Translations under genes and position numbers: made by a program
Part shown: positions 1 through 34,085 of the stretch, in pieces
Position numbering within the stretch: position 1 is the stretch's first letter
Layout: each line of letters starts with the position of its first letter
The notes under the pieces: generated by a model
Told to the model about the DNA's origin: nothing
The model's database searches: none
What the model saw: only the letters and a program-made list of their open reading frames with translations
DNA from: Helicobacter pylori PMSS1
GTDB lineage: Bacteria; Campylobacterota; Campylobacteria; Campylobacterales; Arcobacteraceae
Direction of reading: 5' to 3'
Length of the DNA: 34,085 bases
Assembly: GCA_945883785.1 (NCBI GenBank)
Contig: CAMCYD010000010.1
Coordinates: 1-34,085 of the forward strand

Positions 1-8
1 GTTGCCAT
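1..8 (-). CDS. Transposase, N-terminal start only (partial)
   Basis: Two consecutive ATG codons occur at 11-9 and 8-6 on the minus strand, followed by GCA AC at the window edge. The second ATG sits 6 nt after AAAGGA (14-19 region) and would give a protein beginning Met-Ala-Thr, a start common among IS1634-type transposases. Only the first codons are visible. It is taken as the same reading frame that ends at 33958 in the other IS copy. Confidence 0.45.
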
Positions 9-35
9 CATTTATCCTTTATAATCGTTAGGTGT

Positions 36-64
36 ATTATAATACATAACGATTTAAAAGTCAA
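36..64 (-). promoter_or_regulatory. Sigma-70-type promoter of the IS transposase
   Basis: On the minus strand TTGACT (64-59) and TATAAT (41-36) are separated by exactly 17 nt, a near-consensus housekeeping promoter pointing at the transposase ATG. The -10 box lies inside a 14-bp perfect palindrome (33-46). CGTTA/TAACG arms flank this palindrome (26-30 and 47-51), so the core could form a hairpin with a 2-nt bulge. That could be an operator or an RNA/DNA structure dampening transposase expression; this role is inference. Confidence 0.7.
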
Positions 65-99
65 TAGTAAATTATAGAAATTGTCGATAAATAAGGGTT

Positions 100-516
100 T
101 TATGATTGTTTTATAAAGGAAATATTGTTAGGTGTTTCGGGAATGCAGGTCACAACAGGTATGAGTCTTCCTGTAAAAGTTGATATTTCCCCATGTTTCT
201 TAAAATAATCTTCCATTTTAGTAAGTGTTTCTTCTTTAAAAAAGAAATATTTTCCAAATCTTAGAACAAAAGCTCTACCAAATTTTAGAGCTAAAAGATA
301 GTTAAAAACTGCACCAGCTAAACTTCCAGAAATCCCAGAAATGAGTACAAGATAAACATTCATCTCCCCTTTGCTTGCTAAATATCCAGCAGGAATCATT
401 GCAACTTCAGAGGGGAAAGGGAAAAATGAACTTTCCAAAAACATCATCACAAATACCCCAAGATACCCTAATTGCGAAATTATTTGAACAAGAAACTGTA
501 TTGCTTCGCTTAGCAT
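100..516 (-). pseudogene. DedA-family membrane protein, truncated by IS insertion
   Basis: DedA (SNARE-associated/VTT) family inner-membrane protein; members act in membrane homeostasis and lipid or undecaprenyl-phosphate flipping. The first about 122 residues are family-like: hydrophobic helices, a glycine- and proline-rich re-entrant segment with ESSFFPFPSE near residue 28, and the GRLIPVV motif near the end. The coding sequence should then continue with an Arg-Gln-like motif and further helices. Instead it enters the IS at 149 and adds about 16 unrelated residues before a stop at 100. Full-length members are about 200 aa, so the second half is missing and the product is probably non-functional. 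The ATG (516) overlaps the mutY stop by 7 bp behind GGAGAA, so it was translationally coupled. Confidence 0.85.
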
Positions 517-1463
517 TTATTTTCTCCATAGCTTGTCTTCATAAACTGTTTTGCTTTTTTTGTAAGCGAGGAGATGGGGGCTTCATCTAATTTATCTAAA
601 TCAATCCAAATAATATCGCCATCGAATGTCTCAATTGTATAAAGATTAACCATAAGGCGATACTTCGTGTAAGAGTGTTTGAAACACCCTATAAAATCTT
701 CCTCTAAGGGATCAACTGTTGGAAGCTCAAACATTTTTTTATACATTTTTCCTATTGAAGGTGTGAGTGCGATTTGATTATTTTGAATCAAAATGCCATA
801 AAATAGTTCTAAACTTTCGTACTCTTTTTTCTTTGTTTGTGTATATAATTCAGGCTCATCTTTTCCAAGACAGTCTATTTTTAAAGGGCATATAGTACAT
901 TTTGGATTTTTAGGGGTACAAATCATTGAACCCAAATCCATCAAAGCCAAGTTGTGATGTCGGGAGTTTTTATGATTTACAAACGACTCAGCTTTTTTCC
1001 AAATAAGTTCATTGACAGGATTGGTAAGTGCAAAAAATCTTTTAAGTACTCTCCCAATATTGGTATCCACAACAGGAATATTTTGATGGTATCCAAAACT
1101 GCAAATCGCACTTGCAGTATATTGACCGATACCGGGAAATTTTTGTAATAATTCTTGACAAGAGGGGAGCCCGTTTGTAGCTAAAATAGCTGTTTTATGA
1201 AGATTTCTAGCACGACTATAGTATCCAAGTCCACTCCAAGCAGCAAGTACTTCATCAAGATTAGCAGTAGCTAACTGTTTTAAAGTAGGGAATTTTTCTA
1301 AAAATTGCGGATAATACTCCTCTTTTACACGATTGACTTGAGTTTGTTGAAGCATGATTTCACTGAGATAAATATGGTAAATATCTTCTGTATTTCGCCA
1401 AGGCAAATCGTGTCTTCCGTTAGTCTGATACCATGCTAGAAGTTTGTTTTGCATTTTTTTCAA
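510..1463 (-). CDS. mutY: A/G-specific adenine DNA glycosylase MutY
   Basis: Base-excision repair enzyme that removes adenine mispaired with 8-oxoguanine. Visible features are the catalytic Glu in LSEIMLQQTQV, a helix-hairpin-helix with FPGIGQYTASAI, the catalytic Asp in VVDTNIGRVLKR, and a [4Fe-4S] loop with four cysteines (CTPKNPKCTICPLKIDC). The C-terminal region contains FKHSYTKYRL, matching the Nudix-like 8-oxoG-recognition domain, somewhat shortened. The start is uncertain. A TTG at 1463 sits 6 nt after AGGA; the ATG three codons later (1454) has no close Shine-Dalgarno. The frame stays open to a TTG at 1556, but that extension is not MutY-like. The gene is followed by, and overlaps, the dedA fragment. 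Confidence 0.93.
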   Translation of the reverse strand: MKKMQNKLLAWYQTNGRHDLPWRNTEDIYHIYLSEIMLQQTQVNRVKEEYYPQFLEKFPTLKQLATANLDEVLAAWSGLGYYSRARNLHKTAILATNGLPSCQELLQKFPGIGQYTASAICSFGYHQNIPVVDTNIGRVLKRFFALTNPVNELIWKKAESFVNHKNSRHHNLALMDLGSMICTPKNPKCTICPLKIDCLGKDEPELYTQTKKKEYESLELFYGILIQNNQIALTPSIGKMYKKMFELPTVDPLEEDFIGCFKHSYTKYRLMVNLYTIETFDGDIIWIDLDKLDEAPISSLTKKAKQFMKTSYGENKC

Positions 1464-1551
1464 TAATAATCCTGAATGACTTTGATTTCCTTTTTTAAGT
1501 GAAAAATCATACCTAAAAAGAATATCAATTATCGTTAAATCTTTTTTTTGG

Positions 1552-1557
1552 TACAAT
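1552..1557 (+). promoter_or_regulatory. Candidate -10 box for the fxsA-hemC operon
   Basis: TACAAT lies about 24 nt upstream of the fxsA Shine-Dalgarno, in the short divergent space between mutY and fxsA. There is no convincing -35, which is common in Campylobacterota promoters. Position and sequence are the only support. Confidence 0.35.
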
Positions 1558-1587
1558 CGTTGTTCTAAAAAACAAAGGGGTTTGTTG

Positions 1588-2058
1588 GTGATTTATATCT
1601 TTTTATATCTATTTTTAGAGGTGATGGTTTCCTCTTATTTTATTTCCTTACTAGGTGGATTTTACACTTTTTTGGAAATAATTATTTCAGCATTTATCGG
1701 TGTATTTTTACTCAAAAACTTCAAATACTCGCTTATGCTTAATATTGTAGCCCTAACAAAAGGTGAGATAACTCAACAAGATTTTATCAAACAAAATGTT
1801 GCAAATGCTATTGGAGCAATTTTGCTCATTGTCCCTGGTTTTTTGACTGATATTATAGGGGTGTTGCTGCAATTTGGTCTTTTATCGATGTTGCTTACAA
1901 AGATTTTTAGTTTTAAAAAAGAACCTAAAAATACCCAAAATGAAAATCCATTTGAATTTCAAGAGGAAAACTTTACATATAAACAAAAAAGGAGATACGA
2001 TGACGATGAAATTATTGATGTTGAAATTATTGACAGTAGCCATTCTATTAAGCATTAG
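1588..2058 (+). CDS. fxsA: FxsA-family membrane protein
   Basis: Small inner-membrane protein of the FxsA (F-exclusion suppressor) family, whose biochemical role is unknown. About 100 N-terminal residues are hydrophobic with several membrane segments. They include the family-typical stretch GAILLIVPGFLTDIIG, followed by a charged, Asp/Glu-rich cytoplasmic tail. I chose GTG 1588 because AAAGGGG (1574-1580) is 7 nt upstream; TTG codons at 1582 and 1585 are too close to it. It is the first gene of a plus-strand operon. Its last 59 nt overlap the next gene, so the acidic tail shares sequence with that protein's signal peptide. Confidence 0.85.
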   Translation: MIYIFLYLFLEVMVSSYFISLLGGFYTFLEIIISAFIGVFLLKNFKYSLMLNIVALTKGEITQQDFIKQNVANAIGAILLIVPGFLTDIIGVLLQFGLLSMLLTKIFSFKKEPKNTQNENPFEFQEENFTYKQKRRYDDDEIIDVEIIDSSHSIKH

Positions 2059-2839
2059 TGCAAATGCAAGTGATATAGATAAAAAAATCTTTTCTTATGA
2101 AAAGCAAAGGATAAGTGCAAATCCAGCCGTTCAACTCAAAGATTTAAAATTAGTTTTTTCAAAAAAATTAGAAAATAATTGGACGGGATATCTTTTTTCT
2201 ATCTCTATAGTGTATCAAGGAAAATATGTGAACACAAACGATATTTTATTCTCAAATGGCACGGAGGTAACTGGTGAGCTTAAAAAACTTACAGGATTTG
2301 ATTTTAAAAGACTGATGCATCCTACTTTAGGGAGCGAATACTATGACAAAAAAAGACTTATAGCTGGTAATGTAGATGCCAAAAATAAATTAGTTGTGTT
2401 TAGTGACCCACTCTGTCCAAATTGTACTGCTGATATGCCAGAAATTATAAAAAATGTACAAAACAATCCTAAAATTTTTGCACTCTATTATTTTGCATTT
2501 CCACTAGATATGCATCCAACTGCAAAAACTATCGCTAAAGCTAGTAAATTAGCAGAATTAAAAGGGCAAAAAGATGTACCTCATAGACTTTATACTGCAG
2601 ATTTTGATAAATTCTTTGACCCGTATGAGCTAAAAGACAATCAAAAAGCACTCGATGCTTTCAATAAAGTCTTTAAAGCGACATTTACGATGAATGAGCT
2701 CAACAATACAACAGTTACAAGTAGTTTAGACGAGGATATGAAACTAGCAGAAAAAGCATTTGTGAATGGGACACCAACTTTATTTTTAAATGGTGAAATT
2801 GATGTTACAAGAAGTGAATACAAAGGAAAAATAAAATAA
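2000..2839 (+). CDS. Periplasmic thiol:disulfide interchange protein, DsbA/DsbG-like
   Basis: Secreted thioredoxin-fold protein of about 279 aa. A signal peptide (hydrophobic run about residues 4-20, likely cleavage near ANA/SD at 23) is followed by an N-terminal region of about 100 residues. The redox motif C139-P-N-C142 sits in DPLCPNCTAD and a cis-Pro loop in GTPTLF near the C-terminus. The arrangement resembles DsbC/DsbG-type isomerases or a dedicated oxidase; which direction it works is not decidable here. Start at ATG 2000 is set by GGAG at 1991-1994; a second ATG at 2006 is possible. The stop overlaps the hemC start by 1 nt (TAATG), so the two are coupled. Confidence 0.85.
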   Translation: MTMKLLMLKLLTVAILLSISANASDIDKKIFSYEKQRISANPAVQLKDLKLVFSKKLENNWTGYLFSISIVYQGKYVNTNDILFSNGTEVTGELKKLTGFDFKRLMHPTLGSEYYDKKRLIAGNVDAKNKLVVFSDPLCPNCTADMPEIIKNVQNNPKIFALYYFAFPLDMHPTAKTIAKASKLAELKGQKDVPHRLYTADFDKFFDPYELKDNQKALDAFNKVFKATFTMNELNNTTVTSSLDEDMKLAEKAFVNGTPTLFLNGEIDVTRSEYKGKIK

Positions 2840-3807
2840 TGAATAACCCAAATAAAATTATAATAGCTACAAGAAGAAGTGACCTTGCTCTTTGGCAAGC
2901 ATATTTTGTAAAAGATAAAATTGAAAATACTTATCCTGAAATAGAGGTGGAACTCAATCTTATCACTTCAAATGGAGATAAAGTTTTGGATAAACCGCTT
3001 GCACTTATCGGAGGAAAAGGACACTTTACAAAAGAACTTGAGGATGAAATGCTTGCTGGAAATGCTCATATGGCTGTTCATAGTCTCAAGGATGTCCCAA
3101 CATTTATCCCAGATGGATTAGAGCTTGTCGCTATTACGGAAAGACAAGATCAAAGCGATGTGTTTTTGTCGCACAAATACAAAACTATAAGAGAACTTCC
3201 GCAAGGTGCGGTAGTTGGAACTACAAGTTTACGAAGACGAATGCAGCTTTTGAAAATGAGACCAGATTTGAAAGTACAGGATTTAAGAGGAAATGTCAAT
3301 ACTAGACTTAGAAAGCTTGCTGAAGGTCAATATGATGCTATTATACTGGCATTTATAGGACTTTTTAGACTCAATCTTTTAAAAGACATACCATTTGTAG
3401 AAAAACTTCCATTAGCTTTTATGATACCTCCGATGGGTCAAGCTGCACTTGGGATAGAGATAGTATGTGGAGATGAGAGAATTAGAGAGATAGCTATGAT
3501 ACTCAATCATGAACCAACATTTATGGCTACAAAAGTTGAGAGAGATTTTATTTCAGTCATTGGAGCAGGATGTTCTGCACCTGTCGCTTGTAATGCTACT
3601 ATTATTGGTGATATTGTCACTCTTCAAACGATGATAGGGTATCCTGACGGATCAAATATTATCCATGAGAGTTTATCTGTACGACTCGGGGAACACAATA
3701 CTTTGGGTCAGAAAATGGCAAATTTGATGATAGGGAAAGGTGTGCTAGAGATACTACAAAAGGCACCGTCTTTAGCATTTAAAGACACGAGACCCGAACG
3801 AATTTAG
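2839..3807 (+). CDS. hemC: Hydroxymethylbilane synthase (porphobilinogen deaminase)
   Basis: Condenses four porphobilinogens to hydroxymethylbilane in heme/siroheme synthesis. It has 322 residues, normal for the family. Visible motifs are the catalytic Asp in HSLKDVP (D85), the Arg-rich substrate-binding segments around GTTSLRRRMQL and DLRGNVNTRL, and the dipyrromethane-cofactor cysteine in GAGCSAP (C245). The helix usually reading AAAGLKRL is AFIGLFRLN here, a mild deviation. It lies in an operon with an upstream thiol oxidoreductase and a downstream Fe-S scaffold. hemJ, a later heme step, is at the far end of the window. Confidence 0.97.
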   Translation: MNNPNKIIIATRRSDLALWQAYFVKDKIENTYPEIEVELNLITSNGDKVLDKPLALIGGKGHFTKELEDEMLAGNAHMAVHSLKDVPTFIPDGLELVAITERQDQSDVFLSHKYKTIRELPQGAVVGTTSLRRRMQLLKMRPDLKVQDLRGNVNTRLRKLAEGQYDAIILAFIGLFRLNLLKDIPFVEKLPLAFMIPPMGQAALGIEIVCGDERIREIAMILNHEPTFMATKVERDFISVIGAGCSAPVACNATIIGDIVTLQTMIGYPDGSNIIHESLSVRLGEHNTLGQKMANLMIGKGVLEILQKAPSLAFKDTRPERI

Positions 3808-3834
3808 ATAAGTAAATCAAAAAAGAAAGGTAAT

Positions 3835-4320
3835 ATGATGGCAGATTTAAGCGAACACCAAATACAAGATGTAACGGCAGAGATTTTAGAGCATATGATG
3901 GCTCCAAAAAATTATGGGCAAATGGACAATCCTACTTGTACAGGGATGGGAGTTGATACCAAAACAGGCGAGTTTGCTCTTATTTATTTACAACTAGCTA
4001 ATGAAGATGTTATCGCTGATATTAAATATGGTTGCAATGCTTGTCAAGATACGGTTATCGCTGGGTCACTTTTTACAGAGATGATCAAAGGAATGAATTT
4101 GACTTATGCAAAAGATGCTACAAGAAGATTAGAATATAAACTTGAAGAAGCCCCTGCGAAACAGAGAGCTTGTTCTATGATGGTCATAAAAGCTTTTGAA
4201 GCTTCTTTGCTTCATAAGGCTAGCAAAGAGGCTGGTGGAAGTGAAGATATGTGTTCGATAGAACTCAATGAATCTTGTGAAGGTATGGATACAATAGGGG
4301 AAAATAATGAAAATGCTTAA
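3835..4320 (+). CDS. IscU/NifU N-terminal-type Fe-S cluster assembly scaffold
   Basis: Stand-alone U-type scaffold on which Fe-S clusters are built before transfer to apo-proteins. The three ligand cysteines are present at C35 (NPTCTGMG), C67 (YGCNACQDTVIAGS, with an extra C70) and C113 (QRACSMMV). The C-terminal tail past residue 125 carries two more cysteines (C140, C148) in an acidic region not typical of classical IscU. No cysteine desulfurase gene is adjacent. AGAAAGG lies upstream of paired ATGs at 3835 and 3838. The end overlaps the ferritin-like gene by 14 nt, suggesting co-production of an iron-binding partner. Confidence 0.85.
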   Translation: MMADLSEHQIQDVTAEILEHMMAPKNYGQMDNPTCTGMGVDTKTGEFALIYLQLANEDVIADIKYGCNACQDTVIAGSLFTEMIKGMNLTYAKDATRRLEYKLEEAPAKQRACSMMVIKAFEASLLHKASKEAGGSEDMCSIELNESCEGMDTIGENNENA

Positions 4321-5140
4321 TGAAATCTATCAAATAAAACATGAATTGTGGCTAAAAATTCTTTTTATTTCATTTGCAATACATGACGAAAAGATTAAAA
4401 ATGAATTATATGAAATTTCTCAAATGGAATTTCGTCATCTTAAATGGCTTAGCAATAAGCTAAAAGATGAAAATATTGGATACGACTATGATAGGTATGC
4501 TATTGATTTTGCAAAAGACACCTCTTTTGAATCTTTTACATATCTTATAAGTGAAATTCAACTTGTAATGAAATGCTACAATCCTGATGATGTTTTGTTC
4601 GCAAGGATGCTTAGTGACGAATATTACTTTATTGCTAAACTAAACCAATATCTCAAGAATAGTGAAAATTTAAAGTTAACAGCTTTCAATAAAAAGCGAA
4701 TTTATCAAAATAAAATTCTTTCAAAAGAATCACTAGATGCTCTTACAATCTTCCTTTTTGAGGAGACTTACAAAGAATATGAACTGATTTTGCTTTATGC
4801 TTATATGCAAAATAATACAAAGGATATTACGCAATATAGTGTGTATCAAGATTTAATCGATGAGTCACATTATCATCTTAAATGCTTCGGAAATATGCTT
4901 TCTATTATGGGAATATTAGCGATTCCAAGAATGCTTTTAAAAGAGATTTATAAAAGAAATGATATTAAACAATTCTTGATTGATGGGATTGAAGAAGAAA
5001 AGTTAGCAAAAGAGGAGTGTCAAAAATTAGCTTTAGCAGTGAAAGAAGATGAACTTTCAAAATTTTTCGAATTTATAAATTATCAGGAAAATTTTCATAT
5101 AGAACTTATGAAAAAAGCTATAAAGTATATAGCTGATTAA
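4307..5140 (+). CDS. Tandem ferritin-like (helical, iron-binding) protein
   Basis: A 277-aa all-helical soluble protein without signal peptide that I do not recognise by name. It reads as two consecutive four-helix units. The N-terminal half has E41-x-x-H44 and an acidic SDEYYF segment near 103-108. The C-terminal half has an Glu-rich helix at 152-159, DESHYH at 185-190, EEEKLAKEE near 229-237 and E261-x-x-H264. Spaced Glu and ExxH pairs are the ferritin/rubrerythrin di-iron pattern, better kept in the second half. AGGGG sits 6 nt before ATG 4307. Overlap with the IscU-like gene suggests a role in iron supply or Fe-S protection, which is inference. Confidence 0.65.
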   Translation: MKMLNEIYQIKHELWLKILFISFAIHDEKIKNELYEISQMEFRHLKWLSNKLKDENIGYDYDRYAIDFAKDTSFESFTYLISEIQLVMKCYNPDDVLFARMLSDEYYFIAKLNQYLKNSENLKLTAFNKKRIYQNKILSKESLDALTIFLFEETYKEYELILLYAYMQNNTKDITQYSVYQDLIDESHYHLKCFGNMLSIMGILAIPRMLLKEIYKRNDIKQFLIDGIEEEKLAKEECQKLALAVKEDELSKFFEFINYQENFHIELMKKAIKYIAD

Positions 5141-5162
5141 GGGAAATTAGGGTGGGCAAATT

Positions 5163-5288
5163 TTACTTTGCCGTTCCTCTTTGAACATCAACATAATTTT
5201 GAGTAGCCTTTTTGGCTCCACCCATATTATTTGTCAAAATCATATAGACAACCCCAATAATAAATAGTATTAAAATCCATTTAAACAT
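5163..5288 (-). CDS. Small single-span membrane protein (41 aa)
   Basis: A 41-codon frame starting 1 nt after the argS stop, with AGGAG (the 3' end of argS) about 10 nt upstream. It encodes one hydrophobic helix (residues about 4-18, WILILFIIGVVYMIL) followed by a polar tail with KKATQNYVDVQRGTAK. No function is recognisable. Tight spacing behind argS and a protein-like composition support translation. The stop lies in a 6-bp inverted repeat (GGCAAA/TTTGCC, 5155-5172) that could mark the end of the two convergent operons, though it lacks a clear T-run. Confidence 0.6.
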   Translation of the reverse strand: MFKWILILFIIGVVYMILTNNMGGAKKATQNYVDVQRGTAK

Positions 5289-5289
5289 C

Positions 5290-6879
5290 TTACATAATCT
5301 CCTTTGCTGTTATACCAAGTACTTTTAATCCAACTCGTACACTAAGAGCTACCATTGACAAAGCTTTCAAATACTGCTTTTCAGATACATCTCCAATTAT
5401 TCTATGTTCATTGTAAAATTTATGCACCATGGCACTTAGCCCATAAAGATAATCAGTAACTTTTTGCATATCTCTTCTCGCAAATGCTTCATCTAAAATA
5501 TCAGGTAATAAAAGTGCTTGGAAAACTAAATCTTTTCCGTCTTGATTGATTTGATTGATATCTTCATCTTTTACATCAAATGCCGTTAACTCGGCTTTTT
5601 TAAAGAGTTGGTTTATTCTCGCATGTGCATAGTTTATATAAAATACAGGATTTGAACTATCTTGATTTTTCAAAATGTCTATATCAAACTCAAGGTGCGT
5701 ATCACTTTTTTTCGTAAGAAAAATAAATCTTAAAGCATCAGCACCAATCTCATCCGTAATTTCACTCATAAGAATAACATTTCCAGATCGTTTAGACATT
5801 TTATAAGGCTCACCACCTTTCAAAAGAGCTACCATTTGTGACAATAATATTTCTAATTTTGATGAATCATACCCTAAAAATTCTACTGCTGCTTTGACTC
5901 TTGGGATATAGCCATGATGATCTGCGCCCCAAATATTGATATATTTATCAAAATTTCTATCAAATTTATTTTTGTGATAGACAATATCTCCAGCTAAATA
6001 AGTTGGGATTCCATTGTCTCGCACTACAACTCTGTCGTTATCATCACCAAATACTGTTGATCTTAAATATGTTTTATCATCTTTATTGTAAAGAGAATCG
6101 TTTTTTTCTAAATTTAATTTTGTTAATTCCCAATCTTTGTAAAGTGATTTTTCACTTACAAAAGTATCAAATGAAACACCTAAATCAGCCAAATCAGAGA
6201 TGATAATATTCATAACTTCATTTTTAGCAAAAAGTGCTAATTCGTTTTGTTTTGAATCATCTTTAAAAGAATCAGAACCATAGAGTTCTACACATTTCTC
6301 TGCAATAGTAAAAAGATAATCACCTCTATAAAATTGTTCAGGATATTCGACATCTTCTTTAAAAATATGTTCCCTAGCTGCAAGATTAAGCGAAGTAGCC
6401 AACATCTCCATCTGGGTTCCAGCATCATTTATATAATACTCTGCTGTCATATCATAACCCAAATATCTTCCAACTTTTAAAAGTGCATCGCCAAATACAG
6501 CTCCCCTTGCATGTCCAATGTGAAGTGGTCCTGTAGGATTGGCACTTACAAATTCGAGAAGAATCTTTTCATTTTTTGCTTCACCCTTGGCAAAATTTAA
6601 ATCTAATGCCAGTGATTTGTTGATGCTATCAAGAAGATATTTATTTGATAGTTTAAAGTTTAAAAATCCTTTTACTGGAGTAACTGACTCAAAAATATCA
6701 ATATTTTGAAATTTTAAAGCAAGTTCTTCTGCGATAAGCATAGGATTCTTTTTCTCCTCTTTAGCCAAGGAAAAAGCTGCAGGAGTAGCAAAATGTCCCA
6801 AAGAGATATCTTTTGGTTTTTCTAAAACAATATCTCTTTGTAGAATCTTTTCTATCAGTGCCTTGATTTCTAAATGCAT
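5290..6879 (-). CDS. argS: Arginyl-tRNA synthetase
   Basis: Class I aminoacyl-tRNA synthetase charging tRNA-Arg. It has 529 residues. It shows the ArgS N-terminal additional domain, the HIGH signature in PTGPLHIGHARGAVFGD near 115-130, the KMSK-type loop (KMSKRSGN) about two-thirds along, and a C-terminal helical DALR anticodon-binding domain. ATG 6879 follows the tatA stop by 13 nt. The tatA-argS arrangement is common in Campylobacterota. Confidence 0.97.
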   Translation of the reverse strand: MHLEIKALIEKILQRDIVLEKPKDISLGHFATPAAFSLAKEEKKNPMLIAEELALKFQNIDIFESVTPVKGFLNFKLSNKYLLDSINKSLALDLNFAKGEAKNEKILLEFVSANPTGPLHIGHARGAVFGDALLKVGRYLGYDMTAEYYINDAGTQMEMLATSLNLAAREHIFKEDVEYPEQFYRGDYLFTIAEKCVELYGSDSFKDDSKQNELALFAKNEVMNIIISDLADLGVSFDTFVSEKSLYKDWELTKLNLEKNDSLYNKDDKTYLRSTVFGDDNDRVVVRDNGIPTYLAGDIVYHKNKFDRNFDKYINIWGADHHGYIPRVKAAVEFLGYDSSKLEILLSQMVALLKGGEPYKMSKRSGNVILMSEITDEIGADALRFIFLTKKSDTHLEFDIDILKNQDSSNPVFYINYAHARINQLFKKAELTAFDVKDEDINQINQDGKDLVFQALLLPDILDEAFARRDMQKVTDYLYGLSAMVHKFYNEHRIIGDVSEKQYLKALSMVALSVRVGLKVLGITAKEIM

Positions 6880-6892
6880 TGAATGCCCATCT

Positions 6893-7144
6893 TTATACGG
6901 CTTTTGTTTCAGTTGAATTTACTGCTGTTTGCTCGGGTTTTGCATCAGTTGCATTAATTTTTGTAGTATCAACTTTATCACTATTTGTTGTAGCGACATT
7001 TACATCATCTTCTTTCAACGCACCTTTAAAATTCTTAATCCCCTGACCTAAACCTTTTGCAAGCTCTGGTATCTTTTTCCCACCAAATAGTAACACTATT
7101 ACAGCTACTATTACAAATAATTCCATTCCACTTGGTACACCCAT
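6893..7144 (-). CDS. tatA: Twin-arginine translocase subunit TatA
   Basis: Pore-forming component of the Tat system exporting folded proteins. It has 83 residues: a short N-terminus, one membrane helix (about 8-20), the [14 protein letters not shown] hinge and amphipathic helix, then an acidic, Thr/Asn-rich disordered tail. The length and FG motif fit TatA better than TatB. TAGGAG lies 6-7 nt before the ATG. tatC is not in the window. Confidence 0.93.
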
Positions 7145-7188
7145 AATTGACTCCTAATTAAAATTTTAAGGTTTGATTGTAGCTTAGA

Positions 7189-7575
7189 TTATCTTAAAAA
7201 AGATAACATCAGTTTGTATCCAAAAGCAACTGCTACTATACTACCGATTAGATTTAAGGCGATATTTAAAATTCCTATCCAAAATGATGAATTGAGTAAG
7301 AAAAATGTCTCAATTGCAAAAGTTGAATATGTAGTTAATGCTCCTAAAAATCCAGTGATTAACATTAATTTTAACCACTCATATGGAGTAAAGTACAAAA
7401 ATAATGCTACCAATAATCCAACAATGAAACTCCCGATAACATTTACACTTAGGGTTGCCAATGGTAATTCATGAGGGAAATTTTTACCAATAAGAATATT
7501 TATATAAAATCTTGTAGTTGCCCCTAAAAATCCACCTATTCCAACTGCAAATATATTCTGCCAAGAAAATCCCAT
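7189..7575 (-). CDS. crcB: Fluoride channel CrcB/Fluc
   Basis: Small dual-topology membrane channel that expels fluoride. It has 128 residues and four hydrophobic helices. Signatures are GGFLGATTRFY at the N-terminus, NVIGSFIVG in helix 2 and GFLGALTTYSTF in the helix-3 break that forms the Na+/F- site. ATG 7575 is 1 nt after the stop of the upstream small gene, so expression is coupled. No fluoride riboswitch precedes it. Confidence 0.95.
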   Translation of the reverse strand: MGFSWQNIFAVGIGGFLGATTRFYINILIGKNFPHELPLATLSVNVIGSFIVGLLVALFLYFTPYEWLKLMLITGFLGALTTYSTFAIETFFLLNSSFWIGILNIALNLIGSIVAVAFGYKLMLSFLR

Positions 7576-7576
7576 T

Positions 7577-7873
7577 TTAGCTATCTAGCCTACAAACAAT
7601 ATCACCTGTAAATTCAATATATAATGATTTCTTGTGTGTTTCTAACTCATCAGGTTTTGAATACGGATAACTTCTTACTATTTTGTCTATCTCTTCATCA
7701 CTATAATGGTCTTTAAGTAAAACTTCCATAATTGCAAATCTTTGAAATATCACATCAAATTGATCTTTTACCAAATCATCGTTTGCTTGATTGACTATAT
7801 CCCAAAATTTTGACCTTGGAGTTCCACCAAAAATATCATTCTCATCTTCAAATAATGCTTCATAATTTGCCAT
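7577..7873 (-). CDS. Conserved-looking small acidic protein, unknown function
   Basis: A 98-aa soluble, Asp/Glu-rich protein with no recognised family. The N-terminus is MANYEALFEDENDIFGG. The middle is predicted helical with many Phe/Ile/Leu, and the end carries CRLDS. AAAGGGT precedes the ATG. It is immediately followed by crcB (1-nt gap) and lies 61 nt downstream of hisD. Being coupled to a channel gene may reflect only operon packing. Confidence 0.7.
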   Translation of the reverse strand: MANYEALFEDENDIFGGTPRSKFWDIVNQANDDLVKDQFDVIFQRFAIMEVLLKDHYSDEEIDKIVRSYPYSKPDELETHKKSLYIEFTGDIVCRLDS

Positions 7874-7934
7874 TTTTACCCTTTTGTAATTTTTTGAAAG
7901 TGTAACAATTGTAACTTTATCACACCTTGAGTTG

Positions 7935-9224
7935 TTATCTTAATCTTACCCTTACAGACTCAGCATGAGCTGTTAGTCCTTCAGTATCTGCTAAAAGTGA
8001 GCACTCTTCTCCAAGTGCTAATATCGCTTTTTTGCTAAAACTTATGATTGAGCTTTTTTTCATAAAATTTTCTACATTTAAAGGGCTATAAAACTTAGCA
8101 GTTCCCCCCGTTGGAAGTGTATGATTTGGTCCAGCGACATAGTCTCCGATAGGTTCAGGTGTATTTTCCCCTAGAAAAATAGCTCCTGCATGTTTTATTT
8201 TTGGCAAAAGTTCAAATGGATTTTTCGTCATAACCTCAAGATGTTCAGGTGCTATCTCATTCATAAGTTCAATCGCTTCATCCATATCTTGTGCTACGAT
8301 GATACAACCTCTCTCACATATTGATTTTCGAGCTATCTCATTTCTTGAAAGCACACCCAAATATCTCTCAACCTCATCACTTGTGGCAAGTGCTAAAGCT
8401 TCATCAGTTGTAATCATAATCGAACTAGCCATCTCATCATGCTCTGCTTGAGAAAGCAAATCTATCGCTAAATAATTTGGTTTTGCGCTTTCATCAGCAA
8501 GTATCCCAATTTCACTAGGACCTGCTATCATATCGATATTCACTTCACCAAAAACCAGTTTTTTAGCAGTTGCCACAAAAATATTTCCAGGACCTGTAAT
8601 CACATCCACTTTTTTAAGACTCGAAGTACCATAAGCCATCATAGCAATCGCACTTGCCCCTCCCACTTTTATAACAGTTTTCACACCACAAAGATGACAC
8701 GCTGCAAGTAGCAGTTCATTTGGTTCGTTATTTGGAGTTGGCGTGCAAACGACAATCTCTTTCACACCTGCTACAAGGGCAGGAATTGCATTCATCAGTA
8801 AACTACTAGGATATGCCGCTTTTCCTCCTGGGATATAGAGCCCTGCACGATCTACTGGAGTTACTTTTTGCCCTAGCATCGTCCCATTTTCTTCAAAATC
8901 AAGCCACGATTTTGGAAGTTGTTTTTGATGATATTTTTCTATTCTTTCGTATGCTAAGTGGAGAGATGCTTTTAGTTTTGGTTCAAGATTATCATAAGCA
9001 CTTTTCATATCAGCACCATCGATAAAAAGCTCCTCTACACTTTTTGGTGACCACTTGTCAAACTTTTCTATATGGCTACAAAGTGCAATATCTCCATCTT
9101 CAATAATCTCATCAATTATCCCCTGTACTATACCGCTCACACCTTTGATATCAACTTTCCCTCTGCCTAAAATCTCTTCAAATTCATTTTTGAAGTTTTC
9201 ATTTTTTGTATTTATTATTTTCAT
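7935..9224 (-). CDS. hisD: Histidinol dehydrogenase
   Basis: Catalyses the last two steps of histidine synthesis (histidinol to histidinal to histidine), NAD- and zinc-dependent. It has 429 residues, family length. Visible are the glycine-rich GPGNIFVATAKK segment, the zinc-ligand region SQAEHDE, the AGPSEI motif and the C-terminal catalytic NHTLPTGGTAKFYSPL. It lies 20 nt after aroK in the same minus-strand run. hisF is present about 14 kb away in another operon, so histidine genes are dispersed. Confidence 0.97.
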   Translation of the reverse strand: MKIINTKNENFKNEFEEILGRGKVDIKGVSGIVQGIIDEIIEDGDIALCSHIEKFDKWSPKSVEELFIDGADMKSAYDNLEPKLKASLHLAYERIEKYHQKQLPKSWLDFEENGTMLGQKVTPVDRAGLYIPGGKAAYPSSLLMNAIPALVAGVKEIVVCTPTPNNEPNELLLAACHLCGVKTVIKVGGASAIAMMAYGTSSLKKVDVITGPGNIFVATAKKLVFGEVNIDMIAGPSEIGILADESAKPNYLAIDLLSQAEHDEMASSIMITTDEALALATSDEVERYLGVLSRNEIARKSICERGCIIVAQDMDEAIELMNEIAPEHLEVMTKNPFELLPKIKHAGAIFLGENTPEPIGDYVAGPNHTLPTGGTAKFYSPLNVENFMKKSSIISFSKKAILALGEECSLLADTEGLTAHAESVRVRLR

Positions 9225-9244
9225 CTTTTTCTCTTTTTATTTTT

Positions 9245-9751
9245 TTATAGTTGAGAAAGTATTTCACTGACTATTCTCTTTGTATCCCAGTCTTCAACAT
9301 TTACAATAATGTCAGCAACTTTTTCATATTCTCTAACTCTTGATTGATAAATCTTGTTTGCCTCATCCAAATCTTTTAAAAGCGGTCTTTTTTTAAACTT
9401 CTTTTTGCTATCTGGAGCCAATTGCAACGCCTCAATTATTTTATCAAATGATGACTGTAGATATACTACTTTTCCAATTTGTTTAATGTTTTCTTGTCTA
9501 TAAAAACCACCACCTGTTGATATGATAGTATTTTTCACATTTTCTTCGCACCAATGGGCACATTTTTTTTCTAAAGCTCTAAAGTAAAATTCACCCTCTA
9601 TCTCAAAGATTTTTTTAATTTTTCTATTTTCAAGACTTTCAATCAAGTCATCAGTATCAATAGCAAAATAATCTGTATTTTTGACAATTTCTCTAGCAAG
9701 AGTTCCTTTTCCTACACCCATAAAACCAATAAGTAAAATATTATTATTCAA
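9245..9751 (-). CDS. aroK: Shikimate kinase
   Basis: Phosphorylates shikimate at the 3-OH in aromatic amino-acid synthesis. It has 168 residues. The P-loop reads GFMGVGKGT, the substrate-binding Asp region is IDTDDLIE, the glycine-rich STGGGFYRQ loop is present, and KKRPLL forms the lid Arg. The residue after the P-loop Lys is Gly followed by Thr, as in adenylate kinases, where most shikimate kinases have GKS/GKT. It is probably still functional. It lies between a SulP transporter and hisD on the minus strand, with AAAGG before the ATG. Confidence 0.93.
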   Translation of the reverse strand: MNNNILLIGFMGVGKGTLAREIVKNTDYFAIDTDDLIESLENRKIKKIFEIEGEFYFRALEKKCAHWCEENVKNTIISTGGGFYRQENIKQIGKVVYLQSSFDKIIEALQLAPDSKKKFKKRPLLKDLDEANKIYQSRVREYEKVADIIVNVEDWDTKRIVSEILSQL

Positions 9752-9784
9752 GATTTACCTTTTATTTAAGTTGCTTTGATTATA

Positions 9785-11461
9785 TCAAAGAGTTGATAAA
9801 TTTTTTAATTCAACTGCTCTAATCAATGCTTTGTCAATGTGATTTACTATATTTTCTTCCCCAATTTTCTCATTAAGTTTTGTATTTTTTAAATATTTAT
9901 CTACTTTTCTTGTCACTCCTGAGAGTATAAGATAGGAATTTTTTTCTTTTAATTTATCATACACAACTTCAATAGCATGAAGCCCAGCAGCATCTATAAG
10001 TGGAACATACCTCAGCCTTAAAATAAATACTTTTGTAGTACTTTCTTTATTTGTAAAAATATCGATAAAATTTTCTACAATCCCAAAAAAGAGTGGTCCT
10101 TGTACTTCATACACTTCAACACCATCTGGAACTTCTTTTTTTTGTATTGAATCAGGATCATCTGTTTCCTCTTCATCAGCATAAGATTTTATATGAACTG
10201 ATTTCATCATAGAATTGATAAATAAAATAGAAGCAAGCGAAATTCCAGCCTGAATTGCAAAATTTAAATCAACCAGCACGGTAAGTATAAAAGTAACAAA
10301 AAGGATAAAAATATCTGATTTTGGTGTTTTTATAATCGCTTTAATATGCTTTATTTCTGCCATATTCCAAGCTACAACTATTAAAATGGCACTCAGTACG
10401 GACAAAGGAACTTTTACTATCAAAGGGGAAAGTAAAATCATAAATACCAAAAGCCAAACTGCATGAAGCATCCCTGAAATGGGGCTAACTGCTCCACTTC
10501 TTACATTGGTAGCTGTTCTTGCAATTGCTCCTGTTGCTGGCAGACCTCCAAATAGTGATGAGCCTATATTTGCTATCCCTTGAGCAAAAAGTTCAGTATT
10601 TGGTTTGTGTTTTGTTCCAGCCATTCCATCAGCTACAACAGCTGAAAGGAGTGACTCAATTCCTGCTAAGATGGCTATAGTTATCGCATCTGGAAAAACT
10701 AACCTCATCTTTTCAAAAGAAAAATCAGGAATAGTTGGAAGAGGAAGCATTGAGGGAATTTCACCAAATCTACTCTCAATTGTATCAACTGGTAAATCAA
10801 ATCCCCAAACAATTAAAGTCATCATCATAATTAATACTATAGGTGCGGGCACGAGTGGATAATATTTTTTCATATAAATTAATATAAAAATTCCACTCAA
10901 CGAAATAAGAAGCGCATAGATGTTTAACTGATGTAGATTTGTACTATACAGCATAAGTTTATCAATAAAATCTGGAGGCATCACATCAATAGGCAATCCA
11001 AAAAAATCTCTCAATTGTGAAAAAACAATCAAAAGAGCAATCCCAGATGTAAATCCAGTGATAACAGGATAGGGGATAAATTTTATAAGTTCTCCCGCCC
11101 TTGCAAAAGACATCACAATAAGAATAATTCCTGCCATGATAGTAGCCATCACAAGTCCATCATACCCATGTTTCATCGCTACAAGTGAAACCGTTACTAC
11201 AAAAGCTGCTGTTGGTCCACCAACTTGTAATCTGCTCCCACCAAAAAAAGATATTAAAAATCCTGCAACTATTGCAGTAAATAAACCTCGCTCAGGTGGT
11301 AAATTTGATGCTATTGCAATAGCTAAAGAAAGAGGAAGTGCTACAATGGCAACAGAAAGGCTTGCTAGTAAATCTTTATAAAAATCATCTTTGCTATAAC
11401 CATATTTTCTAAAATAAACAAAAAGTTTTGGTTCAATCACATGTAAAATATGTTTAATCAT
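9785..11461 (-). CDS. SulP-family anion transporter with STAS domain
   Basis: Inner-membrane transporter of 558 aa from the SLC26/SulP family; members move sulfate, bicarbonate or dicarboxylates. The N-terminal two-thirds are hydrophobic, with SLSVAIVALPLSLAIAIAS and a Gly-rich GGSRLQVGGPTAAF typical of the anion site. The C-terminal about 110 residues form a STAS domain (KVFILRLRYVPLIDAAGLHAIE). Substrate cannot be read from the sequence. AGGTGG precedes the ATG, 16 nt after the antiporter stop, so the two transporters are likely co-transcribed. Confidence 0.93.
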   Translation of the reverse strand: MIKHILHVIEPKLFVYFRKYGYSKDDFYKDLLASLSVAIVALPLSLAIAIASNLPPERGLFTAIVAGFLISFFGGSRLQVGGPTAAFVVTVSLVAMKHGYDGLVMATIMAGIILIVMSFARAGELIKFIPYPVITGFTSGIALLIVFSQLRDFFGLPIDVMPPDFIDKLMLYSTNLHQLNIYALLISLSGIFILIYMKKYYPLVPAPIVLIMMMTLIVWGFDLPVDTIESRFGEIPSMLPLPTIPDFSFEKMRLVFPDAITIAILAGIESLLSAVVADGMAGTKHKPNTELFAQGIANIGSSLFGGLPATGAIARTATNVRSGAVSPISGMLHAVWLLVFMILLSPLIVKVPLSVLSAILIVVAWNMAEIKHIKAIIKTPKSDIFILFVTFILTVLVDLNFAIQAGISLASILFINSMMKSVHIKSYADEEETDDPDSIQKKEVPDGVEVYEVQGPLFFGIVENFIDIFTNKESTTKVFILRLRYVPLIDAAGLHAIEVVYDKLKEKNSYLILSGVTRKVDKYLKNTKLNEKIGEENIVNHIDKALIRAVELKNLSTL

Positions 11462-11477
11462 TCATGCACCACCTATT

Positions 11478-13091
11478 TTAATTTGGTAATGAGCAGGTCG
11501 TTGCTTTTTTGATAAGCTCACTTGCTACAATTTCATTTTCATTCACAAAATTTTTCACATCTAAATCACTTAAATCATCAATCTGTGATTGATGAGAGAT
11601 TTTTACAATTACCTCAATGTTCGCGTCTATAGATTTTATTGTTTCTGTTATAAGTCTCACTTTTTCATCATTATCAATAGCAATGATAACCGCTATTGCA
11701 TTCTTGATATTGACAGAATTTAACATAGTTTTTGAAGCAGCATTTCCAAAAAAAACAATATCTCCAACTTCATAGCCTCTTTTTACATGATTTCTATCAT
11801 GTTCAATCGCAACATAAGTTATATCGTCTTGTTTTAATTTTTTTACTATCTTTTGCCCTAAAAGTGAATAACCGCAAACTATAATATGATTTTGTATTTC
11901 GGCACTTACAATTGGTTCTTCAAGCAATTCGCTTTTTTTGATGAAAAATATATCACTAAATTGTCTTACATATTTAAGGGCTATTGATGTGAAAATCAAT
12001 GAAATAATAATTGACGAGAGCATCATTTGGTGGATATCATTTGATAAAAGCTTACTAGAAGCGGCAAGAGCTAGTACTGCAAATGAAAACTCTCCGACTT
12101 GTGCTAAAGTTAGTGCGGTTTTAAATGCTCTTTTGGGAAAATTAAAAATGCTAATAAGTCCGAAAATCAACAACAATTTAAAAAACAATATCCCAACAGT
12201 TAAAGCAACAATTGAAAAAAAATGTGAAGTAACATAATCAATGTTTACTTGCATCCCAACGGTTATAAAAAACAATCCAAGTAAAATATCTCGAAAAGGA
12301 ACCAAATCGGCTTCTATTTGATATTTGTATTTTGTTTCAGCGATGAGCATACCCGCTATAAATGCACCCAATGAATATGAAAATCCAAAAAGATGTGCAA
12401 GGAGTGCAGATGACAATACAAGAAGTATAATAGTTCCTATAAATAACTCTTCACTTTTACTATCAACAACAACGGCTAACACTTTTTCTAAAATAAATTT
12501 TCCTATAAAATAAAGTGTGAGGAGGACAATAAATCCTGATACAAGGGTGTCAATAACCAAATCATTTAAAGACGATGTTTTATCTGTGAATATTGTAATC
12601 ATAATCAAAATAGGAATAACTGCTAAATCTTGAAAAATTAATATTCCAACACTATTCCGTCCATATGGTCTGTGAATATCTCCATTTTCATTTAATATTT
12701 TTAAAACAATTGCTGTAGAAGATAATGAAAGTGCTGAACCTAGAATAATGGATGTTTTAATATCTATACTAAAAAAATGATGTGCAATAAAGCCAAATAC
12801 AGAGGAAACTAGTAAAACTTGCAGACCACCAAAAATAAAAACTTCTTTTTTCATCTGTCGCAAATGGTGAATCGAAAATTCTAAACCAATTGTAAACATC
12901 AAAAAAACTATTCCAAATTCGGCAATATGACCTAGCTCGGTTTGTGTGATTTTTGAAAATCCCATAAAATAGCCGATAAGTGTTCCTGTTAAAATATAAC
13001 CTACGATTGAACTAATTTGAAATCTTTTTAAAATAATATTCAAAATTATAGCTATTGACAATGTTATAACGATAATTGATAATATATCCAC
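11478..13091 (-). CDS. CPA2-family cation:proton antiporter with RCK/TrkA-N domain (KefB-like)
   Basis: A 537-aa Na+/H+ or K+/H+ antiporter. About twelve hydrophobic helices cover residues 1-385, with GxxxFxFxIGLEF-like and SSTAIVLKIL motifs typical of CPA2. A cytosolic NAD-binding TrkA-N domain follows (HIIVCGYSLLGQKIVKKL, near 400). The protein ends soon after that domain, without a TrkA-C. The start is GTG 13091, chosen because AGGAG is 6 nt upstream. It is the first gene of the long minus-strand run and diverges from queF. Confidence 0.9.
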   Translation of the reverse strand: MDILSIIVITLSIAIILNIILKRFQISSIVGYILTGTLIGYFMGFSKITQTELGHIAEFGIVFLMFTIGLEFSIHHLRQMKKEVFIFGGLQVLLVSSVFGFIAHHFFSIDIKTSIILGSALSLSSTAIVLKILNENGDIHRPYGRNSVGILIFQDLAVIPILIMITIFTDKTSSLNDLVIDTLVSGFIVLLTLYFIGKFILEKVLAVVVDSKSEELFIGTIILLVLSSALLAHLFGFSYSLGAFIAGMLIAETKYKYQIEADLVPFRDILLGLFFITVGMQVNIDYVTSHFFSIVALTVGILFFKLLLIFGLISIFNFPKRAFKTALTLAQVGEFSFAVLALAASSKLLSNDIHQMMLSSIIISLIFTSIALKYVRQFSDIFFIKKSELLEEPIVSAEIQNHIIVCGYSLLGQKIVKKLKQDDITYVAIEHDRNHVKRGYEVGDIVFFGNAASKTMLNSVNIKNAIAVIIAIDNDEKVRLITETIKSIDANIEVIVKISHQSQIDDLSDLDVKNFVNENEIVASELIKKATTCSLPN

Positions 13092-13117
13092 AAAAGGCTC
13101 CTTTTTTAAGAGTGTCG

Positions 13118-13123
13118 ATTATA
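13118..13123 (-). promoter_or_regulatory. Candidate -10 box for the kefB-like operon
   Basis: TATAAT on the minus strand lies 26 nt before the GTG start, in the divergent region with queF. No clear -35 is visible. Confidence 0.45.
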
Positions 13124-13147
13124 TCATAAAATTTATCATAGCTTTGA

Positions 13148-13153
13148 TATAAT
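13148..13153 (+). promoter_or_regulatory. Candidate -10 box for queF
   Basis: TATAAT, preceded by TTTGA, lies 26 nt before the queF ATG and leaves a very short leader. It is paired back-to-back with the antiporter promoter. Confidence 0.45.
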
Positions 13154-13179
13154 AAAATTAAAAATTTATGGAGATACTT

Positions 13180-13560
13180 ATGAAATATGGCGAAAAAGAG
13201 ATTGCAGAATTTGATATTCATAAAGAAGAAAATTTTTGGCCAAATGAACACAAAAAGAATTATATAATAGACATTGAATTGCCTGAATTTGTTTGTCTTT
13301 GTCCAAGAAGTGGTTATCCAGATTTTGCAAAAATTAAACTTCAATATATCCCAAACGAAAAAGTGATTGAGCTTAAAGCTCTTAAACTTTATATAAATTC
13401 ATTTATGAATAGACATATTTCGCATGAAAATTCTGCAAATGAGATCTTTGATAATTTAGCAAATAAATTGGCTCCTAGATGGATTAAAGTTATCGCTGAT
13501 TTTAATCCTCGAGGAAATGTCCATACTGTTATCACGATCGATAGTAACGATCAATTGTAG
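13180..13560 (+). CDS. queF: NADPH-dependent 7-cyano-7-deazaguanine reductase QueF
   Basis: Reduces preQ0 to preQ1 in queuosine (modified tRNA wobble base) synthesis. It is the short unimodular type of 126 aa. The active site is in VCLCPRSGYPDFA: catalytic Cys41 and Asp48. The NADPH/substrate motif with E-K-x-x-x-L-K-x-Y appears as KVIELKALKLYINSF, and FNPRGN is near the C-terminus. ATG 13180 follows GGAG by 6 nt; the in-frame ATG 13168 overlaps that site and is less likely. The stop codon forms part of the AGGA that serves the next gene. Confidence 0.93.
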   Translation: MKYGEKEIAEFDIHKEENFWPNEHKKNYIIDIELPEFVCLCPRSGYPDFAKIKLQYIPNEKVIELKALKLYINSFMNRHISHENSANEIFDNLANKLAPRWIKVIADFNPRGNVHTVITIDSNDQL

Positions 13561-13569
13561 GAATTATCT

Positions 13570-14169
13570 TTGCTTACTCTTTTATCAACAAACGAAGCAG
13601 CGTCAAAACTTGGAATATCTGTACAAGGCGTTCACTATAGAATTAAAACTAAGAAGTTAAAATCTATAGTAAAAGATGGAAAAACTTTTGTTTATGTGGA
13701 ACTTCATGATGTAATACAAGAAACTAATCAACCTAAAAATGAATCTAATCAAGAAATTTTAAAAGTGAAAGATGAGCAAATAGGGCTTCTTAAGAGAGCC
13801 ATTAGATGGATGGGGTTTCAGCATAAGCAAGAAATTGAGAGGATGGAGCAAACTCATAATAAACTCATTGATGTCTTCAAAAGTGAAGTTGAACTTCTTC
13901 AAAGAGCTTATAATGAAATGCAAACTCTCTATCGGACACAAAATATTATAAGCTACAAGGAGCAAGAAAAAACTCCGCACCCAAAAAAACCATCAACTAC
14001 AATCTCAGTAGAAGATTTTTTTCTATTAATGAAAAGACGAGGGAAAAATATAAAAGAGATTAAACAAATTCTTTTTGATGCTATAAGAGCTGGAGATAGA
14101 AGATTTAATTACAACTCTTTTAAGAAAAAAATTACTATTTATAACGATAATTTTGAAGATTTTTTCTGA
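13570..14169 (+). CDS. Helix-turn-helix / coiled-coil protein, possible DNA-binding regulator
   Basis: A 199-aa protein. Residues 1-45 resemble a MerR/excisionase-type winged helix-turn-helix (LSTNEAASKLGISVQGVHYRI), followed by a short wing with KDGKTFVYV. Residues about 58-125 are charged and heptad-like, a probable coiled coil. A basic C-terminal domain (SVEDFFLLMKRRGKN onward) ends in FEDFF. The start is TTG 13570, supported by AGGA 7 nt upstream that overlaps the queF stop. It lacks the effector domain of classical MerR regulators. I do not recognise a named family; DNA binding is inferred. Confidence 0.75.
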   Translation: MLTLLSTNEAASKLGISVQGVHYRIKTKKLKSIVKDGKTFVYVELHDVIQETNQPKNESNQEILKVKDEQIGLLKRAIRWMGFQHKQEIERMEQTHNKLIDVFKSEVELLQRAYNEMQTLYRTQNIISYKEQEKTPHPKKPSTTISVEDFFLLMKRRGKNIKEIKQILFDAIRAGDRRFNYNSFKKKITIYNDNFEDFF

Positions 14170-14246
14170 CTACAAATGGCAATTGTTCTGAATTATTATC
14201 GAAAAACTATTCGATTACTGCCTAACAGATTTTATATTTATTTAAC

Positions 14247-14252
14247 TATAAT
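14247..14252 (+). promoter_or_regulatory. Candidate -10 box for the Phd-like/sdhAB genes
   Basis: TATAAT in a very AT-rich 121-bp gap, about 40 nt before the next ATG, with no clear -35. Upstream in the same gap a 6-bp inverted repeat ATCGAA/TTCGAT follows the previous gene. Confidence 0.4.
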
Positions 14253-14290
14253 ACAACTTCTAATACATAAATAAATACGCAAGGATTTAC

Positions 14291-14695
14291 ATGGAACATT
14301 TATTATATTCTTCAGACGAGATGTTTTCGTCTACATATTTAATTAGACAAAGTAAACAAATATTTGATAAATTAAATGCGAAAGAGATAGCCAAAGCAGT
14401 TATCTTACGAGATGGAAAACCCTCATTTATAATGCTAGAGTTTGATAATTATGAAAAAATAATGGCTGACTATGATATGTTAAAAGACAACTCTTTAAAA
14501 TTCAAGCAAAATAAGAAACAAACTAAAATACAAACTATAGTACAAAATACAATTACGAATGAAGATACATCCGTAACAAAAATAATAGAGAATGAAGCTC
14601 CAGTTTCTATTGTATATGATGAATTTCAAGTTGATTTAGAAGATGATTTTCAAAATGAACAAAGTGGCGAAATGAAAGACTTTTGGAATAAATAA
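14291..14695 (+). CDS. Phd/YefM-like protein without a toxin partner
   Basis: A 134-aa protein. Residues about 12-62 match the pattern of Phd/YefM antitoxin N-terminal domains: a helix ending in QSKQIFDKL, a strand with KAVILRDGKPSFIMLEF, then NYEKIM. The remaining 70 residues are Gln/Lys-rich then strongly acidic and probably disordered, ending DFWNK. No RelE/Doc-type toxin gene is adjacent. Instead the stop overlaps the sdhA start by 1 nt (TAATG), so it is translationally coupled to the flavoprotein. A regulatory or assembly role for the reductase is a guess. Confidence 0.7.
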   Translation: MEHLLYSSDEMFSSTYLIRQSKQIFDKLNAKEIAKAVILRDGKPSFIMLEFDNYEKIMADYDMLKDNSLKFKQNKKQTKIQTIVQNTITNEDTSVTKIIENEAPVSIVYDEFQVDLEDDFQNEQSGEMKDFWNK

Positions 14696-16281
14696 TGAAG
14701 TTTGATTATGATGTTATTATTATTGGAAGTGGAGGAGCTGCGCTCAGTTGTGCTATTAGGGCAAAGCAAAAAGGATTGTCAGTTGCAATCATTACAAAGT
14801 CAAATACAACTGCTTCTCAAACGGTTCAGGCTCAAGGTGGGTTAAATGGTGTGCTGGATGATGGTAGCGATACCATAAAAGCTCATATTGAAGATACTTT
14901 GAAATCCTCTAGCGAAATAGGGGATATTGAAGCTATAACATTTATGTGTGAAAATGCTAGAGAGGCTATAGAATGGCTTGATAGTCTGGGTGTTCCTTTC
15001 AGTAGAGATGAAAATAATCAAATAGCAAGAAGACAATTGGGCGGTGCAACTGCTAAACGAGCTTGTTATAGTTCTGATTATACTGGTTTAAAAATACTTC
15101 ATACACTGTATGACACCACTATTAAACTCAATATCCCAATATTTGAAAATTGTCTTTTACTGGATTTGATCATAAGCCATGGAGAAGTTTTTGGAATAAA
15201 CTATCTTGAACTTAAAACATCTGAGATAAAACAACTCTTTGGTGGAAATATCGTGCTCGCAACTGGTGGATACGGTGGAGTTTATCATGGATTTACTACG
15301 AATAGCAAAAATACTACAGCGGATGGAATTATGGCTGGTTTTAGAGCTGGAGTTGAGCTTGAAAATATGGAATTTATTCAGTTTCATCCAACTGCACTAC
15401 TTGACAGATTTATACTTATTAGTGAATCAGCACGAGGAGAAGGTGGTTATTTGGTCACAAAAGATGAAAAACGATTTGTGAATGAGTTGCTCTCGAGGGA
15501 TTTGGTTGCACGAGAAATTTACAAAAAGATTCTTAACGATGAAGAGGTTTTTCTTGATTTGCGACACATATCTAAAGAAAAATTGCTTCATTTGCTTCCT
15601 CAAGAATATAAACTTATCTTTAAATTTACTTCATTGCAGATGGATAAAGACTTAATTCCTATAACACCAGCTACACACTATACAATGGGAGGATTGAAGT
15701 GTAATAAAGACTCTAGAACTTCTTTAAATAATCTTTATGCAATTGGTGAAGTAGCTTCAAATGGTGTACATGGTGCCAATCGACTTGGAGGAAACTCGCT
15801 TTTAGAAATAGTGGTATTTGGGAAAAAATTGGGAGACTCGCTTCAGCCTTCAATCCTTTCATTGGAGGTGAGTGACAATACAACTTTCGAAAGAAATATG
15901 AAAGACATTGAATATATTTTTGATAATATTCCTACCTTGGACTTTTATAAATATAGAAAAAAGCTAGGAGAAATAATGTTTCTAAATGTTGGTTTGTTTA
16001 GAACACATGAGGGATTATTGGAAGCTTTCAATTTTGTTCAGGATATTATTGAAAATCTCGAAAAATTTAGTACTGATGATAAATCAAAATTATTCAATAC
16101 AAATTTGATAGAATTTTTAGAATTTAGGAATTGTGTTTTTTGTGCAAAAACAATAATTTTGAGTGCAAAAGAGAGATGCGAAAGTAGAGGTTCTCATTTT
16201 AGAAATGATTTTCCTAAACCATCGGATACATATAAAAAATCAACAATTATAAAGAGTCACTTGCAAATTCAAAGATTTTGA
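14695..16281 (+). CDS. sdhA: Fumarate reductase/succinate dehydrogenase flavoprotein subunit
   Basis: FAD subunit interconverting succinate and fumarate, 528 aa. Visible motifs are the dinucleotide fold IIGSGGAALSC (9-19), FHPTALL, the catalytic region SARGEGGYLV, HYTMGGLK, and the FAD/substrate-binding HGANRLGGNSLLE. At the position of the His that binds FAD covalently in E. coli SdhA/FrdA (SHTV-x-A-x-GG) there is Gln42 (SQTVQAQGG), so FAD should be bound non-covalently. No Tat or Sec signal is seen, so it is cytoplasmic. The last eight codons and stop come from a MITE-like element beginning at 16254. Without it the frame would end TIINNTFIVK just before sdhB. Confidence 0.92.
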   Translation: MKFDYDVIIIGSGGAALSCAIRAKQKGLSVAIITKSNTTASQTVQAQGGLNGVLDDGSDTIKAHIEDTLKSSSEIGDIEAITFMCENAREAIEWLDSLGVPFSRDENNQIARRQLGGATAKRACYSSDYTGLKILHTLYDTTIKLNIPIFENCLLLDLIISHGEVFGINYLELKTSEIKQLFGGNIVLATGGYGGVYHGFTTNSKNTTADGIMAGFRAGVELENMEFIQFHPTALLDRFILISESARGEGGYLVTKDEKRFVNELLSRDLVAREIYKKILNDEEVFLDLRHISKEKLLHLLPQEYKLIFKFTSLQMDKDLIPITPATHYTMGGLKCNKDSRTSLNNLYAIGEVASNGVHGANRLGGNSLLEIVVFGKKLGDSLQPSILSLEVSDNTTFERNMKDIEYIFDNIPTLDFYKYRKKLGEIMFLNVGLFRTHEGLLEAFNFVQDIIENLEKFSTDDKSKLFNTNLIEFLEFRNCVFCAKTIILSAKERCESRGSHFRNDFPKPSDTYKKSTIIKSHLQIQRF

Positions 16282-16413
16282 GTATGAATAGTAGCAATTA
16301 TTAGATTTTCACTTTAAAAATCACTATTTACTCCCTGTAAATGGTTATTTTTAAAGGGGAAAGATGATGATTGAAACTGTTTATAATCATTTGTTTGAAT
16401 TCGCAAGTGACTC
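16254..16413. mobile_element. MITE-like palindromic element, copy 1
   Basis: A 160-bp element with near-perfect 20-bp terminal inverted repeats (GAGTCACTTGCAAATTCAAA, 19 of 20 matching). It is flanked by a TAAA direct repeat (16250-16253 and 16414-16417) that looks like a 4-bp target duplication. The whole element folds back on itself as an imperfect long hairpin with an apical ATTTAC/GTAAAT stem. A second copy at 25277-25437 differs by about a dozen bases counted by eye. It encodes no transposase. It interrupts the sdhA-sdhB junction and supplies the sdhA stop codon. Confidence 0.88.
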
Positions 16414-16445
16414 TAAACAATACCTTTATCGTAAAGTAGGATGAG

Positions 16446-17162
16446 ATGAAAATTAGTATAAATAAAATTGAATTTGATATTGATGATAAAATAACAAATC
16501 TACTTGATGCATTTTTGTATATTAAAGAAAATATCAACAAAAGTTTTGCTTTTAATTATGGTTGTAGAAGCGGTAATTGCGGTACTTGCAGTGTGCGAGT
16601 GAATGGAAGTGAAGTTCTGGCTTGTACTGCCAATATCAAGAATCTTGATGAGATTTTACCACTGAAGAATCTTCCTGTAGTGAAAGATTTGATTGTTGAT
16701 AATGAAAATATAAAAATCAAATTAAAGCTCGCGGAGGCTTTTTTATCAGTAACGGATACTAAAATTACAATTAGTCAAAATGAAGTAGATAAAATTGATA
16801 TTGAAAGTAGTTGTATCTTGTGCAATAGCTGTTATAGTTCATGCCCAGTATATGAAGCAAACCAAGAATTTTTAGGTCCATTTGCGCTCACTCGTGCATA
16901 TAGATATCTCAACGATACAAAAGAGTTATCTAACAAATCTAAGCTAGATGCTATTCAAAGTAATGGTGTGTGGGATTGTACTTTGTGTGGAGCTTGTAAT
17001 ATGGTTTGTCCACAAAATATTGATATTAAAAATGATATATTAAAATTACAAAATTTGAGTGTTCAAAATGGTTATCCAAATCCAGCCTTTAGTTCTTCAA
17101 ACACGTTTAGTGATGGATTTAATTCGTTTTTAAGTGGAGGATTTAACCCTAACGGATTTTAA
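16446..17162 (+). CDS. sdhB: Fumarate reductase/succinate dehydrogenase iron-sulfur subunit
   Basis: Electron-transfer subunit of 238 aa. A plant-type [2Fe-2S] domain has C40, C45, C48 and C60. Two further sets follow: C123-x2-C126-x2-C129-x3-C133-P and C178-x2-C181-x2-C184-x3-C188-P. In classical SdhB/FrdB the last motif is C-x5-C-x3-C and carries [3Fe-4S]. The extra Cys181 suggests a second [4Fe-4S], as in type E (archaeal-like) enzymes. An unusual Ser/Phe/Gly/Asn-rich tail covers 214-238. AGGATGAG precedes the ATG. No membrane-anchor or SdhE (CCG-domain) gene follows. Confidence 0.92.
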   Translation: MKISINKIEFDIDDKITNLLDAFLYIKENINKSFAFNYGCRSGNCGTCSVRVNGSEVLACTANIKNLDEILPLKNLPVVKDLIVDNENIKIKLKLAEAFLSVTDTKITISQNEVDKIDIESSCILCNSCYSSCPVYEANQEFLGPFALTRAYRYLNDTKELSNKSKLDAIQSNGVWDCTLCGACNMVCPQNIDIKNDILKLQNLSVQNGYPNPAFSSSNTFSDGFNSFLSGGFNPNGF

Positions 17163-17170
17163 TCTTCTAG

Positions 17171-18361
17171 CTATTCTACTATATGCCCTACAAATTTAGA
17201 CATATTATCGAGTATCTTTCCACCTTTTCTAAAACCTAGCCCACAAGCTTCGTAAGCATAAAAAACTCCTGCTTGATAACTATTTCCCTCTTCATCTTTG
17301 GGAAACTCTACATACTCTTGATAAATAGCTTTAAAGCTATCGTAAACACCTTCTGTTTGCATCTCTATTGAATTATCACTATTTATGATTGTTACATTAG
17401 CCCCTTCTCGTCCAAAAGAGGGTTTTTTGACTTGTTTTTTCCCTTTAAGTTTCTCAAATGATGTTTCAAGCAATAAAGGATGATTCGGATATAAATCCCA
17501 TAATATTTTCATAATCCCTTTGCTTTGGAAGAGTAGTGTGTATGCGGGATTGAAAATAATTGCCTTTTGATTTTCAATTAGTTCGGTGAGTATTAATGCT
17601 AATTCACCCTCTTCAATAGCTATATTTTCCCAAGGAATAAGTTTAAACCAAAATTCAAAAAGCTCATCATCTTTTGTTATCCCATCCTCACCAAACATAA
17701 CCTCATCAACAAAAGCAAAATCTGTTTCAAAACCTACTTCACTTGCTATATGTTGCAATAGTTTTACAGTATATTCCTCTTCAATATTTCCCTTAATTGA
17801 TGAGAAAAGTATCTTCCAGCCGAGTTTTTCATAATGCTCATCAAATTTTTCAATATCACTATTTAGAGTAATAATTCGTCTAAAATTATCTCCAATGGCT
17901 TCATATATTGAGTTAAACTGACTAGATTCATCTAAAGTATTAAATTTCAATATTGCCCACTGAATGATTGCTGTTTCAAATAAAGAGGTAGGAGTGTCTG
18001 CATTAAATTCAATTAATTTGATTGATTTTCCATCAATTCCTCCAGCTAAATCAAATCTTCCATATAAATGCCAATGAACATCATTTTCCCAAGATTTTTT
18101 AATCATATCTACTAAATTGAAAGGTATATCTAGCTCATGGAAAAGATTATTATCTATCACAAACTGTCCAGCTTCTACATACATATCATAGAGTTCATTA
18201 GTTGCATCATAAAAGCTTGTTGCTTCTTGTTCACTCAGCTGAATCAATTTATTTGAGATATAAGAACTATTATCTAAATCGGTATGCCAAGTAAACCCAA
18301 TAGATTCTAAATAACTATTTGTTAGTGGTTTAAGTTCTTTCAATTTCACTTTATGCTCCAT
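17171..18361 (-). CDS. Glutathionylspermidine synthase-like (GspS/YgiC) ATP-grasp protein
   Basis: A 396-aa protein of the GSP-synthase ATP-grasp family (E. coli YgiC, C-terminal half of Gss). Family features are GFTWHTD near the N-terminus, the preATP-grasp segment with WHLYGRFDLAGG and KLIEFNADTPTSLFE, and the Gly-rich loop PSFGREGANV. The physiological substrate of these stand-alone members is not established. The frame is open for 62 more codons upstream, but the ATG at 18361, inside the preceding gene's last codons behind TATGGAG, fits the family start. The pairing with a lipoprotein parallels E. coli ygiB-ygiC. Confidence 0.88.
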   Translation of the reverse strand: MEHKVKLKELKPLTNSYLESIGFTWHTDLDNSSYISNKLIQLSEQEATSFYDATNELYDMYVEAGQFVIDNNLFHELDIPFNLVDMIKKSWENDVHWHLYGRFDLAGGIDGKSIKLIEFNADTPTSLFETAIIQWAILKFNTLDESSQFNSIYEAIGDNFRRIITLNSDIEKFDEHYEKLGWKILFSSIKGNIEEEYTVKLLQHIASEVGFETDFAFVDEVMFGEDGITKDDELFEFWFKLIPWENIAIEEGELALILTELIENQKAIIFNPAYTLLFQSKGIMKILWDLYPNHPLLLETSFEKLKGKKQVKKPSFGREGANVTIINSDNSIEMQTEGVYDSFKAIYQEYVEFPKDEEGNSYQAGVFYAYEACGLGFRKGGKILDNMSKFVGHIVE

Positions 18362-19004
18362 AAGTACTGCTTGATGCGGGTGCTTTATTTGAGTTGTTAA
18401 AATAGCCACTTTTCGCTGTATTTGTGGTACTTTTTCCAGTTGATGTACCACTTGAACCACTTGAACCACTTGATGGTTTGTTGAAACTATTAACACTTTT
18501 ACTATAAGTTTGAGGTGATTTATAGTTTGTTCTTCTTTGGTTTTCATAATTGCTATTGTTAAAAAGTTTATTTCCTATATATGCCCCAATCATAGCTCCA
18601 GCTGCACTCGCAAGGAGCGTTTCCCCTAAACTCATACCACCACTACTCATAGATGGATTTGTAAGTCCTGAAGTATTGTTATCAATTTTTTTCGCTTCAT
18701 TTGCTACTAATGTATCAATCTCCTCTTTTGATAAAATTCTCTCTTTTCCATCTTCTCTTAAAACAATAGTGGTATTGGTACTAGGAAATTCATCAACTAT
18801 TTTATAACTTCCATCTGGTGATTTTTCTATCACAACGAAAACATTTTTCTTTTCACTGACATTTGAAAGTGCCGATTCGGTTTGTTGTGGTTGCTCTTGT
18901 TTATTTTCACAACCTGCAAAACTAACAAGTAGCATTGAACCAAATCCACCAACTATCGCAAAATTTGATATCTGTTTTAAAAAATACTTTTTATCTCTTT
19001 TCAT
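18351..19004 (-). CDS. UPF0323-family lipoprotein
   Basis: A 217-aa predicted lipoprotein. The signal peptide has a charged MKRDKK start and a lipobox-like SFAGC with Cys32. A central region has a beta-rich VFVVIEKSPDGSYKIVDEF. A glycine-zipper-like helix follows (SLGETLLASAAGAMIGAYIG), then a long Ser/Asn/Gly-rich tail. UPF0323 is a Campylobacterota family of unknown function. The stop overlaps the GspS-like start by 11 nt, so the two are co-translated and may act together at the envelope. Confidence 0.85.
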   Translation of the reverse strand: MKRDKKYFLKQISNFAIVGGFGSMLLVSFAGCENKQEQPQQTESALSNVSEKKNVFVVIEKSPDGSYKIVDEFPSTNTTIVLREDGKERILSKEEIDTLVANEAKKIDNNTSGLTNPSMSSGGMSLGETLLASAAGAMIGAYIGNKLFNNSNYENQRRTNYKSPQTYSKSVNSFNKPSSGSSGSSGTSTGKSTTNTAKSGYFNNSNKAPASSSTYGA

Positions 19005-19015
19005 TGTTTACTCTT

Positions 19016-20422
19016 TTATCTTCCAAAATTACTTTCTATCGCAGTATCAATTCTTTTGATTGTCTCTTCAATACCTAATATAGCTATGATATCATATACA
19101 GAAGGTGCTTGTGTTGCCCCTGTTAAACTGATTCTAATAGGTTGAAAAAGTTCTGGAAATTTCAATCCATTTTCACTAATAAAAGGTTTTGTTACCGCTT
19201 CAATATCTGGTGCAATATGTAAATCTTTTTCGTTTACCCTTAAAAGTTCACAATATTGTTTAAGCATCCCCATTGTATTCTCTTTTATAAACTTATTTAC
19301 ACCAGCGATTTCATACTCAGTTGGGAGATTTAAAATAGCTTCTATACTCTCTTTTAATTCAACTATTGTATTTGCTCTCTCTTTACAAAGGTCAAGTATC
19401 ATCTCTTTTTTATCATGTCCAACAAGATGAAAATCAAAAAATTCCAACTCTTTACTCAATCTTTCATTCGATACATTTTTAATATAGTGGCTATTTAACC
19501 AATTTAATTTTTCACTATTATATGCTGATGCAGATTTGTTGATATTGTTTGGATCAAATAATTCTAACATCTCTTCAATACTAAAAATCTCTTGATCTCC
19601 ATTTGACCATCCAAGTCGTACAAGAAAGTTTAAAAGTGCTTCTGGAAGATAACCCAATCTTTTGTATTCCATCACATCCATTGCACCATCTCTTTTTGAA
19701 AGCTTTTTCCCTTGTGGATTATTTATCATTGGTATATGGTAAAACTTTGGTACATCAAACCCTAATGCATTATACACAACAATCTGTTTTGGAGTATTTG
19801 AAAGGTGATCATCACCCCTTATTACATCTGTTATCCCCATCAAATGATCATCAATCGCTACTACAAAATTGTATGTTGGGATTCCATTTCCTCTAGCTAT
19901 TACAAAATCATCAACTTGATTTGCATCAAATTTCATAGCACCTTTTACACCATCTGCAAATTCAATAGTTCCACTTGTCGGAGCTTTGATTCTTATAACT
20001 GGTTCAATATCAGCTGGAATTTCTGGAAGTACTTTACCACTCTCAGGTCGCCAAGTTCCATCATATCTTGGTGTTTCTTTATTAGCTTCTTGGGCTTCTC
20101 TTAAAGCTTGTAACTCCTCTTTAGACATATAACACTTATAAGCATTTCCATTTTCAAGTAATCTATCAATATACACTTTATAAATATCTATTCTTTTTGA
20201 TTGATATTCAATCACACAATCACTCGGCATCCCAACCCATTCAAAAGCTTCTAATATAGCTTTGACAGCATCTTCACTATTTCTAGCCATATCTGTATCT
20301 TCAATTCTAAGTTTAAACTCTCCACCTGTTTTTTTTGCCCATAAATAACTATAGAGTGCTGTTCTAAGCCCTCCAATATGTAGGTATCCTGTTGGACTTG
20401 GTGCAAATCTTGTTATTGCCAT
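19016..20422 (-). CDS. gltX: Glutamyl-tRNA synthetase
   Basis: Class I synthetase, 468 aa. HIGH motif in PSPTGYLHIGGLRTALY at the N-terminus, KLSKRDGA as the KMSKS loop, and a C-terminal helical anticodon-binding domain. Many Campylobacterota carry two GltX paralogues, one charging tRNA-Gln with Glu for the amidotransferase route. Which type this is cannot be decided here. ATG 20422 follows the 38-aa gene by 1 nt, with AAAGGA upstream. Confidence 0.95.
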   Translation of the reverse strand: MAITRFAPSPTGYLHIGGLRTALYSYLWAKKTGGEFKLRIEDTDMARNSEDAVKAILEAFEWVGMPSDCVIEYQSKRIDIYKVYIDRLLENGNAYKCYMSKEELQALREAQEANKETPRYDGTWRPESGKVLPEIPADIEPVIRIKAPTSGTIEFADGVKGAMKFDANQVDDFVIARGNGIPTYNFVVAIDDHLMGITDVIRGDDHLSNTPKQIVVYNALGFDVPKFYHIPMINNPQGKKLSKRDGAMDVMEYKRLGYLPEALLNFLVRLGWSNGDQEIFSIEEMLELFDPNNINKSASAYNSEKLNWLNSHYIKNVSNERLSKELEFFDFHLVGHDKKEMILDLCKERANTIVELKESIEAILNLPTEYEIAGVNKFIKENTMGMLKQYCELLRVNEKDLHIAPDIEAVTKPFISENGLKFPELFQPIRISLTGATQAPSVYDIIAILGIEETIKRIDTAIESNFGR

Positions 20423-20423
20423 T

Positions 20424-20540
20424 TTATGTATCCTTTTTATCTTTATTTAATTCATCTTGATTCATTTTGATAAAGAAATATACTCCACCAAATCCTACTG
20501 CTAGTGTAAAAATTACTAATATTGCATCAAGTATCCCCAT
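20424..20540 (-). CDS. Small single-span membrane protein (38 aa)
   Basis: A 38-codon frame whose ATG lies inside the last codons of rlmN (stop at 20527) behind AAAGGAGAAAAC, and whose stop is 1 nt before the gltX ATG. It encodes one hydrophobic helix (about residues 3-24, ILDAILVIFTLAVGFGGVYF) and a Lys/Asp-rich cytoplasmic tail. The coupling on both sides argues that it is translated. Function is unknown. Confidence 0.62.
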   Translation of the reverse strand: MGILDAILVIFTLAVGFGGVYFFIKMNQDELNKDKKDT

Positions 20541-21591
20541 TTGTTTTCTCCTTTAATTGTCCACAAGCTGCACTAATATCAAGCCCTTTAGATTCCCTTA
20601 TAGTGCAAAGTAATCCTTTGCTTATCAATCTTTCTTGAAATTTTACCATATTGTTTCTTGATGGTCTTTCGTATGGTGTATCTGGATAAGGGTTAAAATA
20701 TATCAGATTAACTTTTGATGGAATCCCTGATAAAAGCTTAATGAGTTTATCTGCACTTTTTAAATCATCATTTTTATCTTTAATCACTAGATACTCAAAC
20801 ATTATCTTTTTTCTCGTATCAACTGGAAACTTTTTTACTGCATCTATAATAGATTGAATATTATAAGCCTTATTCATCGGAATCAATTCACTTCGAAGGT
20901 TATCATCAACAGCATGAAGAGAGATAGCTAGTTGGACACCCAAATCAAGATTTGCTAGTTTATTTATCTTATCACTTATCCCACTTGTGGAAATTGTTTG
21001 TCTTCTTGTACTTATAGCAAGTCCATCAAGTTCACTGATGATTTTGATTGATTGGACTAAATTATCATAATTATCAAGTGGTTCTCCCATCCCCATATAG
21101 ACAATATTAACTGATTTATTTTCTGGTATATTATTTAGATGTTTGAGATATTTGATTTGAGCTACTATCTCTCCAACAGTGAGATTTCTTGTAAAACCAC
21201 CTTTTGCCGTAAGACAAAAACTACACCCAACTTTACACCCAACTTGTGAGGAGATACAAAAAGTATATTTCCCCCCTTGCTCGATATTCCCATCTTCATC
21301 TTTTATTTCATCTTTCATAAGTAAAAAAACTGCTTCTACAGTATGTCCACCTCCAAATTCGAAAAGATATTTTATTGTTCCATCAGAGCTTTTTTCCTCT
21401 TTAACAATTTTACAAATATCTATTGGATATTTCTCTTGTAATTCCTCTTTCAACTCTTTTGGTAGATTTTTCATATCATCATAAGAGGTAGCATATTTTT
21501 TATAGAGCCAATTATAAATTTGTTTTGCTCGAAATGATGGCTTTATTTGTTGTTGTAGTTCTTCTAAAGTATAATCATATATTGTTTTAAT
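20527..21591 (-). CDS. rlmN: Dual-specificity RNA methyltransferase RlmN, apparent ATT start
   Basis: Radical-SAM enzyme making 2-methyladenosine at A2503 of 23S rRNA and A37 of some tRNAs. The CxxxCxxC cluster motif is CKVGCSFC; also present are MGMGEPLDNY and the C-terminal DISAACGQL cysteine. Homology to the family N-terminus (YTLEELQQQIKPSFRAKQIY) continues 39 codons above the first ATG (21474). No ATG, GTG or TTG occurs in that extension before an in-frame stop. The only well-placed codon is ATT 21591, 6 nt after AAAGGA, giving 354 aa, normal for RlmN. Either ATT is used or a single base differs from ATG. Confidence 0.88.
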   Translation of the reverse strand: MKTIYDYTLEELQQQIKPSFRAKQIYNWLYKKYATSYDDMKNLPKELKEELQEKYPIDICKIVKEEKSSDGTIKYLFEFGGGHTVEAVFLLMKDEIKDEDGNIEQGGKYTFCISSQVGCKVGCSFCLTAKGGFTRNLTVGEIVAQIKYLKHLNNIPENKSVNIVYMGMGEPLDNYDNLVQSIKIISELDGLAISTRRQTISTSGISDKINKLANLDLGVQLAISLHAVDDNLRSELIPMNKAYNIQSIIDAVKKFPVDTRKKIMFEYLVIKDKNDDLKSADKLIKLLSGIPSKVNLIYFNPYPDTPYERPSRNNMVKFQERLISKGLLCTIRESKGLDISAACGQLKEKTNGDT

Positions 21592-21603
21592 TTTAAATCC
21601 TTT

Positions 21604-21619
21604 AGTTCCATGTGGAACA
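21604..21619. promoter_or_regulatory. parS-like palindrome (weak)
   Basis: AGTTCCATGTGGAACA resembles the bacterial parS consensus TGTTNCACGTGNAACA with two mismatches at informative positions. It is 14/16 identical to a second site at 30144-30159. It sits just upstream of the rlmN Shine-Dalgarno. ParB binding is speculative. Confidence 0.2.
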
Positions 21620-21621
21620 TT

Positions 21622-22164
21622 TTATTTTTTAATTATAAGTTTTTTCTCTTCTAAATAGTTTACAAGCTTCTTGATTGCTTCTTGATGGTTGTTTAAAAAG
21701 TCTTTATGAGCATCTTGATTTGTATAGTTAGTAATAACGAAAATACCAGCCATAGGAATATCAAACTCTTGAGCAACACTACATACAGAAAAGAACTCCA
21801 TATTCTCAATTCCTATATTGTATTGTTCAAACTCTTTTGAAATTTGAAAATCTGTTGTAATGTAGTTTGAGCTATTGACAATCGTTTCATCTTTAAAAGT
21901 GAGATTTTGTGTTTTGATAACATTATCAAGAGGAGTATAACTTTTCTCTTCTAAAAAAGACAATTCAAGATTTGCCCCACTACTACTTTCAACTATATCA
22001 AAAATATTGTAGTTACCATAACTCCCAGCACTCCCAACAAATATCAAATAATCTGGTTTATCAAATAAACACAACCTTGTAAGATTAATCGCACTGTTTA
22101 CAAGACCAATCCCAATAGGGATAGCAAAATCAAATGCTTCACTTTTCCCTGCAGATACTATCAT
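21622..22164 (-). CDS. Nucleoside phosphorylase superfamily protein
   Basis: A 180-aa protein with the purine/uridine phosphorylase fold: GLVNSAINLTRL, the glycine-rich FVGSAGSYG, and the base/ribose-binding segment IGIENMEFFSVCSVAQEF, where the family usually has an (E/D)ME(A/G) motif. It is shorter than MTA/SAH nucleosidases (about 230 aa), lacking N-terminal elements, so substrate is uncertain; it could be a purine-nucleoside phosphorylase or a nucleosidase. The ATG overlaps the methyltransferase stop by 4 nt, and pairing with a SAM enzyme fits recycling of SAM by-products. rlmN follows after 30 nt. Confidence 0.75.
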   Translation of the reverse strand: MIVSAGKSEAFDFAIPIGIGLVNSAINLTRLCLFDKPDYLIFVGSAGSYGNYNIFDIVESSSGANLELSFLEEKSYTPLDNVIKTQNLTFKDETIVNSSNYITTDFQISKEFEQYNIGIENMEFFSVCSVAQEFDIPMAGIFVITNYTNQDAHKDFLNNHQEAIKKLVNYLEEKKLIIKK

Positions 22165-22769
22165 TCTTTTGCTCCAGTAGCTATAAAAACATCATATAAT
22201 CTATCAGGCTTTTCAATAGAATGCAATTTTTCTATAGTGATATCAAGAAGACCCGCTTTAAGAAATGCTTGATAAATCTCCTCTTCACTAAAGCCAAAAT
22301 GGACAACATCAGTGTTATCACTATGGAATGTTCCATCCTCTTTATAAAGATCAGCAATAAAAAGTTTTCCACCAACTTTGAGAGAATGTGCCAATTTAAA
22401 AATAAAATCTTCAATATTATTGATATGGTGCATTGTCATATTTGTAACTACAATATCGTATTGATTCACACTTAAATCTTCTTTATTTATATCGTGAATA
22501 TTTCCAAAAATATTATCCATTCCAATTTGTTTTGCTTTTTCATTATACACTTCAATCATCCCAAAAGAATAATCCAGTCCTTCAACAAAACTCACATCTC
22601 CTGCAAATCCGAATGAGACCAAACCACTACCACAGCCATAATCAAGTACTTTAAAGTTCTTGATATCACACTTTAAATGTTCTTTAACCTTATCTACAAA
22701 AACCATTGCTCCAGCAACTCGTTCTGGCTTACTATCCCAAGCTTTTGCTAAATCATCAAATCTTCCCAT
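22161..22769 (-). CDS. Class I SAM-dependent methyltransferase
   Basis: A 202-aa Rossmann-fold methyltransferase. Motif I is VLDYGCGSGLVSFGF, the acidic ribose-binding residue lies in VEGLDYS, motif IV is YDIVVTNMTMHH, and LKVGGKLFIADLYKEDG is post-IV. Substrate is unknown; the architecture resembles small-molecule methylases. It overlaps hisF by 1 nt (TAATG) upstream and the nucleoside phosphorylase-like gene by 4 nt downstream. Confidence 0.88.
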   Translation of the reverse strand: MGRFDDLAKAWDSKPERVAGAMVFVDKVKEHLKCDIKNFKVLDYGCGSGLVSFGFAGDVSFVEGLDYSFGMIEVYNEKAKQIGMDNIFGNIHDINKEDLSVNQYDIVVTNMTMHHINNIEDFIFKLAHSLKVGGKLFIADLYKEDGTFHSDNTDVVHFGFSEEEIYQAFLKAGLLDITIEKLHSIEKPDRLYDVFIATGAKE

Positions 22770-23533
22770 TACAACCTCACAGGAATATTATTTGATTGTA
22801 AATATCTTTTTAAATCCATAATATCTATCTCTTTAAAGTGAAAAATAGAAGCAGCAAGTGCAGCTTCAGCACCACCAATAGTAAAAGCATCTTTCATATG
22901 CTCCATTGTCCCCGCTCCACCACTTGCAATTACAGGGATATCAACCGCACTACTTATCTGTTTTGTAATATTAAGCTCAAATCCTGTTTTAGCGCCATCT
23001 GTATCCATTGATGTGAGGAGAATCTCACCAGCACCTCTGTTATAAACCTCTTTTGCCCATGCAACAGCATCAAGCCCAGTATCTTCTCTCCCACCTTTTA
23101 CAAATACGTGATAACTCCCATCTGCAACTTTTTTGACATCAATCGCAACAACAATACATTGACTTCCAAATCGTTTAGCACTCTCATTGATAAAATTAGG
23201 ATTTACAACAGCACTTGAATTGACACTCACCTTATCACAACCAACATTGAGGAGATTATAGATATCTTCTAGTTTTCTAATTCCACCACCAACTGTGAGT
23301 GGTATAAAAACCTCAGAAGCCACTTTTTTTACAACATCAACAATAGTATCTCTCCCCTCATGGCTTGCACCAATATCAAGGAAAGTTATCTCATCAGCAC
23401 CTTCAAGATTGTATCTCTTAGCAACTTCTACAGGGTCACCTGCATCACGAAGCCCCAAAAAATTAACCCCTTTAACAACTCTTCCATTGTCTACATCAAG
23501 ACAAGGGATTATCCGTTTCGCAAAATAATTCAT
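22769..23533 (-). CDS. hisF: Imidazole glycerol phosphate synthase subunit HisF
   Basis: Cyclase subunit that uses ammonia from HisH to make imidazole glycerol phosphate and AICAR. TIM barrel of about 254 aa. [16 protein letters not shown] carries the first catalytic Asp, VVAIDVKK the second, and the phosphate loops are TVGGGIR and ASGGAG. The ATG at 23533 is chosen because GGAT lies about 7 nt upstream; an ATG four codons earlier (23545) lacks a Shine-Dalgarno. It is the first gene of the eight-gene minus-strand operon. Confidence 0.96.
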
Positions 23534-23617
23534 ATATTTATCCATTAAAATTGGTAGTTTTTTGAATTTTAACTAAACTTGATATTAATAGAGATTAAAT
23601 TTAAGGACGATAGGATA

Positions 23618-23667
23618 TGAGATTTGATAAAATCTCAGCTACACACCATATTTATTTTACAATATGG
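23618..23667 (+). promoter_or_regulatory. Two tandem perfect hairpins in the hisF/SpoU divergent gap
   Basis: TGAGATTT-gata-AAATCTCA (23618-23637) is followed closely by CCATATT-8 nt-AATATGG (23646-23667), both perfect stems upstream of the SpoU methylase start at 23691. Neither is followed by a T-run, so they are not obvious terminators. They could be a structured leader or operators. Confidence 0.35.
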
Positions 23668-23690
23668 CATTAATTTATTGGCGGTCAATC

Positions 23691-24374
23691 ATGATAGTTT
23701 ATGGCAAACAGATAGTATTTTATATTTTGGAAAAACATCCAAAAATCATCCGACAGATATTTTTAACAAAGGAACTTGATAAAAAATTGTTTAACAAATT
23801 TATGAATATTGGTGCAAAAATCATAAGACCAGATGAACAAAAAGCTCAAAGCTTAGCACGAGGAGGAAATCATCAAGGTTTTTTACTTGATATTGGTGAT
23901 TTTTGTTTCGAAGATATAAATCAAATTAAGAAAAAAGATTTTGTTGTTATTTTAGATGGACTTACGGATGTTGGGAATATTGGTGCTATTGCACGAACTT
24001 GCTATGGACTTGGAGTTGGTGGCTTAGTTATTTGTGGGCTTAAACATTTTGATATGGCTCCAGTTGTAAGAACAAGTAGCGGAACTGCACTTGATTTGCC
24101 AATCGCTTTGATTCAAAATAGTAGTGATTTAGCAAATGAACTTAAACAATTAAAGTTTACTTTGGTTGGTGCTGATGCTAGTGGGTATGATATTAAAACT
24201 GTAGAAAAAAATAAAGGGCAAAAAATAGCTTTATTTTTAGGTAGTGAAGGAGAGGGTCTATCTGGCAAAATTTTAAAAAAACTAGATATCAAATTATCCA
24301 TTAAAATGGAAAATAATTTTGATAGCTTGAATGTTTCAGTTGCTGCTGGGATATTAATACATTCTTTAACATAA
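23691..24374 (+). CDS. TrmH/SpoU-family rRNA 2'-O-methyltransferase (RlmB-like)
   Basis: SPOUT-fold RNA ribose methylase of 227 aa. Motif 1 is VGNIGAIARTCYGLG (catalytic Asn/Arg), motif 2 LFLGSEGEGLS, motif 3 LNVSVAAGILIHSL. A short N-terminal substrate-binding domain is present. It is most like 23S rRNA Gm2251 methylase RlmB, but tRNA methylases share these motifs. ATG 23691 begins MIVYGKQ, the family-like start; the frame is open 9 codons further, but no Shine-Dalgarno supports that. The stop overlaps the next start by 1 nt (TAATG). Confidence 0.88.
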   Translation: MIVYGKQIVFYILEKHPKIIRQIFLTKELDKKLFNKFMNIGAKIIRPDEQKAQSLARGGNHQGFLLDIGDFCFEDINQIKKKDFVVILDGLTDVGNIGAIARTCYGLGVGGLVICGLKHFDMAPVVRTSSGTALDLPIALIQNSSDLANELKQLKFTLVGADASGYDIKTVEKNKGQKIALFLGSEGEGLSGKILKKLDIKLSIKMENNFDSLNVSVAAGILIHSLT

Positions 24375-25207
24375 TGCTTTTAAATAGATTAGCAACCATT
24401 TTATTGTTAACCGTTTTAACAGTAAAAGCTGATTTAATAAATGACAAAATTATTAATTTAATAGATCAAGAATCCTATAATTTGCATAAAAGTTTAATTG
24501 ATGATATTACAAAAGATAAAGATTTTCTTCAAGAAGATAAAAAAATAGCCTATAATAGCCTCTTAAAAAGCTTAAAAGAGGAAGGACTTTTAAGTCTAGA
24601 TTTACCAGAACAAACCAATGTGACAATTTTATTCAATATCACAAATTCCAATAAAAAAGGGTTTAAAATAATAAAAAATGTTTTATCCAACATAGGATAT
24701 TCTTATTATTTTACCGATTTTATTAAAAATGCGGATGGAAATTTAATCTGGCAAATTCGCTTTAAAAGTGATTTCGCACTTGACCCTTTTACTTTTAATA
24801 ACGAACTAAGCAAATTTCAATCTTCCATATTGGATATAAAAAAACTAAGCAAAACTAACTGGGAATATAAAATTGATGTTAAAAATGGTATTTTACATAC
24901 TGTAAAAAATGTTTTATTAGATGAAACATTAATTTTGCAAATGCCTCTTGAAGCATATACTATGTCTTTACCAAACGGAAAAGATCTTCTTATTACAAGT
25001 GGAAAAGCGAATAGTTGGATTCCAAAAATTTCATTTTATGACAAAGAACTAAATGCTCTTGGCACAATTGAGATGGATAGGGTTTATGAGGGAATAAAAG
25101 TTGCTATTCCAAAAAACTCAAAATATGTGAAAATTAGTGATAAATACACTCTTTTAAATATTAAAAGAGGATTGTCCATTCTTGTTTCAAATAGTCTCAA
25201 TAATTAA
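24374..25207 (+). CDS. Predicted periplasmic protein, unknown function
   Basis: A 277-aa protein. A short signal peptide (LATILLLTVLTVKA, cleavage near residue 19) is followed by a Lys/Asp-rich helical region (20-75) and a mostly beta-strand remainder with IWQIRFKSDFALDPF and WEYKIDVKNG, repeated alternations typical of a sandwich fold. I do not recognise the family. It is coupled to the SpoU methylase gene by a 1-nt overlap and is followed by a gap holding a MITE copy. Confidence 0.7.
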   Translation: MLLNRLATILLLTVLTVKADLINDKIINLIDQESYNLHKSLIDDITKDKDFLQEDKKIAYNSLLKSLKEEGLLSLDLPEQTNVTILFNITNSNKKGFKIIKNVLSNIGYSYYFTDFIKNADGNLIWQIRFKSDFALDPFTFNNELSKFQSSILDIKKLSKTNWEYKIDVKNGILHTVKNVLLDETLILQMPLEAYTMSLPNGKDLLITSGKANSWIPKISFYDKELNALGTIEMDRVYEGIKVAIPKNSKYVKISDKYTLLNIKRGLSILVSNSLNN

Positions 25208-25276
25208 AAGGTTTTTTTGGCTAAAATTCAAAAAATAAAATTTAGAGGATTCTCTAAAAGAATAATTTAATAAATA

Positions 25277-25437
25277 GAGCCACTTGCAAATTCAAAGATT
25301 TTGAGTATGAATAGTAGCGATTATTAGATTTTCACTTCAAAAATCACTTTTTGCTCCTTCGCAAATGGTTATTTTTAAAGCAAAAAGATGATGATTGAAA
25401 CTGTTTATAATCATTTGTTTGAATTTGCAAGTGGCTC
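25277..25437. mobile_element. MITE-like palindromic element, copy 2
   Basis: A 161-bp element with perfect 20-bp terminal inverted repeats (GAGCCACTTGCAAATTCAAA), flanked by an AATA direct repeat (25273-25276 and 25438-25441). Compared with copy 1, GAGTC/GACTC has become GAGCC/GGCTC, and the apical TTTAC/GTAAA has become TTTGC/GCAAA. Both arms changed together, so pairing is kept. It fills most of the 257-bp gap between the periplasmic gene and alaC and has no coding capacity of its own. The rest of that gap holds only a 7-bp inverted repeat (25240-25257) and the alaC Shine-Dalgarno. Confidence 0.88.
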
Positions 25438-25464
25438 AATAATAAGCTTACGAAGGAAAATAAT

Positions 25465-26682
25465 ATGTTTGATGAAATAGAGTTTGATAGGATAAAAAGA
25501 TTGCCTAAATATGTTTTTGCTCAAGTGGGTGAACTGAAAATGGCACAAAGAAGAGCTGGTCATGATGTTATAGATTTTTCTATGGGAAATCCAGATGGAG
25601 ATACACCTGAACATATCAGAAAAAAACTAATTGAATCTGCACAAAAAACAAAAGTGCATGGTTATTCAGCTTCAAAAGGGATACCAAAACTCCTTGTAGC
25701 GATATCAGATTGGTACAAACGAAGATACAATGTAGACCTTGACCCACAAACAGAATGTGTTGCAACAATGGGAAGTAAAGAGGGATATGCTCATCTTGCA
25801 TACGCTATTACAAATCCTGGTGATGTTGCTGTTGTTCCTGATCCAACTTATCCAATCCATAGTTATGCATTTATTTTAGCAGGTGGAAATGTTGTAAAAT
25901 TTGAGCTTATTTTTGATGAAGATTATAAAGTTGATGAAGATAGATTTTTTGAAGATTTAGAGAGAGTTTTTAAAGGAAGTTCTCCAAAACCAAAATATGT
26001 TGTAGTAAACTTCCCACACAATCCAACAACAGCAACAGTAACTCCAGAGTTTTATGTTCGTATTGTTGAGATGGCAAAAAGGGAAAGATTTTATGTTATC
26101 TCTGATATCGCTTATGGAGATTTAACATTTGATGGGTACAAAACACCTTCAATTATGGAGGTTCCAGATGCAAAAGATGTTGCTGTTGAAAGTTTTACAC
26201 TCAGTAAATCATACAATATGGCTGGATGGAGAGTTGGGTTTTTTGTTGGAAATCCTAAATTAATTGGTGCTTTACAAAAAATTAAATCATGGCTTGATTA
26301 CGGTATGTTTACACCGATTCAAGTATCAGCTACAGTTGCACTTAATGGCGACCAACAATGTGTGCAAGACATTACAGATAAATATGACCATAGACAAAAT
26401 GTTCTGATAGAGGCATTTGGAAAAGCTGGATGGAAGCTTAGAAAAAATAGAGCTACGATGTTTGTTTGGGCTAAAATTCCTGATTGTGTTGCACATCTTG
26501 GAAGTTTAGAATTTAGTAAAAAACTCCTTGTTGAAGCTGGTGTAGCTGTTGCACCTGGTATTGGATTTGGTGAATATGGTGATAAATATGTGAGAATTGC
26601 TTTAATCGAAAATGATAAAAGAATCAGACAGGCAGCTAAAAATATCAAAGCTTTTTTGTCAAAGTATGAAAATACAAAGTAA
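25465..26682 (+). CDS. alaC: Alanine aminotransferase AlaC-like (class I/II PLP)
   Basis: Pyridoxal-phosphate aminotransferase of 405 aa. The sequence tracks E. coli AlaC over its whole length: RLPKYVFAQVGELK, VIDFSMGNPDG, TMGSKEGYAHL, SDIAYGDLTFDGYK, LSKSYNMAGWRVGF with the PLP lysine at about K248, and VAPGIGFGEYGDKYVRIALIEN. It is expected to interconvert pyruvate/glutamate and alanine/2-oxoglutarate. Related diaminopimelate aminotransferases are a less likely alternative. AAGGA precedes ATG 25465, just after the MITE. Confidence 0.9.
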   Translation: MFDEIEFDRIKRLPKYVFAQVGELKMAQRRAGHDVIDFSMGNPDGDTPEHIRKKLIESAQKTKVHGYSASKGIPKLLVAISDWYKRRYNVDLDPQTECVATMGSKEGYAHLAYAITNPGDVAVVPDPTYPIHSYAFILAGGNVVKFELIFDEDYKVDEDRFFEDLERVFKGSSPKPKYVVVNFPHNPTTATVTPEFYVRIVEMAKRERFYVISDIAYGDLTFDGYKTPSIMEVPDAKDVAVESFTLSKSYNMAGWRVGFFVGNPKLIGALQKIKSWLDYGMFTPIQVSATVALNGDQQCVQDITDKYDHRQNVLIEAFGKAGWKLRKNRATMFVWAKIPDCVAHLGSLEFSKKLLVEAGVAVAPGIGFGEYGDKYVRIALIENDKRIRQAAKNIKAFLSKYENTK

Positions 26683-26740
26683 CTTCAAAGAAACTATAAG
26701 GCTTATTTTGATAAACTCATCCTCTTTTAAGGATTAAAGA

Positions 26741-27523
26741 ATGATAAAAGCAAAAAAGAAGTACGGACAAAACTTTCTAAAAGATGAGTCTGTCCTCTTA
26801 AAAATCATCGAATCGATGCCCAAAAATAACAATGTAATTGTTGAAATTGGGCCTGGCTTAGGTGATTTGACAAAAAAACTTGTCAAGTACAAAGATGTGA
26901 AAGCTTATGAGGTTGATAGAGATTTATACTCTATTTTACGGGTTGAATTTATAAATGAGATAAACTCTGGAAGACTAGATTTGGTACTAACTGATGTCTT
27001 AGAAGTCTGGAATGAGAATCATTCGCTATACGAAGAGAAGTATGACTTGATTGCAAATCTTCCTTACTATATAGCGACAAATATAATTTTAAATGCATTT
27101 AGCGATAGTAATTGTGAGAATATTATCGTAATGGTTCAAAAAGAAGTTGCAGATAAATTTACTGTAACATCAGGAAATAGTGATTTTTCGGCGTTGGGAG
27201 TTATTTCTGAATTGCTTTGTTTGGAAAACAAAATAATTTTGGAAGTCCCCCCAACTAGTTTTAATCCACCGCCAAAAGTGGATTCTTCGGTAATATATCT
27301 CAAAAAAGATATGACAAAAAGTCTTGATAGTAAATTTAATAAATTTCTAAAAGTTGCTTTTTGTCAACCAAGAAAAAAACTCATAAAAAATCTCTCTTCC
27401 GGATACAATAAGGATGTTTTAACAAAGCTATTTATTGACCTAGAAATAAATGAAAACCTACGACCACATGAGCTAAGTTCATCTTTGTATAGCCAAATTT
27501 ACACTATGTTAAAAGTCATTTGA
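26741..27523 (+). CDS. ksgA: 16S rRNA dimethyladenosine transferase RsmA/KsgA
   Basis: Dimethylates A1518 and A1519 of 16S rRNA during 30S maturation. It has 260 aa. KKYGQNFLKD at the N-terminus, motif I VEIGPGLGDLT, the catalytic NLPYYIATNI, and a C-terminal helical domain with FNPPPKVDSSVI. AAGGATTAAAG precedes the ATG. It is followed by rnj, a common pairing in this phylum. Confidence 0.96.
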   Translation: MIKAKKKYGQNFLKDESVLLKIIESMPKNNNVIVEIGPGLGDLTKKLVKYKDVKAYEVDRDLYSILRVEFINEINSGRLDLVLTDVLEVWNENHSLYEEKYDLIANLPYYIATNIILNAFSDSNCENIIVMVQKEVADKFTVTSGNSDFSALGVISELLCLENKIILEVPPTSFNPPPKVDSSVIYLKKDMTKSLDSKFNKFLKVAFCQPRKKLIKNLSSGYNKDVLTKLFIDLEINENLRPHELSSSLYSQIYTMLKVI

Positions 27524-27565
27524 TTTTAACATTTAACACAAAATAATTATACAAAAGAGGGAAAT

Positions 27566-29488
27566 ATGGAAAATACAAATAATGAAAATTATTCTGTTGA
27601 ATTAGAAGATAGTACTACAAACGAAAATACAACTAATATAACAAACGAAAATACAAATCAGGATACGAATACAGAATCAAAAGAGCCAAACGGACAAACG
27701 GTATCGCAAAAAAAGAAACCACCATTGGCTGGTAATGGTTGGACAAATGACACGAAAAAAGCATTCGAAATCAATGAAAAAATTCAAAAAGAGAGGCTTA
27801 ATCCTCATAATAAATTAAATTTGAAGACTAATGCTAGTGTTAAAATCACTCCACTTGGTGGACTTGGTGAAATTGGTGGAAATATGATGGTTATTGAAAC
27901 TGATACAAGTGCTATTATTATTGATGTTGGGATGAGTTTTCCAGATGGTAGTATGCATGGGGTTGATATTTTGATACCTGATTTTACATATCTTAGACAA
28001 ATAAGAAATAAAATTTCAGGAATTTGTATAACACATGCCCACGAAGATCATATAGGTGCGATGGCTTATTTATTTAAAGAAATACAAGTTCCTGTTTATG
28101 GGACACCACTCCCTCTTGAAATGATAGGTGCAAAATTTGATGAACATAAAATGAGACAACACAGAAGTTATTTTAGAGCAATTCAAAAAAGAAAACCTAT
28201 TAAAATTGGAGACTTTGAAGTTGAATGGATGCATATCACCCATTCAATTATTGATTGTTCATCACTTGCAATCACTTGCGAAGCTGGAACTATTATCCAT
28301 ACTGGAGATTTTAAAATCGACCATACACCAGTTGACGGGTATCCTACTGATTTACATAGATTTGCTTATTATGGTGAAAAAGGTGTTTTGGCACTTCTAA
28401 GTGATAGTACAAATTCGCATGGGGCAGGTTTCACTAAAACTGAAAAAACAGTTGGACCTACATTTGATAGAATTTTTGCAGCATCAAAAGGGAGAGTTAT
28501 AATGTCAACTTTTAGCTCAAATCTTCATAGGGTTTCTCAAGCTATGGATACAGCAATCAAATATGGTAGAAAGATTTGTGTTATTGGTAGAAGTATGGAG
28601 AAAAATATTGATGTTGCCATAAATCTTGGATATTTAAAATACTCAAAAGATAATTTTATAGAAGCCCATGAAGTAAATAAATTTCAAGATAAAGAGATAT
28701 TAATTGTGACAACTGGTTCGCAGGGTGAAACGATGAGTGCTTTATTTAGAATGTCAATTCATGAGCATAGACATATTAAAATCAAACCAGAAGACCAAGT
28801 TATATTGTCTGCAAAAGCTATACCAGGAAATGAAGCAAGTGTTTCTGAAATTATAAATCAACTCCTTAAAGCAGGGGCTAAGGTTGCATATCAAGATTAT
28901 GCAGATATTCATGTGTCTGGGCATGCTAGTCAAGAAGAGCAAAAGCTTATGTTGAGACTAGTGAAACCTAAGTATTTCTTACCTATTCACGGTGAATACA
29001 ATCATGTCGTAAAACACTCTCAAACAGGTATTGATTGTGGTGTATTAGAAAGAAATGTTTATATTTTAAGTGATGGTGAGCAAGTCGAAATTACACCTAA
29101 ATTTATGAAAAAAGTTAAAACAGTAAAAACTGGAAAAACTTATATAGACAATCAAAATAATGTAAAAATAGCTGATGATGTGGTTCTTGATAGACAAACA
29201 ATGGCAAATGAAGGTATGGTTATGCTTGTGGCTCAAATCAGTATCAATGAAAGAAAAATTGTAGCTCCAACGAAAGTTATGTCATTTGGTTTGGTTGATG
29301 TAAAAAATGAAAAACATTTTGCAAAAGAGATTGAAGATATGCTTGAACATTATCTTACTCATGCAAAAGAGGGCATTTTGGAAAATAATAGAATGCTAGA
29401 AGATGAACTTAGAAAAACAGTGAGAAAACATTGTTTAAGAAAATACAAAAAATACCCAATGATAGTTCCAACTATTATTGCTCAGTAA
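27566..29488 (+). CDS. rnj: Ribonuclease J
   Basis: Metallo-beta-lactamase/beta-CASP RNase with 5'-exo and endo activity, central to RNA decay in bacteria lacking RNase E. It has 640 aa. Residues 1-90 are an Asn/Thr/Glu-rich, low-complexity extension with repeated NENT units, as in Helicobacter RNase J. The catalytic core starts at about 91, with the zinc motif HAHEDH at 157-162. HTGDFKID, SDSTNSHGAGFT and HVSGHAS carry further metal or beta-CASP residues. A C-terminal domain with KHCLRKYKKYP follows. GAGGG lies before the ATG. Confidence 0.96.
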   Translation: MENTNNENYSVELEDSTTNENTTNITNENTNQDTNTESKEPNGQTVSQKKKPPLAGNGWTNDTKKAFEINEKIQKERLNPHNKLNLKTNASVKITPLGGLGEIGGNMMVIETDTSAIIIDVGMSFPDGSMHGVDILIPDFTYLRQIRNKISGICITHAHEDHIGAMAYLFKEIQVPVYGTPLPLEMIGAKFDEHKMRQHRSYFRAIQKRKPIKIGDFEVEWMHITHSIIDCSSLAITCEAGTIIHTGDFKIDHTPVDGYPTDLHRFAYYGEKGVLALLSDSTNSHGAGFTKTEKTVGPTFDRIFAASKGRVIMSTFSSNLHRVSQAMDTAIKYGRKICVIGRSMEKNIDVAINLGYLKYSKDNFIEAHEVNKFQDKEILIVTTGSQGETMSALFRMSIHEHRHIKIKPEDQVILSAKAIPGNEASVSEIINQLLKAGAKVAYQDYADIHVSGHASQEEQKLMLRLVKPKYFLPIHGEYNHVVKHSQTGIDCGVLERNVYILSDGEQVEITPKFMKKVKTVKTGKTYIDNQNNVKIADDVVLDRQTMANEGMVMLVAQISINERKIVAPTKVMSFGLVDVKNEKHFAKEIEDMLEHYLTHAKEGILENNRMLEDELRKTVRKHCLRKYKKYPMIVPTIIAQ

Positions 29489-29520
29489 TCGCTTTATTTT
29501 AATTCTTTGGAGGTTTTTGG

Positions 29521-30483
29521 ATGGATTATGTAAAAATAGCAAAAGAAGTGCTTTTAACCGAAGCAAAAGAGTTAGAAAGAGCAGCAAATAACATCTCTGA
29601 TGATATCACTCAAGCAATCGAATTGATTGCCTCTTGCAAAGGTAAACTAATAGTTACTGGTGTTGGAAAGTCTGGATTAGTTGGTGCTAAAATAGCAGCT
29701 ACACTAGCGAGCACTGGTACTAGTAGTTTTTTCCTCCATCCAACTGAAGCTATGCATGGTGACCTTGGGATGATTGGAAAAGATGATATCGTACTTGCGA
29801 TAAGTTATAGTGGAGAGAGTGAAGAACTTATCAGAATTCTTCCACATCTTAAAAGATTTGATATTCCTCTGATTGCGATGGCAAGAGATAAAAACTCTAC
29901 GTTAGCAAGTTATGCAGATGTTTTTTTAGATATTTCTATTGAAAAAGAAGCTTGTCCACTTGATATCGCACCAACATCTTCAACAACTCTTACAATGGCT
30001 TTAGGTGATGCTATAGCAGTTTGTCTTATGAAACATAATAATTTCCAAAAAGAAGATTTTGCATCTTTTCACCCAGGTGGAAGTTTAGGGAAAATGCTTT
30101 TTGTGAAAGTTGATGATCTGCTCCAAAAAGAAAACCTTCCTATTGTTTCATGTGGAACAACTCTTAAAGATGCAGTTGTAACAATGAGTGAAGGTAGAGT
30201 TGGAAGTGCTATAATTATTGATGAAAATGATAAAGTAACTGGATTACTAAGTGATGGCGATTTACGACGATATATGATGCAAAGTGATTTTAAACTTGAT
30301 ACAAAAGTGGAAGATATTTGCACTAAAAACCCAAAATTCATAACTGATAAAAATATACTAGCTTCTGATGCTTTGAAGATTATTGAAGAGAATAAAATTC
30401 AACTATTGCTAGTATTGAATGATGATAAAACATTGTATGGAATTCTCCATATTCACAAATTAATAGAAGCTGGTATAAAATGA
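29521..30483 (+). CDS. kdsD: Arabinose-5-phosphate isomerase KdsD/KpsF
   Basis: Makes D-arabinose 5-phosphate, precursor of KDO for LPS or capsule. It has 320 aa. The N-terminal SIS domain has GVGKSGLVGAKIAATLASTG and ISYSGESEELI, with catalytic His/Glu around HPTEAMHGDLG. Two CBS repeats follow (from about 205 and 270; SDGDLRRYMM ends the first). GGAGG sits upstream of the ATG. The stop overlaps rluB by 4 nt (ATGA), hence coupled. Confidence 0.95.
   Translation: MDYVKIAKEVLLTEAKELERAANNISDDITQAIELIASCKGKLIVTGVGKSGLVGAKIAATLASTGTSSFFLHPTEAMHGDLGMIGKDDIVLAISYSGESEELIRILPHLKRFDIPLIAMARDKNSTLASYADVFLDISIEKEACPLDIAPTSSTTLTMALGDAIAVCLMKHNNFQKEDFASFHPGGSLGKMLFVKVDDLLQKENLPIVSCGTTLKDAVVTMSEGRVGSAIIIDENDKVTGLLSDGDLRRYMMQSDFKLDTKVEDICTKNPKFITDKNILASDALKIIEENKIQLLLVLNDDKTLYGILHIHKLIEAGIK
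30144..30159. promoter_or_regulatory. parS-like 16-mer inside kdsD
   Basis: TGTTTCATGTGGAACA matches the parS consensus TGTTNCACGTGNAACA at 13 of the 14 informative positions. A second, weaker relative lies at 21604-21619. It is within coding sequence, as many parS sites are, but chance and codon use could also produce it. Confidence 0.3.
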
Positions 30484-31271
30484 AAAAAGAAGAATTGACA
30501 AGATTAAATAAATTTATCTCTCACAATAGTAGATTTAGCAGAAGAGAAGCAGATAAACTAATTGAAGAGGGGAAAGTTGAAATCGGAAATAAAGTTATTA
30601 CTGATTTATCAACTAAAGTGGCAGTTGATGCCGTTGTTAAAGTCAATGGCAGAACTGTAAAAGTAGATAAAAGCCGTCCAAGTACAGTTATAGTTTACAA
30701 CAAACAAAAAGGGGAGATTGTATCAAAGAAAGACCCACAAGGTAGAACTACTATTTATGATACTTTACCAAGTAAATACTCACATTTTTTACCTATTGGA
30801 CGACTTGACTACGCTAGTGAGGGTGTTTTATTGCTTACGGATGATGTAGACATTGCAAATGAACTTATGCACTCAAACCTTGAAAGAGTTTATAAGCTGA
30901 AGATAACTGGTGAAATTTCTCCAGCTATGGAATCAGCTATGCAAAATGGTATTTCGATTGATGATGCAACAGCAGGTGCTCACAAATACAGTGATATTAC
31001 TTCAATGGATTTTGCACCATTTAATGGATATCAAATTTTGAAAAGTGGACAGCATTTTTCAACTTTAAAAGTATCAATTAGTGAAGGAAAAAATAGAGAA
31101 CTTAGAAGATTTTTTGGATATTTTAATACTCCAGTAGTTGACCTTAAACGGATAGATTTTGGTGGGATTACGCTCAATAATCTTCCAAGTGGAAAAACAA
31201 GATTTCTTGAACGAAAAGAGTATCAAAATTTAAGAACTTTTCTTAAAGATGAGACTCGTTTTGAAAAGTGA
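30480..31271 (+). CDS. rluB: 23S rRNA pseudouridine synthase, RluB/RsuA family
   Basis: Converts a uridine in the 23S peptidyl-transferase region (U2605 in E. coli RluB) to pseudouridine. It has 263 aa. An N-terminal S4 RNA-binding domain (about 5-60) is followed by the catalytic domain with GRLDYASEGVLLLTDD (catalytic Asp110) and EGKNRELRRFFGYF. RsuA (16S) is a sister family, but overall features and length favour RluB. It overlaps kdsD by 4 nt. Its stop codon lies in a perfect 10-bp hairpin. Confidence 0.9.
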   Translation: MKKEELTRLNKFISHNSRFSRREADKLIEEGKVEIGNKVITDLSTKVAVDAVVKVNGRTVKVDKSRPSTVIVYNKQKGEIVSKKDPQGRTTIYDTLPSKYSHFLPIGRLDYASEGVLLLTDDVDIANELMHSNLERVYKLKITGEISPAMESAMQNGISIDDATAGAHKYSDITSMDFAPFNGYQILKSGQHFSTLKVSISEGKNRELRRFFGYFNTPVVDLKRIDFGGITLNNLPSGKTRFLERKEYQNLRTFLKDETRFEK

Positions 31272-31344
31272 ACTGCTTCACTTTTCTAGAGTCGGAACCG
31301 AAGCTTATATGCAAGGCATAAGCGAAGGAAAAAAAGATAAATAA
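31249..31344 (+). CDS. Possible 31-aa small ORF bridging rluB and rarA
   Basis: A 31-codon frame starts at ATG 31249 inside the end of rluB, in another frame, and stops directly before the rarA ATG (TAAATG). Its tail reads RVGTEAYMQGISEGKKDK. The upstream AAAG is a weak Shine-Dalgarno. It may be a short coupled peptide, the remnant of a longer C-terminus, or just open frame over a structured spacer. Confidence 0.25.
   Translation: MRLVLKSELLHFSRVGTEAYMQGISEGKKDK
31263..31323 (+). promoter_or_regulatory. Structured rluB-rarA spacer (two hairpins)
   Basis: A perfect 10-bp stem with a 4-nt loop (GAAAAGTGAA/TTCACTTTTC, 31263-31286) spans the rluB stop. A second bulged stem GCTTATATGC/GCATAAGC lies at 31303-31323, with a short TCGG/CCGA repeat between. 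There is no T-run for intrinsic termination. It could be an attenuator, an mRNA processing site or a REP-like palindromic unit. Confidence 0.4.
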
Positions 31345-32535
31345 ATGGTAAGTCTTACTAATCTTTTAAATGCAAAAACTTTAGATGATTTTGTTGGGCA
31401 ATCCCATATTATTGGAAAAAACAAATCCCTTTACAAACTTATAGAGAAAAAAGAGATTCCCCATCTCTTTTTTTATGGGAAACCTGGCACTGGAAAAACT
31501 ACACTAGCAAAAATTATCGCTAAACTTATCAATACAGATTTTTATCAATTTAATGCAACAACTTTAAAAATTGATGATTTACGAGTAGTATTTAAACGAT
31601 ATGAAAATGCACTTATCAAACCGCTTATCTTTATCGATGAGGTTCATAGACTTTCCAAAAACCAACAAGAGGTACTGCTTCCTATTATGGAAGAGTATAA
31701 GATTATTATTATTGGAGCAAGTACAGAAAATCCTTACCATACTCTCACTTCCGCTATTCGTTCACGAAGTTTTTTATTTGAATTTTTACCCCATTCTAAA
31801 GAGGATTTGAAAATACTTTTAAATAAAGCATTGACATTATTAGAGGATGTGAATATGGATGAAGATGCAACCGAATATCTTCTCCAAAGTAGTATTGGTG
31901 ATGCAAGAGCGATGTTAAACCTTCTTGATTTTGCTTATAAAGTAAATCCAAATATCTCAATAGAAATTTTAAAAGATTTACGACAAACAAGTCTCAAAGA
32001 TGGGATGAGTTCAAAAGATAGCCACTATGATTTAGCAAGTGCGATGATAAAATCGATTCGTGGAAGTGATATTGATGCAACACTCTATTATTTAGCTAGA
32101 CTTATTGATGGTGGAGAGAATATAGATTTTATCACAAGACGATTAGTAATAAGTGCAAGTGAAGATATAGGTAATGCAAATCCAAATGCTCTTAACTTAG
32201 CAGTAAGTACCCAGATAAGTGCAAAACAGATTGGGTATCCAGAAGCTAGAATCATACTTGCACAATGTGCTGTGTATCTCGCAAGCTCGCCAAAATCAAA
32301 TAGTAGCTATTTAGCTATCAATCAAGCTTTGCAAGAGATAGAAAATGGCAACATTATGGCTATCCCTAACCATATCAAAGATAATGCTCTGGGGTATAAA
32401 TATCCACACGATTTTGGTGGTTGGTGCTCGCAAAAATATTTAGAAAAAGAGATACAATATTATAAAACAAAACAAATAGGTTTTGAAAAAACCCTTGATG
32501 AATGGGTAAACAAAATCAAATCAATACATAAGTGA
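31345..32535 (+). CDS. rarA: Replication-associated recombination protein A (RarA/MgsA AAA+ ATPase)
   Basis: Clamp-loader-related AAA+ ATPase acting at stalled replication forks. It has 396 aa. Walker A is YGKPGTGKTTL (about 44-54), Walker B FIDEVHR (96-102), sensor 1 lies in IIIGASTEN, and the arginine finger in SAIRSRSF. The C-terminal tetramerisation domain has ASEDIGNANPNAL and YKYPHDFGGW, diagnostic for RarA. An in-frame TAA directly precedes ATG 31345, fixing the upstream limit. The nearest Shine-Dalgarno-like AAGGA is rather far upstream. Confidence 0.94.
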   Translation: MVSLTNLLNAKTLDDFVGQSHIIGKNKSLYKLIEKKEIPHLFFYGKPGTGKTTLAKIIAKLINTDFYQFNATTLKIDDLRVVFKRYENALIKPLIFIDEVHRLSKNQQEVLLPIMEEYKIIIIGASTENPYHTLTSAIRSRSFLFEFLPHSKEDLKILLNKALTLLEDVNMDEDATEYLLQSSIGDARAMLNLLDFAYKVNPNISIEILKDLRQTSLKDGMSSKDSHYDLASAMIKSIRGSDIDATLYYLARLIDGGENIDFITRRLVISASEDIGNANPNALNLAVSTQISAKQIGYPEARIILAQCAVYLASSPKSNSSYLAINQALQEIENGNIMAIPNHIKDNALGYKYPHDFGGWCSQKYLEKEIQYYKTKQIGFEKTLDEWVNKIKSIHK

Positions 32536-32545
32536 AGGAAACCCA

Positions 32546-33061
32546 ATGGAATATTATCAAGAAATTTTAGCTTTTCACATCATCAGTGTCCTCTCTTGGA
32601 TGGCGATGCTTTTTTATATGCCACGACTTTTTGTCTATCATATGGAAAATATCGAAAAAAAAGAGTTTGTAGAGGTTGTGAAAATTCAAGAGGATAAGAT
32701 TTATAGAGTAATTGGTTTTCCTGCTATGATAGCCACTATTGTGAGTGGTGGGACACTTTTATTTCTAAATCCAACTTTACTAGAAAATGACTGGATGATA
32801 GCAAAACTAATCACATTGGTTTTGATGATAAGTTATAGTTTTTCATTGGAAAGTTATAGAAAAATATTGGCAGTGGATGGATGCCACAAAAATGGACAAT
32901 TTTTTAGGGCATACAACGAAGTGCCAACACTTTTAGCTATTTTGATAGTTGTTTTTGTAATCACAAAATCGATACCTGTTTATTTTTCAATTGGGATAAC
33001 ACTGTTCTTTGGATTTGTGATTTATAAAATTGTAACTAAAAAGGTTTCCGATGTTCAATAA
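32546..33061 (+). CDS. hemJ: Protoporphyrinogen IX oxidase HemJ
   Basis: Membrane protein of 171 aa in the HemJ (UPF0093) family, which oxidises protoporphyrinogen IX to protoporphyrin IX in bacteria lacking HemG/HemY. Four to five hydrophobic helices. Family residues are the heme/catalytic His11 (AFHIISVLSWMAMLFYMPRLF), Arg27 and the Lys in WMIAKLITL. AAGGAAACC precedes the ATG, 10 nt after rarA. Its end overlaps the phoH start by 11 nt. Confidence 0.93.
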   Translation: MEYYQEILAFHIISVLSWMAMLFYMPRLFVYHMENIEKKEFVEVVKIQEDKIYRVIGFPAMIATIVSGGTLLFLNPTLLENDWMIAKLITLVLMISYSFSLESYRKILAVDGCHKNGQFFRAYNEVPTLLAILIVVFVITKSIPVYFSIGITLFFGFVIYKIVTKKVSDVQ

Positions 33062-33971
33062 AGATTTTGATAAATACTTTGTAGTCGATACAAATATACT
33101 TTTAGAAGATTTTACAAATATTGTAAAACTGAGTGAAGAGAATAAAAATCTTATCATCTTACCAGAGGTAGTTTTAGATGAGATAGATAGTAAAAAAAGT
33201 GGATTTGATGAGATAAATTATCAAGCAAGAAGTTTTGCAAGATTTTTAGAAGATAGTAAAATTGTGAGTTCAAAAGAGATAGATAACTATAAGATTATTA
33301 TTTTAGAAGTTGCCAATCTTGCTATCCATATCATCTCAAAAGAGAACTATGTGACAGATACAAAACAAGTATCCCTCAATATCGCAAATGATAGAAAGAT
33401 TTTGGAGATTGCTGATTTTGCAAATAACTATTATCCAAAAAATATAGAGTTTATCTCAAATGATATTATGGCAAGGGTAAGGGCAACTTCACTGACTCTG
33501 AAAACTAATTTTTTAAAAGGTGATGGGAAAGATGAAGAGGATTTGGATTTTATCAAAAATAGTGAAATAAATTTTGAAGATTTAGAAACTATTGAAAATA
33601 AAGAGATACTCAAAGTTGATGAAAAATTTGAGATTCATAATTTTTCCTATTGTTTACAAGTGAAAGATAGTGACCAAGTACTCTTGGCTTCCATCAAAAA
33701 CAAAAAAATTCATATTTTAGATGAGATTGAACTCCGAGACCAAATCGTAATGCCACTCAATAAAGAGCAACTTTTTTTTACAAATGCACTTCTTGATGAG
33801 TATTACAATATTGTGATAGTTGAAGCAAAAGCTGGAAGTGGAAAAACCCTTTTGGCTCTTAGTAGTGCCGTCAAACTAATACGAAAAAAACAATTTCAAA
33901 AAATTATTTACATCCGAAACTCTATCGAATCACTTGATAACCTGCATTCCCGCCAACTCATAACGAGCTAG
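33051..33971 (+). pseudogene. PIN-PhoH protein (PhoH2-like), truncated by IS insertion
   Basis: PhoH2-type RNase/helicase-like protein: an N-terminal PIN domain (VVDTNILLEDF, catalytic Asp near 13; later ANDRKILEIAD and SNDIMARVRA) fused to a PhoH P-loop ATPase. The ATPase begins with the NKEQLFFTNALLDE motif and Walker A AKAGSGKTLLALS. Similarity stops at 33940, after IRNSIESLD. Ten IS-encoded residues (ending QLITS) and a TAG follow. Walker B and the rest of the ATPase are lost, so the helicase half is dead; the PIN domain is intact and might still fold. The start overlaps hemJ by 11 nt. Confidence 0.88.
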
Positions 33972-34085
33972 GTATTTCAATGCCTAGGTTGTCATAAATA
34001 TCTTTTTGTTTTTGGAGTATCTCTCCGACTTTTAAATTATTATTTTTATATTGAAAACATTCAATCACATCAAGTTTATCCAATA
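33941..34085 (-). mobile_element. IS element, 3' terminus, inserted in phoH
   Basis: It begins with the same 12-bp CCTGCATTCCCG found at 138-149. Next to the terminal repeat is the end of a minus-strand open frame, so this is the transposase 3' end; the element runs in the same direction as the left-hand copy. An inverted repeat CTAGG/CCTAG lies at about 33968-33987 within the frame's end. The lengths of IS sequence at the two window edges (149 and 145 bp) are nearly equal, as expected where an assembly stops in a repeat. Confidence 0.75.
33958..34085 (-). CDS. Transposase C-terminal fragment (partial at window edge)
   Basis: Forty-one codons are open from the window edge to TGA at 33958-33960. 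The peptide contains LDKLDVIECF, a Lys/Asn-rich turn, then VGEILQKQKDIYDNLGIEIP. This compact tail resembles the end of IS1634/IS4-type transposases (a hydrophobic strand, then an LTKKQ-like helix ending LGI). The family is suggested, not proven. Confidence 0.55.
   Translation of the reverse strand, partial: LDKLDVIECFQYKNNNLKVGEILQKQKDIYDNLGIEIPSSL

Follow-up and report, generated by a model that had tools for sequence, protein, structure and literature searches.

A conserved gene pair encoding an IscU-like protein without the first cluster cysteine and a tandem ferritin-like protein in Campylobacterota

In terms of iron supply to an IscU-type scaffold, the described precedent is the di-iron protein YtfE, which, according to passages of PMC8117158, interacts with IscU and promotes cluster formation on it; the same passages say that the physiological donor of iron for assembling Fe-S clusters has "remained elusive". 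YtfE is called hemerythrin-like in a passage of PMC9268430. The pair of genes described here encodes an IscU-like protein, U, and a tandem ferritin-like protein, F, and lies in a 34,085-nucleotide stretch of DNA (contig CAMCYD010000010.1), referred to below as the window. The U–F pair is real and conserved, and it is apparently unnamed, a limited search of the open-access literature having returned no earlier description of it; its parts are known ones in variant form, and it does not amount to a system of a new kind. What makes it of interest is that the scaffold has lost its first cysteine, has an invariant cysteine in its tail, and is tightly linked, genetically, to a protein of the di-iron type. 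We propose, with a probability of roughly 0.4, that the two proteins form an iron/iron-sulfur module in which F would act as iron donor or buffer and U as a scaffold or carrier that lacks the first cluster cysteine.

The IscU-like protein U

U (161 residues; positions 3835–4320, + strand) is assigned to the IscU/NifU_N fold by a Pfam match, an AF2 model, and a VIA alignment. The presence of an IscU-like protein upstream of a 277-residue open reading frame had been read from the sequence alone, and the Pfam profile search bears this out, with 53.2 bits against NifU_N (PF01592; cut-off 22). The protein scores far below the cut-offs of the equivalog models NifU_clost (61.1 versus 187.9) and iscU (38.9 versus 192.4). 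The AF2 model (pLDDT 87.3) aligns with IscU 2qq4 at a VIA Z of 16.6 and an rmsd of 1.7 over 118 residues.

Alignment to the NifU-domain structure 7c8n places Thr44-Gly45-Glu46 (3964–3972, +) where IscU has Cys-Gly-Asp, with Thr44 at the position of the first cluster cysteine and Glu46 at that of the aspartate. Residue 44 is a cysteine in none of the 83 U proteins that are paired with F, and Glu46 is found in 82 of them, the remaining row having a gap. Cys70 (4042–4044, +) and Cys113 (4171–4173, +; aligned to 7c8n) correspond to the second and third IscU cysteines and are each present in 83/83 paired U. Ala112, just before Cys113, takes the position of the IscU histidine in the 7c8n alignment, in which the PDB row is an H106A variant; the histidine is seen instead in the NifU of the same genome. 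Lacking the first IscU cysteine, U is thus not a standard scaffold.

The acidic, cysteine-containing tail that had been pointed out earlier is indeed present and holds two cysteines, of which Cys148 (4276–4278, +) is kept in 83/83 paired U and Cys140 is not conserved. Cys148 lies in a low-confidence part of the model, where the mean pLDDT is 77 for residues 141–150 and 38 for residues 151–160. Cys148, an invariant cysteine on a flexible tail, may replace the lost first cluster cysteine.

The sequence-only reading had also remarked that no desulfurase adjoins U, and none was found among the neighboring open reading frames of the window. The genes nifS and nifU sit next to each other on another contig (C26), and the NifU encoded there is canonical, with the motifs ESCGD, FGCG, and HCS and all three cysteines. 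U is therefore an additional paralogue, and a role for it as the main scaffold of the organism can be ruled out.

The tandem ferritin-like protein F

F (277 residues; 4307–5140, +) is predicted by AF2 (pLDDT 91.7, pTM 0.90) to fold into eight long helices that form two four-helix bundles, in agreement with the two ferritin-like bundles read from the sequence. The same reading had named a fold without a four-helix bundle, or orthologues without conserved Glu/His, as what would speak against it; neither was found, and the bundle 2 ligands are kept in orthologues. Conservation was followed in an alignment of the 101 non-identical sequences out of 110. Bundle 1 (residues 4–118; 4316–4660, +) has near-invariant His12 (99/100 rows), His44 (100/100 ungapped rows), and Asp104 (101 rows), and its metal site is incomplete. 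Bundle 2 (residues 140–276; 4724–5134, +) keeps Glu153 in 100 sequences and Glu157, Glu/Asp186, His190, Glu231, Glu261, and His264 in 101 each. With ligand roles assigned from sequence and helix position, the second bundle only has a complete putative di-iron ligand set of the 4-Glu/2-His type, and bundle 1 has lost much of such a site. Accordingly, the ExxH pairs ascribed to both bundles held up in part: E261xxH264 of bundle 2 is found in 101/101 rows, but E41xxH44 of bundle 1 does not stand, residue 41 being Glu in only 25/101 rows and Ala in 57. The second pair of bundle 2 is E/D186xxxH190, in 101/101 rows. Near-invariant residues without an assigned ligand role are Lys156, Tyr158, Arg100, and Cys238.

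The two halves of F align with ferritin-like chains at VIA Z values of about 9.5–11.5, bundle 1 with bacterioferritin at about 11.5 over 123 residues and bundle 2 with Dps/ferritin at about 10. The best fold match of F is 3hl1, a ferritin-like protein from Caulobacter (Z 14.8, 189 residues), where helical bundles can score Z near 13 without meaning, a caveat of the fold-comparison tool. A Foldseek search with F gave no match at E < 0.001. Given both points, the link to the ferritin family leans more on sequence. The PDB entry 9viw (306 residues), titled "Bacterioferritin", is matched at E 8.6e-10 by the single sequence and at E 1e-15 by the profile over positions 12–268. It is a tandem ferritin-like homologue of F over nearly the whole length, in which the bundle 2 patterns ESxxH and QExxH align with F, although the two proteins are only distantly related. 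Among Pfam families, F stays under the cut-offs of Ferritin_2 (15.8 versus 24.7) and Rubrerythrin (13.9 versus 22.8); Rubrerythrin is matched weakly by 28 of 59 F members, at best with 2e-5, and no hemerythrin family is among the Pfam matches of F.

Conservation and distribution of the pair

The genes for U and F, both on the + strand, overlap by 14 bp (4307–4320), as had been seen in the sequence. An AGGGG that resembles a ribosome-binding site (4296–4300, +) lies inside U, 6 nucleotides before the ATG of F, which fits coupled translation of the two proteins, and such coupling is probable. Among the best 80 of 278 confirmed F matches, U is directly upstream of F on the same strand at 72 loci. 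The other eight comprise five contig ends (less than 600 bp of upstream sequence) and three loci where the genes are truly separate (L052, L053, and L078); in the genomes assigned to the first two (G003 and G035, respectively), U is on a different contig from F. Record titles of these 80 matches are Campylobacterota or uninformative, except for one Desulfosporosinus (L050). In the combined set of loci, U occupies position −1 of F in 81/91. Open reading frames of both sets (80 named and 91 combined loci) were called from the earliest start, so overlap lengths in these surveys are upper values.

Both genes are under purifying selection, with dN/dS of 0.06–0.29 in 9 of 13 comparisons; dS is saturated in the remaining four, all of F. 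A mirror-tree comparison of U with F gives r 0.95, uncorrected for the species tree. Conservation of the pair rules out a meaningless ordinary gene overlap. A larger operon was considered and set aside, there being no conserved third gene (the next commonest neighbor occurs at 33/91 loci), as was plasmid spread of F, for which 72,556 plasmids gave no match. In the window, genes for a DsbC-like protein and hemC (1874–3807) precede U, with a gap of 27 bp between hemC and U. A hemC-like gene before U is limited to L048–L050 among nine loci viewed, and a module tied to haem synthesis was rejected, the order being absent from L051 and from the other lineages viewed. Genes for a fumarate-reductase-like flavoprotein and iron-sulfur subunit are found at 14695–17162, and L053 has similar genes some 3 kb upstream of F (names read by eye). 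An Rfam scan of the window gave no match.

Of 397 genomes in the class, 80 have F and 69 have paired-type U, with 68 carrying the two together. Paired-type U was defined by a match of at least 140 bits or one split between contigs (G376 and G241); the remaining 145 of the 214 genomes with a U match carry NifU or other paralogues. U and F are inherited together. The sole paired-type U genome without an F match is G361. Conversely, F occurs without U in 11/80 F genomes, nine of family f15 together with G019 and G108 (G348, a twelfth such genome, reflects a contig break and is left out), so partnering U cannot be all that F does, and it has a role of its own where U is missing. In 8/8 f15 loci (L139 and L154–L160), which cover eight of the nine F-only genomes of that family (G132 is left out), the U-less F lies between a pdxA-like gene and a cluster resembling oorDABC (2-oxoglutarate oxidoreductase-like), with gene names read by eye. 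The sequence-only reading had suggested a scaffold coupled to an iron protein as a two-gene module and had asked whether the pair is conserved. The pair is conserved, in 72 of the 80 named loci and in 68 of 69 paired-type U genomes; the coupling as first read is borne out in part, with three amendments: U has no first cluster cysteine, bundle 1 of F has lost much of a di-iron site, and F also occurs alone.

Of 10 inspected U-type proteins encoded away from F, 9 have lost Cys113; this set leaves out the clearer paralogues L171 and L172 of the same alignment. Seven of the nine are variants with an insertion that have lost both Cys70 and Cys113, and the other two (G033 and G044) have lost Cys113 and the tail cysteine. 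The tenth, from G361, keeps all three cysteines in a genome without an F match. These losses indicate that the cysteines mostly go with F, G361 excepted. The insertion variants (L163–L168 and L170, of genomes G289, G411, G344, G363, G372, G385, and G291) keep the cysteine-containing tail and mostly adjoin a dCMP-deaminase-like gene (read by eye); F is absent from all of these genomes except G363, which carries one insertion variant plus a normal U–F pair. A further NifU_N-like paralogue (L172 and L044–L046) has PKN and, in most, C-x2-C (CDDC/CEEC). In L172 it adjoins ribonucleotide-reductase-like and radical-SAM-activase-like genes (read by eye).

ATP-citrate lyase (AclA), which marks the reductive TCA cycle, is strongly matched in 119 of the 397 genomes, namely in 78 of the 80 with F (all but G320 and G413) and in 41 of the 317 without. 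The 119 are drawn from 125 matching genomes, six weak matches of 23–27 bits (G011, G018, G025, G034, G293, and G403), three of them just above the cut-off, having been set aside; in the AclA comparison of 60 relatives, the weak matches of G011, G018, G020, G021, G025, G034, and G036 were set aside likewise. The association is confounded by lineage. Within family f1, AclA is present in 12/12 F genomes versus 5/25 others, and all four F genera are among the six AclA genera of 20 (chance about 0.003), a count that leaves shared ancestry partly in. The lineage pattern suggests that demand for the module is linked to reductive-TCA chemolithoautotrophy. With 41 of 119 AclA genomes devoid of F, the cycle does not depend on the module.

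Possible functions and comparison with known systems

That U and F stand side by side and are co-inherited in many CO2-fixing Campylobacterota suggests a dedicated iron-handling module. In such a module, bundle 2 of F would bind a labile di-iron center, from which F would hand Fe2+ to U or for which it would serve as a buffer of Fe2+ on behalf of U. U would receive iron, perhaps also sulfide, and could hold iron or a small Fe-S unit through Cys70, Cys113, Glu46, and the tail cysteine, serving a set of Fe-S clients, or NifU, as their dedicated scaffold or carrier. Iron transfer from F to U, cluster binding, a U–F complex, and client proteins are what we infer here. A fuller version, in which bundle 2 feeds iron to an IscU variant that has exchanged Cys1 for a mobile-tail cysteine, with altered loading or release, and in which this arrangement is kept in Campylobacterota that fix CO2 by the reductive TCA cycle, is rather improbable.

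The strongest rival is a protective, rubrerythrin-like function of F. F would then be a rubrerythrin- or ferroxidase-like remover of peroxide or free iron, with U as its electron or Fe-S partner, and the two would shield O2-sensitive Fe-S enzymes instead of taking part in assembly. The weak Rubrerythrin matches of F, its occurrence without U, and its association with the reductive TCA marker are all consistent with this, as is the position of F in L053 next to peroxiredoxin-like and Fur/PerR-like genes (read by eye). However, that neighborhood is not common to other loci, the Pfam matches of F include no redox domain, rubredoxin-like or otherwise, and we know of no redox precedent for U, which also counts against a protective function; we regard it as rather improbable.

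There are two other explanations. U might be a pseudo-scaffold, regulating NifS/NifU or docking on them, with F as an iron sensor and no cluster built on U. Loss of Cys1 in all paired U and replacement of the IscU histidine by Ala, Val, or Ile would fit this, as would the related variants that have lost Cys2 and Cys3 too and kept much of the remaining sequence, but the invariant Cys70, Cys113, and Cys148 and the conserved Glu46 suggest that paired U takes part in metal or sulfur chemistry; we consider a pseudo-scaffold quite unlikely. Alternatively, F could be a di-iron enzyme that works as an oxidase or oxygenase in some unknown pathway, with U as its private metallation factor. The restriction of the full ligand set to one bundle, the many near-invariant non-ligand residues, and the pdxA-like neighbor in 8/8 inspected f15 loci can be rationalized in this way. 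No conserved substrate-pathway neighbor is seen outside f15, however, and most hosts of the pair live at low oxygen, which counts against an enzyme of this kind; we consider it very unlikely. An iron/iron-sulfur module of F and U would supply a function for two families that, under current models, go unnamed or are misnamed in sulfur- and hydrogen-oxidizing autotrophs. As scaffold variant and di-iron-type protein are co-inherited, one can say beforehand which protein would be the donor and which the acceptor, and the two can be tested jointly.

The architecture of U is that of the IscU/NifU N-terminal scaffold (PF01592), with which it shares the fold, the second and third cluster cysteines, and the general sequence; it differs in the changes Cys1 to Thr, Asp to Glu, and His to Ala, in its extra invariant tail cysteine, and in having no adjacent desulfurase. 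F shares four-helix bundles with Glu/His ligands with the rubrerythrin/ferritin/bacterioferritin superfamily, whereas it has two bundles per chain, the first of them incomplete, and reaches no family cut-off. With respect to RIC/YtfE, the passages of PMC8117158 allow a possible common principle, a di-iron helical-bundle protein feeding an IscU-type scaffold. YtfE, however, is hemerythrin-like as worded in PMC9268430, whereas F is a tandem, ferritin-like protein with a genetic tie to an IscU variant of its own.

What the first reader, a model, noticed from the sequence alone, without database searches (positions are those of the whole stretch)
25277..25437. Two-copy hairpin element with terminal inverted repeats, 4-bp duplications and covarying stems
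The copies at 16254 and 25277 share about 160 bp and 20-bp terminal repeats, and each is flanked by its own 4-bp direct repeat (TAAA, AATA). Their differences are compensatory: GAGTC/GACTC versus GAGCC/GGCTC at the ends, and TTTAC/GTAAA versus TTTGC/GCAAA at the tip. Retained pairing implies selection for the fold, in transposition or as RNA. I know of no named element matching it.
Basis: seen in the sequence. Interest (0 to 1): 0.65.

Follow-up and report, generated by a model that had tools for sequence, protein, structure and literature searches.

The report
Abundant short transposon (MITE) family
The hairpin is one of well over a hundred copies of a short gene-less jumping DNA (a MITE) that carries the same ends as a normal bacterial insertion sequence found in related genera; it is a new example of a familiar kind, and its hairpin shows no sign of being kept by selection.

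Summary
The element is real at both places: 160-161 bp, 20-bp inverted ends, 4-bp duplications. It is not a two-copy curiosity. The genome holds 291 matches to the 20-bp end (<=3 mismatches) and none to the reversed control. I read 73 two-ended copies; 43 of 70 have an exact 4-bp duplication (about 3 expected), and only 2 of 54 testable copies lie inside genes (random positions in the window: 65%). Three congeners show the empty site of the copy at 16254: it inserted in the 3' end of a succinate dehydrogenase/fumarate reductase flavoprotein gene and replaced its last seven residues. Other genera of the same family carry insertion sequences of about 1.5 kb with the same ends, 4-bp duplications and a 391-396-aa DDE transposase (DUF772 + DDE_Tnp_1, IS1182/IS5-like). 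This genome's assembly keeps only a 63-nt relic of that gene. The element is therefore a MITE, presumably mobilised in trans. The covariation argument fails: across 59 copies the end pair changes independently on its two sides (Fisher p = 0.60), and the tip pair belongs to one linked haplotype that includes unpaired bases. Ordinary; new member of a known kind.

The parts
16254..16413 (+). MITE copy 1 (160 bp); inserted in the 3' end of the flavoprotein gene 14695-16281
16250..16253 (.). 4-bp target duplication TAAA, left
16414..16417 (.). 4-bp target duplication TAAA, right
16254..16273 (+). left terminal inverted repeat GAGTCACTTGCAAATTCAAA
16394..16413 (-). right terminal inverted repeat GAGTCACTTGCGAATTCAAA (read on - strand)
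14695..16281 (+). FAD_binding_2/Succ_DH_flav_C flavoprotein gene whose last codons and stop are supplied by the MITE (ends KSHLQIQRF* instead of NNTFIVK*)
25277..25437 (+). MITE copy 2 (161 bp), between a gene of unknown function (24374-25207) and an aminotransferase gene (25465-26682)
25273..25276 (.). 4-bp target duplication AATA, left
25438..25441 (.). 4-bp target duplication AATA, right
25277..25296 (+). left terminal inverted repeat GAGCCACTTGCAAATTCAAA, identical to one end of a related full-length IS
25418..25437 (-). right terminal inverted repeat GAGCCACTTGCAAATTCAAA (read on - strand)

Best explanation
The element is a MITE: a non-coding, non-autonomous DNA transposon of about 160 bp. 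A DDE transposase of an IS1182/IS5-like insertion sequence that carries the same 16-20-bp ends moved it and inserted it at AT-rich 4-bp targets, duplicating them. Shown: shared ends, 4-bp duplications in both the MITE and the full-length IS, many dispersed near-identical copies, an empty site in congeners, and a relic of the IS transposase gene in this genome. Inferred: that this transposase, and no other, moved it in trans, and that the source was lost or is missing from the assembly. Also inferred: the hairpin is a by-product of the element's origin (for example an inverted duplication), and only the ends are needed for movement.
For: 291 end matches against 0 in the reversed control. 73 two-ended copies, 43/70 with exact 4-bp duplications against about 3 expected from swapped flanks; 2/54 inside gene interiors against 65% of random window positions. 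Mean identity between full-length copies 94.8%, i.e. a recent burst. Among seven congeners only short marginal matches of 24-44 bases were found, in two of them, so the burst is confined to this genome. The same 20-bp end lies at the tips of longer elements across Campylobacterota. Full-length IS, mostly 1493 bp and up to 1525-1534 bp, with matching ends, 4-bp duplications and a 391-396-aa transposase in other genera of the same family. MITE ends 20/20 identical to one end of IS L171, interior unrelated. IS relic in own genome, 92% over 63 nt. Empty site aligned without gaps across the junction in three congeners.
Against: No intact copy of that transposase is in the 97%-complete assembly, so the trans-acting enzyme is not shown in this cell. 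27 of 70 copies lack an exact duplication (6 of them match at 3 of 4 bases); at least one pair (L003, L005) shares a flank, which looks like assembly chimerism or recombination between copies, but this was not resolved.
Confidence: 0.9

Rival explanations
1. A structured RNA (regulatory or terminator-like element) kept by selection for its fold, spread by transposition.
For: Very stable fold, z about -11.8; one copy lies between two adjacent co-directional genes of an apparent operon and could be co-transcribed. Unpaired columns vary slightly more often than paired ones (14/26 v 45/134, p = 0.07).
Against: Changed pairs are overwhelmingly one-sided: 74 mismatch, 69 G-U and 7 Watson-Crick cells, against 30 two-sided Watson-Crick cells, 24 of which are one tip haplotype. 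No Rfam family. No visible orientation preference relative to neighbouring genes (-/- 9, -/+ 7, +/+ 6, +/- 6). The interior was not found in congeners.
Confidence: 0.04
2. The fold itself is under selection as DNA, for example because a hairpin or cruciform is the transposition substrate.
For: The palindrome extends through almost the whole element, well beyond the 20-bp ends.
Against: Full-length IS relatives with the same ends and 4-bp duplications carry a gene in the middle and share only the ends. Short (71-149 bp) and interrupted (296-321 bp) copies keep 4-bp duplications, although those changes may postdate insertion. No recurrent compensation.
Confidence: 0.05

Closest known systems
Bacterial MITEs (reviewed in PMC10969869)
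   Same: Short, AT-rich, non-coding, terminal inverted repeats, target duplications, many intergenic copies, stable stem-loop, ends shared with an IS (features as given in PMC10969869)
   Different: This sequence family was not found described: no paper in the held library joins MITEs and Arcobacter, and none contains the 16-base end CACTTGCAAATTCAAA; the library is only the open part of the literature, and ISfinder was not available
IS1182/IS5-like insertion sequence of other genera of the same family and other Campylobacterota (L167, L171, L178)
   Same: Same GAGCCACTTGCAAATT ends and 4-bp AT-rich duplications
   Different: 1.5 kb with a transposase; the MITE shares only the terminal 16-22 bp convincingly, not the interior

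Membership tests
MITE | Short, non-coding, multi-copy, dispersed | tested here: met
   160-161 bp, no transposase, at least 120 left ends over many contigs
MITE | Terminal inverted repeats | tested here: met
   20 bp at both ends
MITE | Target site duplication of constant length | tested here: met
   43/70 exact 4 bp, about 3 expected
MITE | Ends shared with an autonomous element | tested here: met
   Full-length IS in the same bacterial family, and its relic in this genome
MITE | Mobilised in trans by that transposase | not testable with these tools
   needs a transposition assay
IS1182 family (partner IS transposase) | NCBIfam NF033551 curated cut-off, 270 bits | tested here: not met
   60-62 bits; distant similarity only, so not filed as a member
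IS5 family (partner IS transposase) | NCBIfam IS5 models, cut-offs 110-140 bits | tested here: not met
   best about 43 bits
Structured RNA family | Covariation beyond inheritance | tested here: not met
   no Rfam match

The most novel reading that the evidence does not exclude
A MITE family that reached well over a hundred copies as an almost complete palindrome, whose autonomous partner has since been lost from the species, and whose hairpin was kept symmetrical by repair or template switching (the linked tip haplotype being one such event), with copies read into operons shaping expression.
Probability: 0.08. Interest if true: 0.4.

Novelty: new member of a known kind. Interest (0 to 1): 0.2.

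Why it matters
It identifies a MITE/IS pair in Campylobacterota, probably Arcobacteraceae. It explains part of the fragmentation of this assembly, since about two dozen contigs begin inside a copy. It also shows why two copies are not enough to claim covariation. The altered C-terminus of the flavoprotein is a concrete example of a MITE rewriting a gene's end.

Tried and rejected
Viral contigs hold no exact match to the 20-bp end and plasmids none to the MITE. The weak DDE_Tnp_1 hit at C131:59-277 is a broken stretch crossing a MITE end; it reads like a relic of a different, IS1182-type transposase and not of the partner IS. Rfam: nothing. Structured-RNA reading rejected on the 59-copy alignment. 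Literature searches for MITEs in Arcobacter, and for the end sequence itself, found nothing.

Full report
Observation. The two copies lie at 16254-16413 and 25277-25437 with 20-bp inverted ends and their own 4-bp duplications, TAAA and AATA. Each folds to about -68 kcal/mol, nearly twelve standard deviations below shuffles. No Rfam family matches.

Copy number. The window is contig C10 of a 2.65-Mb, 193-contig, 97%-complete genome. The 20-bp end occurs 291 times at up to 3 mismatches and its reversed control never. Left ends alone, by two exact patterns, number 8 + 112. From fetched stretches I read 73 copies with both ends, 59 of them 159-162 bp long. Mean pairwise identity of the 59 is 94.8%. 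Many contigs start inside a copy, so the repeat copies broke the assembly.

Insertion. Of 70 copies with both flanks, 43 have an exact 4-bp duplication. Pairing left flanks with right flanks of other copies gives about 3. Targets are AT-rich (commonest TTTA, TAAA, TATA), with a tendency to C or T before and G or A after. By a simple frame test, 2 of 54 sites lie inside a gene, against 65% of random positions in the window. For copy 16254 the flanks joined at one TAAA align without gaps across the junction to three congeners that lack the element. Read from the joined flanks, the flavoprotein gene continues for seven more codons (ending ...STIINNTFIVK*), whereas here the MITE supplies the ending ...STIIKSHLQIQRF*. 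For copy 25277 the two alignable congeners also lack it, but the intergenic alignment has gaps, so the exact empty site is less clean.

Partner. The same end occurs at the tip of longer elements in Sulfurimonas, Sulfurovum, Nitratifractor, Nautiliales and other Campylobacterota. A transposase from one of these matched 8 of 104 genomes of the window's own bacterial family. The full element is mostly 1493 bp, up to 1525-1534 bp, with GAGCCACTTGCAAATT-type ends and, at most sites, 4-bp duplications. Its 391-396-aa protein has DUF772 (PF05598) and DDE_Tnp_1 (PF01609) domains. NCBIfam IS1182 and IS5 models match far below their cut-offs, and a distant plasmid hit (34% identity) is annotated IS1182 family. 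The MITE shares its terminal 20 bp with one end of the IS of L171 at 100% and no convincing interior. One genome of the bacterial family, G101, has the same end at the same contig position as the record L093, titled Aliarcobacter butzleri, so the family is probably Arcobacteraceae; this is inference.

In this genome. The partial transposase and the DDE_Tnp_1 profile found no intact partner. A profile of four transposases found one relic at C1:96524-96598, 92% identical over 63 nt to the start of the IS gene of L171. So the IS was once here.

Covariation. The copy at 16254 is one of only two T-A copies. Pair 77-85, the tip, is strongly linked (G-C 32, A-T 24), but the unpaired columns 73 and 82 are linked as strongly to them, so two tip haplotypes are segregating and the evidence amounts to one event. 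Across all changed pair cells, 150 are one-sided (74 of them mismatches) and 34 two-sided (30 pairing), 24 of the latter being that haplotype. Between the two window copies, six of eight differing pairs changed on one side only.

Conclusion. Shown: a recent burst of a mobile element with the anatomy of a MITE and the ends of an IS found in related genera. Inferred: mobilisation by that IS's transposase, and loss or non-assembly of the source. No evidence of selection on the fold.

Noticed in passing
L038:1501-1796, L109:216-511, L153:216-511: Three copies carry a second hairpin of about 135 bp with a TCATTGCGAGG core nested at the tip, apparently at TA sites and in both orientations (L153 inverted): a second MITE-like family. 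19 distinct contexts of the core occur in 204 kb of fetched own-genome DNA.
   Followed up: partly
L107:351-671: One copy is interrupted by another hairpin with ends of the type AGYGCCTCCAACTAATTA / TAATTAGTTGGAGGCACTT.
   Followed up: no
L102:59-277 (C131): Broken stretch resembling an IS1182-type transposase next to a MITE end, distinct from the partner IS.
   Followed up: partly
L003 and L005: Two copies on different contigs share the same right flank (ttttgtcacaactt), suggesting assembly chimerism or recombination through the repeat.
   Followed up: no
L043:1501-1570: A 70-bp derivative is a near-perfect palindrome made of two right arms.
   Followed up: no
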